The notes below the pieces were generated by a model. The model ran no database searches, was not told the origin of the DNA, and saw nothing but the letters and a program-made list of their open reading frames with translations. From positions 1-54,040 of the forward strand of contig JAGWPY010000017.1 of the NCBI GenBank assembly GCA_028870275.1: a stretch of DNA of 54,040 nucleotides, in the 5' to 3' direction. Shown here one piece after another: positions 1-54,040 of the stretch. Each line of letters starts with the position of its first letter. Within the stretch, counting starts at the first letter, position 1. Position numbers and translations under genes: made by a program. The stretch is from Gammaproteobacteria bacterium (GTDB lineage: Bacteria > Pseudomonadota > Gammaproteobacteria > Steroidobacterales > Steroidobacteraceae).

Positions 1-713
1 ATGTAGGTCCAATACTCGCCCCGTGGTTCGAGCCGATAACCCGAGAAATCGATCAACTGCACGAGCTCGCGGTGCGCGGGCCCGGAGTATTCGAAATGAT
101 AGCCTTCGATCGAATTCTCCTGGATCACCTTCCAGTTCGCCGCGACCGGCACGTCGACCTCCTCGACCAGTTCCAGCTCGTCGAGGTCCGGAAGGAAGCG
201 GCGCAGTTGCGCGTCCGCCTCCGGCGCCATCGCGGCGACCGGTTTGGCCGATGGGTCCAGATTGACGAATACGAACGATCCGAAGGTCTCGACCCGCACG
301 GATTTGAGGGCGTGATCGGCGCGGCGGAACTGCGCCATCTGCGCCGTGCAAGGAGCGCCGCGCAGCGATCCGTCGAGGGCGTAGGTCCAGGCGTGGTAGG
401 GGCAGGTCACCACCGGCGAGCGACCCCGGCGTGCCTGCAGCAGCCGATTGCCGCGGTGCTGGCATACGTTGTGGAAGGCGCGCAGCTGTCCGTCCCGGCC
501 GGAGATGACCAGCACGCTCTGATCGAAGATGTCCTGGGTCACGAAAGCCCCGGGCTCGCGCAGTTCGTTGCGATGCGCGACCAGGTGCCAGGAGCGCATG
601 AAGATGCGCTCCCGCTCGCGCTCGAATACCTCGGCATCGTAGAAATATCGGGCGGGCAGGCTGTAACCAGCCGCCTGGTCCGTCTCGCTCCAGTCGCTCG
701 CGTCGATGGTCAT
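1..713 (-). CDS. Rieske non-heme iron oxygenase alpha subunit, partial (C-terminus beyond window); possibly glycine-betaine or related quaternary-amine oxygenase
   Basis: Reverse-strand reading from ATG at 713 gives MTIDASDWSETDQAAGYSLPARYFYDAEVFERERERIFMRSWHLVAHR...FHNVCQHRGNRLLQARRGRSPVVTCPYHAWTY, a CxH...CxxH Rieske motif. No stop before the window edge, so it is absent from the ORF track. Confidence 0.85.
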   Translation of the reverse strand, partial: MTIDASDWSETDQAAGYSLPARYFYDAEVFERERERIFMRSWHLVAHRNELREPGAFVTQDIFDQSVLVISGRDGQLRAFHNVCQHRGNRLLQARRGRSPVVTCPYHAWTYALDGSLRGAPCTAQMAQFRRADHALKSVRVETFGSFVFVNLDPSAKPVAAMAPEADAQLRRFLPDLDELELVEEVDVPVAANWKVIQENSIEGYHFEYSGPAHRELVQLIDFSGYRLEPRGEYWTY

Positions 714-776
714 GTCCTCTCCCATGGGTTCGCGTGGGGCGAATCTAGTCCGGGCGCTTTTGACCAGCCTGCTTGA

Positions 777-798
777 TTTCGTCATGCTGGTGACGAAA
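777..798. promoter_or_regulatory. Inverted repeat TTTCGTCA-N6-TGACGAAA between divergent Rieske and GlxA-family genes
   Basis: Perfect 8-bp arms read directly; lies in the divergent intergenic region. Confidence 0.4.
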
Positions 799-832
799 AT
801 GCACCCAGCGTCAACGAAGGGAAGCCGCGATC

Positions 833-1831
833 GTGTACAGGCTCGCCTTGGTACTGCTGCCGGATTACTCCCACCTCGAACTCGCCGCCGCGGTCGAACC
901 GCTGTTCGTCGCCAACTGGCTCGCCCAGCAGGCGGTGTTCGCCTGGTCGCTGGTCTCGGTCGACGGCGCGGCGGTTCGCGCCAGCAACGGCATGCTCGTG
1001 CCGGTCGATGGCGCGCTCGCCGCCGCCGACGATTGCGCGTCGGTATTCGTGCTCGCCAGTTTCGATGCGCCGCCGATGGCGCGCGATCCTCGCCTGCTGC
1101 GCTGGCTCAAGCGCCGGGCGCGTGCCGGAGTCGAGATCGGTGGACTGGAGAACGGCACCTTGGCCCTCGCCGAGGCCGGACTCCTCGATGGCCAGCGGGT
1201 CGCCGTTCACTGGGACAACGTGATCGGCTTTGCCGAGCGTCATACGCGCACCCGGCCGGTCGCCCAGCTGTTCGCGCGCGGCGCGCAGCGGATCAGTTGC
1301 GCCGGCGGAGCCGCCGTGCTCGATCTGATGATCGAGTGGATCGCCTGGCGCGGACACTCGGAACTCGCCAGCGAAGTCGCCCAACATCTGTTGCTCGCCC
1401 CGCTGCGCCGGGGCGAGCGCGAGCAACGGGCCGCACGCGCCGAGCCCGACCTCGACAGGGACCCGGTGGTCGCCCACGCGGTCAGGATCATGCGTGAGAC
1501 CTTCGATGCGCCCCTGCCCTGCGGCGAGCTGGCGAGCCGGGTGGGGTTGTCGTTGCGGCAGCTGGAGCGGCGGTTCCGCTCGGCCCTGGGCTCGACGCTC
1601 CTCAAACACTATCGCCAGGTGCGCATCGCCGCGGCCCATCAGCTCCTGCAGCAGACCGAACTGGGGGTACTCGAGGTCGCGATCGCCTGCGGGTTCGCTT
1701 CGACGGAGTACTTCTCCCGGCTCTACCGACGTCAGTTCCACTGTTCGCCGAGCGCGGACCGCCGTCAATCGACGGCGGCGCCCGTCATGCGCGGCAGCCG
1801 CCAAGTCGGCGTCGCGCGGGCGCCACATTGA
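833..1831 (+). CDS. GlxA-family transcriptional regulator (DJ-1/PfpI-like domain plus AraC HTH), GbdR/CdhR-like
   Basis: N-terminal LVLLPDYSHLELAAAVEPLFVAN...; C-terminal AraC HTH LASRVGLSLRQLERRFRSALGSTLLKHYRQVRIAAAHQLL...VAIACGFASTEYFSRLYRRQF. Confidence 0.85.
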   Translation: MYRLALVLLPDYSHLELAAAVEPLFVANWLAQQAVFAWSLVSVDGAAVRASNGMLVPVDGALAAADDCASVFVLASFDAPPMARDPRLLRWLKRRARAGVEIGGLENGTLALAEAGLLDGQRVAVHWDNVIGFAERHTRTRPVAQLFARGAQRISCAGGAAVLDLMIEWIAWRGHSELASEVAQHLLLAPLRRGEREQRAARAEPDLDRDPVVAHAVRIMRETFDAPLPCGELASRVGLSLRQLERRFRSALGSTLLKHYRQVRIAAAHQLLQQTELGVLEVAIACGFASTEYFSRLYRRQFHCSPSADRRQSTAAPVMRGSRQVGVARAPH

Positions 1832-1844
1832 ATGACCTTTCAAT
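1827..1844. promoter_or_regulatory. BetI-like box 1 (ATTGAATGACCTTTCAAT)
   Basis: Resembles the remembered E. coli BetI operator ATTGATTGGACGTTCAAT; upstream of the TonB receptor at 1994. Confidence 0.45.
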
Positions 1845-1912
1845 CAGGCAGGTGGCTGCTTGAAACCGCAGGACGGTTGAGCCAAGATACGACCCGAGCG
1901 CAACCGGGACGC

Positions 1913-1930
1913 ATTGAGTGGTCATTCAAT
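1913..1930. promoter_or_regulatory. BetI-like box 2 (ATTGAGTGGTCATTCAAT)
   Basis: Inverted repeat GCATTGA-N8-TCAATGC, ~65 bp upstream of the TonB receptor start; near-identical to the box at 8494. Confidence 0.55.
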
Positions 1931-1993
1931 GCGTTGCGCGTGCGAACTGGCTCTACGGAACTCCACGACAATATTCAACGAAGGGACTAGCCC

Positions 1994-4666
1994 ATGAACT
2001 CCAAGCTCACGATGGCGATTGCCGCGATCCTCGGTGGCGTGTCATTCGGCGCGGCGGCTGCGACCTCTCCGGCACCTGCGGCCGGATCGACCGCGGATGC
2101 CGGACTCGGCTCGCTGCAGGAAATCACGGTGACCGCGCAGCGCCGCTCGGAGAACATGCAGGACGTGCCGATCGCGATGCAGGCGTTCACCGGCAAGTCG
2201 CTCAAACAGCTGAACATCACCACGTTCGACGACTACGTGAAGTACCTGCCGAACGTGTCCACGCAGAACAACGGTCCCGGACAGAACGAGGTGTTCATGC
2301 GCGGCCTGTCGGCCGGCGCCCAGGGCACGCAGGGCAGCGGCTCGACCGCGTTCTTCCCGAACGTGGCGATCTACCTCGACAACCAGTCCGGCCAGTTGCC
2401 GAACCGCAATCTCGACGTGTATGCGGCCGACCTGAACCGGATCGAAGTGCTGGAGGGTCCGCAGGGCACCCTGTTCGGCGCCGGCGCCGAGGCGGGCGTG
2501 ATCCGCTACATCACCAATCAGCCCAAGCTCAACGTGACCGAGGGCAACGTCGACGCCGCCTACAGCGTCACCGCCCATGGCGATCCGAACACCAACGCGA
2601 CCGCCGTGTTGAACCTTCCGCTGATCGACGATCACATGGCGGTGCGCGCGGTGCTCTACAGCGATTCGCGCGGCGGCTACATCGACAACGTACCGGCGAC
2701 CTTCACGCGCCAGAACACCGACATCGGCATTCACTACGCCAACTATCCGGCGGTCAATGGCCAGTGCCCGAACGGCCAGCCGAACGCCGGATATTGCGTG
2801 CCCCCGAACGCCGCTTCGATCAACAACTACAACATCGCGCGCCGCGCGATCAATCCGGTCACCTACAAGGGCGGCCGCGTCGAGGCTCTGTACAAGTTCA
2901 ACGACGACTGGGACGTACTGCTCACCCAGATGTACCAGAACCTCGACTCGCAGGGCGTGTTCTACCAACAGCCGAACGCTTCCGACGGCCAGGCGCTCGC
3001 CCCGCTCGAGGTCACGCTGTTCAATCCGAGCTACAACAAGGACAAGTTCGAGAACACCTCCTGGACCGTCAACGGCAAGCTCGGTTGGGCGAAGCTCGTC
3101 TATACCGGTGGCTACCTCGTGCGCCACATGGAGCAGCTCGGCGACTACACCAATTATTCCCGTGGCGTGTACGCCGACTACTACCAGTGCTACGGTCCGG
3201 GTTCGGGCGGCGATGCGAGCCTCACCTCGACCTGCTTCACGCCGAGCGCGACCTGGCACTCGCTCGAACGCAACGAGCACATGCAGCACGAATTCCGCGT
3301 GAGCACTCCCGATGATTGGCGCACCCGCGCGATCGCCGGCGTCTACTTCGAGACCAACAAGGTCTACGACCAGACCCGCTGGACCTACAAGTCGATCCCG
3401 AACTGCACCTCGACCCTGACCACGGGCTGCCTCTCCGACGTTGGCACCTTCCCGGGCTCGAGCGTCGAGAACCCGGGCGTGCAGCCCGACACGACGTCCT
3501 TCTATCAGGACACGCAGCGCGAGACCAAGCAGCTCGCGTTCTTCGTCTCCGCCGACTACGACATCATTCCGAAGGTGCTGACCGTGACGGTCGGCACCCG
3601 GCACTTCCGCTTCGACAATTCCTCGGCCGGCAGCGTGCTCAGCAGCTTCGGCTGCTTCGAGGCCGGCACGCCGGCGGGCGGCTGCCACAATCCGAACTAC
3701 TCCTACAATCTGAACAGCCTGGGACTGTCCGATACCGAGTCCGGCTGGAAGAGCCGGGCGAACCTCACCTGGCACCTGAACCGCAACGTGATGTTCTATT
3801 ACACCTGGTCGCAGGGCTTCCGGCCGGGCGGCTTCAACCAGAACGGCGGCACGCTGCACATTCTCGACGCCAGCGGCAACTACCAGTACATCCTGCCGAA
3901 GGCCTATCACTCCGACTCGCTGACCAACAACGAGCTGGGTTGGAAGACCGAGTGGCTCGATCACCGCCTGCAGTGGAACGGGGCGATCTATCGCGAGAAC
4001 TGGAACGACGCCCAGATCGCCTTCTTCGATCCGGGCATCGGCCTCGGCAACATCTACTTCGACACGAACGGCCAGAACTTCGTGATCAAGGGCCTGGAGA
4101 CCTCGGTGGTCGCCCGCGTGACCACGGGCCTCACGCTGCAGGGATCGGCGGCATGGAACCAGAGCCGGCAGACCAACTCGCCGGCGCTGATCAACAACGT
4201 GCCGGGCAGTGCCAACTTCGGCAAGCCGATCACCGAGTATTGCCCGTCCGGCCCGACGTCCTGCATCGCGGTCGCCAACCCGTTCGGACCGGTCGGCTCG
4301 CCGAGCGCCAATTCGCCGCCGATGCAGTTCTCGCTGCGCGCGCGCTATGAGTGGTCGATGCAGGATTACAGCTGGTTCGTGCAGGCCGGCGCGGTGCACA
4401 CCGACCACTCGTTCACGCAGGCGGGTTCCGCGCAGTCGTTCGCGCAGTCCGGTTCGATCAGCGGGCGGTTGCGCTGGGAGAACCCGGCCTACACGACCTA
4501 CGATGCCTCGCTGGGCGTCGCCAAGGACCAGTGGAACGCCAAGCTGTTCATCGAGAACCTCACGAACTCCAACGCGAGCGTCAACACGAACAGCGACCAG
4601 TTCATCCTGGCCGAGACGCCGCTGCGGCCGCGCGTGATCGGCGTGTCCTTCGGATACAACTTCTAA
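1994..4666 (+). CDS. TonB-dependent outer-membrane receptor
   Basis: Signal peptide, TonB-box/plug region (EITVTAQRRSENMQDVPIAMQAFTG), RIEVLEGPQGTLFGAGAEAGVIRYIT, C-terminal beta-strand ending VSFGYNF. Confidence 0.92.
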   Translation: MNSKLTMAIAAILGGVSFGAAAATSPAPAAGSTADAGLGSLQEITVTAQRRSENMQDVPIAMQAFTGKSLKQLNITTFDDYVKYLPNVSTQNNGPGQNEVFMRGLSAGAQGTQGSGSTAFFPNVAIYLDNQSGQLPNRNLDVYAADLNRIEVLEGPQGTLFGAGAEAGVIRYITNQPKLNVTEGNVDAAYSVTAHGDPNTNATAVLNLPLIDDHMAVRAVLYSDSRGGYIDNVPATFTRQNTDIGIHYANYPAVNGQCPNGQPNAGYCVPPNAASINNYNIARRAINPVTYKGGRVEALYKFNDDWDVLLTQMYQNLDSQGVFYQQPNASDGQALAPLEVTLFNPSYNKDKFENTSWTVNGKLGWAKLVYTGGYLVRHMEQLGDYTNYSRGVYADYYQCYGPGSGGDASLTSTCFTPSATWHSLERNEHMQHEFRVSTPDDWRTRAIAGVYFETNKVYDQTRWTYKSIPNCTSTLTTGCLSDVGTFPGSSVENPGVQPDTTSFYQDTQRETKQLAFFVSADYDIIPKVLTVTVGTRHFRFDNSSAGSVLSSFGCFEAGTPAGGCHNPNYSYNLNSLGLSDTESGWKSRANLTWHLNRNVMFYYTWSQGFRPGGFNQNGGTLHILDASGNYQYILPKAYHSDSLTNNELGWKTEWLDHRLQWNGAIYRENWNDAQIAFFDPGIGLGNIYFDTNGQNFVIKGLETSVVARVTTGLTLQGSAAWNQSRQTNSPALINNVPGSANFGKPITEYCPSGPTSCIAVANPFGPVGSPSANSPPMQFSLRARYEWSMQDYSWFVQAGAVHTDHSFTQAGSAQSFAQSGSISGRLRWENPAYTTYDASLGVAKDQWNAKLFIENLTNSNASVNTNSDQFILAETPLRPRVIGVSFGYNF

Positions 4667-4686
4667 ACAGGGATTGCGGCGAGGCA

Positions 4687-4722
4687 AACCCGCCGCCGGC
4701 GCGAGCGCGCCGGCGGCGGGTT
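4687..4722. terminator. Bidirectional terminator-like hairpin between convergent genes
   Basis: Perfect 16-bp arms AACCCGCCGCCGGCGC-GAGC-GCGCCGGCGGCGGGTT between the TonB receptor and betA stops. Confidence 0.65.
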
Positions 4723-4735
4723 CCGGCGAGCGCGT

Positions 4736-6406
4736 TCAGCGCTGGGCTTCCCGCCAGTTCGTCGGCGCGTGGAACGGGGCGTCCGAGGCCGGCAGCAGGC
4801 CGCGGCCGAGGATGTGGTCGGCCGCCTTCTCGGCGAGCATGATGGTCGGCGCGTTCAGGTTGCCCGTCGTGACCGAGGGCATGATCGAGGAATCGACGAC
4901 CCGCAGCCGCTCCACGCCGTAGACTCTCGTTTCGGGGTCGACCACGGCCATATGATCCTGCGCGGCTCCCATCTTGCACGAACAGGAGGGGTGGTAGGCG
5001 CTCTCCACCTTGTTGCGCACGAACTCGTCGATCTGCTCGTCGGCGACCACCTCGGCGCCCGGTTGTATTTCGCGGCCGCGGAATCGATCGAAGGCCGGTT
5101 GCGCGAAGATCTCGCGGGTCAGGCGCACGCAGGCGCGCATCTCGACCATGTCGTCCGGATGGCTCAGGTAGTTGAACAGGATCTTCGGCTTCTGCATCGG
5201 ATCGGCCGAGGCGAGCCGCACCCAGCCGCGGCTCTTCGAGCGCATCGGGCCGACGTGCGCCTGGAAGCCGTGTTCCTTGGCGAGCGTCGAGCCGTCGTAG
5301 GCCACGGCGAGCGGCAGGAAGTGATACTGAATGTCGGCGTACGGAACCCCGGGCCGGCTGCGGATGAAGCCGCAACTCTCGAAGTGGTTGGTCGCGCCGA
5401 GCCCGTCCTTGAACAGCAGCCAGCGCAGGCCCACCTTGAACTTGCCGAAAGGCTTGATGGAGGGATAGAGGCTTACCGGCTCGCGGCAGGCGACCTGAAA
5501 ATAGAATTCCAGGTGATCCTGCAGGTTCTCGCCGACTCCGGGCAATTCATGCACCACCGCGATACCGTGCTCGCGCAACTCCGCGGCCGGTCCCACACCA
5601 GAGAGCTTGAGCAATTGCGGTGAGTTGATCGGCCCGCCGGAGAGGATCACCTCGCGCGCCGCCCGGGCCACTTCGAGGCGGTCGCCGCGTCGGAACTCGA
5701 CGCCGACCGCCCGCCGTCCCTCGAACAGCACGCGCGTGACCAGCGCGTGGGTGATCACCTGCAGGTTCGGGCGTCGCATCGCCGGGCGCAGGTAGGCGAC
5801 GGCCGCGCTGCAGCGCCGGCCGTTCGCCACCGTCATGTCCATACGGCCGAAGCCTTCCTGCTGCGCGCCGTTGATGTCGCCGGTGCGTGCGTAGCCCGCC
5901 TGTTCGGCCGCGGCCAACCAGGCCGCGTGCAGCGGATTCTCCATGGTGCCGTAACGGGTGCCGAGTGGGCCGCGATCGCCCCGATAGGCATCGCCGCCCT
6001 CGGCGCGGGTCTCGGCGCGCTTGAAGTATGGCAGCACGTCCGCATAGCGCCAGCCCGCCGCGCCCTGTTCGGCCCAGCGCTCGTAGTCCTGGGGATTGCC
6101 GCGTACGTACACGAGGCCGTTGATCGAGGAGGACCCGCCGAGGACCTTGCCGCGCGGCGTATGCATGCGTCGGCCGCCGAGATGCGGTTCGGGTTCCGTG
6201 TGATAGAACCAGTTGTACTTCGGCATGTTCATCGGAATCGACAGCGCCGAGGGCATCTGGATGTAGATCGAGCGGTCCGAACCGCCGTATTCCAGGACCA
6301 GCACGCGATTGCGGCCGTCCGCGCTCAGCCGGTCGGCGAGCACGCAACCGGCCGATCCCGCGCCGACGATCACATAATCGAAGTTCATTTCGCTCACGAT
6401 GCTCAT
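4736..6406 (-). CDS. betA: Choline dehydrogenase (GMC oxidoreductase)
   Basis: FDYVIVGAGSAGCVLADRLSADGRNRVLVLEYGGSD; HTPRGKVLGGSSSINGLVYVRGNPQDYERW; ESAYHPSCSCKMG; directly downstream of BetI-BetB. Confidence 0.9.
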   Translation of the reverse strand: MSIVSEMNFDYVIVGAGSAGCVLADRLSADGRNRVLVLEYGGSDRSIYIQMPSALSIPMNMPKYNWFYHTEPEPHLGGRRMHTPRGKVLGGSSSINGLVYVRGNPQDYERWAEQGAAGWRYADVLPYFKRAETRAEGGDAYRGDRGPLGTRYGTMENPLHAAWLAAAEQAGYARTGDINGAQQEGFGRMDMTVANGRRCSAAVAYLRPAMRRPNLQVITHALVTRVLFEGRRAVGVEFRRGDRLEVARAAREVILSGGPINSPQLLKLSGVGPAAELREHGIAVVHELPGVGENLQDHLEFYFQVACREPVSLYPSIKPFGKFKVGLRWLLFKDGLGATNHFESCGFIRSRPGVPYADIQYHFLPLAVAYDGSTLAKEHGFQAHVGPMRSKSRGWVRLASADPMQKPKILFNYLSHPDDMVEMRACVRLTREIFAQPAFDRFRGREIQPGAEVVADEQIDEFVRNKVESAYHPSCSCKMGAAQDHMAVVDPETRVYGVERLRVVDSSIMPSVTTGNLNAPTIMLAEKAADHILGRGLLPASDAPFHAPTNWREAQR

Positions 6407-6419
6407 CGCTCCTGAAGGG

Positions 6420-8510
6420 TCAATACGGCGCGTCGACGTCGCCCATCGCGACGTACACGCTCTTCAACTGCGTATAGTGTTCGATCGCCGCCCTGCCGTT
6501 CTCTCGACCGAGTCCGGAGAGCTTCACGCCGCCGAACGGCAGTTCGATCGGCGTGACGTTGTAGTGGTTGATCCAACAGGTGCCGGCCTGCAGCCGCGCG
6601 ATCACGCGGTGCGCCCGGGTGAGATCGTTGGTGAACACGCCGGCGGCGAGGCCGAACTCGGTGGCGTTTGCACGCGCCACCACGTCGTCCTCGTCCTCGA
6701 ATTCCAGCACCGACATGACCGGCCCGAAGATCTCCTCGCGCACGATGGCCATGTCGTCGTGGCAGCCGTCGAACACCGTCGGTGCGACGAAGTAGCCGTT
6801 GGCGAGGTCGCCCTCGGTGACCCGCCGGCCGCCGATCAGCGCGCGCGCGCCCTCGGCCCTGCCGCGGGCGATGTAGCCCAGGACCTTGTGCATGTGCGCC
6901 TCGCTCACCAGCGGGCCGATCTGCGTGGCGGGATCGAGCGGGTCGCCGATCTTCATCCGCGCCGTGCGCGCGACCAGTCTCTCGAGAAAAGCGGCCTTGA
7001 CGGCGCGGTGCACGAATACGCGCGTGCCGTTCGAGCAGACCTGCCCGGTCGAGTAGAAATTGGCGAGCAGCGCCGCGCTGACCGCGTTGTCGAGCTTGGC
7101 GTCGTCGAAGACGATCAGCGGTGATTTGCCGCCGAGTTCGAGCGTGACGCTCTTGAGCGTCGATGCCGCATCGCTCATCACCGCCTTGCCGGTGCCGACC
7201 TCGCCGGTCAGGGAGACCTTGCGGATGCCCGGGTGCCGCGTGATCAGGCGGCCGGTGTCCGCAAAGCCCTGCACGACCTGGAACACGCCACGCGGCACTC
7301 CCGCCTCGAGGAAGATCTCTTCGAGCTTCACCGCGGTGAGGGGCGTGATCTCCGCCGGCTTGAAGATCATCGCATTGCCGCAGGCGAGCGCCGGCGCGGC
7401 CTTCCAGCAGGCGATCTGCAGAGGGTAGTTCCAGGCGCCGATCCCGGCGACCACACCGAGAGGTTCGCGCCGCGTGTAACCGAAGGCCTGGGGTCCGAGA
7501 TCCACGTGCTCGCCACTCAGCGACTGAGCAAGGGCGGCGAAATACTCGATGCACTCGGCGCCGGACAGGACGTCGACCACGCGGGTCTCCTGAATGGGCT
7601 TGCCGGTGTCCCGGGTCTCGAGCATCGCGAGCTCGTCGTTGCGCTCGCGCAGGAGCGCCGCGGCCTGGCGCAGAACGCGCGCGCGCTGCGCACCGGGCCA
7701 TGCGGCCCACTGCGCCTGCGCCTGCGCCGCCGCGGCCACGGCCGCATCGACCTCGGCGGGACCCGCGACCTCGACGTGCGCGAGCACTTCGCCGGTGGCG
7801 GGATTGATGGTCGCGAAACGTTCGCCCGGTGCGGGTCCGGACGCCTTGGTGGCGGCCTTCGCCGGGTCGAGCCGTTCCTCGACGGCGGCTGCCGCGGAAA
7901 TCGCCTTCAACCGGCCATCCACGAACTCCGTGAGCAAGGCCCGGGCGCTTTCGCTATCGGCTTCCGACCACTCCGACAGCGCCGCGCGCAGCCAGACCCC
8001 GTCGATCATCGCGGCGATCATCGAGGCGATGCTGCGCGCCTCCTCGGGCGGAGCGAGCCGCGCCAGCGAGGCACGAAGATTCGACAGCATGCGCCGCTGA
8101 TAGACCGTTTGGACGCGACGCAGGCCCTCGATCTGCAGGACCTGTCCCCAGAACGCGAGCCAGGCCGTACCGGTCCTGCGGTCGAACTCCGCCGGCGCGA
8201 GATTCGCGTCGATGACCGCCTGGATCCTGCCGCGAGGCGTGTGCGCATGACGCAGACGCGCGCGCACCTGATCGGCCACGCGGCGGGCCAGGGAGCGGAA
8301 CGCCGCCACCAGCAGCCCGTCCTTGTCGCCGAAATAATGTGCCACCAGGCCGGCGGACACCTCGGCGCGCGCGGCGATCTGAGCGAGCGTAGTGCCCGTG
8401 AAGCCGACTTCCGCTAGGCTGTCGATCGTCACCTCGATCAGTTGGCGCCGGCGCATCTCCTCGACCGGTTCCCGGGGCGGATCGATTCGCGAGGTTGAGT
8501 GGGTATTCAA
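6420..8510 (-). CDS. betI-betB: BetI (TetR-family repressor)-BetB (betaine aldehyde dehydrogenase) fusion protein
   Basis: Single 696-aa ORF. N-term [53 protein letters not shown] (BetI-like); C-term [19 protein letters not shown]...[45 protein letters not shown] (BetB-like). Start is TTG at 8510 or ATG at 8456. Confidence 0.88.
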
Positions 8511-8511
8511 T
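8494..8511. promoter_or_regulatory. BetI-like box 3 (GTTGAGTGGGTATTCAAT)
   Basis: 15/18 identical to box 2 (1913..1930); overlaps the annotated TTG start of the betI-betB ORF. Confidence 0.55.
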
Positions 8512-8730
8512 TCGAGCTCCTCCTTGGATCGGGCCGCAACCGCCTGTGGACGCAGGCGGGAATTCCCCTTAAGATCGATCGGCCGTCGATTCCACGAATT
8601 TTATCAATCATTTAGGATCGATTGTGTGAGCGCCGACCCAAGCACGTTAAACGTTTATTCAAGCCGCCGCGCCAGCGCGCCATCATGCCGGCCACGATGG
8701 GCGCGGGTCAAGTTCGGTGCCCCTGCCTCT

Positions 8731-10563
8731 GTGCGGGGCGCCGGAGTCTCTCGGTTCGCGCTGCTGGCCGCCACCATCGCGGTCTTGGTCATGGTCCTCG
8801 CGCCACTGCGCAATGCTCGCGCCGGCGCCGATCCGGCGAGCTGTCGGGAGGTACGATTCTCGGACGTCGGCTGGACGGACGTCACCTCGACCACGGCGAT
8901 CACCACGGCGCTGTTGAGCCACTTGGGTTACCGGCCGACGATCACCGTGCTGTCGGTGCCCGTGACCTACGCATCGCTCGCCAACAGGGATCTCGACGTG
9001 TTCCTCGGCAACTGGATGCCGACCCAGGAAGCCGACATCCGTCCGTTCCTGGACTCGGGCTCGGTGGTCGTCATCAGGCCGAACCTCGAAGGCGCCAAAT
9101 ACACGCTCGCGGTACCGGCCTACGCCTACGCGGCCGGTCTCAAGAGCTTCGCCGACATCGCACGCTTCGCCGGCCCGCTTCGCAGCCGGATCTACGGAAT
9201 CGAGCCCGGCAACGACGGCAACACGCGACTGCTGAAGATGATCAAGCAGAACCTGTTCGGGCTGGGCGATTTCCACCTGGTCGAGTCGAGCGAACAAGGC
9301 ATGCTCTCGCAGGTGGCGCGCGCGGTCGCGGCGCACCAGCCGATCGTGTTCCTCGCCTGGGAACCGCACCCGATGAACATGCACTTCGACCTGCGCTATC
9401 TGGCCGGGGGCGATGCCGTGTTCGGATCCCACTTCGGCGGCGCGACCGTCTATACGGTCACGCGGCGCGGCTACGTGGCCCGCTGCCCGAACGTGGGCCG
9501 CCTGCTCGCGAATCTGCAGTTCACTCTGCAGGGCGAGAACGAGATGATGGACGCGATCCTGGATCGCCACGAACAGCCGCGACCGGCCGCCGATGCCTGG
9601 CTCGAGAGCCATCCGCGCGAGGTGAACGCCTGGCTCGCCGGCGTCACGACCTTCGACGGCCGCCCGGCCAACGCGGCGCTGCTGATGCGCGCGCCTCGCC
9701 GTGGTCCCGCCGATTTCGAACGTTGGGTGACCGACCACAAGATCCCGGTCGGCGAGGCGATGGCCGTGATGATCGAGGCGATCAAGGCTCACGGCACCGG
9801 CTTCTTCGCGGCCCTGTCCACGGCCGTCGCCGCGTCGGTGGACGGCCTGACCCGCTGGCTGCGGATCGTGCCGGCGCCCCTGTTCATCCTCGGCGCGGCC
9901 GTCGCGACCTGGCTGCTGCGCCGCTCCTTCGCGCTCGCCGCCTTCGTAACCGTAGCGCTGCTGTTCATCCTCAATCAGGGCTACTGGGTCGCGACCCTGG
10001 AAACGCTCTCGCTGGTGATCGTTTCGACCCTGTTGTCGACGCTGATCGGCGTGCCCCTCGGCATCGCCGCGGCGCACCGCCCCCGACTCTACTCGGCCAT
10101 GCATCCCGTGCTCGACCTGATGCAGACCCTGCCGACCTTCGTCTACCTGATCCCGACGCTGGTGCTGTTCGGGCTCGGCGTGGTTCCGGGACTGATCTCG
10201 ACGGTGATCTTCGCGCTGCCGGCGCCGATCCGTCTGACGCATCTCGGCATCTCCTCGGTGCCCAAGCCGTTGATCGAGGCCGGCGAGGCCTTCGGCGCGA
10301 CCCCGCTGCAGCTTCTGTGGAAGGTGGAACTGCCGAGCGCATCGCCCATGATTCTCGCCGGCATCACTCAATGCATCATGCTCAGCCTCTCGATGGTGGT
10401 GATCGCAGCGCTGGTCGGAGCCGGCGGACTCGGCGTGCCAGTGGTGCGTGCGCTCAACACCGTGCAGGTGGGCATGGGCTTCGAGGCCGGATTCGCGATC
10501 GTTCTGCTCGCGATCATCCTCGACCGGGTCAGCCGTCCAAAGCACCGCGGAGAGACACGATGA
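8731..10563 (+). CDS. Choline/glycine betaine ABC transporter, substrate-binding protein fused to permease (ChoX-ChoW/ProX-ProW type)
   Basis: In-frame GTG at 8731 followed by a signal peptide; SBP region VRFSDVGWTDVTSTTAITTALLSHLGY...NRDLDVFLGNWMPTQEADIRP; then permease SLVIVSTLLSTLIGVPLGIAAAHRP...LPTFVYLIPTLVLFGLGVVPGLISTVIFALPAPIRLTHLGI. Upstream portion of the longer ORF is probably untranslated. Confidence 0.85.
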   Translation: MRGAGVSRFALLAATIAVLVMVLAPLRNARAGADPASCREVRFSDVGWTDVTSTTAITTALLSHLGYRPTITVLSVPVTYASLANRDLDVFLGNWMPTQEADIRPFLDSGSVVVIRPNLEGAKYTLAVPAYAYAAGLKSFADIARFAGPLRSRIYGIEPGNDGNTRLLKMIKQNLFGLGDFHLVESSEQGMLSQVARAVAAHQPIVFLAWEPHPMNMHFDLRYLAGGDAVFGSHFGGATVYTVTRRGYVARCPNVGRLLANLQFTLQGENEMMDAILDRHEQPRPAADAWLESHPREVNAWLAGVTTFDGRPANAALLMRAPRRGPADFERWVTDHKIPVGEAMAVMIEAIKAHGTGFFAALSTAVAASVDGLTRWLRIVPAPLFILGAAVATWLLRRSFALAAFVTVALLFILNQGYWVATLETLSLVIVSTLLSTLIGVPLGIAAAHRPRLYSAMHPVLDLMQTLPTFVYLIPTLVLFGLGVVPGLISTVIFALPAPIRLTHLGISSVPKPLIEAGEAFGATPLQLLWKVELPSASPMILAGITQCIMLSLSMVVIAALVGAGGLGVPVVRALNTVQVGMGFEAGFAIVLLAIILDRVSRPKHRGETR

Positions 10564-11777
10564 ACCCGGCGATCGAATTCGAGTCGGTCGACATCCTGTT
10601 CGCACGGCGCGAGGGCCGCGAGGGACAGCGCGCGCTGCGCGATGCGCTCGCGCTGCTCGACGCCGGCGGCACGCGCGGCGAGATCGCCGACAAACTCGGC
10701 GTGATCGTCGGTGTGGCCGGCGCGAGCCTCGCCGTCGAGCGTGGCGAGATCGCGGTTCTGATGGGGCTGTCGGGGTCCGGCAAGTCGACCCTGCTGCGCG
10801 CCGCCAATGGCCTGAATCGCGTCGTACGCGGCAAGGTCCTGGTGCACGACGAACGCGGTACGATCGACGTCGCGAATTGCGATGCGCTGGAATTGCGGCG
10901 GCTGCGCCGCGAGCGCGTCGCCATGGTGTTCCAGCAGTTCGGCCTGCTGCCCTGGAGGACCGTGCGCGACAACGTCGGATTCGGCCTGGAACTGCGCGGC
11001 GAAGCGGCGGCCGCGCGCCGCCGGATCGTCGACGAGAAGCTCGAGCTCGTCGGGCTCTCGCAATGGGCCGAACGCCATGTCGCGGAGCTCTCGGGCGGCA
11101 TGCAGCAGCGGGTCGGCCTGGCCCGCGCATTCGCGACCGATGCGGACATCCTCCTGATGGATGAGCCCTTCTCGGCCCTCGACCCCCTGATCCGCGGCAA
11201 GCTCCAGGACGAGCTCCTCGAGCTCCAGGCCAGGGTCAAGAAGACCATCCTGTTCGTGAGCCACGACATGGACGAGGCCCTGCGCCTGGGGGATCGGATC
11301 ACGATCCTGCAGAACGGCCGCATCGTGCAAACCGGCAGCGCCGAGGACATCGTGCTCGCGCCGGCGGACGACTATGTCGGCGAGTTCGTGCGGCACATGA
11401 ATCCGCTCGACGTGCTGACCGGCGCGATGATCATGCGCGAGCGCGCGCAGCTCGCGCAGACGCCCGACGGCCTCTGTCTCGATGCCGCGGGCCGTTATCG
11501 ACTGACCCTGGACGCGGACGGCCGGGCGCTGTCCCTCGCCGCCGATGGCCGCGCCCTGGCCCTGGTCGACACCGGGACCGGGGGGCGCTGGCCGGAGGGT
11601 GCCGTCGGAGCCGCACTCGCGCCGGCCGAGGCATCGCTGCACGAGATCATCCGACTGCGGCAGGCGGCGGGTCACCCGGTGCTGCTGGTCAGGGAAGGCC
11701 GTATGGTGGGTGTCTGTGGGGAGAACGAGATCATCGCGGCGCTCGCCGGGGCGAGGGGCGCGCCGGTCGCGCGCTGA
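10560..11777 (+). CDS. Choline/glycine betaine ABC transporter ATP-binding protein (ChoV/ProV type)
   Basis: Start overlaps upstream stop (ATGA); Walker A GLSGSGKSTLLRAANGL, signature LSGGMQQRVGLARAFATDADILLMDEPFSALDPLIR. Confidence 0.92.
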   Translation: MNPAIEFESVDILFARREGREGQRALRDALALLDAGGTRGEIADKLGVIVGVAGASLAVERGEIAVLMGLSGSGKSTLLRAANGLNRVVRGKVLVHDERGTIDVANCDALELRRLRRERVAMVFQQFGLLPWRTVRDNVGFGLELRGEAAAARRRIVDEKLELVGLSQWAERHVAELSGGMQQRVGLARAFATDADILLMDEPFSALDPLIRGKLQDELLELQARVKKTILFVSHDMDEALRLGDRITILQNGRIVQTGSAEDIVLAPADDYVGEFVRHMNPLDVLTGAMIMRERAQLAQTPDGLCLDAAGRYRLTLDADGRALSLAADGRALALVDTGTGGRWPEGAVGAALAPAEASLHEIIRLRQAAGHPVLLVREGRMVGVCGENEIIAALAGARGAPVAR

Positions 11778-11819
11778 AGCGCCGATCAGCCTGCGAAGCG
11801 CCGGCCAGGTATGGCCTTA

Positions 11820-11842
11820 ATATTATGATCAAGATAATATAA
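11820..11842 (+). promoter_or_regulatory. AT-rich operator candidate ATATTATGATCAAGATAATATAA
   Basis: ATATTAT-N7-ATAATAT inverted repeat 40 nt upstream of the BKACE start; 18/23 identical to the site at 19523..19545 in the same orientation relative to its gene. Confidence 0.5.
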
Positions 11843-11882
11843 TCCGGTACGCACCCCCACATCCGCGCCAAGAGGAGCCGCA

Positions 11883-12782
11883 ATGAACCCCGAGGTCATC
11901 ATTTCCTGCGCCGTGACCGGCGACGACACCAAGGTCACGAAGAGTCCTCATTGCGCGGTCACTCCCGAGGAGATCGCTGCCACCGCGATCGCGGCCGCCA
12001 AAGCCGGCGCGGCGATCGCTCACATCCACGTCCGCGACCCGGAGACCGGCTCCTTCAGCATGGAGACGCGCCACTACCGCGAGGTCGTCAAGCGCATCCG
12101 CGAGAGCGGCGTCGACGTGATCGTCAACCTCACCTGCGGCATGGGGGGCTACATCGTCGCCGGCGAGAAGGGGCTCGCCGACACGCCGGGGCCGGGCAGC
12201 GACTTCTGCAACCAGGAAGACCGCATGCGCCATGTGATCGATCTCTGCCACGAGGGCAAATACCGTCCGGAGATCGCCACGCTCGACTGCGGCAGCCTCA
12301 ATTTCGGCGACGGGAACCGCGCCTATGTGTCGACCCCCAATTACCTGCGACAGGGCGCGGCGATCCTCAAGGATCTGAAGGTACGCCCCGAGCTCGAGAT
12401 CTTCGACACCGGCAACCTGTGGTTCGTCAAGCAGCTGATCAAGGAGGGCCTGATCGAGTCGCCAGCCCTGATCCAGCTGTGCATGGGTATTCCCTGGGGC
12501 GTGCCCGCCGACGTCGGCCATCTGCTGGCGATGGTCAACTCGCTTCCGGCCGACTGCAACTGGGGCACGTTTGCGATCAGCCGCATGCAGATGCCCTGGG
12601 TGGCTCAGTCGGTTCTCATGGGCGGCAACGTGCGCGTCGGACTCGAGGACAACCTCTATCTCAGCAAGGGCGTCTATGCGAGCAACGCCCAGCTCGTGGA
12701 GCGCGCGCGTACGATCATCGAGGCGATGGGCGCACGGATCCTGACGCCGGCGGAGGCGCGCGAGCGCCTGAAACTGCGGTGA
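11883..12782 (+). CDS. Beta-keto acid cleavage enzyme (BKACE, DUF849), likely 3-dehydrocarnitine cleavage enzyme
   Basis: VIISCAVTGDDTKVTKSPHCAVTPEEIAATAIAAAKAGAAIAHIHVRDPETG...VNLTCGMGG; beside carnitine genes. Confidence 0.85.
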   Translation: MNPEVIISCAVTGDDTKVTKSPHCAVTPEEIAATAIAAAKAGAAIAHIHVRDPETGSFSMETRHYREVVKRIRESGVDVIVNLTCGMGGYIVAGEKGLADTPGPGSDFCNQEDRMRHVIDLCHEGKYRPEIATLDCGSLNFGDGNRAYVSTPNYLRQGAAILKDLKVRPELEIFDTGNLWFVKQLIKEGLIESPALIQLCMGIPWGVPADVGHLLAMVNSLPADCNWGTFAISRMQMPWVAQSVLMGGNVRVGLEDNLYLSKGVYASNAQLVERARTIIEAMGARILTPAEARERLKLR

Positions 12783-12792
12783 GAGTGCTCCG

Positions 12793-13266
12793 TTGAGGCA
12801 GCTGACGCCCTACCGGGTTGCGATCGAACCCGGTTGGATCGACTACAACGGCCACCTGCGCGACGCCTATTACGGCGTCGCGTTCAGCCTCGCGATCGAC
12901 GACCTGATGGATCAGGTCGGCCTCGATGCGGCCTATCGCGCCCGGACCCGTGGCACGCTGTACACGATGGAGATGCATTGCCACTTCCTTCGCGAGGTGA
13001 AGGCCCAGGACGAGCTGTCGATCCGCATGATCGTGCTCGACGCCGATCACAAGCGCCTCCTCGCGGGCGGAGTGTTCACCTGCGCGAGACTCGCCGAACC
13101 GGTGGCGGCCGCCGAGGCGATGCTGCTGCACGTGCGCCAGGACGAGACGCCGGCGAGCGTGCCTTTTCCCGCGGAGATTGCCGCGCGAATCGACGCCCTG
13201 CGCAGCGATGCCGACTGGCCCGCGGGCCTGCCCGGTTCACGCAAGCTCGAGATCCGCAGGCGCTGA
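12793..13266 (+). CDS. Hotdog-fold thioesterase, likely betainyl-CoA or carnitinyl-CoA thioesterase
   Basis: IEPGWIDYNGHLRDAYYGVAFSLAIDDLMDQVGL...MEMHCHFLREVKAQDELSI; similar to the C-terminal domain of the 18007..19491 protein. Start is TTG. Confidence 0.75.
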   Translation: MRQLTPYRVAIEPGWIDYNGHLRDAYYGVAFSLAIDDLMDQVGLDAAYRARTRGTLYTMEMHCHFLREVKAQDELSIRMIVLDADHKRLLAGGVFTCARLAEPVAAAEAMLLHVRQDETPASVPFPAEIAARIDALRSDADWPAGLPGSRKLEIRRR

Positions 13267-13272
13267 ACCGCG

Positions 13273-15330
13273 ATGAACCCTGATCTGCATCGATTGATCG
13301 CGCCCCGCAGCATCGCCCTGATCGGTGCGGGAGCCTGGACCGACGCGGTTGCCGCGGGTGCCCGGGCGATAGGCTATGAGGGCACGATCTGGCGTGTGCA
13401 TCCGACCCGCTCGTCGACCGCGGACCTCACCTATTATCGCTCGGTCGATGAATTGCCGGATGCGCCCGACTCGGCCTTTCTCGCGGTTCCGAACACCGAC
13501 GTTCCCGGCGTCGCGGCGGCGCTCGCTCGTCGCGGCGCCGGCGGGTTCGTCTGCTTCAGTTCCGGGTTTTCCGAGACCGGCGGCGAGACAGGCCTGCGTC
13601 TCACCGAGGATCTGCGCGCTGCGGCCGGCGACCTGCCCTTCTTCGGTCCCAACTGCTACGGATTCGTGAATTTCTTCGATCGGGTCGCGATGATGCCGGA
13701 CCAGATCGTCGGCGCCCCGCCGGAGCGCGGCGTCGCGTTGATCTGTCAGAGCGGTACGCTGGCGCTCACCCTGATGTTCAACGACCGCTCCCTGCCGATC
13801 GGCGCGCTGTTCACGGTGGGCAATCAGACACGCATCGCCGTGGAGGACCTGATCGAGGTGCTCTCGGCCGACCCGCGGGTCACCGCGTTTGGTCTGTATC
13901 TGGAAGGAATCCAGGATCCGCAGCGCTTCGCCCGGGCCGCGGAGACCGCGCGGCGCGCCGGCAAGCCGATCGCGGCGATCAAGTCGGGACGCACCGCGGC
14001 GGCGGCGCGCACCGCGCACAGCCATACCGGCGCACTCGCCGGTGCCGACGCCGTGTTCGAGGCGTTTTGTCGTCAGGCCGGCATCGCGCGCTGCGACACC
14101 CTCGCATCGCTCTGCGAGACCCTGAAGGTCTTCCACCTGGGCGGGCCCACTCGCGGCCGCAAAGTGCTGGTCATGGGCGCCTCCGGCGGGGACATGGCGA
14201 TGACCGCCGACGTCTCGCGCGACCTTGCCCTCGATTTCGCGCCGCTTCCCGCGCAGGGATCGGCCAGACTCGCGGCGCTGCTCGGCGAGCGCGTCACCGT
14301 TGCCAACCCGTTCGACCTGCACACCTATCTCTGGTTCGACCCGCCCGCCCTGCGCAAGGTCTTCTCGACCGTGTTCGAGAGCGGCTACGACGCGGTCGGC
14401 TTCATGCTGGATTGTCCGCCGGACGGGAAGTCCGATACGGCGGCGTTCGACGTGGTGATCGACGAGTACATCGATGCCGCGCGCGGTGTCCCGCCACGCG
14501 TCGCGCTGATCGCCTCCCTTCCCGAAACCATGGGCGCACGCATCCGCGGCAACTGCCTGCGCGGCGGCGTGGTTCCGCTGCAGGGACTGCGCGAGGCCCT
14601 CGAGGCCTTTACCGCGGCCGGTGCCGTCGGCGAGGCTTGGAGCGGCCCGGGGGTTGGCCTGCAGATACCCGAGCCGGCCGCGGCGACGCGCACTCGCACA
14701 CTGAGCGAGTACGACGGCAAGACGGTGTTGCGTGGCGCCGGGGTTTCGGTACCGCGCAGCGTCCTCGCCTCCTCCGCCAATGCCGCGGACGCAGCCGCAT
14801 CGATCGGCTTTCCCGTGGTGATCAAGGCCGTCGGTGCCCATCTCGAACACAAGACCGAGGTCGGCGGAGTGGCTCTCGACCTGCGCGACCGCGCCGCGGC
14901 GGAAGCTGCGGCCGAACGGCTGGGCGCGCTCTCGCCGACCTTGCTGGTCGAGGAGATGATCACCGACGCGGTGGCCGAGATCCTGGTCGGGGTCGTCGTC
15001 GACCCGCAGTTCGGCCAGGTGCTGGTGATCGGCGCGGGCGGCGTACTCACCGAACTGGTGGCCGACAGCGTGAGCCTGCTGCCGCCCTGGGACGCGGGCT
15101 CCATCCGCGGCGCGATCGCACAGCTGAAGGCGGCCCGGCTGATCGGCGGCTATCGTGGCAAACCCGCGGGCGATCTCGATGCGCTGGTCGAGGCGGTCAC
15201 GCGGATCGCGGCTTATGCCACCGACCAGCGCGATCGACTCGTCGAGCTCGACGTCAACCCGCTGATCGTACGTCCGATCGGCCGGGGTGTGGTCGCCGTC
15301 GACGTACTGCTGAGATTGCTCCAGGAGTGA
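13273..15330 (+). CDS. NDP(ADP)-forming acyl-CoA synthetase (ACD superfamily, CoA-binding plus ATP-grasp)
   Basis: IAPRSIALIGAG...; GPNCYGFVNFFDR; IKSGRTAAAARTAHSHTGALAGADAVFEAFCRQAGI (catalytic His region); C-terminal ATP-grasp GFPVVIKAVGAHLEHKTEVGGVALDL. Confidence 0.85.
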   Translation: MNPDLHRLIAPRSIALIGAGAWTDAVAAGARAIGYEGTIWRVHPTRSSTADLTYYRSVDELPDAPDSAFLAVPNTDVPGVAAALARRGAGGFVCFSSGFSETGGETGLRLTEDLRAAAGDLPFFGPNCYGFVNFFDRVAMMPDQIVGAPPERGVALICQSGTLALTLMFNDRSLPIGALFTVGNQTRIAVEDLIEVLSADPRVTAFGLYLEGIQDPQRFARAAETARRAGKPIAAIKSGRTAAAARTAHSHTGALAGADAVFEAFCRQAGIARCDTLASLCETLKVFHLGGPTRGRKVLVMGASGGDMAMTADVSRDLALDFAPLPAQGSARLAALLGERVTVANPFDLHTYLWFDPPALRKVFSTVFESGYDAVGFMLDCPPDGKSDTAAFDVVIDEYIDAARGVPPRVALIASLPETMGARIRGNCLRGGVVPLQGLREALEAFTAAGAVGEAWSGPGVGLQIPEPAAATRTRTLSEYDGKTVLRGAGVSVPRSVLASSANAADAAASIGFPVVIKAVGAHLEHKTEVGGVALDLRDRAAAEAAAERLGALSPTLLVEEMITDAVAEILVGVVVDPQFGQVLVIGAGGVLTELVADSVSLLPPWDAGSIRGAIAQLKAARLIGGYRGKPAGDLDALVEAVTRIAAYATDQRDRLVELDVNPLIVRPIGRGVVAVDVLLRLLQE

Positions 15331-15334
15331 ACCC

Positions 15335-16144
15335 ATGACCCAGGCAACCACGACCCAGGATTCCACCATGGCCGACGGCATTCGCACCCTCAGGGACGGA
15401 CCGATCCTCGAGGTGACGATCGACCGGCCCAAGGCCAATGCGATCGATCTGGCGGCGAGCCGGCGGTTGAACGCAGTGTTCTCGGAATTCCGAGACGATC
15501 CGGATCTGCGAATCGCGATCGTGACCGGTGCGGGCGAACGGTTCTTCTGTCCGGGCTGGGATCTGAAGGCCGCGGCGGGCGGCGAGAAATCGGACGAGGA
15601 TTGGGGCGTCGGCGGGTTCGGCGGATTGAACTATCCGCGCAATCTCAACAAGCCGATCATCGCGGCGGTGAACGGCATCGCCTGCGGCGGAGGCTTCGAG
15701 ATCGTGCTCGGTACCGACATCATCGTGATGGAGGAGCATGCCAGGTTCGCCCTGCCGGAGATCAACGTCGGCGTACTCGCCGACGCCGGCACGATCAAGC
15801 TGCCGCGCCGGGTTCCCTATCACGTCGCGGTCGAATTCCTGATGACCGGTCGGTGGATGGACGCGGCCGAGGCCAAGCACTGGGGTCTTGCCAATCACGT
15901 CGTGCCGAAGGGCACGGCGCTCGCCAAGGCCCGCGAGATCGCCCGCCAGCTCGCCGACGGCCCGCCTCTGCTGTTCCCCGCGATCAAACAGCTGATTCGC
16001 CATACCGAGATGGTGCCGGTCCACGAGGCCTTCGAACTGCACGATTCGCTCGACGCGGTGCAGCGGGTGGTCCGATCCGAAGACCTGAAGGAAGGCACAC
16101 GCGCCTTCGCCGAGAAGCGCGCGCCGCGCTGGACCGGTCGCTAG
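15335..16144 (+). CDS. caiD: Enoyl-CoA hydratase/isomerase, CaiD-like (carnitinyl-CoA dehydratase)
   Basis: ILEVTIDRPKANAIDLAASRRLNAVFSEFRDDPDLRIAIVTGAGERFFCPGWDLKAAAGG...AFAEKRAPRWTGR, closely resembling E. coli CaiD as remembered. Confidence 0.78.
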   Translation: MTQATTTQDSTMADGIRTLRDGPILEVTIDRPKANAIDLAASRRLNAVFSEFRDDPDLRIAIVTGAGERFFCPGWDLKAAAGGEKSDEDWGVGGFGGLNYPRNLNKPIIAAVNGIACGGGFEIVLGTDIIVMEEHARFALPEINVGVLADAGTIKLPRRVPYHVAVEFLMTGRWMDAAEAKHWGLANHVVPKGTALAKAREIARQLADGPPLLFPAIKQLIRHTEMVPVHEAFELHDSLDAVQRVVRSEDLKEGTRAFAEKRAPRWTGR

Positions 16145-16194
16145 GGACCGAGGTCCGCAGGGACTCCGGCCCGGCGCCAGGCGCCTCGGGCGCC

Positions 16195-17358
16195 TCAGGC
16201 GCCGAGCGGGCGCAGCAATGCGCGCGAGATGATGTGCCGCTGGATCTCGCTCGTACCTTCCCAGATCCGCTCGATGCGCGCATCGCGCCAGATCCGCTCG
16301 AGCGGCAGATCGCTCATGAGCCCCATGCCGCCGTGGATCTGCAGGGCCTCGTCGGCCACCATCGCGAGCATCTCACTCGCCTTCAGCTTGGCGATCGCCA
16401 TGTCGGTATCGGTCGAGATCTGCCGGTCGTGCTTCCATGCGGCGCTGAGCACCAAGAGCTCGGCGGCACGCAGCTCGGTGAGCATGTCGGCGAGCTTGAA
16501 GCCCACGCCCTGGAACTTGCCAATCGGCTGTCCGAACTGACTGCGTTCGGCGGCCCACTGGGTGGCGAGTTCCAGCGCTCGCTCGGCGCGCCCGAGACAG
16601 GTGGCCGCCACCTGCAGCCGGGTGGCACCCAGCCAGCTGTTGGCGACCTCGAACCCCCTGTGCACTTCGCCCAGGATCGCCGACTTCGGCACGCGGCAGT
16701 CATTGAACTCGAGGATGCTGTTGGTGTAGCCGCGGTGAGAGACGTTCTTGTACCCCGGCCGGATCGAGAATCCCGGATGCCCACGGTCGATCAGGAAAGC
16801 CGTGATCTTCTTGCGCACCCCGCGGTTCGAGCTCTCCTCGCCCGAAGCGGCGAACAGGATCACGTAGTCGGAATGGTCGGCATGGCTGATGAAGTGCTTG
16901 GTGCCGTTGATCAGGAAGTCCCCGCCTGATTCCACGGCGGAGGTCTTCATGCCGCGCAGGTCCGAACCGGCTCCGGGCTCGGTCATGGCCAGGCACTCCA
17001 CACGCTCGCCACGCACGGTCGGCAGGAGGTAGCGCTCGCGCTGCTCACCCTCGCAGGCGAGCAGGATGTTCGACGGCCGGCCGACGCAGGACCAATGCAG
17101 CGCGTAACTGGTGGCGCCCAGCTCCTTCTCGTACAGCGCCCAGGCGACGGTATCGAGACCGGCCCCGCCGACCTCGGTCGGCATGTTCGCCGCGTACAAT
17201 CCCGCGGCGATGGCCTTCGCCTTGAGTTCCAGACGCAGGTCGTCGCGCAGCACGCCGCTCGCTTCGACCTCCGCTTCGTGTGGGAAGAGCTCATTGCGCA
17301 CGAATGAACGCGTCGTCTTGACGATCAATTCCTGTTCTTCGGTCAAGGCAAAGTCCAT
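16195..17358 (-). CDS. caiA: Acyl-CoA dehydrogenase, CaiA-like (crotonobetainyl-CoA reductase/gamma-butyrobetainyl-CoA dehydrogenase)
   Basis: MDFALTEEQELIVKTTRSFVRNELFPHEAEVE...; ECLAMTEPGAGSDLRGMKT; IHGGMGLMSDLPLERIWRDARIERIWEGTSEIQRHIISRALL. Confidence 0.75.
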   Translation of the reverse strand: MDFALTEEQELIVKTTRSFVRNELFPHEAEVEASGVLRDDLRLELKAKAIAAGLYAANMPTEVGGAGLDTVAWALYEKELGATSYALHWSCVGRPSNILLACEGEQRERYLLPTVRGERVECLAMTEPGAGSDLRGMKTSAVESGGDFLINGTKHFISHADHSDYVILFAASGEESSNRGVRKKITAFLIDRGHPGFSIRPGYKNVSHRGYTNSILEFNDCRVPKSAILGEVHRGFEVANSWLGATRLQVAATCLGRAERALELATQWAAERSQFGQPIGKFQGVGFKLADMLTELRAAELLVLSAAWKHDRQISTDTDMAIAKLKASEMLAMVADEALQIHGGMGLMSDLPLERIWRDARIERIWEGTSEIQRHIISRALLRPLGA

Positions 17359-17369
17359 GCGGAACTCCT

Positions 17370-17993
17370 TCAGGCATTGGCCGCGTTGCGCGGCTGCTTC
17401 GCTTCGGCCCATTCGCGCAGCAGGTCCAGTTGCAGGCGGAGCTGCGCGAGCTGGGCCGTCGCCGGCCAATCGGCCGGACTCGTGACGGCGCTGGCGGTGA
17501 CCCCGTTGATCAGCGTGACCACCGAGCGCAGCACGGTGTCGCGTACCGGCTTGGGCCAGCTCTTGCTGGCCGGCCAGTGCGCCGCGAAACAGCGCGCGTA
17601 CAGACGCATGTATTCCCGGTGCACCCAGCCGTTCAGGCGTCGCAGCTTCCGGTCCGCGGGCACCTGCGCCCAGAACGCCATCCAGAACGCGCACTCCGTG
17701 AACCGCTGCGCGTCGAGAGGCAGGAGCTCGGCCAGCACCCCGGAGAGGTCCGGCGCGCCGCTCGAGTGGCGGCGCGTGAGACGGTCCTCGATGCGCGTCA
17801 GCATCAGACGCAGGCTCGCGAGAATGATCTGCTGCTTGGAATCGTAGTAATGCGCGATCATGCCGGTCGTGTAGCCGGCGGCCTTGGCGATCCGGGCGAC
17901 CGTCGCGTGCTCGAAGCCATGCGTCGCGACCACCTGGCAGGTGACCTGGGCGATCTGTTCGCGCCGCTCGGCATGATCGACGATCTTCGGCAT
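17370..17993 (-). CDS. TetR/AcrR-family (BetI-like) transcriptional regulator
   Basis: MPKIVDHAERREQIAQVTCQVVATHGFEHATVARIAKAAGYTTGMIAHYYDSKQQIILASLRL. Confidence 0.85.
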   Translation of the reverse strand: MPKIVDHAERREQIAQVTCQVVATHGFEHATVARIAKAAGYTTGMIAHYYDSKQQIILASLRLMLTRIEDRLTRRHSSGAPDLSGVLAELLPLDAQRFTECAFWMAFWAQVPADRKLRRLNGWVHREYMRLYARCFAAHWPASKSWPKPVRDTVLRSVVTLINGVTASAVTSPADWPATAQLAQLRLQLDLLREWAEAKQPRNAANA

Positions 17994-18006
17994 CCGTTCG
18001 CCCCGT

Positions 18007-19491
18007 TCAGCCCCGGGCGCCGCCGACGCGCGCACCCGATTCTGCGGGAACGGGCAGTGCCGAATGCGCCTTTCGGATACGCTCGAGCCGCGCGCGCACG
18101 CCGGGGGCGACGGGCGCCGCTTTGGCCGCCGCCGTGTCGACGTGCAGATGCATCTGTTCGCCGGTCGCGATCAGCTGATCGTCGTGACGGCGATGCAGGC
18201 GATGGAAAACGTGCAGCCTCTTCTCGTCGAGGGCCAGGACTTGCGTGGTCACGTAGACCGGCTCGCCGGACTTGACCTCGCGCAGGAAGCGCACGTGGGT
18301 CTCTACGTCGTAGTACATCCCCCCGGCCTTGCGGTAGGCCTCGTCGAGTCCCGCGAGCCGGTACAGCGCATCCATGGCATCGCCCATCAGCATCATGTAG
18401 CGATAGTCGGTCATGTGGGCGTTGTAATCGACCCACTCCGGCCGTACGACCGTATCGAGCAGGCGCAGCGGTCTGGCCGCATCGAGGTCGACCGCCTCCG
18501 GGGCGACCGCCGCGTCTTGATAGAGCCGCTCCTCGAGCGCGCGCAGCGTCGAACCCGCGCCGATGTCGAACTGGCGCAGCACCTGCTGGATCGCCACGAG
18601 GTAGTCATCGCGCAGGCGCTCGAGCTCGCGGATCGAACGACCGGCCGCTTGCTGCTGGGTGCCCTCCACCATCCGGTCGATCAGAGTCTCACTGAGCTCC
18701 GGCGCCTCGAGTTTCGTCCAGGGCCACTTCAGGCAGGGTCCGAACTGGGCCAGCATGTGCCGCATGCCGGACTCGCCGCCGGCGAGGTGGTAGATCATGT
18801 TCGTGCCCATGGCGGCCCAGCGCAGTCCTGGGCCGTAGACGATCGACTCGTCGAGCTCGCCCGTGGTCGCCACGCCGTCGTTCACCATGTGGAGGATCTC
18901 CCGCCACAGGGCCTCCTGCAGACGGTCGGTCAGGTGGCCGGGAACCTCGTGGCGGACGTGCAGCGGGTGCATGCCGATGTAGCGGAAGTATTCGGCCGCG
19001 GCCGCGATCGTGGACGCGGAGGTCTGCTTGCCCCCGACCAGTTCCACGAGCGGCAGTAGGTACACCGGATTGAAAGGATGCGCGACCAGGAACCGCTCGG
19101 GGCCGACCATGTCGCGCTGCAGATCCGTCGGCATGAGTCCGGAGGTGCTCGAGGCGATCAGCACGTCGGCGCCGGTGTGCCGGCTCACTTCCGCGAGCAT
19201 CTTCTGCTTGAGCGGCAGCTGCTCGGGGATGTTCTCCTGGATGAAGTCGGCACGCGCCGCCATCTCGCGAAGGTCCGTGGTGAAGGAAAGCTTGCCCTTC
19301 GGGGGCAACGGTGCGAACGTCAGCCGCGCCAGCGCCGGTTCGGCGTTGGCGACCGCACCGCGCAGCCATTCCTCCATCTCCGGCTTCACGTCGGCCGCGA
19401 TCACGTCGATACCGAAATGCAAGGCGCGCGCGGCCCAGCCGCCGCCGATCACACCGGTACCCAGGAGTCCCAGAGTCTTCACTTTCCTCAC
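18007..19491 (-). CDS. L-carnitine 3-dehydrogenase fused to betainyl-CoA thioesterase domain
   Basis: N-term KVKTLGLLGTGVIGGGWAARALHFGIDVIAADVKPEMEEWLR...VAHPFNPVYLLPLVELVGG; C-term hotdog VRPEWVDYNAHMTDYRYMMLMGDAMDALYRLAGL. Confidence 0.88.
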   Translation of the reverse strand: MRKVKTLGLLGTGVIGGGWAARALHFGIDVIAADVKPEMEEWLRGAVANAEPALARLTFAPLPPKGKLSFTTDLREMAARADFIQENIPEQLPLKQKMLAEVSRHTGADVLIASSTSGLMPTDLQRDMVGPERFLVAHPFNPVYLLPLVELVGGKQTSASTIAAAAEYFRYIGMHPLHVRHEVPGHLTDRLQEALWREILHMVNDGVATTGELDESIVYGPGLRWAAMGTNMIYHLAGGESGMRHMLAQFGPCLKWPWTKLEAPELSETLIDRMVEGTQQQAAGRSIRELERLRDDYLVAIQQVLRQFDIGAGSTLRALEERLYQDAAVAPEAVDLDAARPLRLLDTVVRPEWVDYNAHMTDYRYMMLMGDAMDALYRLAGLDEAYRKAGGMYYDVETHVRFLREVKSGEPVYVTTQVLALDEKRLHVFHRLHRRHDDQLIATGEQMHLHVDTAAAKAAPVAPGVRARLERIRKAHSALPVPAESGARVGGARG

Positions 19492-19522
19492 GTCGGTTTT
19501 CCTCGTTCGGCGGGCGGCCGTT

Positions 19523-19545
19523 TTATAATGTCATGAATATAATAT
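19523..19545 (-). promoter_or_regulatory. AT-rich operator candidate (minus strand ATATTATATTCATGACATTATAA)
   Basis: 18/23 identical to 11820..11842; 31 nt upstream of the carnitine dehydrogenase start. Confidence 0.5.
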
Positions 19546-19583
19546 AAAGGCGCCGCTCGCGCCAGGGCGGAGCGCCGAGGCGC

Positions 19584-20729
19584 TCAGTCGGCGAGAAGAA
19601 CCGCCGAGTCCGCGGTCCAGCTGAGGTAGACCTCGTCGTTCCAGTCGATCGCCCACTGCGAGCTGCGCCGCTCGTTCTGGGCGAACACCGTGACGATCTT
19701 GCCGCACTCCGTCTTGATTCGGTAGGTCGAGCGGTTGCCGAGGTAACCGAGTTCCCAGACCACGCCCTTCAGACGGTTGATCCGCTCGCCTTCCGGCGGC
19801 TGCTTGCTCAGGCGGATCTTCTCGGGTCGTACCGAGAGCCAGACCCTGTGCCCCGCCTCGTGCCGACCGCCGTCGTCGACGCACAATTCCGTTCCGGTCT
19901 CGAGGCTGCGCATCGCGACGAGCCCGGCCCCGCTGCGCTCGATCGTGCCCTCGAACAGATTGGTGGTCCCGACGAAATCGGCAACGAAGCGCGAAGCCGG
20001 AAATTCGTAGATATCCGCGGGCGCGCCCACCTGCAATACGCGTCCGCGATTCATCACCGCGATCCGGGTCGACAGCGCCATGGCCTCGTCCTGGTCGTGG
20101 GTCACGAACACGAAGGTGATTCCCACCTGATACTGGATGTTCATGAGCTCGAACTGGGTCTGTTCGCGCAATTTCTTGTCGAGAGCGCTCAAGGGTTCGT
20201 CGAGCAACAGCACCCTCGGTCGCCGGATCAGCGCCCGCGCGAGCGCCACACGCTGTCTCTGGCCCCCGGAGAGCTGATGCGGCTTGCGCCCGGCCAAGGC
20301 CTCGAGCTGGACCATCGCCAGGGCCTCCGCCACCCGCCTCGACTTCACGCTCTCGCTCTCGCGGATGCGGCGCAGCCCGTAGCCCACGTTCTGCTCGACC
20401 GTCATGTGCGGAAACAGCGCATACGACTGGAACATCATGTTGACGGGCCGCTGATGCGGCGGCACGTCGGTCATATCCACCCCGTCGATCAGGATCCGTC
20501 CGGAGGTCGGGGTCTCGAACCCCGCCAACATGCGCAGCAACGTCGTCTTCCCGCAGCCCGAGGCGCCGACCAGCGCGAACATCTCGCCCCGGTAGATGCG
20601 CAGGTTCAGACGATCGACGGCCGTGAAACCGCCGAACTGCTTGTGCACGTTCTCGATGACGATCTGGGGGGTCGCGCCGGGATCGAGCCAGGGACGCTCG
20701 CTGGCCGACGGCTGCTGGGCCGAGAGCAT
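19584..20729 (-). CDS. potA: Spermidine/putrescine-type ABC transporter ATP-binding protein (PotA-like)
   Basis: VNVHKQFGGFTAVDRLNLRIYRGEMFALVGASGCGKTTLLRMLAGFETPTSGRILIDGVDMTDVPPHQRPVNMMFQSYALFPHMTVEQNV (first residues IENVHK); LSGGQRQRVALARALIRRPRVLLLDEPLSALD. Confidence 0.88.
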   Translation of the reverse strand: MLSAQQPSASERPWLDPGATPQIVIENVHKQFGGFTAVDRLNLRIYRGEMFALVGASGCGKTTLLRMLAGFETPTSGRILIDGVDMTDVPPHQRPVNMMFQSYALFPHMTVEQNVGYGLRRIRESESVKSRRVAEALAMVQLEALAGRKPHQLSGGQRQRVALARALIRRPRVLLLDEPLSALDKKLREQTQFELMNIQYQVGITFVFVTHDQDEAMALSTRIAVMNRGRVLQVGAPADIYEFPASRFVADFVGTTNLFEGTIERSGAGLVAMRSLETGTELCVDDGGRHEAGHRVWLSVRPEKIRLSKQPPEGERINRLKGVVWELGYLGNRSTYRIKTECGKIVTVFAQNERRSSQWAIDWNDEVYLSWTADSAVLLAD

Positions 20730-20734
20730 CGCGA

Positions 20735-21940
20735 TCAGGCGTCGACGGCGGGCGTGCGCCGCCGACGCTCGGGAGAGAAGAATACGCGGTCGACCACCCG
20801 CGCTGCAGTCATGCGCCTCTCCCAGACCAATTCGCGGTTCAGGTAGATGTCCGCCCAGAGCGCCGAGCCCTCGGTGCAGTGCGGCCAATTCACCATAGCA
20901 AGCGCGATGTTGCGTTTGCAAGTCGGCGACCAGACCGCCGAGGTCACCGCGCCGACCTCGCGACGTCCCGCCCGCTCGGCGTACAGCAGCGCGTCGTGCG
21001 CCGGCTTGTTGCCGCCCACGTCGAGACCGACCAGCCGGCGCCGCGGGCCTCGCTCACGCTCGGCGAGCAATGCGCGCCGGCCGGTGAAGTGGCCCTTGTC
21101 GAAGTCGACGAAGCGCTCGAGTCCGAGTTCCAGCGGCGAGCGTGCGCGGTTGGCTCGCAGCGCGTGCGACGCGGGAATGAAATCGATGTTCGGTGCAATG
21201 AATCCCGCCTCGATCCGGGCCACGTTCAAGGCCTTGGAGCCGATCGCCCGCAGGCCGCGCGATCGTCCGACCTCGTGCAGACGGTCCCAGACGCCAAGCG
21301 CGTGGTCCGGCTCCATCCACAGTTCATAGCCGAGATCGCCGGTAAAGCCGCTGCGCGAAACGATCAACGGCCAGCCGCAGTCGTAACGCCCCAGTTGGAA
21401 GGGTTTCAGGTGCTCGATTCCGACCAGGCCCGCGGCCTTCAGCACGGAACAAGAGGTCGGGCCCTGCAGAGCAAGCGCGGCAATTTGCGCCGTGACCTCG
21501 TCGATTTGCACGTCGAAACCGATCGCCGAGGCTGCCAGCCAGTCGAGCTGCCGTGAGGCCGCGCACAGCCGATACTCGGTCTCGTCGAGCCGGAACAAGG
21601 TGCCGTCGTCGACCAGATGGCCGTCGTCGTCGCACCACAGGCAGTAAGCCAGGCGCCCGGGCGCGAGGCCGCTCGCTCGGCGGGTCAGCAGGCGATCGAG
21701 GAAATCGACCGCATCGGGTCCACCAATGCGGTACTTGCTCATCGGCGTGAGGTCGTAGAGCGCCGCGGCGTTGCGGATCGCGAAATATTCCTGCTCGACG
21801 GTCGTGAACACGTCGACGGTCGTATAGCCCGACCAGGGCGTGAATTGATCGACCTGGCTCAGCGCCCGGGCGCGCGCGTGGAAAGGCGTCTGCAACAGGG
21901 GCTCGCGGTAATGCGCCGGCGGGTCCGGTCGGTCGCTCAT
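20735..21940 (-). CDS. GcvT-like aminomethyltransferase/folate-dependent demethylase family protein
   Basis: FTPWSGYTTVDVFTTVEQEYFAIRNAAALYDLTPMSKYRIGGPDAVDFLDRLLTR...SGFTGDLGYELWMEPDHALGVWDRL...GSKALNVARIEAGF. Confidence 0.82.
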   Translation of the reverse strand: MSDRPDPPAHYREPLLQTPFHARARALSQVDQFTPWSGYTTVDVFTTVEQEYFAIRNAAALYDLTPMSKYRIGGPDAVDFLDRLLTRRASGLAPGRLAYCLWCDDDGHLVDDGTLFRLDETEYRLCAASRQLDWLAASAIGFDVQIDEVTAQIAALALQGPTSCSVLKAAGLVGIEHLKPFQLGRYDCGWPLIVSRSGFTGDLGYELWMEPDHALGVWDRLHEVGRSRGLRAIGSKALNVARIEAGFIAPNIDFIPASHALRANRARSPLELGLERFVDFDKGHFTGRRALLAERERGPRRRLVGLDVGGNKPAHDALLYAERAGRREVGAVTSAVWSPTCKRNIALAMVNWPHCTEGSALWADIYLNRELVWERRMTAARVVDRVFFSPERRRRTPAVDA

Positions 21941-21941
21941 G

Positions 21942-23501
21942 TCATTCTCCGTGCTCGAGCAGGCAGCGGGCCGCGTTACGTCCCGCCAGGCCGATCACTC
22001 CGCCCCCGGGATGGCAGCCCGCGCCGCACAGATACAGTCCCGGGATGTCCAGCCGATGACCGGACGCTCCCGGCACGGGACGCAACAGGTGAAACTGGTC
22101 GAAGGCGAGCTCCGCGTGGTGCCAGTGCCCGCCGTCGATGCGGAATTCGCGTTCGATGTCCGGCGGAGCGAGCAGTTCGGCGCCGACCACCGAGTCGCGC
22201 AGTCCCGGTGCGTGGCGCTCGAGCATGCCGAGCAGTCGTTCGATCGCCCCGGCGCGGCCATCGCTCCAGCCACCTTTCAGCTCGTACGGCGCGTATTGCA
22301 CCACGGCGGACAGGACGTGCCGCCCCTGCGGAGCGAGCGTCGGATCGACGGCGCTCGGCACGGTGATCTCCATGACGGGCTCCGGGGCGAATTCCCCGTA
22401 CTTCGAATGATCGAAGGCGCGTTCGACGTAGGCCATGGAAGGAGCGATCAACAGCCGCGAGCCGAGCCGTCCAGGCTCGAGTCCGGTGAATGCCGGCGCA
22501 CGATCGAGTGCGAGATGAAGCTTGGCCGCGAGACCTCGTCCGCGCAGACGATCGACCCGGCGCACGAAGCCGGCATCGAGGTGCCTCGGCCCCACCAGGC
22601 GCAGCAAGGTGGTCTTCGGATCGGCGCTCGAGATCACGGTGCGTGCCGCGATGCGCTCGCCGTCGGCGAGCTCGACCCCGCTCGCGCGGTCGGCGTCGAT
22701 CACGATGCGCGCCACCGGCGCCCCGGTGCGCACCGCGGCGCCGGCCGCGGTCGCGGCGGCTGCCAGGGCGGCACAGACCGCCCCCATGCCGCCCCTGGGT
22801 AGCTCCGTGCCCTCGGCCAGGGCGAGCTCCTGACCGGCCATGCGGTACAGCAGCGTGAACACCGTGCCCGGCGAGCGCGGCCCGAAATTGCTGCCGAGCA
22901 CGGCATCGAGCGCGAGGGCCCCCTGGAGCGCGACCGATTCGAACTGTTCCTCGAGCAGATCGTAGACGTTCATGCCGCCGACGCGCAGAAGTTCGCGCAG
23001 GTCCCGTCGCCCGAGCAGTCGCAGGCGCAGAGCGCTGCGCAACCACTCGAGGACGTCGCGCATGCCGCCGGAGCCGATCCTCGGCGGCCGACGTTCGATG
23101 ATCGGAGCGAGCGCTCGGGCGACGCGGCGCATGCGCGCATCGAAGGCGGCACGCGCCTCGGACTCCACGCCGCAGGCCCAGGCCTCGACCGCGAGCGGTG
23201 GCGCATGCTCGAGGAGCGCCGTCGTCGGCATCCGGGTCGCGGCGGCGATCAGGCCGTGCTGCTCGAGCCGCAGCTCGTGGCGCAGGGTCGCGGGCATGGA
23301 GTGCAGTAGATGAGCCCCTGCCGACACGCGAAAGCCGGGCGCGAATTCCCGCGTGACCGAAGCGCCGCCGATCGTCTGGCCGGCTTCCAGAACGAGCACC
23401 GAACGCCCAGCCCGTGCGAGCACGGCCGCACAGACCAGGCCGTTGTGTCCCGCGCCGATCACGAGGCAGTCGACCGCGTTCGAGGACGCTCGCAGGCTCA
23501 C
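21942..23501 (-). CDS. FAD-dependent oxidoreductase, phytoene-desaturase-like (A)
   Basis: GTG start overlaps upstream stop; DCLVIGAGHNGLVCAAVLARAGRSVLVLEAGQTIGGASVTREFAPGFRVSAGAHLLHSMP; LYLCGAGCHPGGGVIGLAGRNAARCLL. Confidence 0.85.
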   Translation of the reverse strand: MSLRASSNAVDCLVIGAGHNGLVCAAVLARAGRSVLVLEAGQTIGGASVTREFAPGFRVSAGAHLLHSMPATLRHELRLEQHGLIAAATRMPTTALLEHAPPLAVEAWACGVESEARAAFDARMRRVARALAPIIERRPPRIGSGGMRDVLEWLRSALRLRLLGRRDLRELLRVGGMNVYDLLEEQFESVALQGALALDAVLGSNFGPRSPGTVFTLLYRMAGQELALAEGTELPRGGMGAVCAALAAAATAAGAAVRTGAPVARIVIDADRASGVELADGERIAARTVISSADPKTTLLRLVGPRHLDAGFVRRVDRLRGRGLAAKLHLALDRAPAFTGLEPGRLGSRLLIAPSMAYVERAFDHSKYGEFAPEPVMEITVPSAVDPTLAPQGRHVLSAVVQYAPYELKGGWSDGRAGAIERLLGMLERHAPGLRDSVVGAELLAPPDIEREFRIDGGHWHHAELAFDQFHLLRPVPGASGHRLDIPGLYLCGAGCHPGGGVIGLAGRNAARCLLEHGE

Positions 23502-25102
23502 GCCGCCATCCTTCGGCCCAGGTCGCGCAGCACGGCTCGTGCCGCGTTCGCACCCGGCGCACCCATGACGCCGCCGCCGGGATGCGTGCTGGAGCCGCAC
23601 AGATACAAACCGCGGATCGGCGTGCGGTATTGCGCATAGCCGGGGATCGGCCGGTTGAACAGCAGCTGATCCATGGTCAGCTCGCCCTGGAAGATGTTGC
23701 CCTCGGTGAGTCCGACCTCGCGCTCGATATCCCAGGGGGTGCGGATCTCGGCATGCAGGATCAGCTTCTTGAAATCGGGGCTCTGCCGACCGATGGTCTC
23801 GATGACGGTGTCGCCAAATGCACGTCGCCGCTCGTCGTTCCAGGGTCCGTCCGCGAGCTCGTAGGGACAATACTGGACGAAGACCGACATGTAATGCTTG
23901 CCGTGCGGCGCCATGGTCGGATCGATCTGCGAGGGGATCAGCATGTCGATGTATGGAGCCCGGGACCAGCGCCCGGCCTTCCAGTCATCGTAGGCGCGCT
24001 CCATCATCTCGATCGTGTCGGTGACATGCATGTCGCCGCGAATGCAAGGGGCGCCCGCCGGAATCGCCGGGAAGCTCGGCAGGCCGTCGAGAGCGATGTT
24101 CAGCTTTCCGGAAGAACCGCGGATCTTGAAATTTCTCACTCGGGAGACGAACTCCTCCGGGAGCCATTCCAGGTCGATCGATTCGAGGAAGGTGCGCTTC
24201 AGATCCATGTTGGACAGCACCAGCCGTGCGGCGATCTCCTCGCCGTTCTGCAGCCGCACGCCGACCGCGCGGCCGCCCCGCACCAGGATCCGCTCCACGC
24301 CGGCGCCGGTGCGTACCTCGCCGCCGCTCTCCTGCAGCGAGGCCGCCAGGGCATTGCTGATCGAACCCATGCCGCCGCGCGCGAATCCCCAGGCCCCGAC
24401 GGTGTCGTCGATGTCGCCCATGTAGTGGTGCAGCAGCACGTAGGCCGTGCCGGGCGAGCGGGGACCGAGCGCCGTGCCGATGATCGAGCTGCCCGCCAGG
24501 TGCGCTTTGACGATCTCGCTCTCGAAGTACTCGTCGAGGAAGTCGGCCGCGCTCATCGTCCAGAAGCGCAGCGTGTCGCACATGCCCCGCTCGCCGAGGC
24601 CATGGAAACGCCGGGCGAGATACAGAAGCTCCATCAGGTCGCGGGGCTTGAACGAAGTCGGATCCGGTGGCTCGCGCAACAGGAGAGGCTTGATGAACTT
24701 GCACTGGCGGATCATGTCGCGCGAATAGCGTTCGTAGGCTTCGGCGTCGTGCTTCGAGTGCCGAGCGATCTCCCGGTAGAGCGCGTCGTGGTTGTCGTAG
24801 AGCGCGAGGTGACCTCCGTCGCGCATCATCGTGCAGCCGCCCTCGTAGGGAATCACCTGCAGACCATGCCGCGGCAGTTCGAGCGTGCGCATGATCTCCG
24901 GGCGCAGCAGGCTGCAGACGTAGGAGCAGTTCGAATAGGTGAACTGCGGATAGAGGCTGCGGCTGACGGCGGCGCCGCCGACGTACGGGTTGCGTTCGAC
25001 GACCGTCGTGCTGAGGCCCGCGCGCGCCAGATAACAGGCGGCGACCAGTCCGTTGTGCCCGGCGCCTACGACCAGCGCGTCGACGGCGCGCGCGCGGCTC
25101 AA
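23498..25102 (-). CDS. FAD-dependent oxidoreductase, phytoene-desaturase-like (B)
   Basis: TTG start at 25102 overlaps upstream stop (TTGA); VDALVVGAGHNGLVAACYLARAGLSTTVVERNPYVGGAAVSRSLYPQFTYSNCSYVCSLL; LYLCGSSTHPGGGVMGAPGANAARAVL. Confidence 0.85.
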   Translation of the reverse strand: MSRARAVDALVVGAGHNGLVAACYLARAGLSTTVVERNPYVGGAAVSRSLYPQFTYSNCSYVCSLLRPEIMRTLELPRHGLQVIPYEGGCTMMRDGGHLALYDNHDALYREIARHSKHDAEAYERYSRDMIRQCKFIKPLLLREPPDPTSFKPRDLMELLYLARRFHGLGERGMCDTLRFWTMSAADFLDEYFESEIVKAHLAGSSIIGTALGPRSPGTAYVLLHHYMGDIDDTVGAWGFARGGMGSISNALAASLQESGGEVRTGAGVERILVRGGRAVGVRLQNGEEIAARLVLSNMDLKRTFLESIDLEWLPEEFVSRVRNFKIRGSSGKLNIALDGLPSFPAIPAGAPCIRGDMHVTDTIEMMERAYDDWKAGRWSRAPYIDMLIPSQIDPTMAPHGKHYMSVFVQYCPYELADGPWNDERRRAFGDTVIETIGRQSPDFKKLILHAEIRTPWDIEREVGLTEGNIFQGELTMDQLLFNRPIPGYAQYRTPIRGLYLCGSSTHPGGGVMGAPGANAARAVLRDLGRRMAA

Positions 25103-26439
25103 GCCGGCGCCCGCGCGGAGGCCGCGGCGGTTCCGCGCGTGGATTCGATGGTCGCGTCGACCGCCTTCTCGAAGGCCGTGAGGGTGTCGGCGAGGCAGGA
25201 ATCGTCGTGTGCGGCGCAGACGAACCAGGGCTCCCGCGAGTCCGGCTCGCACAGCACACCCTCGTCGTGCAGGACCCTGGCCATCGCGTCGTAGAAGGTG
25301 TAATCGCTACCCTTCCAAGCGCGGTAATTGCGCGGCGGATCCTTGGCGAAATAGAGACCGCTCATCGAGGGGTGGCCCACGAAACTGTGCGCGATGCCAC
25401 GCGCATCGAGCACGCGACGCATGCCGCCGCGCAACCGCACGCCATAATCGGCAATACGCTCGAGCGCGTCGGTTTCGTCGAGGATCTGCAGCGTGCGCTC
25501 CGCCGCAGCCAGGGATACCGAATGCGCGGTATAGGTGCCTCCATGCGCGACTCCCCGGCCGAGTTTGCGCATGATGTGCTCGCGGCCGGCGAGTACCGAG
25601 ATCGGGTAACCGTTGGCGACGGCCTTGGCGAATGTGCACAGGTCCGCGTGTACGCCGTAGAGCTGCTGGACCCCGCCGCGGGCGACGCGGAAGCCGGTCT
25701 TCACCTCGTCGATCAGCAGCACGACGCCATGGCGGTCGCACAGTTCGCGGGCCGCCCGCAGGTATTCGGGCTCCGCCGCGATGCCGAGGCAGTTCCCCAT
25801 GATCGGCTCGATCAGCAGACAGGCGATGCGCTGGCCAAAGCGCTTGAAGACGTCCTCGAGCTGGTTCGCGTCGTTCGCCTGCACGAAGTGGGCGAAGCTC
25901 CGCGAGCTGAGCGGCACGCCCTGGCTGTACGGCTTGACCTCGGGATCGCCGACCTGGGACCACTGATCCATCGGCGTGAACCACATGGCCGCGTCGAACA
26001 GGCCGTGATAGCTGCCCTCGAGGATCACGTAATCGTCGCGACCGGTGAAGGCCCGCGCCAGCCGCAGGCCGGCCATGACGGCTTCCGTCCCGGAATTCGA
26101 GAAGCGCACGAGCTCGGCCGCCGGTACCATCTTGGCGATGCGATCGGCGACGATCAGTTCCCGCTCGGTCGACAGCGCGAATACGCCGCCGACCTTCATT
26201 CCTTCCCGGGCAGCCTCGTCGACCCGGGTATCGGCGTAGCCCAGGATGCCCGGACCATAGCCCATCCGGTAATCCACGTACCAGTTGTCGTCGAGATCGA
26301 CGATCCGCGCCCCGCGCCCGTGCTTGACGTAGATGGTGCGATCGTCCCCCCAATAGCGGAAGTTCGAGGCGACGCCGAGCGGCAGACGGGCGAGCGCACG
26401 ACGGAAGTGCGCATTGTTGTTGGTCATCTTACGGCTCAT
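25099..26439 (-). CDS. Class III aminotransferase (glutamate-1-semialdehyde aminomutase-like)
   Basis: NSGTEAVMAGLRLARAFTGRDDYVILEGSYHG; LLIDEVKTGFRVARGG; LCTFAKAVANGYPISVLAG. Confidence 0.85.
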   Translation of the reverse strand: MSRKMTNNNAHFRRALARLPLGVASNFRYWGDDRTIYVKHGRGARIVDLDDNWYVDYRMGYGPGILGYADTRVDEAAREGMKVGGVFALSTERELIVADRIAKMVPAAELVRFSNSGTEAVMAGLRLARAFTGRDDYVILEGSYHGLFDAAMWFTPMDQWSQVGDPEVKPYSQGVPLSSRSFAHFVQANDANQLEDVFKRFGQRIACLLIEPIMGNCLGIAAEPEYLRAARELCDRHGVVLLIDEVKTGFRVARGGVQQLYGVHADLCTFAKAVANGYPISVLAGREHIMRKLGRGVAHGGTYTAHSVSLAAAERTLQILDETDALERIADYGVRLRGGMRRVLDARGIAHSFVGHPSMSGLYFAKDPPRNYRAWKGSDYTFYDAMARVLHDEGVLCEPDSREPWFVCAAHDDSCLADTLTAFEKAVDATIESTRGTAAASARAPA

Positions 26440-26482
26440 GCGGACGGCTCCTTAAGGCTTGCCTCGGTGATCGCCGAGTGAA

Positions 26483-26498
26483 TTATATCGTTATATAA
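26483..26498. promoter_or_regulatory. Operator candidate A: TTATAT-CGTT-ATATAA
   Basis: Perfect 6-bp arms; ~45 bp upstream of the aminotransferase start (26439). Confidence 0.6.
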
Positions 26499-26627
26499 CT
26501 TACTGGCAATCTCGACGTCGATCGACCATGACGGCGCGTCATCATCCGCGTCTGGAACGCTCTTTTAAAGCTTTTATTCCTTGCCTTGCAGCAGACAGAC
26601 TTGCCAGGATCGTGCCTCGAGCGTAAC

Positions 26628-26643
26628 TTATATGCGCATATAA
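26628..26643. promoter_or_regulatory. Operator candidate B: TTATAT-GCGC-ATATAA
   Basis: Core of a perfect 20-bp palindrome ACTTATATGCGCATATAAGT (26626..26645), 29 bp upstream of the Rieske start. Confidence 0.65.
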
Positions 26644-26672
26644 GTCGCGTCGTCTGCTCCGGGAGACCACTC

Positions 26673-27839
26673 ATGTCCGCTACCCCCGCCGTCGCTTCGG
26701 CCACCGCTTCGCGTCCCGCCCGCGCCCTGCCCGCCTGGGTGTACGAGCACGCCGGCCTGCACCGCCTGGAGCTCGAGCGCATGCTGCTGCCGAGCTGGCA
26801 GATCGCCTGCCACGTCAACTCGATCCCGATGGTCGGCGATTACGTGACGCTCGATCTGGCCGGCGAGAGCGCGATCGTGGTTCGCGACCGCGGGGGTGTG
26901 ATCAAGGCTTTTCACAACGTCTGCCGACACCGAGGCGCCCGACTGCTCGACGGGTCGGGACATTGCCGCGGCACGATCACCTGCCCTTATCACGGCTGGT
27001 CCTATCGGACCGACGGCAGCCTGCTCGCGGTGCCGGCGCGCGAGTCGTTCCCGCTCCTCGAGCGCGAGCGCCACGGGCTCAAGGAGCTGCGCACCGAAAC
27101 GGTGTTCGGATTCGTGTTCGTCGCCTTCGCGGGCGATCCCCCCTCGATCGCGCGCTCGTTCGCGCCCTTCGCCGCCGAGCTCGCGCCCTACCGGTTCGAG
27201 AGCATGGTGCCGCTCGGCCCGATCACCTACGAGGAATGGGAGGTCGACTGGAAGATCGCGATGGACAACTACCTCGAGTCCTATCATGTGCCGATCGGTC
27301 ATCCAGGCCTCAACCGCATGTTTACCCCGGATTATGAGGACCAGTCGCACGTGCCAGGCATCGCACGCGGCGTGAGTTGGATGCGGACCCAGGAGTCCTC
27401 GCGCTGGTCGGAGCGCATGTATCAGCGTCTGGCCCCCCGTGTGGTCGACGATCTGCCGCCGACTCTGCGCAACTGCTGGAGGTTCTACAGCCTGCTGCCG
27501 AACATCGGCATCGACGTCTTTCCCGAGCAGATGGATTTCTTCCAGGTCATTCCCCGCGGTCCGGGTCGCTGCGTGATCCGCAGCGCACTGTTCGGCCGCG
27601 AGGACGCGCGTCCGCAGATGCGGACGTTGCGCTATCTGAGCAACCGGATCAACAAGGAGGTCAACGCCGAGGACCGGCGCCTCTGTTCCCGGGTGCAGCG
27701 CGGACTGCGTTCGAGCAGCTACGAGCCGGGGCCGCTGTCGGGAATCGAGCGCTGGATGCTCGAGTTCCACGATCTTCTTCGTGAGCGCATTCCGGAGATC
27801 GGGCTGCCGGCCGCCCCGGCTCACCTGGCCCGCGCCTGA
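26673..27839 (+). CDS. Rieske non-heme iron oxygenase alpha subunit
   Basis: AFHNVCRHRGARLLDGSGHCRGTITCPYHGWSY (Rieske CxH/CxxH); VDWKIAMDNYLESYHVPIGHPG (mononuclear Fe site). Confidence 0.9.
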   Translation: MSATPAVASATASRPARALPAWVYEHAGLHRLELERMLLPSWQIACHVNSIPMVGDYVTLDLAGESAIVVRDRGGVIKAFHNVCRHRGARLLDGSGHCRGTITCPYHGWSYRTDGSLLAVPARESFPLLERERHGLKELRTETVFGFVFVAFAGDPPSIARSFAPFAAELAPYRFESMVPLGPITYEEWEVDWKIAMDNYLESYHVPIGHPGLNRMFTPDYEDQSHVPGIARGVSWMRTQESSRWSERMYQRLAPRVVDDLPPTLRNCWRFYSLLPNIGIDVFPEQMDFFQVIPRGPGRCVIRSALFGREDARPQMRTLRYLSNRINKEVNAEDRRLCSRVQRGLRSSSYEPGPLSGIERWMLEFHDLLRERIPEIGLPAAPAHLARA

Positions 27840-27866
27840 CCGTTGCCTCCCGAACGGCCAGGCGCG
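27831..27866. terminator. Bidirectional terminator-like hairpin
   Basis: CGCGCCTGACCGTT-N8-AACGGCCAGGCGCG, 14-bp arms with one mismatch, between convergent Rieske and TetR-Rieske genes. Confidence 0.55.
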
Positions 27867-27872
27867 CGGAAC

Positions 27873-29588
27873 TCAGCGACCGCTTCGCGCGATCCGCCGC
27901 CGATACCAGTCCCGGAAGGCGGCGACCGGAGCGCTCACGGCCGCCGTCGGAGTGCCCTGATAACCGAACGCGACCACGGCTCGCTGCATCGACTCGACTA
28001 CCGCGTCCGCCTCGCGACTGCCGCAGCGGGCGAGACGGCGCGCGAGGAAGGCCATCGCGAGGGATTCGCGTCCGTCGGACTCGAATTGGAATTCCGCATG
28101 AACGAGCCGGCAGCGTCCGACCGCCTCGGGCAGGACCTGCAGGACAGCGATGCCATCGCCGCGGATCTCGAGCCAGCGATTCGGTGCGACGAAGCAGCGG
28201 CGCCAAGTCATCGGGCCGCCGTCGCCCTGCAGCCTGCGCAGACGCTCGACGGTCCAGCCACCGAACGACTCGGTGAGGCGCGCCTGCCAGTCGCATCGAC
28301 CGGTCGCCGAATCGGTCGTCAGACGGATCTGCGACCAAGTGGTGTCCGGACCCGCAGCTTCAGGCATGGTGAGGTCGAGACATTGTTCGACGACCAGCTT
28401 CCAGTCCGCGGCGACGCCGCGCGCGTGGTAGCGGCCGGGATTCATTGGGCCAAGCCGCTGCAGCGCCTCGATCCAGGAATCGGGCTCCGCGGAGGCGTCT
28501 GGCCCTTCGCCGAGGCGTACCAGGACCAGGCCGCCGACGAGCGCGGTTTCGAAGGCGCGCAGCCCCTGCGAGCCGCCCGAGTCCGCCGGCGCACCTTCCA
28601 GCGTGACCTTCGCACCATGCAGGCGGCAGCGGATGCCCTCGGGCCCGAACGTCCCGATGCCGTCGGCGACCAGGTCGTGCGGCTGCACGGGACAGCAGTT
28701 GCGGAAGGCCCGCAGTACGCGGTCGGCGCCACGCACCAGGAGGACCCGCTCGGCGTACAGATCCAGCGCTCGATATCGCCCCGCCTCCACGAGCCCCGCC
28801 TCGGCCCCCGCGAACTGCCAGGCGTCGGTGAAGAGCGCGCGTCGCTCTGCCGACTCGAGGGGGTCCGAGTCATGACGGGACAGAGGCAGGGGCGCCTGTG
28901 GCGCTTCGACGGGCTCGTTGGAAACGAAGCGCCCGGGAAAGACCGAACGCAGATAGGCGAAACAGCGGCGTCGCGCCGCGGGCCGATCGATCTGGTTCTC
29001 GTCGCGAAACGCGAAATCCTGCCAGAGCATCTCGAGCACGCCGATCAAGCCGAGTGCGATGCCGTCGGCATCGAGCTGACGCAGGCCCGTCCGGGTGATC
29101 AGACGCTCGACCAGTTCGCGCACGAGGGCCGCGAAACGCTCGTCCTTGTTGCCGCAGATGTCGTAGTATTCCTGGCGCGAGCTCGCCTCGCCCCAGAACG
29201 AGTACCAGACGGACACCTTGCGAGTGCTGGCGATCTCAGGATCGAGGTACAGATGCACCAGAGTCTCGAGCGCCGCGACCGGATCCTCCTTCAGCGCGGC
29301 AACCGGCTGCAGGACCTTCTCCTCGAACTCCGTGGAGAGGAACTGCAGCGAAGCGACCAGCATCGAGGCCTTCGATGCGAAATAGAACCGCACGATGCCC
29401 GGCGACATGTGGGCGATGTCCACGACCTTCTCCACGGTCGTGCGCGACGGTCCATACAGGTGCAGAGCCGAGATGCAGGCATCGATGAGGTGTTGGCGCT
29501 GGCGACCGTGGGTCGCGCGCGCACCCCGACCCGCGCCGCTCGCAGCGGCGACTCTGCGGCCGGGACGCGCCTTGGTCTTGCGCGGCAC
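27873..29588 (-). CDS. TetR-family regulator fused to degenerate Rieske-type oxygenase domain (predicted pseudoenzyme sensor)
   Basis: N-term HLIDACISALHLYGPSRTTVEKVVDIAHMSPGIVRFYFASKASMLVASLQFL (TetR HTH); C-term WQFAGAEAGLVEAGRYRALDLYAERVLLVRGADRVLRAFRNCCPVQPHDLVADGIGTFGPEGIRCRLHGAKV...ADWKLVVEQCLDLTMPEAAGPDTTW, aligning with the 26673 Rieske protein. GTG start at 29588 (ORF open to 29666). Confidence 0.8.
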   Translation of the reverse strand: MPRKTKARPGRRVAAASGAGRGARATHGRQRQHLIDACISALHLYGPSRTTVEKVVDIAHMSPGIVRFYFASKASMLVASLQFLSTEFEEKVLQPVAALKEDPVAALETLVHLYLDPEIASTRKVSVWYSFWGEASSRQEYYDICGNKDERFAALVRELVERLITRTGLRQLDADGIALGLIGVLEMLWQDFAFRDENQIDRPAARRRCFAYLRSVFPGRFVSNEPVEAPQAPLPLSRHDSDPLESAERRALFTDAWQFAGAEAGLVEAGRYRALDLYAERVLLVRGADRVLRAFRNCCPVQPHDLVADGIGTFGPEGIRCRLHGAKVTLEGAPADSGGSQGLRAFETALVGGLVLVRLGEGPDASAEPDSWIEALQRLGPMNPGRYHARGVAADWKLVVEQCLDLTMPEAAGPDTTWSQIRLTTDSATGRCDWQARLTESFGGWTVERLRRLQGDGGPMTWRRCFVAPNRWLEIRGDGIAVLQVLPEAVGRCRLVHAEFQFESDGRESLAMAFLARRLARCGSREADAVVESMQRAVVAFGYQGTPTAAVSAPVAAFRDWYRRRIARSGR

Positions 29589-29612
29589 GGTCAGGAACTC
29601 CGGAGGTAGACG

Positions 29613-30536
29613 GTGAGCGGAGCGAGCGCCGTCGGAGCGCGGATCGCGCGTCGGGCTTCCCGGCATGCGCGCTGGCTGATCATCCTTCCGCCGCTGATGT
29701 ACCTGTTCGTGTTCTTCCTCATACCGTTCGCGTTCGCATTGAAGATCAGTCTTGCGGACCTCGCCCTTAGGGTACCGCCGTTCACCGACATTCTAACCAT
29801 GTCGCACGGCGACCACATCCGCCTGTCGCTGAACCTGGGCAACTACCGGTACCTGTTCACCGACGACCTGTACATCCTTTCATACCTGTATTCCCTGCGC
29901 ACGGCGTTCTTCTCGACGCTGATCTGCCTGCTGATCGGCTACCCCATGGCCTATGCGATCGCACGGGCGCCGAAGAGCACGCAGAACGTGCTGCTGCTGG
30001 TGATCATCCTGCCGTTCTGGACCTCGTTCCTGCTGCGCGTGTACGCCCTGGAAGGCATCATTCAGGAACACGGTCTGCTCAATTCGCTGCTGCTTCGGTT
30101 CGGCCTGATCCACCATCCTCTGCAGATCATGCAGACCACCCTCGCCGTGTATCTGGGCATCGTCTACTCCTACCTGCCCTTCATGGTCCTGCCGCTGTTC
30201 GCGACGCTGGAGAAACTCGATATAGCGCTGCTCGAAGCGGCGGCCGACCTCGGCAGCCCGCCGTGGCGGGTGTTCCTCGAGGTGACTTTGCCGTTGTCCA
30301 TGCCCGGGGTGATCGCCGGCTCGATGCTGGTGTTCATTCCGGCGATCGGCGAATTCGTGATCCCCTCGCTGCTCGGCGGTCCGAACAATCTGATGATCGG
30401 ACGCGTGCTCTGGGACGAGTTCTTCGGAAACCGCGACTGGCCCGTGGCCGCCGCGGTGTCGATCGTGTTCCTGGTCTTTCTCGCCGGCCCTATCGCCGTG
30501 TATCAGCATTACAGCGTCAAGCAGATCGAGACCTGA
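29613..30536 (+). CDS. potB: Polyamine-type ABC transporter permease (PotB-like)
   Basis: Membrane protein; EAAADLGSPPWRVFLEVTLPLSMPGVIAGSMLVFIPAIGEFVIPSLLGGPNNLMIGRVLWDEFF. Confidence 0.88.
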   Translation: MSGASAVGARIARRASRHARWLIILPPLMYLFVFFLIPFAFALKISLADLALRVPPFTDILTMSHGDHIRLSLNLGNYRYLFTDDLYILSYLYSLRTAFFSTLICLLIGYPMAYAIARAPKSTQNVLLLVIILPFWTSFLLRVYALEGIIQEHGLLNSLLLRFGLIHHPLQIMQTTLAVYLGIVYSYLPFMVLPLFATLEKLDIALLEAAADLGSPPWRVFLEVTLPLSMPGVIAGSMLVFIPAIGEFVIPSLLGGPNNLMIGRVLWDEFFGNRDWPVAAAVSIVFLVFLAGPIAVYQHYSVKQIET

Positions 30537-30540
30537 GCGG

Positions 30541-31371
30541 ATGTCGAGGGCTGCCACACCGGTCGCAACCACGATCCTGTACCTCGGCATCGCGATCCTG
30601 TATCTGCCGATGGTGGTGCTGATCGCCTATTCGTTCAACGCATCCCCGTTGGTGAGCGTCTGGGGCGGTTTCTCGGTCGATTGGTACCTGCGCCTGCTGC
30701 ACGACGAACAGATCCTCGCGGCGGCCTGGCTGTCGCTGCGCATCGGCGTCGCGGTCTCCACGGTTGCGCTCCTGCTCGGCACACTGGCGGCCGTCGCGCT
30801 GGTGCGATTCCGGCGGTTTCGCGGACGCTTGCTGCTGTCCGGAATGGTGAACGCGCCCCTGGTCATGCCGGAAATCATCACCGGCATCACCCAGTTGCTG
30901 CTGTTCATCTCCATGCTCCACGTGCTCGGCTGGCCGCACCGCGGCGCGTTGACGATCCTGATCGCCCATGTGACCTTCTGCACCGCCTACGTCACGGTCA
31001 CGGTGCAGTCGCGGCTGCAATCGGCCGACCGCGCGCTCGAGGAAGCCGCCATGGACCTCGGCGCCGGTCCGGTCGCCGCCTTCCTCGACACGACACTGCC
31101 GATCATCGCGCCCGCCCTGCTGTCCAGCTGGCTGCTGTGCCTCACGCTGTCGCTCGACGACCTGGTGATTTCCAGCCTGGTCTCGGGTCCGGGCGCGAGC
31201 ACCCTGCCGATGGTCATCTACTCCAAGGTCAAGCTCGGTGTGACTCCGGACATCAATGCGCTCGCCAGTCTCATCATCAGCGTCGTCGGTGTCGCCGTGC
31301 TGATCGCGGGCGGAACGATGCGCCGCGCCGAGAAGCGCCGGCTGCTCGAACGGCAGCAGACCGGCTCCTGA
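30541..31371 (+). CDS. potC: Polyamine-type ABC transporter permease (PotC-like)
   Basis: EEAAMDLGAGPVAAFLDTTLPIIAPALLSSWLLCLTLSLDDLVISSLVSGPGASTLPMVIYSKVKLGVTPDINALA. Confidence 0.88.
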   Translation: MSRAATPVATTILYLGIAILYLPMVVLIAYSFNASPLVSVWGGFSVDWYLRLLHDEQILAAAWLSLRIGVAVSTVALLLGTLAAVALVRFRRFRGRLLLSGMVNAPLVMPEIITGITQLLLFISMLHVLGWPHRGALTILIAHVTFCTAYVTVTVQSRLQSADRALEEAAMDLGAGPVAAFLDTTLPIIAPALLSSWLLCLTLSLDDLVISSLVSGPGASTLPMVIYSKVKLGVTPDINALASLIISVVGVAVLIAGGTMRRAEKRRLLERQQTGS

Positions 31372-31394
31372 GCGGAGACGGCCGGGTGGCCGGT

Positions 31395-32516
31395 TCAGGT
31401 GCCGGTCTTGATTCGCGTCCAGGTGCGGGTGAGCAGCCGCTCGGTCCGGGTGTCGATCTCCGGCGAAGGGTACAGGCGGGCGGCGATGCCAGGCGTTGGA
31501 TAGATCGCCGGATCCGCGAGGATCGCCGGGTCGACGAAGGGTCGCGCCGCGAGATTGTCATTGCCATAGTAGATCTGGTTCGTGACGTCGGCGATCACGC
31601 GCGGCTCGAGCATGAAGTTCAGGAAGCGGTATGCGGCCTCGGGATCCGGAGCACCGGCCGGAATCAGCAGTGCGGAATAATCGAGGTTCGCCCCTTCCCG
31701 CGGCACCGTGAAAGCGAGGTTCAATGCCACGCCGACGGAGGCGGCGCGGGAGCGCGCGCGTTCATAATCGCTCGAGTAGGACATGGCAATGCACAGGTCG
31801 CGGTTCGCGAGCCCGTTCATGTACTCGACCGAGTCGAACATGCGCACGAAGGGCCTGACCTTCATCAGCAGTCGCGCGGCGGCCGCGAAATCCTGCGGAC
31901 GTCGACTAGCCGGATCGAGATGCAGGTAACGCAGGGCGAGTTCGATCACGTCCTGCGGAGAGTCGAGAAAGGTCACGCCGCAATCGGCGAACCGCGAGAC
32001 GATCGCCGGATCGAACAGCATGCGCAGGCTGTCGACCGGCGCGTTCGGCATACGGGCGCGGATCATGTCGACGTTGTAGGCGAACCCGTTGATCGAATGC
32101 AGATACGGGACCGCGTACCGATTGCCCGGATCGTACCTCGCGATCGCCGCGAGCGCCGCGGGATCGATGTTGCGCCAGTTCGGCAGTTTCGACTTGTCAA
32201 GTTTCTGGTAGACCCCGGCGCGGATCTCCAGGCCGAAGAACGCGCCCGAGGCATTGACGACGTCGTAACCGGATTCGCCCGCCATGAGCCGCGCGTCCAT
32301 GGTCTCGTCGGCGTCGTAGGTGTCGTAGACGACTTTGACGCCCGTCCGTCGCCGGAATTCGGCGATCGTGTGCGGACCGATGAAATCGGCCCAGTTGTAC
32401 ACGTACAGGCGCGAATTTGGCTGCGCGCGCCGGCCATGTGGCACCAGCGTCCAGAAAAGACCCGCCAGGACGGCCAGGGCAAGCAGCATCGCGATCCGAC
32501 GCAGTACGCGGCTCAT
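31395..32516 (-). CDS. Polyamine-type ABC transporter periplasmic substrate-binding protein (PotD/PotF-like)
   Basis: LYVYNWADFIGPHTIAEFRRRTGVKVVYDTYDADETMDARLMAGESGYDVVNAS; convergent with potC. Confidence 0.88.
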   Translation of the reverse strand: MSRVLRRIAMLLALAVLAGLFWTLVPHGRRAQPNSRLYVYNWADFIGPHTIAEFRRRTGVKVVYDTYDADETMDARLMAGESGYDVVNASGAFFGLEIRAGVYQKLDKSKLPNWRNIDPAALAAIARYDPGNRYAVPYLHSINGFAYNVDMIRARMPNAPVDSLRMLFDPAIVSRFADCGVTFLDSPQDVIELALRYLHLDPASRRPQDFAAAARLLMKVRPFVRMFDSVEYMNGLANRDLCIAMSYSSDYERARSRAASVGVALNLAFTVPREGANLDYSALLIPAGAPDPEAAYRFLNFMLEPRVIADVTNQIYYGNDNLAARPFVDPAILADPAIYPTPGIAARLYPSPEIDTRTERLLTRTWTRIKTGT

Positions 32517-32596
32517 GAGGAAAAGGTCACTCGATCTGAACTCCCTTCTGCGTGCACGCATTGCCGCGCTCTCGCGATCCGGTAGACTGCGTCGCG

Positions 32597-34540
32597 ATGG
32601 CCCGGATCCCGCCACTCGTCCATCTCGTGCTCACCGCTCTGCTCTCGGCCGCGACCGCGCTGCCGGTGGCCGCGGCGAGGGCCTCGCGGCTCGAGCTGCA
32701 TCCCTGCGCGGGCGTTGCGGCGCTCTGCGGCGAGCTGCCGCGTCCGCTCGACCCCTCGGGACGCGTTCCGGGACGGATTTCGGTCCATTTCGAATTCTAC
32801 CCGCACACGGGTACTGGGCCCGCGCTCGGTACGCTGGTCGCCACCGAGGGCGGTCCTGGCTACCCGGCGACGCTGTCGCGCGCCGATTATCTCGAGCTGT
32901 TCGGCCCCTTGCGCCGTCGCCGCGATGTGATTCTCATGGACAATCGTGGCACGGGCCGCTCCGGTGCCATCGACTGTGGCGCACTGCAGGTCGCCCCTCG
33001 CTGGACCATCGAGGGAGTGGCGGCCTGCGGTCGCTCGCTCGGGGCGCAGGCCCCGTTCTACGGCACCGCGTACGCAACCGACGATCTCGCTGCGGTCCTG
33101 CGGGCGCTCGGCGTACGTCGCATCGATCTCTATGGCGACTCCTACGGCACCTACTTCGCACAAACCTTCGCCCTGCGTCATCCGCGGGTTCTGCGCTCGA
33201 TCGTGCTCGACGGCGCCTACCCGCTCGACGGCCCGGACTATGCCTGGTATCCGAATTACGCCCCGGCGATGCGCGCCAAGTTCGATCTGGCCTGCCGCCG
33301 CTCGCCCCGCTGCGCACGCCGCCCGGGGGATGCGATTACGCAGATTCTCCCGGCGCTGCGCGCTCTGCGCTCGGCCCCGTTCGCCGCCATGGCCGAGGAC
33401 GCCGATGGCAGACGCCGTCGATTCGAGGCGAGCGCCTCCCTGCTCGCCACCGTGATGTTCGCCTCGGCCCCGGCTCTGGCGACGGTGCGGGAGACCGACG
33501 CGGCGGCCCGGGCCTTCAGCGCCGGCGATCAGGCTCCGCTGCTGCGGTTGATGGCGGAGACCCTGAGCGGTGTGGATTCCCGGGATCCGAGCGACGCACC
33601 GGCGAAGTGGAGCGCCGGTCTCGCCGCGGCGGTGCTCTGTGGCGACCCGCCACAGATCTTCGACATGAATCTGCCTCCGCCGCTGCGGGCGATCGAGCGC
33701 GACCGGGCGGTCGCAAACTACGCTCTGCGCCACCCGCTCGCCTACGTTCCCTTCACGATCGACGAATATCGGCGGATGCCGCTCGACTACAGCTTCCTCG
33801 ACGAATGCGTCGCCTGGCCGCATCATCCGGGTGTGCGGCCCATCGATCCGGCGCATGGACCGACGCCCGCCTATCCCGACATTCCCGCGTTGATCGTCTC
33901 CGGCGACCTCGACGACATCACACCGGTTGCGGACGGCGCCGAGGTGGCCCGGGCGTTTCCCCACGGGCGTCAGGTCGTGATCGAAAACGGATTTCACGTG
34001 AACGCTCTGCCGCGCGGGCGCAGCCGCTGCGCCGCGCGGGTCGTCCGCCGCTTCTTGCGCACCCTCGAGGTCGACGCCGACGCCTGCGCAGCACCGGCCG
34101 TGCGTCTCCTGCCTCGCTTCGCGACCCGGGCGGCCACTCTGTCGCCGGCGTACCCGAGTGCGGGCAACCGCGTCGACACCGGCTCGCTGCGCGTGGCGCG
34201 AGCCGCCGTACTCACGGTCGGTGACGTCGTGGTGCGCGCGGCGCAGAACACCCGTGGCGCCGGACCCGGTTTGCGTGGAGGAACGTTCCGCGTCCGCGCC
34301 GGCGGCCGGCGACTCGAGCTCGACTCGGTCCGCTGGACCGAGGATGTCGCCGTGAGCGGTACGATCCGTGTCGGAGCGCGCCCGGAACGGCCGATCGTCG
34401 CGGATATTCGCATCGCCGGTCCCGAGGGACTGCGCGGACGCCTCCGGATCGCCTGGCTCGACGAGCCGGCGGATGCGCGCGCGAGCATCGTCGGACGGCT
34501 CGGTGGCGCGCCCGTGCGCGCCACGACACCCGCGCCCTGA
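32597..34540 (+). CDS. Secreted alpha/beta hydrolase (peptidase S33/TAP-like)
   Basis: Signal peptide; VATEGGPGYPATLS; RDVILMDNRGTGRSGAIDC; IDLYGDSYGTYFAQTFALRHP; VSGDLDDITP. Confidence 0.8.
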   Translation: MARIPPLVHLVLTALLSAATALPVAAARASRLELHPCAGVAALCGELPRPLDPSGRVPGRISVHFEFYPHTGTGPALGTLVATEGGPGYPATLSRADYLELFGPLRRRRDVILMDNRGTGRSGAIDCGALQVAPRWTIEGVAACGRSLGAQAPFYGTAYATDDLAAVLRALGVRRIDLYGDSYGTYFAQTFALRHPRVLRSIVLDGAYPLDGPDYAWYPNYAPAMRAKFDLACRRSPRCARRPGDAITQILPALRALRSAPFAAMAEDADGRRRRFEASASLLATVMFASAPALATVRETDAAARAFSAGDQAPLLRLMAETLSGVDSRDPSDAPAKWSAGLAAAVLCGDPPQIFDMNLPPPLRAIERDRAVANYALRHPLAYVPFTIDEYRRMPLDYSFLDECVAWPHHPGVRPIDPAHGPTPAYPDIPALIVSGDLDDITPVADGAEVARAFPHGRQVVIENGFHVNALPRGRSRCAARVVRRFLRTLEVDADACAAPAVRLLPRFATRAATLSPAYPSAGNRVDTGSLRVARAAVLTVGDVVVRAAQNTRGAGPGLRGGTFRVRAGGRRLELDSVRWTEDVAVSGTIRVGARPERPIVADIRIAGPEGLRGRLRIAWLDEPADARASIVGRLGGAPVRATTPAP

Positions 34541-34556
34541 TTTCATCCGGCGCGAG

Positions 34557-36995
34557 TCAGCCGCCGCCGAACCGGTAACGGATGTGCAGCCCGAACACCC
34601 GCGGCTCATTGGTGGTCTGTCGGTGATCGTAGTTGTAGGTGTTCACGTAGACCACCGCGCGCGTGTTGTCGAGATTGGTCACATAGGCCTCGACGCTCCA
34701 GACATCGTCAGCCGTGTGCACGCCGGTACGCAGGTTCGCGATGTTGAATTGCGGCTGCAGGGAACGATTGTCGAACCGCAGATCGCTCCACATGGATCCG
34801 GTATGCGATACGTCATACTGCAGGTAACCGACCCAGTCGCGCAGGACCGGCCGCTCGTAACGCGCCGAGGCACTCGCCTTCACGTAGGGAATGAATGGCA
34901 GACGCTCGTTGCCGACCACGGGGAAATTGGCATCGGTGTAGGTGGTCCTGGTGAGCCGCGAGTCGTTGTAAGCGAGCGAGACCGACAGGGTCAGGCCCTC
35001 GACCGGGCGCGCATCGAAATTCGTCTCGGCGCCGTATACTCGTGCATCGCCGATGTTCGCGTTGAACGTGTTCGGGCAGATCGACAGGTCGTACACCGCC
35101 GCCTGGTAGCCCTTCCAGGGCATGTAATAGACCGCGCCGTTCCATCTGTACCGGCCGTCCTTGAAGAGCAGTTTCCAGCCGAGCTCGTAGCTGTCGAGCG
35201 TGTCCGGTGAGAAGCTCGCGGGCACGCCCTTCGGGTAACAGTTCGCCTCGGTGTTGAAGCCGCCGTCGCGGAAACCCTGCGCGTAGGAGAAATAATACAG
35301 ACTGGTCGGCGTCGCCTGGAAATTGACGCCGGCCTTGTAATCGATCTTCGAGGACGAGCCGTTCGCGACGCCGCTCGGAACCTTGGGCTGATAGAAATAG
35401 CCGCCCCACAGGCTTCCCGCCGAGAAACGCGAGCGAAAGTCGCGCAGGCCGAACGTGAGGCTCCAGCGGCTGGTCAGGTCCTGGGTGAGTTCTCCAAAAG
35501 CCGCGACCTGGTGGTTGTCCTGGCGCGAATCGCTGCTGTACCACTCCTCGGGCAGGGGGTTGCCACCGTAGTAGCTGATGTAGCTCGCGGCCTGGCTGCC
35601 TTGGAAGTTGATGCCCGGCATCGTGTAGAAATAGCTGTACCGGTCCTTGGTCTGTTCGTAGTACAGGCCGGCGGTCCAGTGAGTCGTGCCGCCCGGCTTG
35701 GACTGGAGTCGGACCTCGTGGGACCAGCGGAAGGTCTGCTCGTGATAGTCGTAGTAGAGCGTCGGCACGTTGCAGCCGCTGAACGTGGGCGGCGTGGTCG
35801 TCGGGTCGTAGCTCTGACAGGCGAACGCCTGTACTTTGTCGGCCGTGACCGAGGGCGTGTTGACGTACTGCGCGTACTCCGAATATTCGTTGACCTGGTG
35901 GTTCGATCGGCTGAAATAGCCGCCGGCGTAGACGAGATCGGCGATGCCGAGGTCGCCGTCGACCGTGAGCGACATGATCCGGTTGTAGCGATCCTGGGAC
36001 TCTGGACCGAAGCGCGCGACGTTGCGATCGCCATTGACGCTCGGATTCTGATCCCAGGCGCCATGCACTTTCTGGTGCTGGAAATTCGCGCTGAGCGTCG
36101 CTTTCCAGCGGTCGCCGAACTCCTGGAGCCAGGCCACCCGCCCACCGGCGTACTGCTCGTGGTTGTAGTTGTTGCCGGCCCATTCCGCGTTGGTGCTCGT
36201 GGTGCCGTTGACCCATTGACGGGTCTCGAGCAGGTTGTCGATGAACCCGCCCTTCTTGACCAGGTAGCCCGACATGCGCAGCGCCGACCGGCCGCCGCCG
36301 AACGGCAGATTGACGTAGCCCTCGACGCTGTCGTTCAGTCCTCCGCCGTCGATCTGGCCGCCGTCGAGATCCATCCCGCCCGAGAACCGGTGCGGATCCG
36401 GCTTGTTGGTGATCACCCGGATCGCGCCGGACATCGAACTTGCGCCGAACAGCGTGCCCTGGGGGCCGTTCAGCACCTCGATCCGCGCGATGTCGTAGGC
36501 ATGGAGGTCGGGGATGCCGCCGTAGTAGCTCAGCGACTGTTCGTCGAGATAATAGCCGGTGGTCGAGGTATTCTGATTGTTCGGGCTGCTGCCATCGGAT
36601 ACGCCCCGCATGAAGAACTGCTGGTACCCGGGGCCTATGCTGATGTAAGAAACCGAGGGCGCCTTGGTCGCGTAGTCCTCGAACTGCGTGATACCGAGCC
36701 GCTGCAGCGACTTCGCGTCGAACACGTCGATGCTCTCAGGAACCTTCTGCAGGTCCTCGCTGCGCTTTCGGGCGGTCACGACGATCTCGGCCAGGCTGTC
36801 CGACGGGGCGCCGGTCTGCGACTCGGCCGAGGGCGCGGCGGCGGCGTTCGCGGAGCGGGCAGCCCCTGCGCCGCCGTAGAGCGCCGTGGCGATGGCGATC
36901 TCGAGCGCCGCGGCCCCGGCGCGGCGACCGACACTCGGCCTTCTGGCGGCGCGCGCTTCGCGCCGGAGCGTTGCAACGTAGGCCGATCTGATCAT
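34557..36995 (-). CDS. TonB-dependent outer-membrane receptor
   Basis: LAEIVVTARKRSEDLQKVPESIDVFDAKSLQRLGITQFEDY; ARIEVLNGPQGTLFGASSMSGAIRVIT; C-terminal FGLHIRYRFGGG. Confidence 0.92.
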   Translation of the reverse strand: MIRSAYVATLRREARAARRPSVGRRAGAAALEIAIATALYGGAGAARSANAAAAPSAESQTGAPSDSLAEIVVTARKRSEDLQKVPESIDVFDAKSLQRLGITQFEDYATKAPSVSYISIGPGYQQFFMRGVSDGSSPNNQNTSTTGYYLDEQSLSYYGGIPDLHAYDIARIEVLNGPQGTLFGASSMSGAIRVITNKPDPHRFSGGMDLDGGQIDGGGLNDSVEGYVNLPFGGGRSALRMSGYLVKKGGFIDNLLETRQWVNGTTSTNAEWAGNNYNHEQYAGGRVAWLQEFGDRWKATLSANFQHQKVHGAWDQNPSVNGDRNVARFGPESQDRYNRIMSLTVDGDLGIADLVYAGGYFSRSNHQVNEYSEYAQYVNTPSVTADKVQAFACQSYDPTTTPPTFSGCNVPTLYYDYHEQTFRWSHEVRLQSKPGGTTHWTAGLYYEQTKDRYSYFYTMPGINFQGSQAASYISYYGGNPLPEEWYSSDSRQDNHQVAAFGELTQDLTSRWSLTFGLRDFRSRFSAGSLWGGYFYQPKVPSGVANGSSSKIDYKAGVNFQATPTSLYYFSYAQGFRDGGFNTEANCYPKGVPASFSPDTLDSYELGWKLLFKDGRYRWNGAVYYMPWKGYQAAVYDLSICPNTFNANIGDARVYGAETNFDARPVEGLTLSVSLAYNDSRLTRTTYTDANFPVVGNERLPFIPYVKASASARYERPVLRDWVGYLQYDVSHTGSMWSDLRFDNRSLQPQFNIANLRTGVHTADDVWSVEAYVTNLDNTRAVVYVNTYNYDHRQTTNEPRVFGLHIRYRFGGG

Positions 36996-37079
36996 CCCGA
37001 GCCTCCCTCGCCGAGTCACCGTGGACGCGATGCGCGTCGACGTATGTTTAGCGAAGCGCCCGGGCGCCGTCAACAAAAA

Positions 37080-37095
37080 TTATATGTGCGTATAA
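37080..37095. promoter_or_regulatory. Operator candidate C: TTATAT-GTGC-GTATAA
   Basis: 11/12 arm matches to sites A/B; ~85 bp upstream of the TonB receptor start. Confidence 0.5.
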
Positions 37096-37100
37096 CTCGA

Positions 37101-37116
37101 TGATATCTCCATATAG
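37101..37116. promoter_or_regulatory. Operator candidate D: TGATAT-CTCC-ATATAG
   Basis: 10/12 arm matches; centre 21 bp from site C. Confidence 0.35.
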
Positions 37117-37200
37117 CGAACACCCGCCGCAGGCAGCGGGCAGCAGGCCATGCGCCCGTGGCGCACCGCCCGTGCCCGGCCCGCGTCCGCGACCGGTCGA

Positions 37201-38709
37201 TCAGCCGAGATGCAACCAGGCCGATTTGGTCTGGGTGTAGGAGAGGAGTGACTCCAGGCACTTGTCGCGGCCCTGGCCGGATTGCTTGTAGCCGCCGAAC
37301 GGCTGGGTCATGTCGCCATGGTCGAAGCAGTTCACCCAGATCACCCCCGCCTCGAGGTCGCGCACGGCCTTGTGGGCGGTATTCAGGTCCCGGGTCCAGA
37401 CGGCGGCGGCAAGTCCGTAGATGGAGTCGTTTGCGACCGCCACCGCCTGCTCGATCCCGTCCACCTCGATCGCCGCCGCCACCGGCCCGAAGATCTCCTC
37501 TCGGGCGATGGTCATGCGGTTGTCGACACCGCTGAACAGTGTCGGTTCGATGAACGACCCCGGAGAATCAGGAGTGGCTCCGCCGAACTCGAGCCGGGCA
37601 CCCTCTTTCCTGCCGCGCTCGATGTAGCTCATCACCCGCGCGCAATGCGAGGAGGTCACGAGGGGCCCCAGGTTGGTCGCCGGATCGAGCGGGTCGCCGG
37701 GCCGGTAGGCGTGCTTGCCCAGCTCGACGAAGCGCGCGATGAATTCCGGGGCAATTTTCCGATCGACCAGCAGCCGCGAGCCCGCATTGCAGACTTCGCC
37801 CATGTTGCCGTAGATGCCGTTGATCGCGTAGTTCACCGCGACGTCGAGATCCGGCAGGTCCGCGAGGAAGATCTGCGGGGACTTGCCACCGCATTCGAGG
37901 CTCACCCGCTTCATGTTAGAGCGGCCGGCGTACACGAGCATCTGCTTGCCGACCTCGGTCGAGCCGGTGAAGGCGATCTTGGCCACGTCCATATGCAGGG
38001 CGAGCGGTGCGCCGGTCGCCTCGCCGAGGCCGTTGACGACGTTGAAGACCCCGGGCGGCCCACCCGCCTCGACGAACAGTTCCGCCATCAGCAGACCCGA
38101 GAGCGGCGACTGCTCAGCCGGCTTCAGCACCACGGAATTGCCGGCGGCGAGCGCCGGAGCGACCTTCCACGCCGCCATGAGCAAGGGATAATTCCACGGT
38201 ACCACGCAGCCGACCACGCCCAGCGGCTCGCGCAGGATGTAATGGAATGCATCCGCCGCGGTCGAGGTCACGGTGCCCTCGATCTTGTCGATCAGCTCGG
38301 AGAAGAAGGCGAAATTGGTGGCCGCCTGCGGAATGTCGATCGACAACATGTCGCGGATCGGCTTCCCCATGCACAGCGTGTCGAGCAGCGCGAACCGCTC
38401 GGCGTTCGCCTCGAGCAGGCGGGCGTAGTTCGCGAGCACGGCCATGCGCTCGCGCGGCGCCTTGCGGCTCCAGACTCGCGCGGCAAAACTGCGCTTGGCG
38501 GCGGCCACCGCGAGATCGACGTCGCCGGCGGCGCCCGCGCTCACCGTGCAAAAGGTCCGTCCCGTGGCCGGATTGACCACCTCGAACCGCCCGCCGCCGA
38601 TCGAGTCGACGTACTTGCCGTCGATGAAGTGCCGCGTCTCGTAGCGAAGCTTCGCAGCCTTCTGATGCCAGTCCGCCTTCGTCAGAGTAGTCAGATCCAT
38701 GTTGCGCAT
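37201..38709 (-). CDS. Aldehyde dehydrogenase (PuuC-like)
   Basis: FEVVNPATGRTFCTVSAGAAGDVDLAVAAAKRSF; VVPWNYPLLMAAWKVAPALAAGNSVVLKPAEQSPLS; LECGGKSPQIFLADLPDLDVAVNYAINGIYGNMGEVCNAGSRLLVD. Confidence 0.88.
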   Translation of the reverse strand: MRNMDLTTLTKADWHQKAAKLRYETRHFIDGKYVDSIGGGRFEVVNPATGRTFCTVSAGAAGDVDLAVAAAKRSFAARVWSRKAPRERMAVLANYARLLEANAERFALLDTLCMGKPIRDMLSIDIPQAATNFAFFSELIDKIEGTVTSTAADAFHYILREPLGVVGCVVPWNYPLLMAAWKVAPALAAGNSVVLKPAEQSPLSGLLMAELFVEAGGPPGVFNVVNGLGEATGAPLALHMDVAKIAFTGSTEVGKQMLVYAGRSNMKRVSLECGGKSPQIFLADLPDLDVAVNYAINGIYGNMGEVCNAGSRLLVDRKIAPEFIARFVELGKHAYRPGDPLDPATNLGPLVTSSHCARVMSYIERGRKEGARLEFGGATPDSPGSFIEPTLFSGVDNRMTIAREEIFGPVAAAIEVDGIEQAVAVANDSIYGLAAAVWTRDLNTAHKAVRDLEAGVIWVNCFDHGDMTQPFGGYKQSGQGRDKCLESLLSYTQTKSAWLHLG

Positions 38710-38793
38710 TCCCCTAAAGTCTGCACGGCCACCGGCCGCTTCGCCGATTATCGCCGATAACCGCCTGCGATTGGACTCGGCCGGCGAACGGGA

Positions 38794-39360
38794 TCAGTAG
38801 CGGGGGTCGTAGGGCGTGCGCGAGAAGACCGCACGGACCAGCGGCTCGAACGAGCTCAATGGGTCGGTTGGGTAATCCGGGTCGAACGAGCACTGGTCCC
38901 AGTTCTCGCAGAACGCCGCGCAGGACCGGTACCAGGGATGATCGAGGTAGCGATCGCGCGCATGGCGGTCGCCCCCCAGGTGATGGACGTAATAGTAGCT
39001 CTGGAACAGTCCATGCTGCTCGACGATCCAAGTGACCTCTTCGCGCACGTACGGGCGGATGATCGCGGCCGCGTAGGCCGCGTGATCGTAGGGAGCCAGT
39101 TCGTCGCCGAGGTCGTGGATCAGTGCGGCCGCGACCAGGTCGTCGTCCGCGCCGTCGCGGCGCGCGCGCGTGGCCGTCTGGAGACTGTGGGTGAGTCGGC
39201 TGACCGGATAGCCTTCGATCGAATGATCGAGCCGGGCGAGCGCATCGAGAATGCGCGCCGGCAATCCGGCCGCGTAGTCGCGCTCGGCCCGGTCCAGGAG
39301 TTGGTAATCCTCCCGGCTGCCGTCGGACATGCGCCGGAATCCGACCGTGGCGATGGCCAT
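38794..39360 (-). CDS. HD-domain protein, PhnZ/TmpB-like (possible diiron oxygenase)
   Basis: VSRLTHSLQTATRARRDGADDDLVAAALIHDLGDELAPYDHAAYAAAIIRPYVREEVTWIVEQHGLFQ: H...HD...H pattern in a ~190-aa protein. Confidence 0.65.
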   Translation of the reverse strand: MAIATVGFRRMSDGSREDYQLLDRAERDYAAGLPARILDALARLDHSIEGYPVSRLTHSLQTATRARRDGADDDLVAAALIHDLGDELAPYDHAAYAAAIIRPYVREEVTWIVEQHGLFQSYYYVHHLGGDRHARDRYLDHPWYRSCAAFCENWDQCSFDPDYPTDPLSSFEPLVRAVFSRTPYDPRY

Positions 39361-39376
39361 GCGCCCGACCCTGGTC

Positions 39377-40723
39377 TCAGTGGCCGGCGGCCGCCGAGGC
39401 CGGCTCGGCCAGCGCCTCGATCAGGCTCGCCTCCAGGATCTCGACCGCTTCGTCCACGTCGCTCTCGCCGATCATCAGCGGCGGCATGAAGCGCACCGTG
39501 CTCTGGCCACACGAGAGCAGCAGGAGACCGTTGTGGAATGCGCGCGTGATCACCCGGTCGCAGAGCGACTTGGCGGGCTGCCGCAGTTCGCGATCGCTCA
39601 CCAGTTCCATGCCGATCATCAGACCCTTGCCGCGCACCTCGCCGATCACCTCGTGTCGGGCGGCGAGTTCGTGCAGGCGGCGCATGAAATGCCCGCCGAC
39701 GCGCGCGGCATTCGCGCAGTACTCGGTCTCGACGAGCTCGAGGGTCGCGAGTGCCGCCGCGCAGCACAGGGGATTGCCGCCGTAGGTGTTGCCATGCGCT
39801 CCCCGCGGCCAGCGCTGCATCACCGATTTCCTCGCCGCGACCATGCCGATCGGCAATCCGGACCCGAGACCCTTGGCCAGGGTCATGATGTCGGGCGCAA
39901 CGCCCCAGTGCTCGCAGGCGAACATACGCCCGGTGCGGCCGACGCCCGACTGCACCTCATCGAAGATCAGCAGGATACCGTGGCGATCGCACAGGGTGCG
40001 CAGTCCGGCGAGGAATCCGTCCGGCGGAACGACGTAACCGCCCTCCCCCTGGATGGGTTCGACCAGGATGGCGGCGACCTCCGAGGGCGGGACGTTGCTC
40101 GCGAACAGGGTCTCCTCGATGTAACGCAGGGTCGCCTCGCCCTGGTCCGGTCCGCGAAACAGCGGCCGATAGGGGTTCGGATACGGCACGTGCGTCACGC
40201 CCGGCATCGTCGGGAAGAAGCCCTTCTGCTGGGTGTATTTGCTCGCCGTGAACGACAGCGAGCCCATCGTGCGGCCATGGAAACCGCCGAGAAAACCGAT
40301 GAACCGTGAGCGCCCGGTCGCGTAGCGGGCGAGCTTCAGTGCCGCCTCCACGCTTTCGGTGCCGGATTGGGCGAAAAAACTCATCACGGGCTCACCGAGC
40401 GGCGCGAGCGAGGCGATCCGTTCGGCGAGACGGACCTGGCCCTCGTGCCAGAAATCCGAGGAGATGTGCAGGAACCGGTCCGCCGCGTCCTTGACCGCGC
40501 CGACCACCCGGGGGTGGCTGTGCCCGGTGCTGCACACGGCGATGCCTGCGGCGAAATCCAGGAAACGGTTGCCGTCGACGTCCCATACCTCAGCCCCAAT
40601 ACCATGCGACATCACGAACGGATAGTCGCGCGGATACGAGGGGGAGACCACTTGCGCGTCGCGCTCGATCAGGGCGCGGGCGCGCGGTCCGGGCAGTGCC
40701 ATCTTGACGTGCGGGTTCTTCAC
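39377..40723 (-). CDS. Class III aminotransferase (GABA aminotransferase-like)
   Basis: FAAGIAVCSTGHSHPRVVGAVKDAADRFLH; FFAQSGTESVEAALKLARYATGRSRFIGFLGGFHGRTMGSLSFTASK; LIFDEVQSGVGRTGRMFACEHWGVAPDIMTLAKGLGSGLPIG. GTG start overlaps upstream stop. Confidence 0.88.
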   Translation of the reverse strand: MKNPHVKMALPGPRARALIERDAQVVSPSYPRDYPFVMSHGIGAEVWDVDGNRFLDFAAGIAVCSTGHSHPRVVGAVKDAADRFLHISSDFWHEGQVRLAERIASLAPLGEPVMSFFAQSGTESVEAALKLARYATGRSRFIGFLGGFHGRTMGSLSFTASKYTQQKGFFPTMPGVTHVPYPNPYRPLFRGPDQGEATLRYIEETLFASNVPPSEVAAILVEPIQGEGGYVVPPDGFLAGLRTLCDRHGILLIFDEVQSGVGRTGRMFACEHWGVAPDIMTLAKGLGSGLPIGMVAARKSVMQRWPRGAHGNTYGGNPLCCAAALATLELVETEYCANAARVGGHFMRRLHELAARHEVIGEVRGKGLMIGMELVSDRELRQPAKSLCDRVITRAFHNGLLLLSCGQSTVRFMPPLMIGESDVDEAVEILEASLIEALAEPASAAAGH

Positions 40724-42030
40724 GACCAGTCCAGTTCGCCGAGCAGCGAATCCATGAGTGCGAGGGCATCCTGGAGATCGTTCTCCTCGATCACCAGCGG
40801 TGGCGCGAGAATGATCAGGTTGCCGCGTGTCGCGAATGATACACCCCGATCCCGCGCGCGCGAGACGAATTCGCGCAGGCTCGGATGGGTCTCGGGCCAG
40901 GGGCGCAGCATCTGCCGCGTGCCACGGTCACGCACCAGCTCGACCACCGCGAACAGGCCATGACCGCCGCGCACGTCGCCGATCACGGCATGCCTCGATC
41001 GCATCGCGAGCAGCCGAGCCAGGAGTTCCCGGCCGAGGACCTTCGAGCGCTCGATGAGCCCCTCTTCGGCGTAGGCCTCGAGCGCCGCGACACCGGCCGC
41101 GCAGGACAAGGGATGTCCGCAATAGGTGAGTCCGGCATTCAGCATCCGATGCTCGAGCGGCGCGGCCACTTGCGCCGAGACGACGACCGCACCGAGCGGC
41201 AGGTGCGCGCCGGTGAGCCCTTTGGCAAGCGTCATGAGGTCCGGCCGTCCCGCCTCGCCGTGGCGCTGCCACGCGAACCATTCACCACAACGCCCGAAAC
41301 CACTCATGACCTCGTCGGCGATCAGCAACACGCCGAGGCCTGCGGTCTCGGCACGCAACAGCGGCCAGTACTCGTCCGGAGCGACGATACCGTTGGTTCC
41401 GGCATCGGGCTCCATCAGGACCGCGGCCACGGCTTGCGCGCCGAGTCGCGCGATCGTCTCGCCGATCGCGGCGACGTTGCGCCGTGCGAACGCGGCCGGC
41501 TCCTCGCCGGGGTGCGCGTCGCGATAGGCATAGGGCGGCGGCACGCGCACGACCCCGTAGAGCGCCGGATCGACCTCGACCGTGCGGCTGTCCCCGGAGA
41601 GTGCCATCGCGGCCTGGCTCGCGCCGTGATAGGAGCGCTCGCGCGTGACGATCGCGCCCGCGGGCCGCCCGCTCGCCAGGCGCGCGAAGCGTACGGCGTT
41701 TTCGTTGGCATCGGCGCCGCCGAGGGTGAAGAAGACGCGCCCGCCGGCGTACCCAGAACGCTCGAGCAGACGTTCGGCGAGCGCCGCTCGCGGCCCTGCG
41801 CCCCAGGAGGCGGTCACGAAGCAGAGCTTTTCCGCCTGATCGCGGATCGCACGCACGAGCTTCGGGTGCTGATGGCCGAGATTCATGCACTCGGCGAGGC
41901 TGCTCATGTCGAGATATTCGCGGCCGTTCTCGTCCCAGAAACGCGCGCCGCGGCCACCGACGATCGTCGGCGCGCGCCAATCGGCCTGCACGCACCAGCT
42001 GTGCAGCACGCTGAGACGTTCGGGAATCAT
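40720..42030 (-). CDS. Class III aminotransferase
   Basis: MIPERLSVLHSWCVQADWRAPTIVGGRGARFWDENGREYLDMSSLAECMNLGHQHPKLVRAI; LIADEVMSGFGRCGEWFAWQRHGEAGRPDLMTLAKGLTGAHLPLG. Confidence 0.86.
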   Translation of the reverse strand: MIPERLSVLHSWCVQADWRAPTIVGGRGARFWDENGREYLDMSSLAECMNLGHQHPKLVRAIRDQAEKLCFVTASWGAGPRAALAERLLERSGYAGGRVFFTLGGADANENAVRFARLASGRPAGAIVTRERSYHGASQAAMALSGDSRTVEVDPALYGVVRVPPPYAYRDAHPGEEPAAFARRNVAAIGETIARLGAQAVAAVLMEPDAGTNGIVAPDEYWPLLRAETAGLGVLLIADEVMSGFGRCGEWFAWQRHGEAGRPDLMTLAKGLTGAHLPLGAVVVSAQVAAPLEHRMLNAGLTYCGHPLSCAAGVAALEAYAEEGLIERSKVLGRELLARLLAMRSRHAVIGDVRGGHGLFAVVELVRDRGTRQMLRPWPETHPSLREFVSRARDRGVSFATRGNLIILAPPLVIEENDLQDALALMDSLLGELDWS

Positions 42031-42159
42031 ACGGTCTCGCCTCTCTCTGGCGCCGTTCGCGCTCCGCGCCATGTGCGCAGATGCTTTGCGTCGGCGTCAG
42101 GCGGCGATTAAGCTTGTGGCGATGCAATCTGTCAACGAGCGCGCGGACCCCCGCTTCGC

Positions 42160-43482
42160 ATGAGTCGGGAAACGTCCTCTCCGGCGCCGCGAATCGGCCT
42201 CTTGACCTGCGTGGCGCTGGTGGTCGGCAACTCGATCGGTGGCGGCGTTTATCTGCTGCCCGCATCGCTCGCGCCCTATGGCATCAACGGTCTGATCGCC
42301 TGGGTCACGGCCGCGGCCGGCGCATCCCTGCTCGCCGTGATGTACGTGAAACTGAGCCGAGCTCTGCCGAGGGCGGGCGGTCCTTACGCCTACACGCGCG
42401 AGGCCTTTGGTCCCTTGCCGGCCTTCCTGGTCTCCTGGGGGTACTGGATCTCGATCTGGGTCGGCAACGCGGCGATCGTCGTGGGCGGAGTCAGCTACCT
42501 CGGCGCACTCTACCCGGCCATCGACCACAGGCCCGGCGCGGCGCCGCTCCTCGCCATCGCCGTGCTCTGGTCGCTCACCATCGTGAACTGCCGCGGCATC
42601 GCCGCCTCTGGCCGCGTACAGGCGGTGTCGGTGGTCCTGAAGGTGCTGCCCCTGATCGCGGTGGCGATCGCAGCCCCGTTCGCGCTACGCGAAGGGCAAT
42701 TCGGCGACCTGCGCGCCGCGACGCCGGCGAGCTTCGACGCGGTCACGACGGCCGCGACCATGACCCTGTTCGCGCTGATCGGTCTCGAGTCCGCCACCAT
42801 TCCGGCCGACAAGGTCAGAGATCCGCAACGCACCGTGCCCGCCGCGACCCTGATCGGCGCTCTCGCCACGATCCTGATCTGCGCTCTGGCCTGCACCGCG
42901 GTTCTGCTGATCCTGCCCTCCGCGGAACTCGCCCGTTCGAGCGCACCCTTCGTCGACCTCTCGGTCAGGCTTTGGGGCGCGTGGAGCGGTCCCCTGGTCG
43001 CCGGGCTCGCCGCGGTCAGCGCGTTCGGCGCCTTGAACGGCTGGATCCTGTTGCAAGGCGAGTTGCCGTACGCGATGGCGAAGGCGGGAGCCTTTCCGGC
43101 GTTCTTCGCCCGCACCTCACGGCGCGGCGCGCCGGTTGGCGCTCTGGTGTTCGGCAGCGTGCTGGTGACCGCGCTTCTGCTGACCAATTTCCGTCAATCG
43201 ATGGTCAGCGTGTTCACGTTCATGATCCTTCTGTCGACGACCGCATGCGTACTCATGTACGGCGTCTGCGCGCTCGCGCTGGTGCGGCTCTCGTGGAACG
43301 GACGCATCCGCACCGCCTCAGGCAACGCTCGCGCCGGCCTCGTCGCCTTAGGGGGCGCCGCGGCGCTCTATTCGCTGTGGGCGATGATCGGCGCCGGCCG
43401 CGAAGCGAACCTCTGGGGCCTCGCCTTGCTCGCCGCCGGCCTGCCGTTCTATTACGGGATCAGGAAGCCGAGCGCGCCTTGA
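42160..43482 (+). CDS. APC-superfamily amino acid permease
   Basis: IGLLTCVALVVGNSIGGGVYLLPASLAPYGINGLIAWVTAAAGASLLAVMYVKLSRALPRAGGPYAYTREAFG; multiple TM segments. Confidence 0.88.
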   Translation: MSRETSSPAPRIGLLTCVALVVGNSIGGGVYLLPASLAPYGINGLIAWVTAAAGASLLAVMYVKLSRALPRAGGPYAYTREAFGPLPAFLVSWGYWISIWVGNAAIVVGGVSYLGALYPAIDHRPGAAPLLAIAVLWSLTIVNCRGIAASGRVQAVSVVLKVLPLIAVAIAAPFALREGQFGDLRAATPASFDAVTTAATMTLFALIGLESATIPADKVRDPQRTVPAATLIGALATILICALACTAVLLILPSAELARSSAPFVDLSVRLWGAWSGPLVAGLAAVSAFGALNGWILLQGELPYAMAKAGAFPAFFARTSRRGAPVGALVFGSVLVTALLLTNFRQSMVSVFTFMILLSTTACVLMYGVCALALVRLSWNGRIRTASGNARAGLVALGGAAALYSLWAMIGAGREANLWGLALLAAGLPFYYGIRKPSAP

Positions 43483-44044
43483 CCGTGCGCGGCGCGGCCG
43501 AGTGCGCTTCCTGAGCCTTCTCCGCGAGCTGTCTCTCGAGGCGCGCCCTCGAGGCGAGCGCGCGCACGATGAAGCGGTGGTCCGCGGTTTTCTCGACCAC
43601 CAGCAAGTGCGTGAGCTGTTCGTGCCTGAGCGCTTCGAGCAAGGTGGCCGCGCGCGCCTGCTGGAGGTCGGTCCACTCCACCGCACGCAGTTCGGCCCAG
43701 GGGGTCATGACATGGCCGACCCGGATGTCGCTGTGATGCTCGTAGGTCGAGTTTCTGAGGAACTGCAGCGGCCGCTCGCCTTGGATGTCGTAGGAGGTGA
43801 TCAGCCCGGCGATCTTGCGATCGCGCACGACCAGCAGCGCGCGCACGCCGAAGCGGATCATGTCCTCGAGCGCCGCGTCAATCGAACGCTCCTCTTCGAC
43901 CGTGATCGGCGCCTCGCGCGTGAAGTCCGTGACCGCGAGGATCGCCGGATCGTCGCCGCTCAGCGAGCGGCCATCGGCGGCCGATCGTTGCGGCAGCACG
44001 CCCTCGCCGGCAAGTTTCGCCGGCATCAATGGCAGGGATTGCAT
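43460..44044 (-). CDS. CBS-domain protein
   Basis: REAPITVEEERSIDAALEDMIRFGVRALLVVRDRKIAGLITSYDIQGERPLQ...VGHVMTPWAELRAVEW...LLVVEKTADHRFIVRALASRARLERQL. Confidence 0.78.
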   Translation of the reverse strand: MQSLPLMPAKLAGEGVLPQRSAADGRSLSGDDPAILAVTDFTREAPITVEEERSIDAALEDMIRFGVRALLVVRDRKIAGLITSYDIQGERPLQFLRNSTYEHHSDIRVGHVMTPWAELRAVEWTDLQQARAATLLEALRHEQLTHLLVVEKTADHRFIVRALASRARLERQLAEKAQEAHSAAPRTVKARSAS

Positions 44045-44229
44045 GATGGCTCGTTTCCTTCTTGTCGTGGCTTTCGTCCCGTTTGAGTGGACCACACCCG
44101 GGAGCGGGTGTTCCCGCAAAATGCCGTCCGTGGACTCGGGCGACGCCCGGGCGAGGACCCATGCCGCGCTGCGGGGCCGCGCATGCTATATTCAAACAGT
44201 TCTCGGTCCGCCGCGTCGTCCAAATTGGC

Positions 44230-44697
44230 ATGAACAGTCCGGAAGAGCGTTTCTCCACCGCGTTGCACAGTACCGCTAGAGCGTGGCGACAGGCGCTGAA
44301 CCGACGCCTCAAACATCTCGGCATCAGTCAGGCGGGATGGCTCACGATTGCCGCGATCGCCAAGGACAAGGTGGCGCCCTCGCAGTCCGAGCTCGCCGAC
44401 CGGCTCGGCGTCGAAGGCGCGACCATGGTCGCGATGATCGACCGTCTGGTGAAATCGCAGCTGCTGGTGCGCGAGCCATCGCCCACCGATCGACGCATCA
44501 AGCGGGTGAGCCTCACCGAGGCCGGAGAGCGGCTGTACGCGCAATTGCGCGCCGAGGCCGAGGCGTTCCGCAGGCAAATCCTCGCCGAGATCGACCCCGA
44601 GACCCTGCGCAGCGCCACGGAACTGCTCGAGCGGCTGCAGTCGCTCGCCGAACAACAGGTCTGCGGCGCGGCCGATCAGAGAACGTCCCAGACGTAG
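44230..44697 (+). CDS. MarR-family transcriptional regulator
   Basis: RAWRQALNRRLKHLGISQAGWLTIAAIAKDKVAPSQSELADRLGVEGATMVAMIDRLVKSQLLVREPSPTDRRIKRVSLTEAG. Confidence 0.88.
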   Translation: MNSPEERFSTALHSTARAWRQALNRRLKHLGISQAGWLTIAAIAKDKVAPSQSELADRLGVEGATMVAMIDRLVKSQLLVREPSPTDRRIKRVSLTEAGERLYAQLRAEAEAFRRQILAEIDPETLRSATELLERLQSLAEQQVCGAADQRTSQT

Positions 44698-46391
44698 CCG
44701 CCGGCGTTCAACACGTGATCGGCGAGCGCGCGCACGACCTCGTCCTCGTTGCGCGTGATGCGGCGAATCGACGCCGCCATGCGCCGCCTCGCCTGCTGGG
44801 CGAACACGTCGGCGATCGCAAGCGCCTGCGCGCCATGCACGGGGTCGGTTGACAGGGACGCGGCCCGCGACAGTACGCACAGGCCGACGAACAGGTCGAT
44901 GGCGAGATCCGCGATCCGCTTCAGTTCGAACTGGCGTTCGGCGATGCCGCGACCGTGTCGTCGCAGCACGAAATCGGCCGCCTTGGCGAGTTCCAGCGTG
45001 TACTTCTCGTAGACCTCGCCCGCGGCGCGCAGCGACGGCGGCAGGTCGGCCGCGATGCGATCGCGGCCAAGCCCGGTCGCCTGGGTCAGACGCTTTTCGG
45101 CGTAATCGCCCAGCACGCCGAATCCCTTGATCGGGTGATTGAAGATCTCGTCGAGCGCCGTGCGCAGTTCGGCGAAGCCCCGGCCCAGGTCCTTGAGGCC
45201 GGAGAGCGCCACGTAAAGTCGCAGGACCTCGTTGGTCCCCTCGAAGATGGTCAGGATGCGGCTGTCGCGGGTCGCCTGTTCGTAGGGATAGTCGCGCATG
45301 AATCCGCTGCCGCCGGCGATCTGCAGCGCCTCGTAGGCGGTCCGCTGCATCGCTTCGCTCGCATACAGCTTGCTGATCGCGGCCTCGACCGAATAGTCCT
45401 CGACGCCGGAATCGATGTAATGCGCCACCATCCATACGACGCTCTCGGCCGCGAAACACTCGACCGTCATCTGCGCGATCTTCTCGCGCACCAGGTCGTA
45501 CTCGGCGATCGGTCGACCGAATTGCCGGCGTTCACGCGCCTGTGTGGCGGCCAGCGCGATCAAGGCCTTCATGCCCCCCACGGCGCCGCCACCGAGGCCG
45601 GTTCGCCCGTTGTTCAGGATCGCCATCGCGACCTTGAATCCCTTGCCCTCGGCGTCGAGCACGTTCTGCGGCGGGACCTTGACCGAATCGAAATTCACCG
45701 TGGTGGTCGATGAGGCGCGGATGCCCATCTTGTCCTCGTGCTGGCCGTGCGATACCCCGGGCCACTTCGCCTCGACCAGGAAGGCGGTGATCTTGCCGGC
45801 CTCGGACTCGGTGCGCGCGAACACGGTGTACAGGTCCGCGATGCCGCCGTTCGTGATCCAGATCTTCTCGCCGGCCAGCGTCCAGCTGCCGTCGGGCTCG
45901 CGCCGCGCGGAGGTTCGGATCGACGCGGCGTCCGAGCCCGCGGCCGATTCGGTGAGACAGAACGCGGCGATCATTTCGCCGCTGGCGAGCCTCGGTAGAT
46001 AGCGCGCCTTCTGCTCCGGAGTTCCGAACAGCAGAAGTCCCTTCATGCCGATCGAACTGTGCGCCCCGATCGTGAGCGAGACCGAACTGTCGTAGCGGCT
46101 CGTCTGCGAGAGCACCCGCGCGTAACCTGCGTTCGAGAGGCCGATGCCGCCGAACTCCTGGGGAATGATCAGGCCGAAGAGTCCGAGGTCGCGCAAGCCC
46201 TGGATGAAATCCGCAGGTTGTGCGGCGTCCCTGTCCCATGCGCGGAACTCCGCGCGCCTGGACTCCAGGAAGCGGTCCACCGCATCGACGATCGAGGCGA
46301 GCGACTCGCGGTCCTCCGCGCGCATCTGCGGGTACGGCAGGAGCGCATCGACGGGGATGCGGCCGGAGAAGAGCGCCTTGACCGTGCTCAC
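44676..46391 (-). CDS. Acyl-CoA dehydrogenase
   Basis: IIPQEFGGIGLSNAGYARVLSQTSRYDSSVSLTIGAHSSIGMKGLLLFGTPEQKARYLPRLASGEMIAAFCLTESAAGSDAASIRT; AGGSGFMRDYPYEQATRDSRILTIFEGTNEVLRLYVAL. Confidence 0.88.
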   Translation of the reverse strand: MSTVKALFSGRIPVDALLPYPQMRAEDRESLASIVDAVDRFLESRRAEFRAWDRDAAQPADFIQGLRDLGLFGLIIPQEFGGIGLSNAGYARVLSQTSRYDSSVSLTIGAHSSIGMKGLLLFGTPEQKARYLPRLASGEMIAAFCLTESAAGSDAASIRTSARREPDGSWTLAGEKIWITNGGIADLYTVFARTESEAGKITAFLVEAKWPGVSHGQHEDKMGIRASSTTTVNFDSVKVPPQNVLDAEGKGFKVAMAILNNGRTGLGGGAVGGMKALIALAATQARERRQFGRPIAEYDLVREKIAQMTVECFAAESVVWMVAHYIDSGVEDYSVEAAISKLYASEAMQRTAYEALQIAGGSGFMRDYPYEQATRDSRILTIFEGTNEVLRLYVALSGLKDLGRGFAELRTALDEIFNHPIKGFGVLGDYAEKRLTQATGLGRDRIAADLPPSLRAAGEVYEKYTLELAKAADFVLRRHGRGIAERQFELKRIADLAIDLFVGLCVLSRAASLSTDPVHGAQALAIADVFAQQARRRMAASIRRITRNEDEVVRALADHVLNAGGYVWDVL

Positions 46392-46403
46392 GCGTCGCTC
46401 ACC

Positions 46404-47447
46404 TCAGGGCTGCACCTTGTCGATCAACAGGCGGGCCGTGCCGCCGCTGCCCACGTCGTAGGCGAGTTCGCCGTACAGGTCGCCAGAAGCCGGCAAGGGC
46501 TGCCCGTCGAAACTCACCCGGGCCATGAGCACGACGTGCTCGCCGTTCGCGATGGCGCGGCCGGGCACCATGGAATCCGCCGCGGACAGGTCGACCTCGC
46601 CGCCGATCGCGGCGGTGGTCAGACGCTTGACCGCGAGCGGAGGACCGCCCGCGCCCGGTTGCTCGGCGAACACGAACAAGGCCGCAGGCGCGCGCAGCTT
46701 GTCCTTCAGTCCCGGCGCGATCTCGAGCCGGATGTGCACGGTGGCGCCGGCCGGACCGGCCACGTCGGCACCGGCGGGAGCGCCCGCACCGGCCGCGACC
46801 GCGCCTGCGCCCGGGGGAGGGAGCTCGGCCAGCCGGGCGTTCAGCAGTTTCACCACGGGTTCGGGCGGATTCATCGCGAGCAGCGTCTGCCAGCGCTTGC
46901 GCGCGAGATCGTCTTCACCGCGCACCGCCGCGGCGAATCCGCCGTAGAGCAGCGCCTTCGGATTGTCCGGCTCCAGCGCGATCGCCTTCTCGAAGAGCTG
47001 CGCCGCCTGCGGCGTGATCTCGCCTCCGGCCTGTACCGCGAGCGCCTCGCCATAGCCGATCGCCGCGTCGAAGCTCTTGCCGCCACTCAGGCTCTGCGCC
47101 CGATCGTAGGCGAGGATCGCCTCGTCCATGCGGCCGGTGGCGACGTAGGATCGGCCGAGCATCACCCAGCCCGAAAGGTCGTCGGGATGGCGGCGCATGT
47201 GCGCCTCCAGTTTGGAGATCATCGCGGCGATCTGCGGATTCACCGCCACGTCCCCGGCGGTGGCCGTAGACGCGTGCCAGTTCCAGTTCGACCACAGATC
47301 GTACAGACCCGCGGCGGTGCCGGCCATCAGTACCACGGCTACGGCGGCGATGGCGCGACTGCGCGGGTCCCGGGTGAGCGGAATGGCGACCGCAGCCGCG
47401 GCGACCGCGGTCATCACGGCCGCGATGATCAGAAATGCGGTCATCAT
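46404..47447 (-). CDS. ccmI: Cytochrome c biogenesis TPR protein CcmI
   Basis: TPR-like LEAHMRRHPDDLSGWVMLGRSYVATGRMDEAILAYDRAQSL; adjacent to ccmH. Confidence 0.82.
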   Translation of the reverse strand: MMTAFLIIAAVMTAVAAAAVAIPLTRDPRSRAIAAVAVVLMAGTAAGLYDLWSNWNWHASTATAGDVAVNPQIAAMISKLEAHMRRHPDDLSGWVMLGRSYVATGRMDEAILAYDRAQSLSGGKSFDAAIGYGEALAVQAGGEITPQAAQLFEKAIALEPDNPKALLYGGFAAAVRGEDDLARKRWQTLLAMNPPEPVVKLLNARLAELPPPGAGAVAAGAGAPAGADVAGPAGATVHIRLEIAPGLKDKLRAPAALFVFAEQPGAGGPPLAVKRLTTAAIGGEVDLSAADSMVPGRAIANGEHVVLMARVSFDGQPLPASGDLYGELAYDVGSGGTARLLIDKVQP

Positions 47448-47935
47448 GTGGATTCGGCTTCCGTATCTTCTTCGATGGGCATCTTCGCTCTATGGCGCGC
47501 GATGCGGTAGATCACCACACCGCCGATCAGCAGCAGTGCGAAGGGCGCGCCCCAGATGAATACCGTGCGTGCATCGAGCGGCGGGTCGTAGAGCACGAAC
47601 TCGCCGTAGCGGGCGGTCATGAAATGGTAGATCTGCGCATCGGTCTTGCCGGCCAGCAGCAGTTCGCGAACCTCGCTGCGCAACTCCGCCGCCAGTTCCG
47701 CATTGGAGTCCGCGATCGTCTCGTTCTGGCAGACCAGGCAGCGTAGCTTGTCGGTGATGTGCTCGTAACGGGACTCGAGCGCCGGATCGGCGAGCAGGCC
47801 ATGCGAGTCGTAGGCTCCGGCCGGCGGCATCGGCTGACCGCTCGCGGCGAATGCCGAGGCGCCGGCGAGGCATGCGCCCGCGAACCATGCCAGGCTCAGG
47901 ACCGCGGCCCGGTGCGCCCTGCCGCTCACGTTCAT
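47444..47935 (-). CDS. ccmH: Cytochrome c maturation protein CcmH
   Basis: YEHITDKLRCLVCQNETIADSNAELAAELRSEVRELLLAGKTDAQIYHFMTARYGEFVLYDPP. Confidence 0.92.
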   Translation of the reverse strand: MNVSGRAHRAAVLSLAWFAGACLAGASAFAASGQPMPPAGAYDSHGLLADPALESRYEHITDKLRCLVCQNETIADSNAELAAELRSEVRELLLAGKTDAQIYHFMTARYGEFVLYDPPLDARTVFIWGAPFALLLIGGVVIYRIARHRAKMPIEEDTEAEST

Positions 47936-48471
47936 GCTCCACCCTGCCGAGCCGCGGCGATCCGCGGCAGGAATTCCTTGTTCCAGACCTGCATCGTCAT
48001 GGGAGCGATGTGCTTGAAGATGATCCTTCCCTTGCGGTCGACGAGATACGTCTCCGGCGCGCCGTACACGCCCCAGTTGATCGCCACGTGCCCGTTCTGA
48101 TCGAAACCAACCCCGTCGTACGGATCGCCGAGATCGCGCAACCAGGCCTGCGCGCGACCGCGTTCGTCGTTCCAGTCGAGACCGAGGATCGGCACGACGT
48201 GCTGCTGGGCGATTTCGAGCAATGTCGAGTGCTCCTCGCGACAGGCGCCGCACCAGGTGGCCCAGACGTTGAACACGTAGACATGGCCGGCAAGGGACCG
48301 GTTGCTCACGGTGCGGCCGGGATCGAGCACGTCGCTCAGCGCGAATTGCGGCGCGGGCTTGCCGATCAGGGGCGATGGCAGGAAGTGAATGTCGCGCTTC
48401 GGGTTGAGGCCGACCGCGAACAGCACGATGAGGCCGACGAATGCGACCACCGGAACGAGATACTTCCACAT
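47932..48471 (-). CDS. ccmG: Thiol:disulfide interchange protein CcmG/DsbE
   Basis: LIGKPAPQFALSDVLDPGRTVSNRSLAGHVYVFNVWATWCGACREEHSTLLEIAQQHVVPILGLDW. Confidence 0.92.
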   Translation of the reverse strand: MWKYLVPVVAFVGLIVLFAVGLNPKRDIHFLPSPLIGKPAPQFALSDVLDPGRTVSNRSLAGHVYVFNVWATWCGACREEHSTLLEIAQQHVVPILGLDWNDERGRAQAWLRDLGDPYDGVGFDQNGHVAINWGVYGAPETYLVDRKGRIIFKHIAPMTMQVWNKEFLPRIAAARQGGA

Positions 48472-48505
48472 CAGTGACGATCCTCCGTGCCCGATCCGCG
48501 CACGC

Positions 48506-50485
48506 TCAGGCTCCCTCCGCGGCGGGACGCGGCGCCGGAGCGGGCGGAGCCGCCGCCGCCGGTTCGTCGGCCGGGACCGTCGCGCGCACGCGATACCTTC
48601 GGTCGCTCACCGCGACCAGGCCACCGACCGCCATCACGAGCGCACCGAGCCACACGTAACGCACCATCGGCTTGTACTGCACGCGCATGCTCCAGGCGTC
48701 GGCGCCGAGCGGGTCACCCATCGCCACGAACAGGTCCCGGGCCCAGTTGAAGGAGATCGCCGCGTGACTGTTGTCGGTCTGCTGGACCGGGAAATGGCGC
48801 TTCTGCGGAGTCAGCACCGTGACCAGCTTGCCGTTGCGCGTGACTTCCACGAGAGCCTGTACCGCGTCGTAATTGGGACCCGGTACGTTCGTCGTCGACA
48901 GGAACTCGAACTTGTATCCGGCGATCGTGTAGCTCTGTCCCGGCTTCAGGGCCACGTCCTTCTCGATCTTGTAGGCACCGACCGTCGCCACGCCGATCGC
49001 GAACATGCCGACTCCGATGTGCGCGATCGTCATGCCGATCATCGCGCGGCCGAGCGACCGCCCCTGGCGCAACCGCTGCCAGGGCTCGAGGAGCGAGGAC
49101 AGGATGATCCAGATCCCGAAGCCGCAACCGACCAGCGCGACCCAATGGATCGAACCGTAGGCCCGCTGCATCAGGAATGCGGCGGCGACCGACGCGCCGA
49201 GCATCCACCATATCGGTCGCGAGGCGACGGTGAGGCGGCCGCGCTTCCAGGCCGAGTGCATGCCCACCGCGAGGAATACCAGCATGGGAAGCATCGGCGT
49301 GAGGAACATCACGTTGAACACCGGCGGGCCGACCGAGATCTTGCCGATCCCCATCAGCTCGTACAGCAGCGGCGCCAGGGTGCCCCACAGCACGAGACCG
49401 GAGGCCGATACCAGCAGCACGTTGTTGACCAGCAGGAAGAACTCGCGCGAGAACAGCTCGAAGCCGCCCGGGGCATAGAGCTTGGGCGCGCGCCAGGCGT
49501 ACAGGGCCAGCGAACTGCCGATCGTCGCCACGAGTCCCGCCAGGATGAACAGCCCGCGCTTGGGATCGGTCGCGAACGAATGCACCGAGACGAGCACGCC
49601 GGAGCGCACCAGGAAGGTGCCGATCAGCGAGAGCGAAAACGCGAAGATCGCCAGCAGCAGAGTCCAGCTCTTGAAGATGCCGCGCTTCTCCGTGACGCTC
49701 AGGCTGTGGATCAGCGCCGTTCCGACCAGCCAGGGCATGAACGAGGCGTTCTCGACCGGGTCCCAGAACCACCACCCACCCCAGCCGAGTTCGTAATACG
49801 CCCACCAGCTGCCGAGCGTGATGCCGACGGTCTGGAAGATCCAGGCCCAGACGGTCCACGGGCGCGTCCATCTCGCCCAGGACTGGTCCATGCGCCCCTC
49901 GATCATCGCCGCGCAGGCGAAGGCGAAGGCGACGGAAAAACCCACGTAACCGGTATAGAGCATCGGCGGATGAATCGACAATGCGAAGTCCTGCAGGATC
50001 GGATTCAGGCTCGCGCCGTTGGTCGCCGCGGGCACCAGTCGCTTGAACGGATTCGAGGTCCACAGGGTGAAGGTGAGAAACCCCGTGCTGATCAGACCGA
50101 GCACGCCCATCACCCGGCTGGCGAAACTCATCGGCAGGCGGCGGGTGAACGAGGCGACCGCGAGGCTCCAGATCGCCAGGATCATGATCCACAGCAGCAG
50201 CGAACCCTCGTGCGCGCCCCAGACCGCGGTCACCCGGTAGAACAGCGGCAACTGCGTGTTGGAATTGTTGGCGACGTAGAGCAGCGAGAAGTCGTTGACC
50301 ACGAAGGCGTGGACCAGTACGCCGAAGCCGGTGGCGACGAACACGAACTGTCCGGTGACGGCCGGGCGCGTGACCGCCATCCATGCCGGCCGTTCGAGCC
50401 AGGGCCCCATGAGACCGAAGAACGCCTGCGCCACGCTGAGCAGCAGCGCCAGGACCAATGCGAACATGCCGAGTTCGGGAATCAT
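48506..50485 (-). CDS. ccmF: Heme lyase CcmF
   Basis: WGAHEGSLLLWIMILAIW; YELGWGGWWFWDPVENASFMPWLVGTALIHSLSVTEKRG. Confidence 0.93.
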   Translation of the reverse strand: MIPELGMFALVLALLLSVAQAFFGLMGPWLERPAWMAVTRPAVTGQFVFVATGFGVLVHAFVVNDFSLLYVANNSNTQLPLFYRVTAVWGAHEGSLLLWIMILAIWSLAVASFTRRLPMSFASRVMGVLGLISTGFLTFTLWTSNPFKRLVPAATNGASLNPILQDFALSIHPPMLYTGYVGFSVAFAFACAAMIEGRMDQSWARWTRPWTVWAWIFQTVGITLGSWWAYYELGWGGWWFWDPVENASFMPWLVGTALIHSLSVTEKRGIFKSWTLLLAIFAFSLSLIGTFLVRSGVLVSVHSFATDPKRGLFILAGLVATIGSSLALYAWRAPKLYAPGGFELFSREFFLLVNNVLLVSASGLVLWGTLAPLLYELMGIGKISVGPPVFNVMFLTPMLPMLVFLAVGMHSAWKRGRLTVASRPIWWMLGASVAAAFLMQRAYGSIHWVALVGCGFGIWIILSSLLEPWQRLRQGRSLGRAMIGMTIAHIGVGMFAIGVATVGAYKIEKDVALKPGQSYTIAGYKFEFLSTTNVPGPNYDAVQALVEVTRNGKLVTVLTPQKRHFPVQQTDNSHAAISFNWARDLFVAMGDPLGADAWSMRVQYKPMVRYVWLGALVMAVGGLVAVSDRRYRVRATVPADEPAAAAPPAPAPRPAAEGA

Positions 50486-50525
50486 CGCGTACCGCTCCGT
50501 TGCGCCTCGAGTGGCGCGCCGCCCG

Positions 50526-50966
50526 TCAGGTCCTCGGCTTCACGCCGCCCTTGTTCTTCAGAGAGGCCGCCACTTCCGGCGGCATGTACTTCTCGTCGTG
50601 CTTCGCGAGCACCTCGTCGGCGACGAACACGCCGTTCGGCCCGAGGGTGCCGTGGGCGATGATCCCCTGGCCCTCGCGAAACAGATCCGGCAGCACACCC
50701 GTGTAGGTCACCGGCACCTGATGCGCGAAATCGGTCAGCACGAAGTGCACCGTGAGGTCGCCCGGCTTGCGCTGCACGCTGCCCTTGACCACCATGCCGC
50801 CGATCCGGAACCGCTTGGTCGCCGGCGCCTTGCCGAGCGCGACCTGGGTCGGGTCGTAGTAGAAACTGATGTTCTGGCGTCCGGCCACCACCGCGAGCGC
50901 GACCGAGGCCGCAACGCCGCCGAGGATGCCGAATACCACCAGCATGCGCTTGCGCCGCGGTGTCAT
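50526..50966 (-). CDS. ccmE: Heme chaperone CcmE
   Basis: [17 protein letters not shown]...[14 protein letters not shown]...[47 protein letters not shown]. Confidence 0.94.
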
Positions 50967-51133
50967 GTCGTTTCGCTCCTGGCCATCGCCAACGCCCGGC
51001 GCGCGCGCACGAGCGCCCGCGCGTGATGGCGACGCGCGGACAGAATGTTCCAGATGAGAACGCCGATCGCGAGGCCGATGCTCGGCCAGACGAAGAACGC
51101 GTAACCGCCCATGGCCCAGAAGTCGCGGTGCAT
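50963..51133 (-). CDS. ccmD: Heme exporter CcmD
   Basis: [41 protein letters not shown]; position between ccmC and ccmE. Confidence 0.85.
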
Positions 51134-51867
51134 CAGGCGCCCACCAGTTCCCGCACCCAGGCGGACTGTCGCTCGCGGTCGAGAATCTCGCCGCGTACCC
51201 GCATGCACAGCACTGCACCGAAGAAGCACATGAAGCCGAACAGCATCGCCAGAAGCGGCCAGAGCATGCTCGGCGCCATGTGGGGCTTGCCGAGGCGCAT
51301 CACGGTGCCGCCCTGGTGCAGTGAATTCCACCAATACACGGAGAAGTGCACGATCGGCACGTTGACCACACCCACGAGCCCGAGCAGCGCCGCGGCGCGA
51401 TCCCCGCGTGCCGGGTCCTCGAAGGCCTGGCGCAGCGAGATCACGCCGAAATAGAGGAACAGCAGGATCAGTTCGGAGGTCAGGCGCGGATCCCAGGCCC
51501 AGTACGTGCCCCACATCGGCCGTCCCCAGAGCGAGCCGGTGGCCAGCGCGGCAAGCGTGAAGGAGGCGCCGATGGGCGCCGCCGCGGCGGCGACCGCATA
51601 GCCCACCTTGATCCGCCAGATCAACGCAATTCCTCCCGCAACCGCCATGGTCGTATAGGCGAACAGCGACAGCCAGGCGCTCGGCGCGTGGACGTAGACG
51701 ATCCGAAACGCATCGCCCTGCTGGTAGTCGGGTGGAGCGAACACCAACCCGTCGACCAGCCCATAGACGATCATAACCGCGGCGGCCGCGAGGAACCACG
51801 GCGCCATGGCCGCCGCGCTGCGATAGGCATGCGGCGGCGAGGCGAGCTTGTAAAACCAGGTCCACAT
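51133..51867 (-). CDS. ccmC: Heme exporter CcmC
   Basis: [16 protein letters not shown]...[18 protein letters not shown]...[27 protein letters not shown]. Confidence 0.93.
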
Positions 51868-51892
51868 CGGCACGAAATCCTTCCGGCAATGC

Positions 51893-52573
51893 TCACTCGA
51901 GCGTGATCCGCAGTGCGGCCGCTGCCGCGAATGGCGCCAATGTGCAGGTGAAGACACACAGAGCCGCGAGAAAATACAGCGCTCCCGCCGAACCCTCGCC
52001 ACCGATCGCCCGGTCCGTCGCACTCGCCCCGAAGATCAGGAGCGGCATCGCGAGCGGCAAGACGATCAGCGACAGCAGTACGCTGCCGCGCCGCAGCCCC
52101 ACCGTGAGCCCGGCGCCGATCGCTCCGAGCCAGCTCAGGGTGAGTGTACCCAACGCGAGACTGGCCAGCATGGTCGGGAACGCACCGACCGGAATCGCGA
52201 GCGCGGTTGCCACCAGTGGCGACATCAATACCAACGCCGCTCCGCTCAGCAACCAGTGCGCGATCGTCTTGGCGATCACGATCGCCACCAATGGTTGAGC
52301 AGACAACGTGAGCTGCTCGAGGGTTCCGTCCTCGGCGTCGCCCTTGAACAGTGTCTCCAGCGACAGAAGCGACGACAATAATGCCGCAACCCAAAGCACT
52401 CCCGGTGCCATGTCTCGAAGCAGCGACAGTTCCGGGCTCAAGGACAGCGGAAACAGCGTGGTGACGATCAGGAAGAACACCAGAGGCTGAAGGAGCTGGT
52501 CCGGCCGGCGGAACGCGAGGCGCATCTCGCGGCGCACGACCAGACTCATGGCCTCGAGGACGCCAACGCTCAT
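51893..52573 (-). CDS. ccmB: Heme exporter CcmB
   Basis: REMRLAFRRPDQLLQPLVFFLIVTTLFPLSLSPE...LLSSLLSLETLFKGDAEDGTLEQL. Confidence 0.92.
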   Translation of the reverse strand: MSVGVLEAMSLVVRREMRLAFRRPDQLLQPLVFFLIVTTLFPLSLSPELSLLRDMAPGVLWVAALLSSLLSLETLFKGDAEDGTLEQLTLSAQPLVAIVIAKTIAHWLLSGAALVLMSPLVATALAIPVGAFPTMLASLALGTLTLSWLGAIGAGLTVGLRRGSVLLSLIVLPLAMPLLIFGASATDRAIGGEGSAGALYFLAALCVFTCTLAPFAAAAALRITLE

Positions 52574-53217
52574 GGCGAGAGCTCCAGGCGGTCGATCGAG
52601 CGGCCGAGCTCCAGCGCGTGATGAGCGATCACCAGGGCGAGTCCACCTCGGTCCAGGTGTTCCTCGAGCAGCCGCGAAACCAGCGCGCCACCGCTGGTAT
52701 CGAGGTTCGCGTAGGGTTCGTCGAGCAGCCAGAGGCTCGCGCGCATGGCGAGCACCCGGGCCATGGCCACGCGGCGCTTCTGTCCCGCGGACAGCACCCG
52801 CGCCGGGAGATCCGCGCAGCCGCCGACCCCGGTTTCCTCGAGCGCCGCGCGCAACTCGGTCTCGCTGGCCCGGCGCTTCATACCGACCGCGTAGCGCAGG
52901 TTCTCGAGCGCGGTGAGATCGGCCTTCAGCGCGGCTTCATGCGAGGCGTAGGCCATCGCCGACTGGTATTGCTCACGGGCCTCGCCGATCGGCCGTCCGT
53001 CCCAGCACACCCGGCCCTGCTCCGGGCGCAGGAGGCCGGCAATCACGCGCAGCAGGGTCGTCTTGCCGGTGCCGTTCGGGCCAAATAGGTGCAGAAGGCG
53101 GCCGGATTCGACCTTCAGGCTGACGCCGCGCAATACGTGGCGCTCACCGCGCCAGACGTGAATCTTCTCCGCCGTCAGCAGGGCGGCGGGTTCCGGCATC
53201 TTGGCGGCACCATTCAT
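52570..53217 (-). CDS. ccmA: Heme exporter ATP-binding protein CcmA
   Basis: LHLFGPNGTGKTTLLRVIAGLLRPEQGRVCWDGRPI; LSAGQKRRVAMARVLAMRASLWLLDEPYANLD. Confidence 0.92.
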   Translation of the reverse strand: MNGAAKMPEPAALLTAEKIHVWRGERHVLRGVSLKVESGRLLHLFGPNGTGKTTLLRVIAGLLRPEQGRVCWDGRPIGEAREQYQSAMAYASHEAALKADLTALENLRYAVGMKRRASETELRAALEETGVGGCADLPARVLSAGQKRRVAMARVLAMRASLWLLDEPYANLDTSGGALVSRLLEEHLDRGGLALVIAHHALELGRSIDRLELSP

Positions 53218-53357
53218 GGGGGCGCAAGCTTAACGAAATCAATTGGTTGAAGCCACCAGGGATTTGTACGGATGCAACTACGGGCCGCACTGCGCCAGCC
53301 CGATGCCGATCCCGCTAGGCGGTCGCCCCGCATGGCCGGTACACTCCCTGCGCGCCC

Positions 53358-53444
53358 GCCCCGGTGGCGAAATTGGTAGACGCAACGGACTTAAAATCCG
53401 TAGGCCGCGAGGCTGTGCCGGTTCGAGTCCGGCCCGGGGCACCA
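53358..53444 (+). tRNA. tRNA-Leu (anticodon TAA), including CCA
   Basis: GCCCCGGTGGCGAAATTGGTAGACGCAACGGACTTAAAATCCGTAGG...GGTTCGAGTCCGGCCCGGGGCACCA; acceptor arms pair and a long variable arm is present. Confidence 0.95.
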
Positions 53445-53445
53445 T

Positions 53446-53718
53446 CGCGGTGAAGACCACGCTCTCACCTGGAAGAGCGGCCACTGGAAAGGCGCTTACA
53501 CTCGCGTCGCGTCTTACACGTTCAAGGAAAACGCGCCGCGCGATGAGCTCGATACCGTCAGCAAGTCATTCTTCGTACCGATGTTCGAGAAGCTCATGAC
53601 CGAAGGCACGGTACTCGAAGTCGAGACGAGTCCGTTCGCGGCGCCGGCGTTTGGTTCCTGGGTCGACTTCAATCGGCACCGCGACGAGCTCGCCCGCATC
53701 GACCTGGACTATAAGTAG
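53446..53718 (+). pseudogene. Truncated CDS remnant lacking a start, immediately 3' of tRNA-Leu
   Basis: In-frame reading GEDHALTWKSGHWKGAYTRVASYTFKENAPRDELDTVSKSFFVPMFEKLMTEGTVLEVETSPFAAPAFGSWVDFNRHRDELARIDLDYK-stop; no upstream start before the tRNA. Confidence 0.5.
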
Positions 53719-53747
53719 TCGAGATAGGACCGGCCGCGCGAACGGGA

Positions 53748-53821
53748 TGGAGGCTAGGGTCGGAATCGAACCGGCGTACGCGGCTTTGCAGGCCGCTGCA
53801 TGACCATTCTGCCACCTAGCC
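53748..53821 (-). tRNA. tRNA-Cys (anticodon GCA), including CCA
   Basis: Minus strand GGCTAGGTGGCAGAATGGTCATGCAGCGGCCTGCAAAGCCGCGTACGCCGGTTCGATTCCGACCCTAGCCTCCA. Confidence 0.95.
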
Positions 53822-53829
53822 AGACGCTC

Positions 53830-53864
53830 AAAACGTCGAACCCCGGGCGGGCCGGGGTTCGACG
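53830..53864 (-). terminator. Rho-independent terminator-like hairpin between tRNA-Gly and tRNA-Cys
   Basis: Perfect 13-bp arms CGTCGAACCCCGG/CCGGGGTTCGACG with 5-nt loop, followed by TTTT on the minus strand. Confidence 0.55.
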
Positions 53865-53872
53865 AGCGAATC

Positions 53873-53948
53873 TGGAGCGGGAAACGAGGCTCGAACTCGC
53901 GACCTCAACCTTGGCAAGGTTGCGCTCTACCAACTGAGCTATTCCCGC
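53873..53948 (-). tRNA. tRNA-Gly (anticodon GCC), including CCA
   Basis: Minus strand GCGGGAATAGCTCAGTTGGTAGAGCGCAACCTTGCCAAGGTTGAGGTCGCGAGTTCGAGCCTCGTTTCCCGCTCCA. Confidence 0.95.
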
Positions 53949-54040
53949 ATCGCGGTGAGAGGCGGCATTTTAGAGGCCGCCTGCCCGAAGTCAAGGCGCA
54001 GTTTCCGGGCCGGCGCTCGAGCGGCTACTCCCTGAGCTCC

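Follow-up and report, generated by a model that had tools for sequence, protein, structure and literature searches.

One gene in the window (the whole 54,040-nt stretch of DNA analyzed) encodes a BetI-type TetR regulator joined, in one reading frame, to a degenerate Rieske oxygenase of the Group-V (CntA/GbcA-like) type (Table 1). Across homologues, the fused domain has lost its iron triad but retains an invariant Cys/His quartet and is under purifying selection; the surrounding gene order and a set of operator-like palindromes are likewise conserved. The best overall explanation, to which we assign a probability of about 50%, is that the fused domain serves as a metal-retaining pseudo-oxygenase co-sensor on a quaternary- or methylated-amine repressor.

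Table 1. Features of the fusion locus, with positions in the window
Feature	Position	Strand	Remarks
TetR–pseudo-Rieske-oxygenase fusion gene	27873..29588	minus	571 aa, GTG start
BetI-type TetR domain, residues 24-221	28926..29519	minus	Pfam; helix-turn-helix and TetR_C_6 ligand domain
Pseudo-Rieske-oxygenase domain, residues 240-571	27876..28871	minus	Pfam; AF2 model most similar to CntA among solved folds (TMt 0.68)
Rearranged Rieske loops: C299, V301 (His lost), H304 (new invariant His), C321, H324	28617..28694	minus	42-homologue alignment
Former mononuclear-iron segment from W396	28347..28403	minus	Both His lost; C403 at CntA Y203 position, D405 at bridging E205 position
Intact Group-V-like Rieske oxygenase	26673..27839	plus	Pfam, NCBIfam; convergent with fusion gene
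Class-III aminotransferase	25099..26439	minus	Divergent from oxygenase
PotB/PotC-like ABC permeases	29613..31371	plus	Divergent from fusion gene; conserved gene order
Operator 1 (predicted), TTATATCGTTATATAA	26483..26498		Overlaps -10 of sigma70-like aminotransferase promoter (TTGCCA-16-TATAAT); location conserved in relatives
Operator 2 (predicted), TTATATGCGCATATAA	26628..26643		About 30 bp upstream of oxygenase start
Paired operator-like sites	37080..37116		Just upstream of TonB-dependent receptor gene (34557-37076, minus)

Domain architecture and distribution

The open reading frame runs through both parts without interruption, as the first-pass annotation had described. Codon-position GC favors the minus strand (GC3 = 0.82) and not the long opposite-strand ORF. 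An in-frame ATG lies at 29666, overlapping the PotB gene. Pfam placed two domains above their cutoffs, TetR_C_6 (1.3e-12; 48.4 bits versus 27) and Rieske (4.6e-4), while TetR_N (22.1 versus 24 bits) and Ring_hydroxyl_A (21.0 versus 24.9) fell slightly short in the window copy. The helix-turn-helix of TetR_N is nevertheless recognizable, with residues 31-73 largely invariant across 42 homologues. Against the BetI equivalog model (NCBIfam TIGR03384), the window TetR reached 71.4 bits, compared with a cutoff of 201.3. Structure prediction agreed with the two-part reading: in the AF2 model (pLDDT 85), the TetR part is entirely helical and leads into a Rieske-oxygenase fold with Rieske loops at 90-95; at a pTM of 0.64, the placement of the two parts relative to each other is tentative. 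CntA was the top PDB match (6zgp, probability 1.00), accompanied by terephthalate dioxygenase and stachydrine demethylase, and also ranked first in a profile search. A short member lacking much of the catalytic half (L024) was still modeled with high confidence in its Rieske half and in what is left of the sheet.

A scan of GTDB contigs yielded 45 loci, nearly all from Steroidobacteraceae or unclassified gammaproteobacterial MAGs. TetR and Rieske-like parts share a single frame in about 55 of the 217 genomes of the window's family, a few of them cut by contig ends; in 13 of the 217, the TetR part stands by itself or is truncated, and 5 carry a fusion with intact catalytic ligands. The fusion architecture is conserved. 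Among 42 aligned homologues, mean pairwise identity is 73% for the TetR part (residues 29-221) versus 35% for the oxygenase part. In 16 close pairs, dN/dS spans 0.03-0.21 for the TetR part and 0.17-0.47 for the oxygenase part, which places the latter under constraint, weaker than that on the TetR part. By this sequence measure, the pseudo-oxygenase domain is subject to purifying selection. The homologues come from metagenome-assembled or uncultured sources, a circumstance that would suit an assembly artifact or a pseudogene; as dozens of independent assemblies show this in-frame fusion, with a conserved gene order and purifying selection, we regard that explanation as scarcely credible.

Iron and Rieske ligands of the fused domain

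CntA binds its Rieske cluster through C86, H88, C106, and H109 and its mononuclear iron through H208, H213, and D323, with E205 as the bridging residue (PMC7948474). Ligand positions in the 42 aligned fused proteins (set A1) were read against this enzyme. The motifs first quoted for the window copy are correct, namely NCCPVQP and CRLHG in the Rieske loops and EQCLDLTMPEAAGPD at the former iron site, where both His are gone. The His, His, Asp triad is lost in 42 of 42 copies, leaving none with a 2-His-1-carboxylate site. Having lost the 2-His-1-Asp iron site, the fused domain is not expected to carry out oxygenation; the loss of catalysis originally proposed for the window copy is well supported and extends to the whole set. 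The 18 neighboring true oxygenases that were compared all retain every ligand.

The Rieske site presents a different picture. Both Cys and the second His are present in all 42 fused domains, whereas the canonical His two residues after the first Cys, His(+2), is kept in 5 and absent from 37. The window copy has V301 at this position and so departs from the C-x-H ... C-x2-H pattern of [2Fe-2S] ligands. A His five residues after the same Cys (H304 in the window copy) is found in 42 of 42, preceded by Pro in 41. Inside the fused clade, His(+2) has changed at least four times and the Cys+5 His never, and the spacing Cys-x4-His...Cys-x2-His is invariant. The Rieske ligand set is therefore altered, not merely one His short. 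The initial expectation that no metal site remains is supported for the iron triad but not for the Rieske loops.

The history of the Cys+5 residue bears on its likely role. In the neighboring true oxygenases, this position is Ala, Thr, or Ser. A Cys+5 His stands beside the canonical His in CntA and in eight of nine TetR–Rieske fusions with intact ligands (see below), which suggests that it is probably older than the loss of His(+2). Given this coexistence, its conservation could also have a reason other than metal binding. The position equates to Cys144 of the mitochondrial bc1 Rieske protein, which is disulfide-bonded to the second cluster loop, so a residue at Cys+5 sits next to the cluster. 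The Cys+5 His could thus stand in for the lost His(+2) ligand. Conservation of the quartet in a domain of 35% mean identity argues for a retained metal center, which we consider likely.

Such a center might be [2Fe-2S], Zn, or Fe. In one rival version of the repressor, the Cys/His quartet would coordinate Zn in a structural role, or else mononuclear Fe, with the domain stabilizing the protein or binding a ligand and having no redox function. The four invariant residues form a C2H2 set, the C-x-H/C-x2-H pattern is broken in 37 of 42 copies, and Rieske cluster loops are similar to zinc-ribbon knuckles, a likeness that would favor such a site. Two observations speak against this version, which we rate as unlikely: the carboxylate that bridges the electron path (CntA Glu205 position) is still Glu or Asp in 33 of 42 fused domains, and intact relatives carry the full Rieske set.

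The substrate pocket supplies a further line of evidence. Tyr203 of CntA makes the pi-cation contact that holds the trimethylammonium group (PMC7948474). The equivalent residue is Tyr in true oxygenases, Trp in 37 of 42 fused domains, and Cys (C403) in the window copy. The prevalence of Trp here and of Glu or Asp at the Glu205 position counts in favor of the metal-retaining co-sensor; the Cys in the window copy, and several lineages that lack the domain, count against it. In the version built on the first-pass annotation, the fused domain is instead a metal-free pseudoenzyme that binds the substrate of the adjacent oxygenase and thereby drives release from DNA. The aromatic residue at the quaternary-ammonium position and the neighborhood of amine catabolism would be in keeping with that model, but the Cys/His quartet is among the most conserved features of the domain while the other CntA pocket positions vary, and some members have deletions of up to about 60 residues in the catalytic half. 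Moreover, the TetR part already possesses a well-conserved BetI-type ligand domain of its own, and repressors that have shed the oxygenase domain still go with these operators, so a role as sole sensor is not supported for the oxygenase domain. On balance, we judge the metal-free model to be quite improbable.

Gene neighborhood and predicted operators

Fused loci with enough flanking sequence share the order PotD-PotC-PotB-fusion-(ALDH)-oxygenase-aminotransferase-FAD-FAD-GcvT-PotA, where ALDH denotes aldehyde dehydrogenase and FAD an FAD oxidoreductase. The adjacent oxygenase is unambiguously of the Rieske type, with GbcA-type enzymes as relatives. Genes for carnitine 3-dehydrogenase and GcvT/demethylase-like proteins also lie nearby in the window. 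The aminotransferase scores best against the GntE transaminase family (419 bits, under the cutoff of 525). A second, unfused BetI-type TetR (17370-18035, minus strand) is encoded between the carnitine 3-dehydrogenase and acyl-CoA dehydrogenase genes. Many homologous clusters (nine loci) encode, next to the first Rieske oxygenase, another that is distinct from it (25-31% identity) and has an intact Rieske motif.

The palindrome TTATAT-N4-ATATAA, noted at the outset as a possible operator, is real: it occurs exactly at 26483 and 26628, with near matches at 37080 and 37101, versus 0.02 matches with two or fewer mismatches expected by chance in the whole window. Across loci, the consensus is YTATATGnnCATATAR. 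At the same tolerance, 33 of the 37 divergent oxygenase/aminotransferase regions contain the palindrome (0.45 expected), and these regions hold 54 sites versus 57 across the whole 639 kb of loci. Such conserved palindromes in promoters are as expected for TetR repressors, and we treat them as predicted operators. Their presence in the promoter of the adjacent oxygenase, together with the conserved gene order, upholds the proposed association between that enzyme and the fusion protein. Autoregulation through the same operator finds no support, with the palindrome in 1 of 42 TetR/PotB regions. Sigma70-like boxes overlapping the operator were seen in few relatives; the -10 overlap is thus based mainly on the window.

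In the window's own genome, the motif with at most one mismatch occurs at three places only: the oxygenase/aminotransferase promoter, the TonB receptor, and the promoter of an Oxidored_FMN flavoprotein/MttB-family pair. These positions fit a putative methylated-amine regulon. On contig C157 of genome G000 (13361-13397, locus L094), two operator-like palindromes lie 21 bp apart between Oxidored_FMN flavoprotein and MttB-family methyltransferase genes, a spacing equal to that of the pair before the TonB receptor. From the sequence evidence, a repressor role for the fusion protein is well supported. The operators persist at loci with an unfused TetR, indicating that the motif goes with the TetR part.

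Origin, proposed mechanism, and known systems

In the oxygenase tree, the fused domains form one clade (100/100). The first-pass annotation had related the fused domain to the neighboring oxygenase, yet a clade uniting the fused domains with the neighboring oxygenases was rejected (p-AU 0.003), and with it descent of the domain from that enzyme; catalytically intact TetR–oxygenase fusions also exist. The TetR tree nests three truncated lineages (L076; L077; L079/L080) among the fused forms, as it does one group of unfused repressors (L047-L050, L052). A single clade of all fused copies without unfused TetRs was rejected (p-AU 0.011), so the unfused and truncated forms are probably losses; the truncated ones still bear remnants of the oxygenase domain. 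In the unfused group, the repressor gene is also inverted, so that it immediately follows the oxygenase gene and is read the same way. Such repeated loss or truncation, operators that outlast the domain, and the much faster evolution of the oxygenase part would all be expected of a passenger on its way out, with the TetR part alone sensing and binding. All close pairs give a dN/dS under 0.5, and the Cys/His quartet is invariant family-wide; both are hard to square with this, and we hold a passenger to be unlikely.

Nine other genomes, from several orders of the class, encode TetR–Rieske fusions in which all four Rieske and all three iron ligands are present (9/9). In the three tested, all four Pfam domains, including TetR_N, exceed their cutoffs. 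Their TetR parts and those of the window family belong to one supported group (100/99), which also holds two unfused TetRs. Tree tests did not reject a single TetR–oxygenase fusion event for all forms (p 0.496 and 0.198). The simplest reading, though not proven, has one fusion and a later loss of catalysis; the intact fusions are plausibly the ancestral state and are candidate self-repressing oxygenases. At one locus (L086), a TetR gene overlaps the start of a separate same-strand Rieske oxygenase gene, forming a split counterpart of the fusion. A fuller scenario can be offered tentatively: a catalytically competent fusion, of a kind that persists in several lineages of Gammaproteobacteria, may have become a dedicated sensor by dropping its catalytic iron and moving the Rieske His from Cys+2 to Cys+5, and the state of that center, in redox or substrate terms, would now gate transcription of the true oxygenase.

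For the metal-retaining co-sensor, we infer the following mechanism. The TetR part would bind YTATATGnnCATATAR in the divergent oxygenase/aminotransferase promoter and repress the amine-catabolic regulon, its BetI-type pocket probably answering to a pathway amine. The C-terminal part, of Group-V-like Rieske oxygenase descent, would hold a metal through C299, H304, C321, and H324, the Cys+5 His replacing the lost Cys+2 His. This module may provide a second input, whether redox state, electron supply from the reductase of the oxygenase, or substrate, and tune repression such that synthesis of the costly oxygenase is confined to conditions under which it can turn over. That the center reports redox or substrate state is a proposal drawn from the conserved residues and an analogy with ThnY (below).

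If true, Rieske oxygenases would join the enzyme folds turned into transcriptional sensors. Catalytic fused, dead fused, and secondary-loss forms would coexist in related genomes, making each step of the conversion testable. Among metal sites, a Rieske-type center with a relocated His would be unusual, and a regulator coupled to the electron supply of an oxygenase would explain how bacteria avoid producing uncoupled oxygenase. The operator and regulon further draw attention to a methylated-amine pathway that has been little studied and that belongs to uncultured bacteria. In the literature and family libraries covered, a scope outside which most subscription journals fall, we found no description of a TetR–Rieske fusion, a comparable regulator–enzyme fusion, or a Rieske pseudoenzyme.

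Several known systems share parts of this arrangement. BetI-type TetR repressors have the same helix-turn-helix and TetR_C_6 ligand domain and control quaternary-amine genes; the fusion protein differs in scoring far under the BetI equivalog cutoff and in its extra 330-residue oxygenase-derived domain. With CntA and other Group-V oxygenases of carnitine, choline, and betaine, it shares the fold, the Rieske Cys/Cys/His, a mostly kept bridging carboxylate, and, in most copies, an aromatic counterpart of Tyr203, but it lacks the iron triad and, in 37 of 42 copies, His(+2), and it bears an N-terminal TetR. PutA of proline catabolism combines a redox enzyme and a DNA-binding repressor in one chain, though as a flavoenzyme with a ribbon-helix-helix. 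It is an analogue of the intact TetR–oxygenase fusions, each of which (9/9) is predicted to join full catalytic ligands to a DNA-binding domain in one chain, whereas the window copy is non-catalytic. In the ROK repressors NagC and Mlc, a DNA-binding domain is fused to an enzyme fold in which catalysis was lost and the metal site kept; these proteins have a sugar-kinase fold and a winged helix and are unrelated to the fusion in sequence. ThnY, which acts with ThnA3 in tetralin degradation, is a Rieske-system electron-transfer protein that evolved into a redox-linked regulator acting on the oxygenase genes of its own pathway; it is a ferredoxin-reductase homologue and a separate co-activator alongside a LysR regulator (PMC6563040). 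The likeness thus lies in a Rieske-system protein serving as a redox-linked regulator, while ThnY itself involves neither a fusion, nor a TetR, nor an oxygenase subunit.
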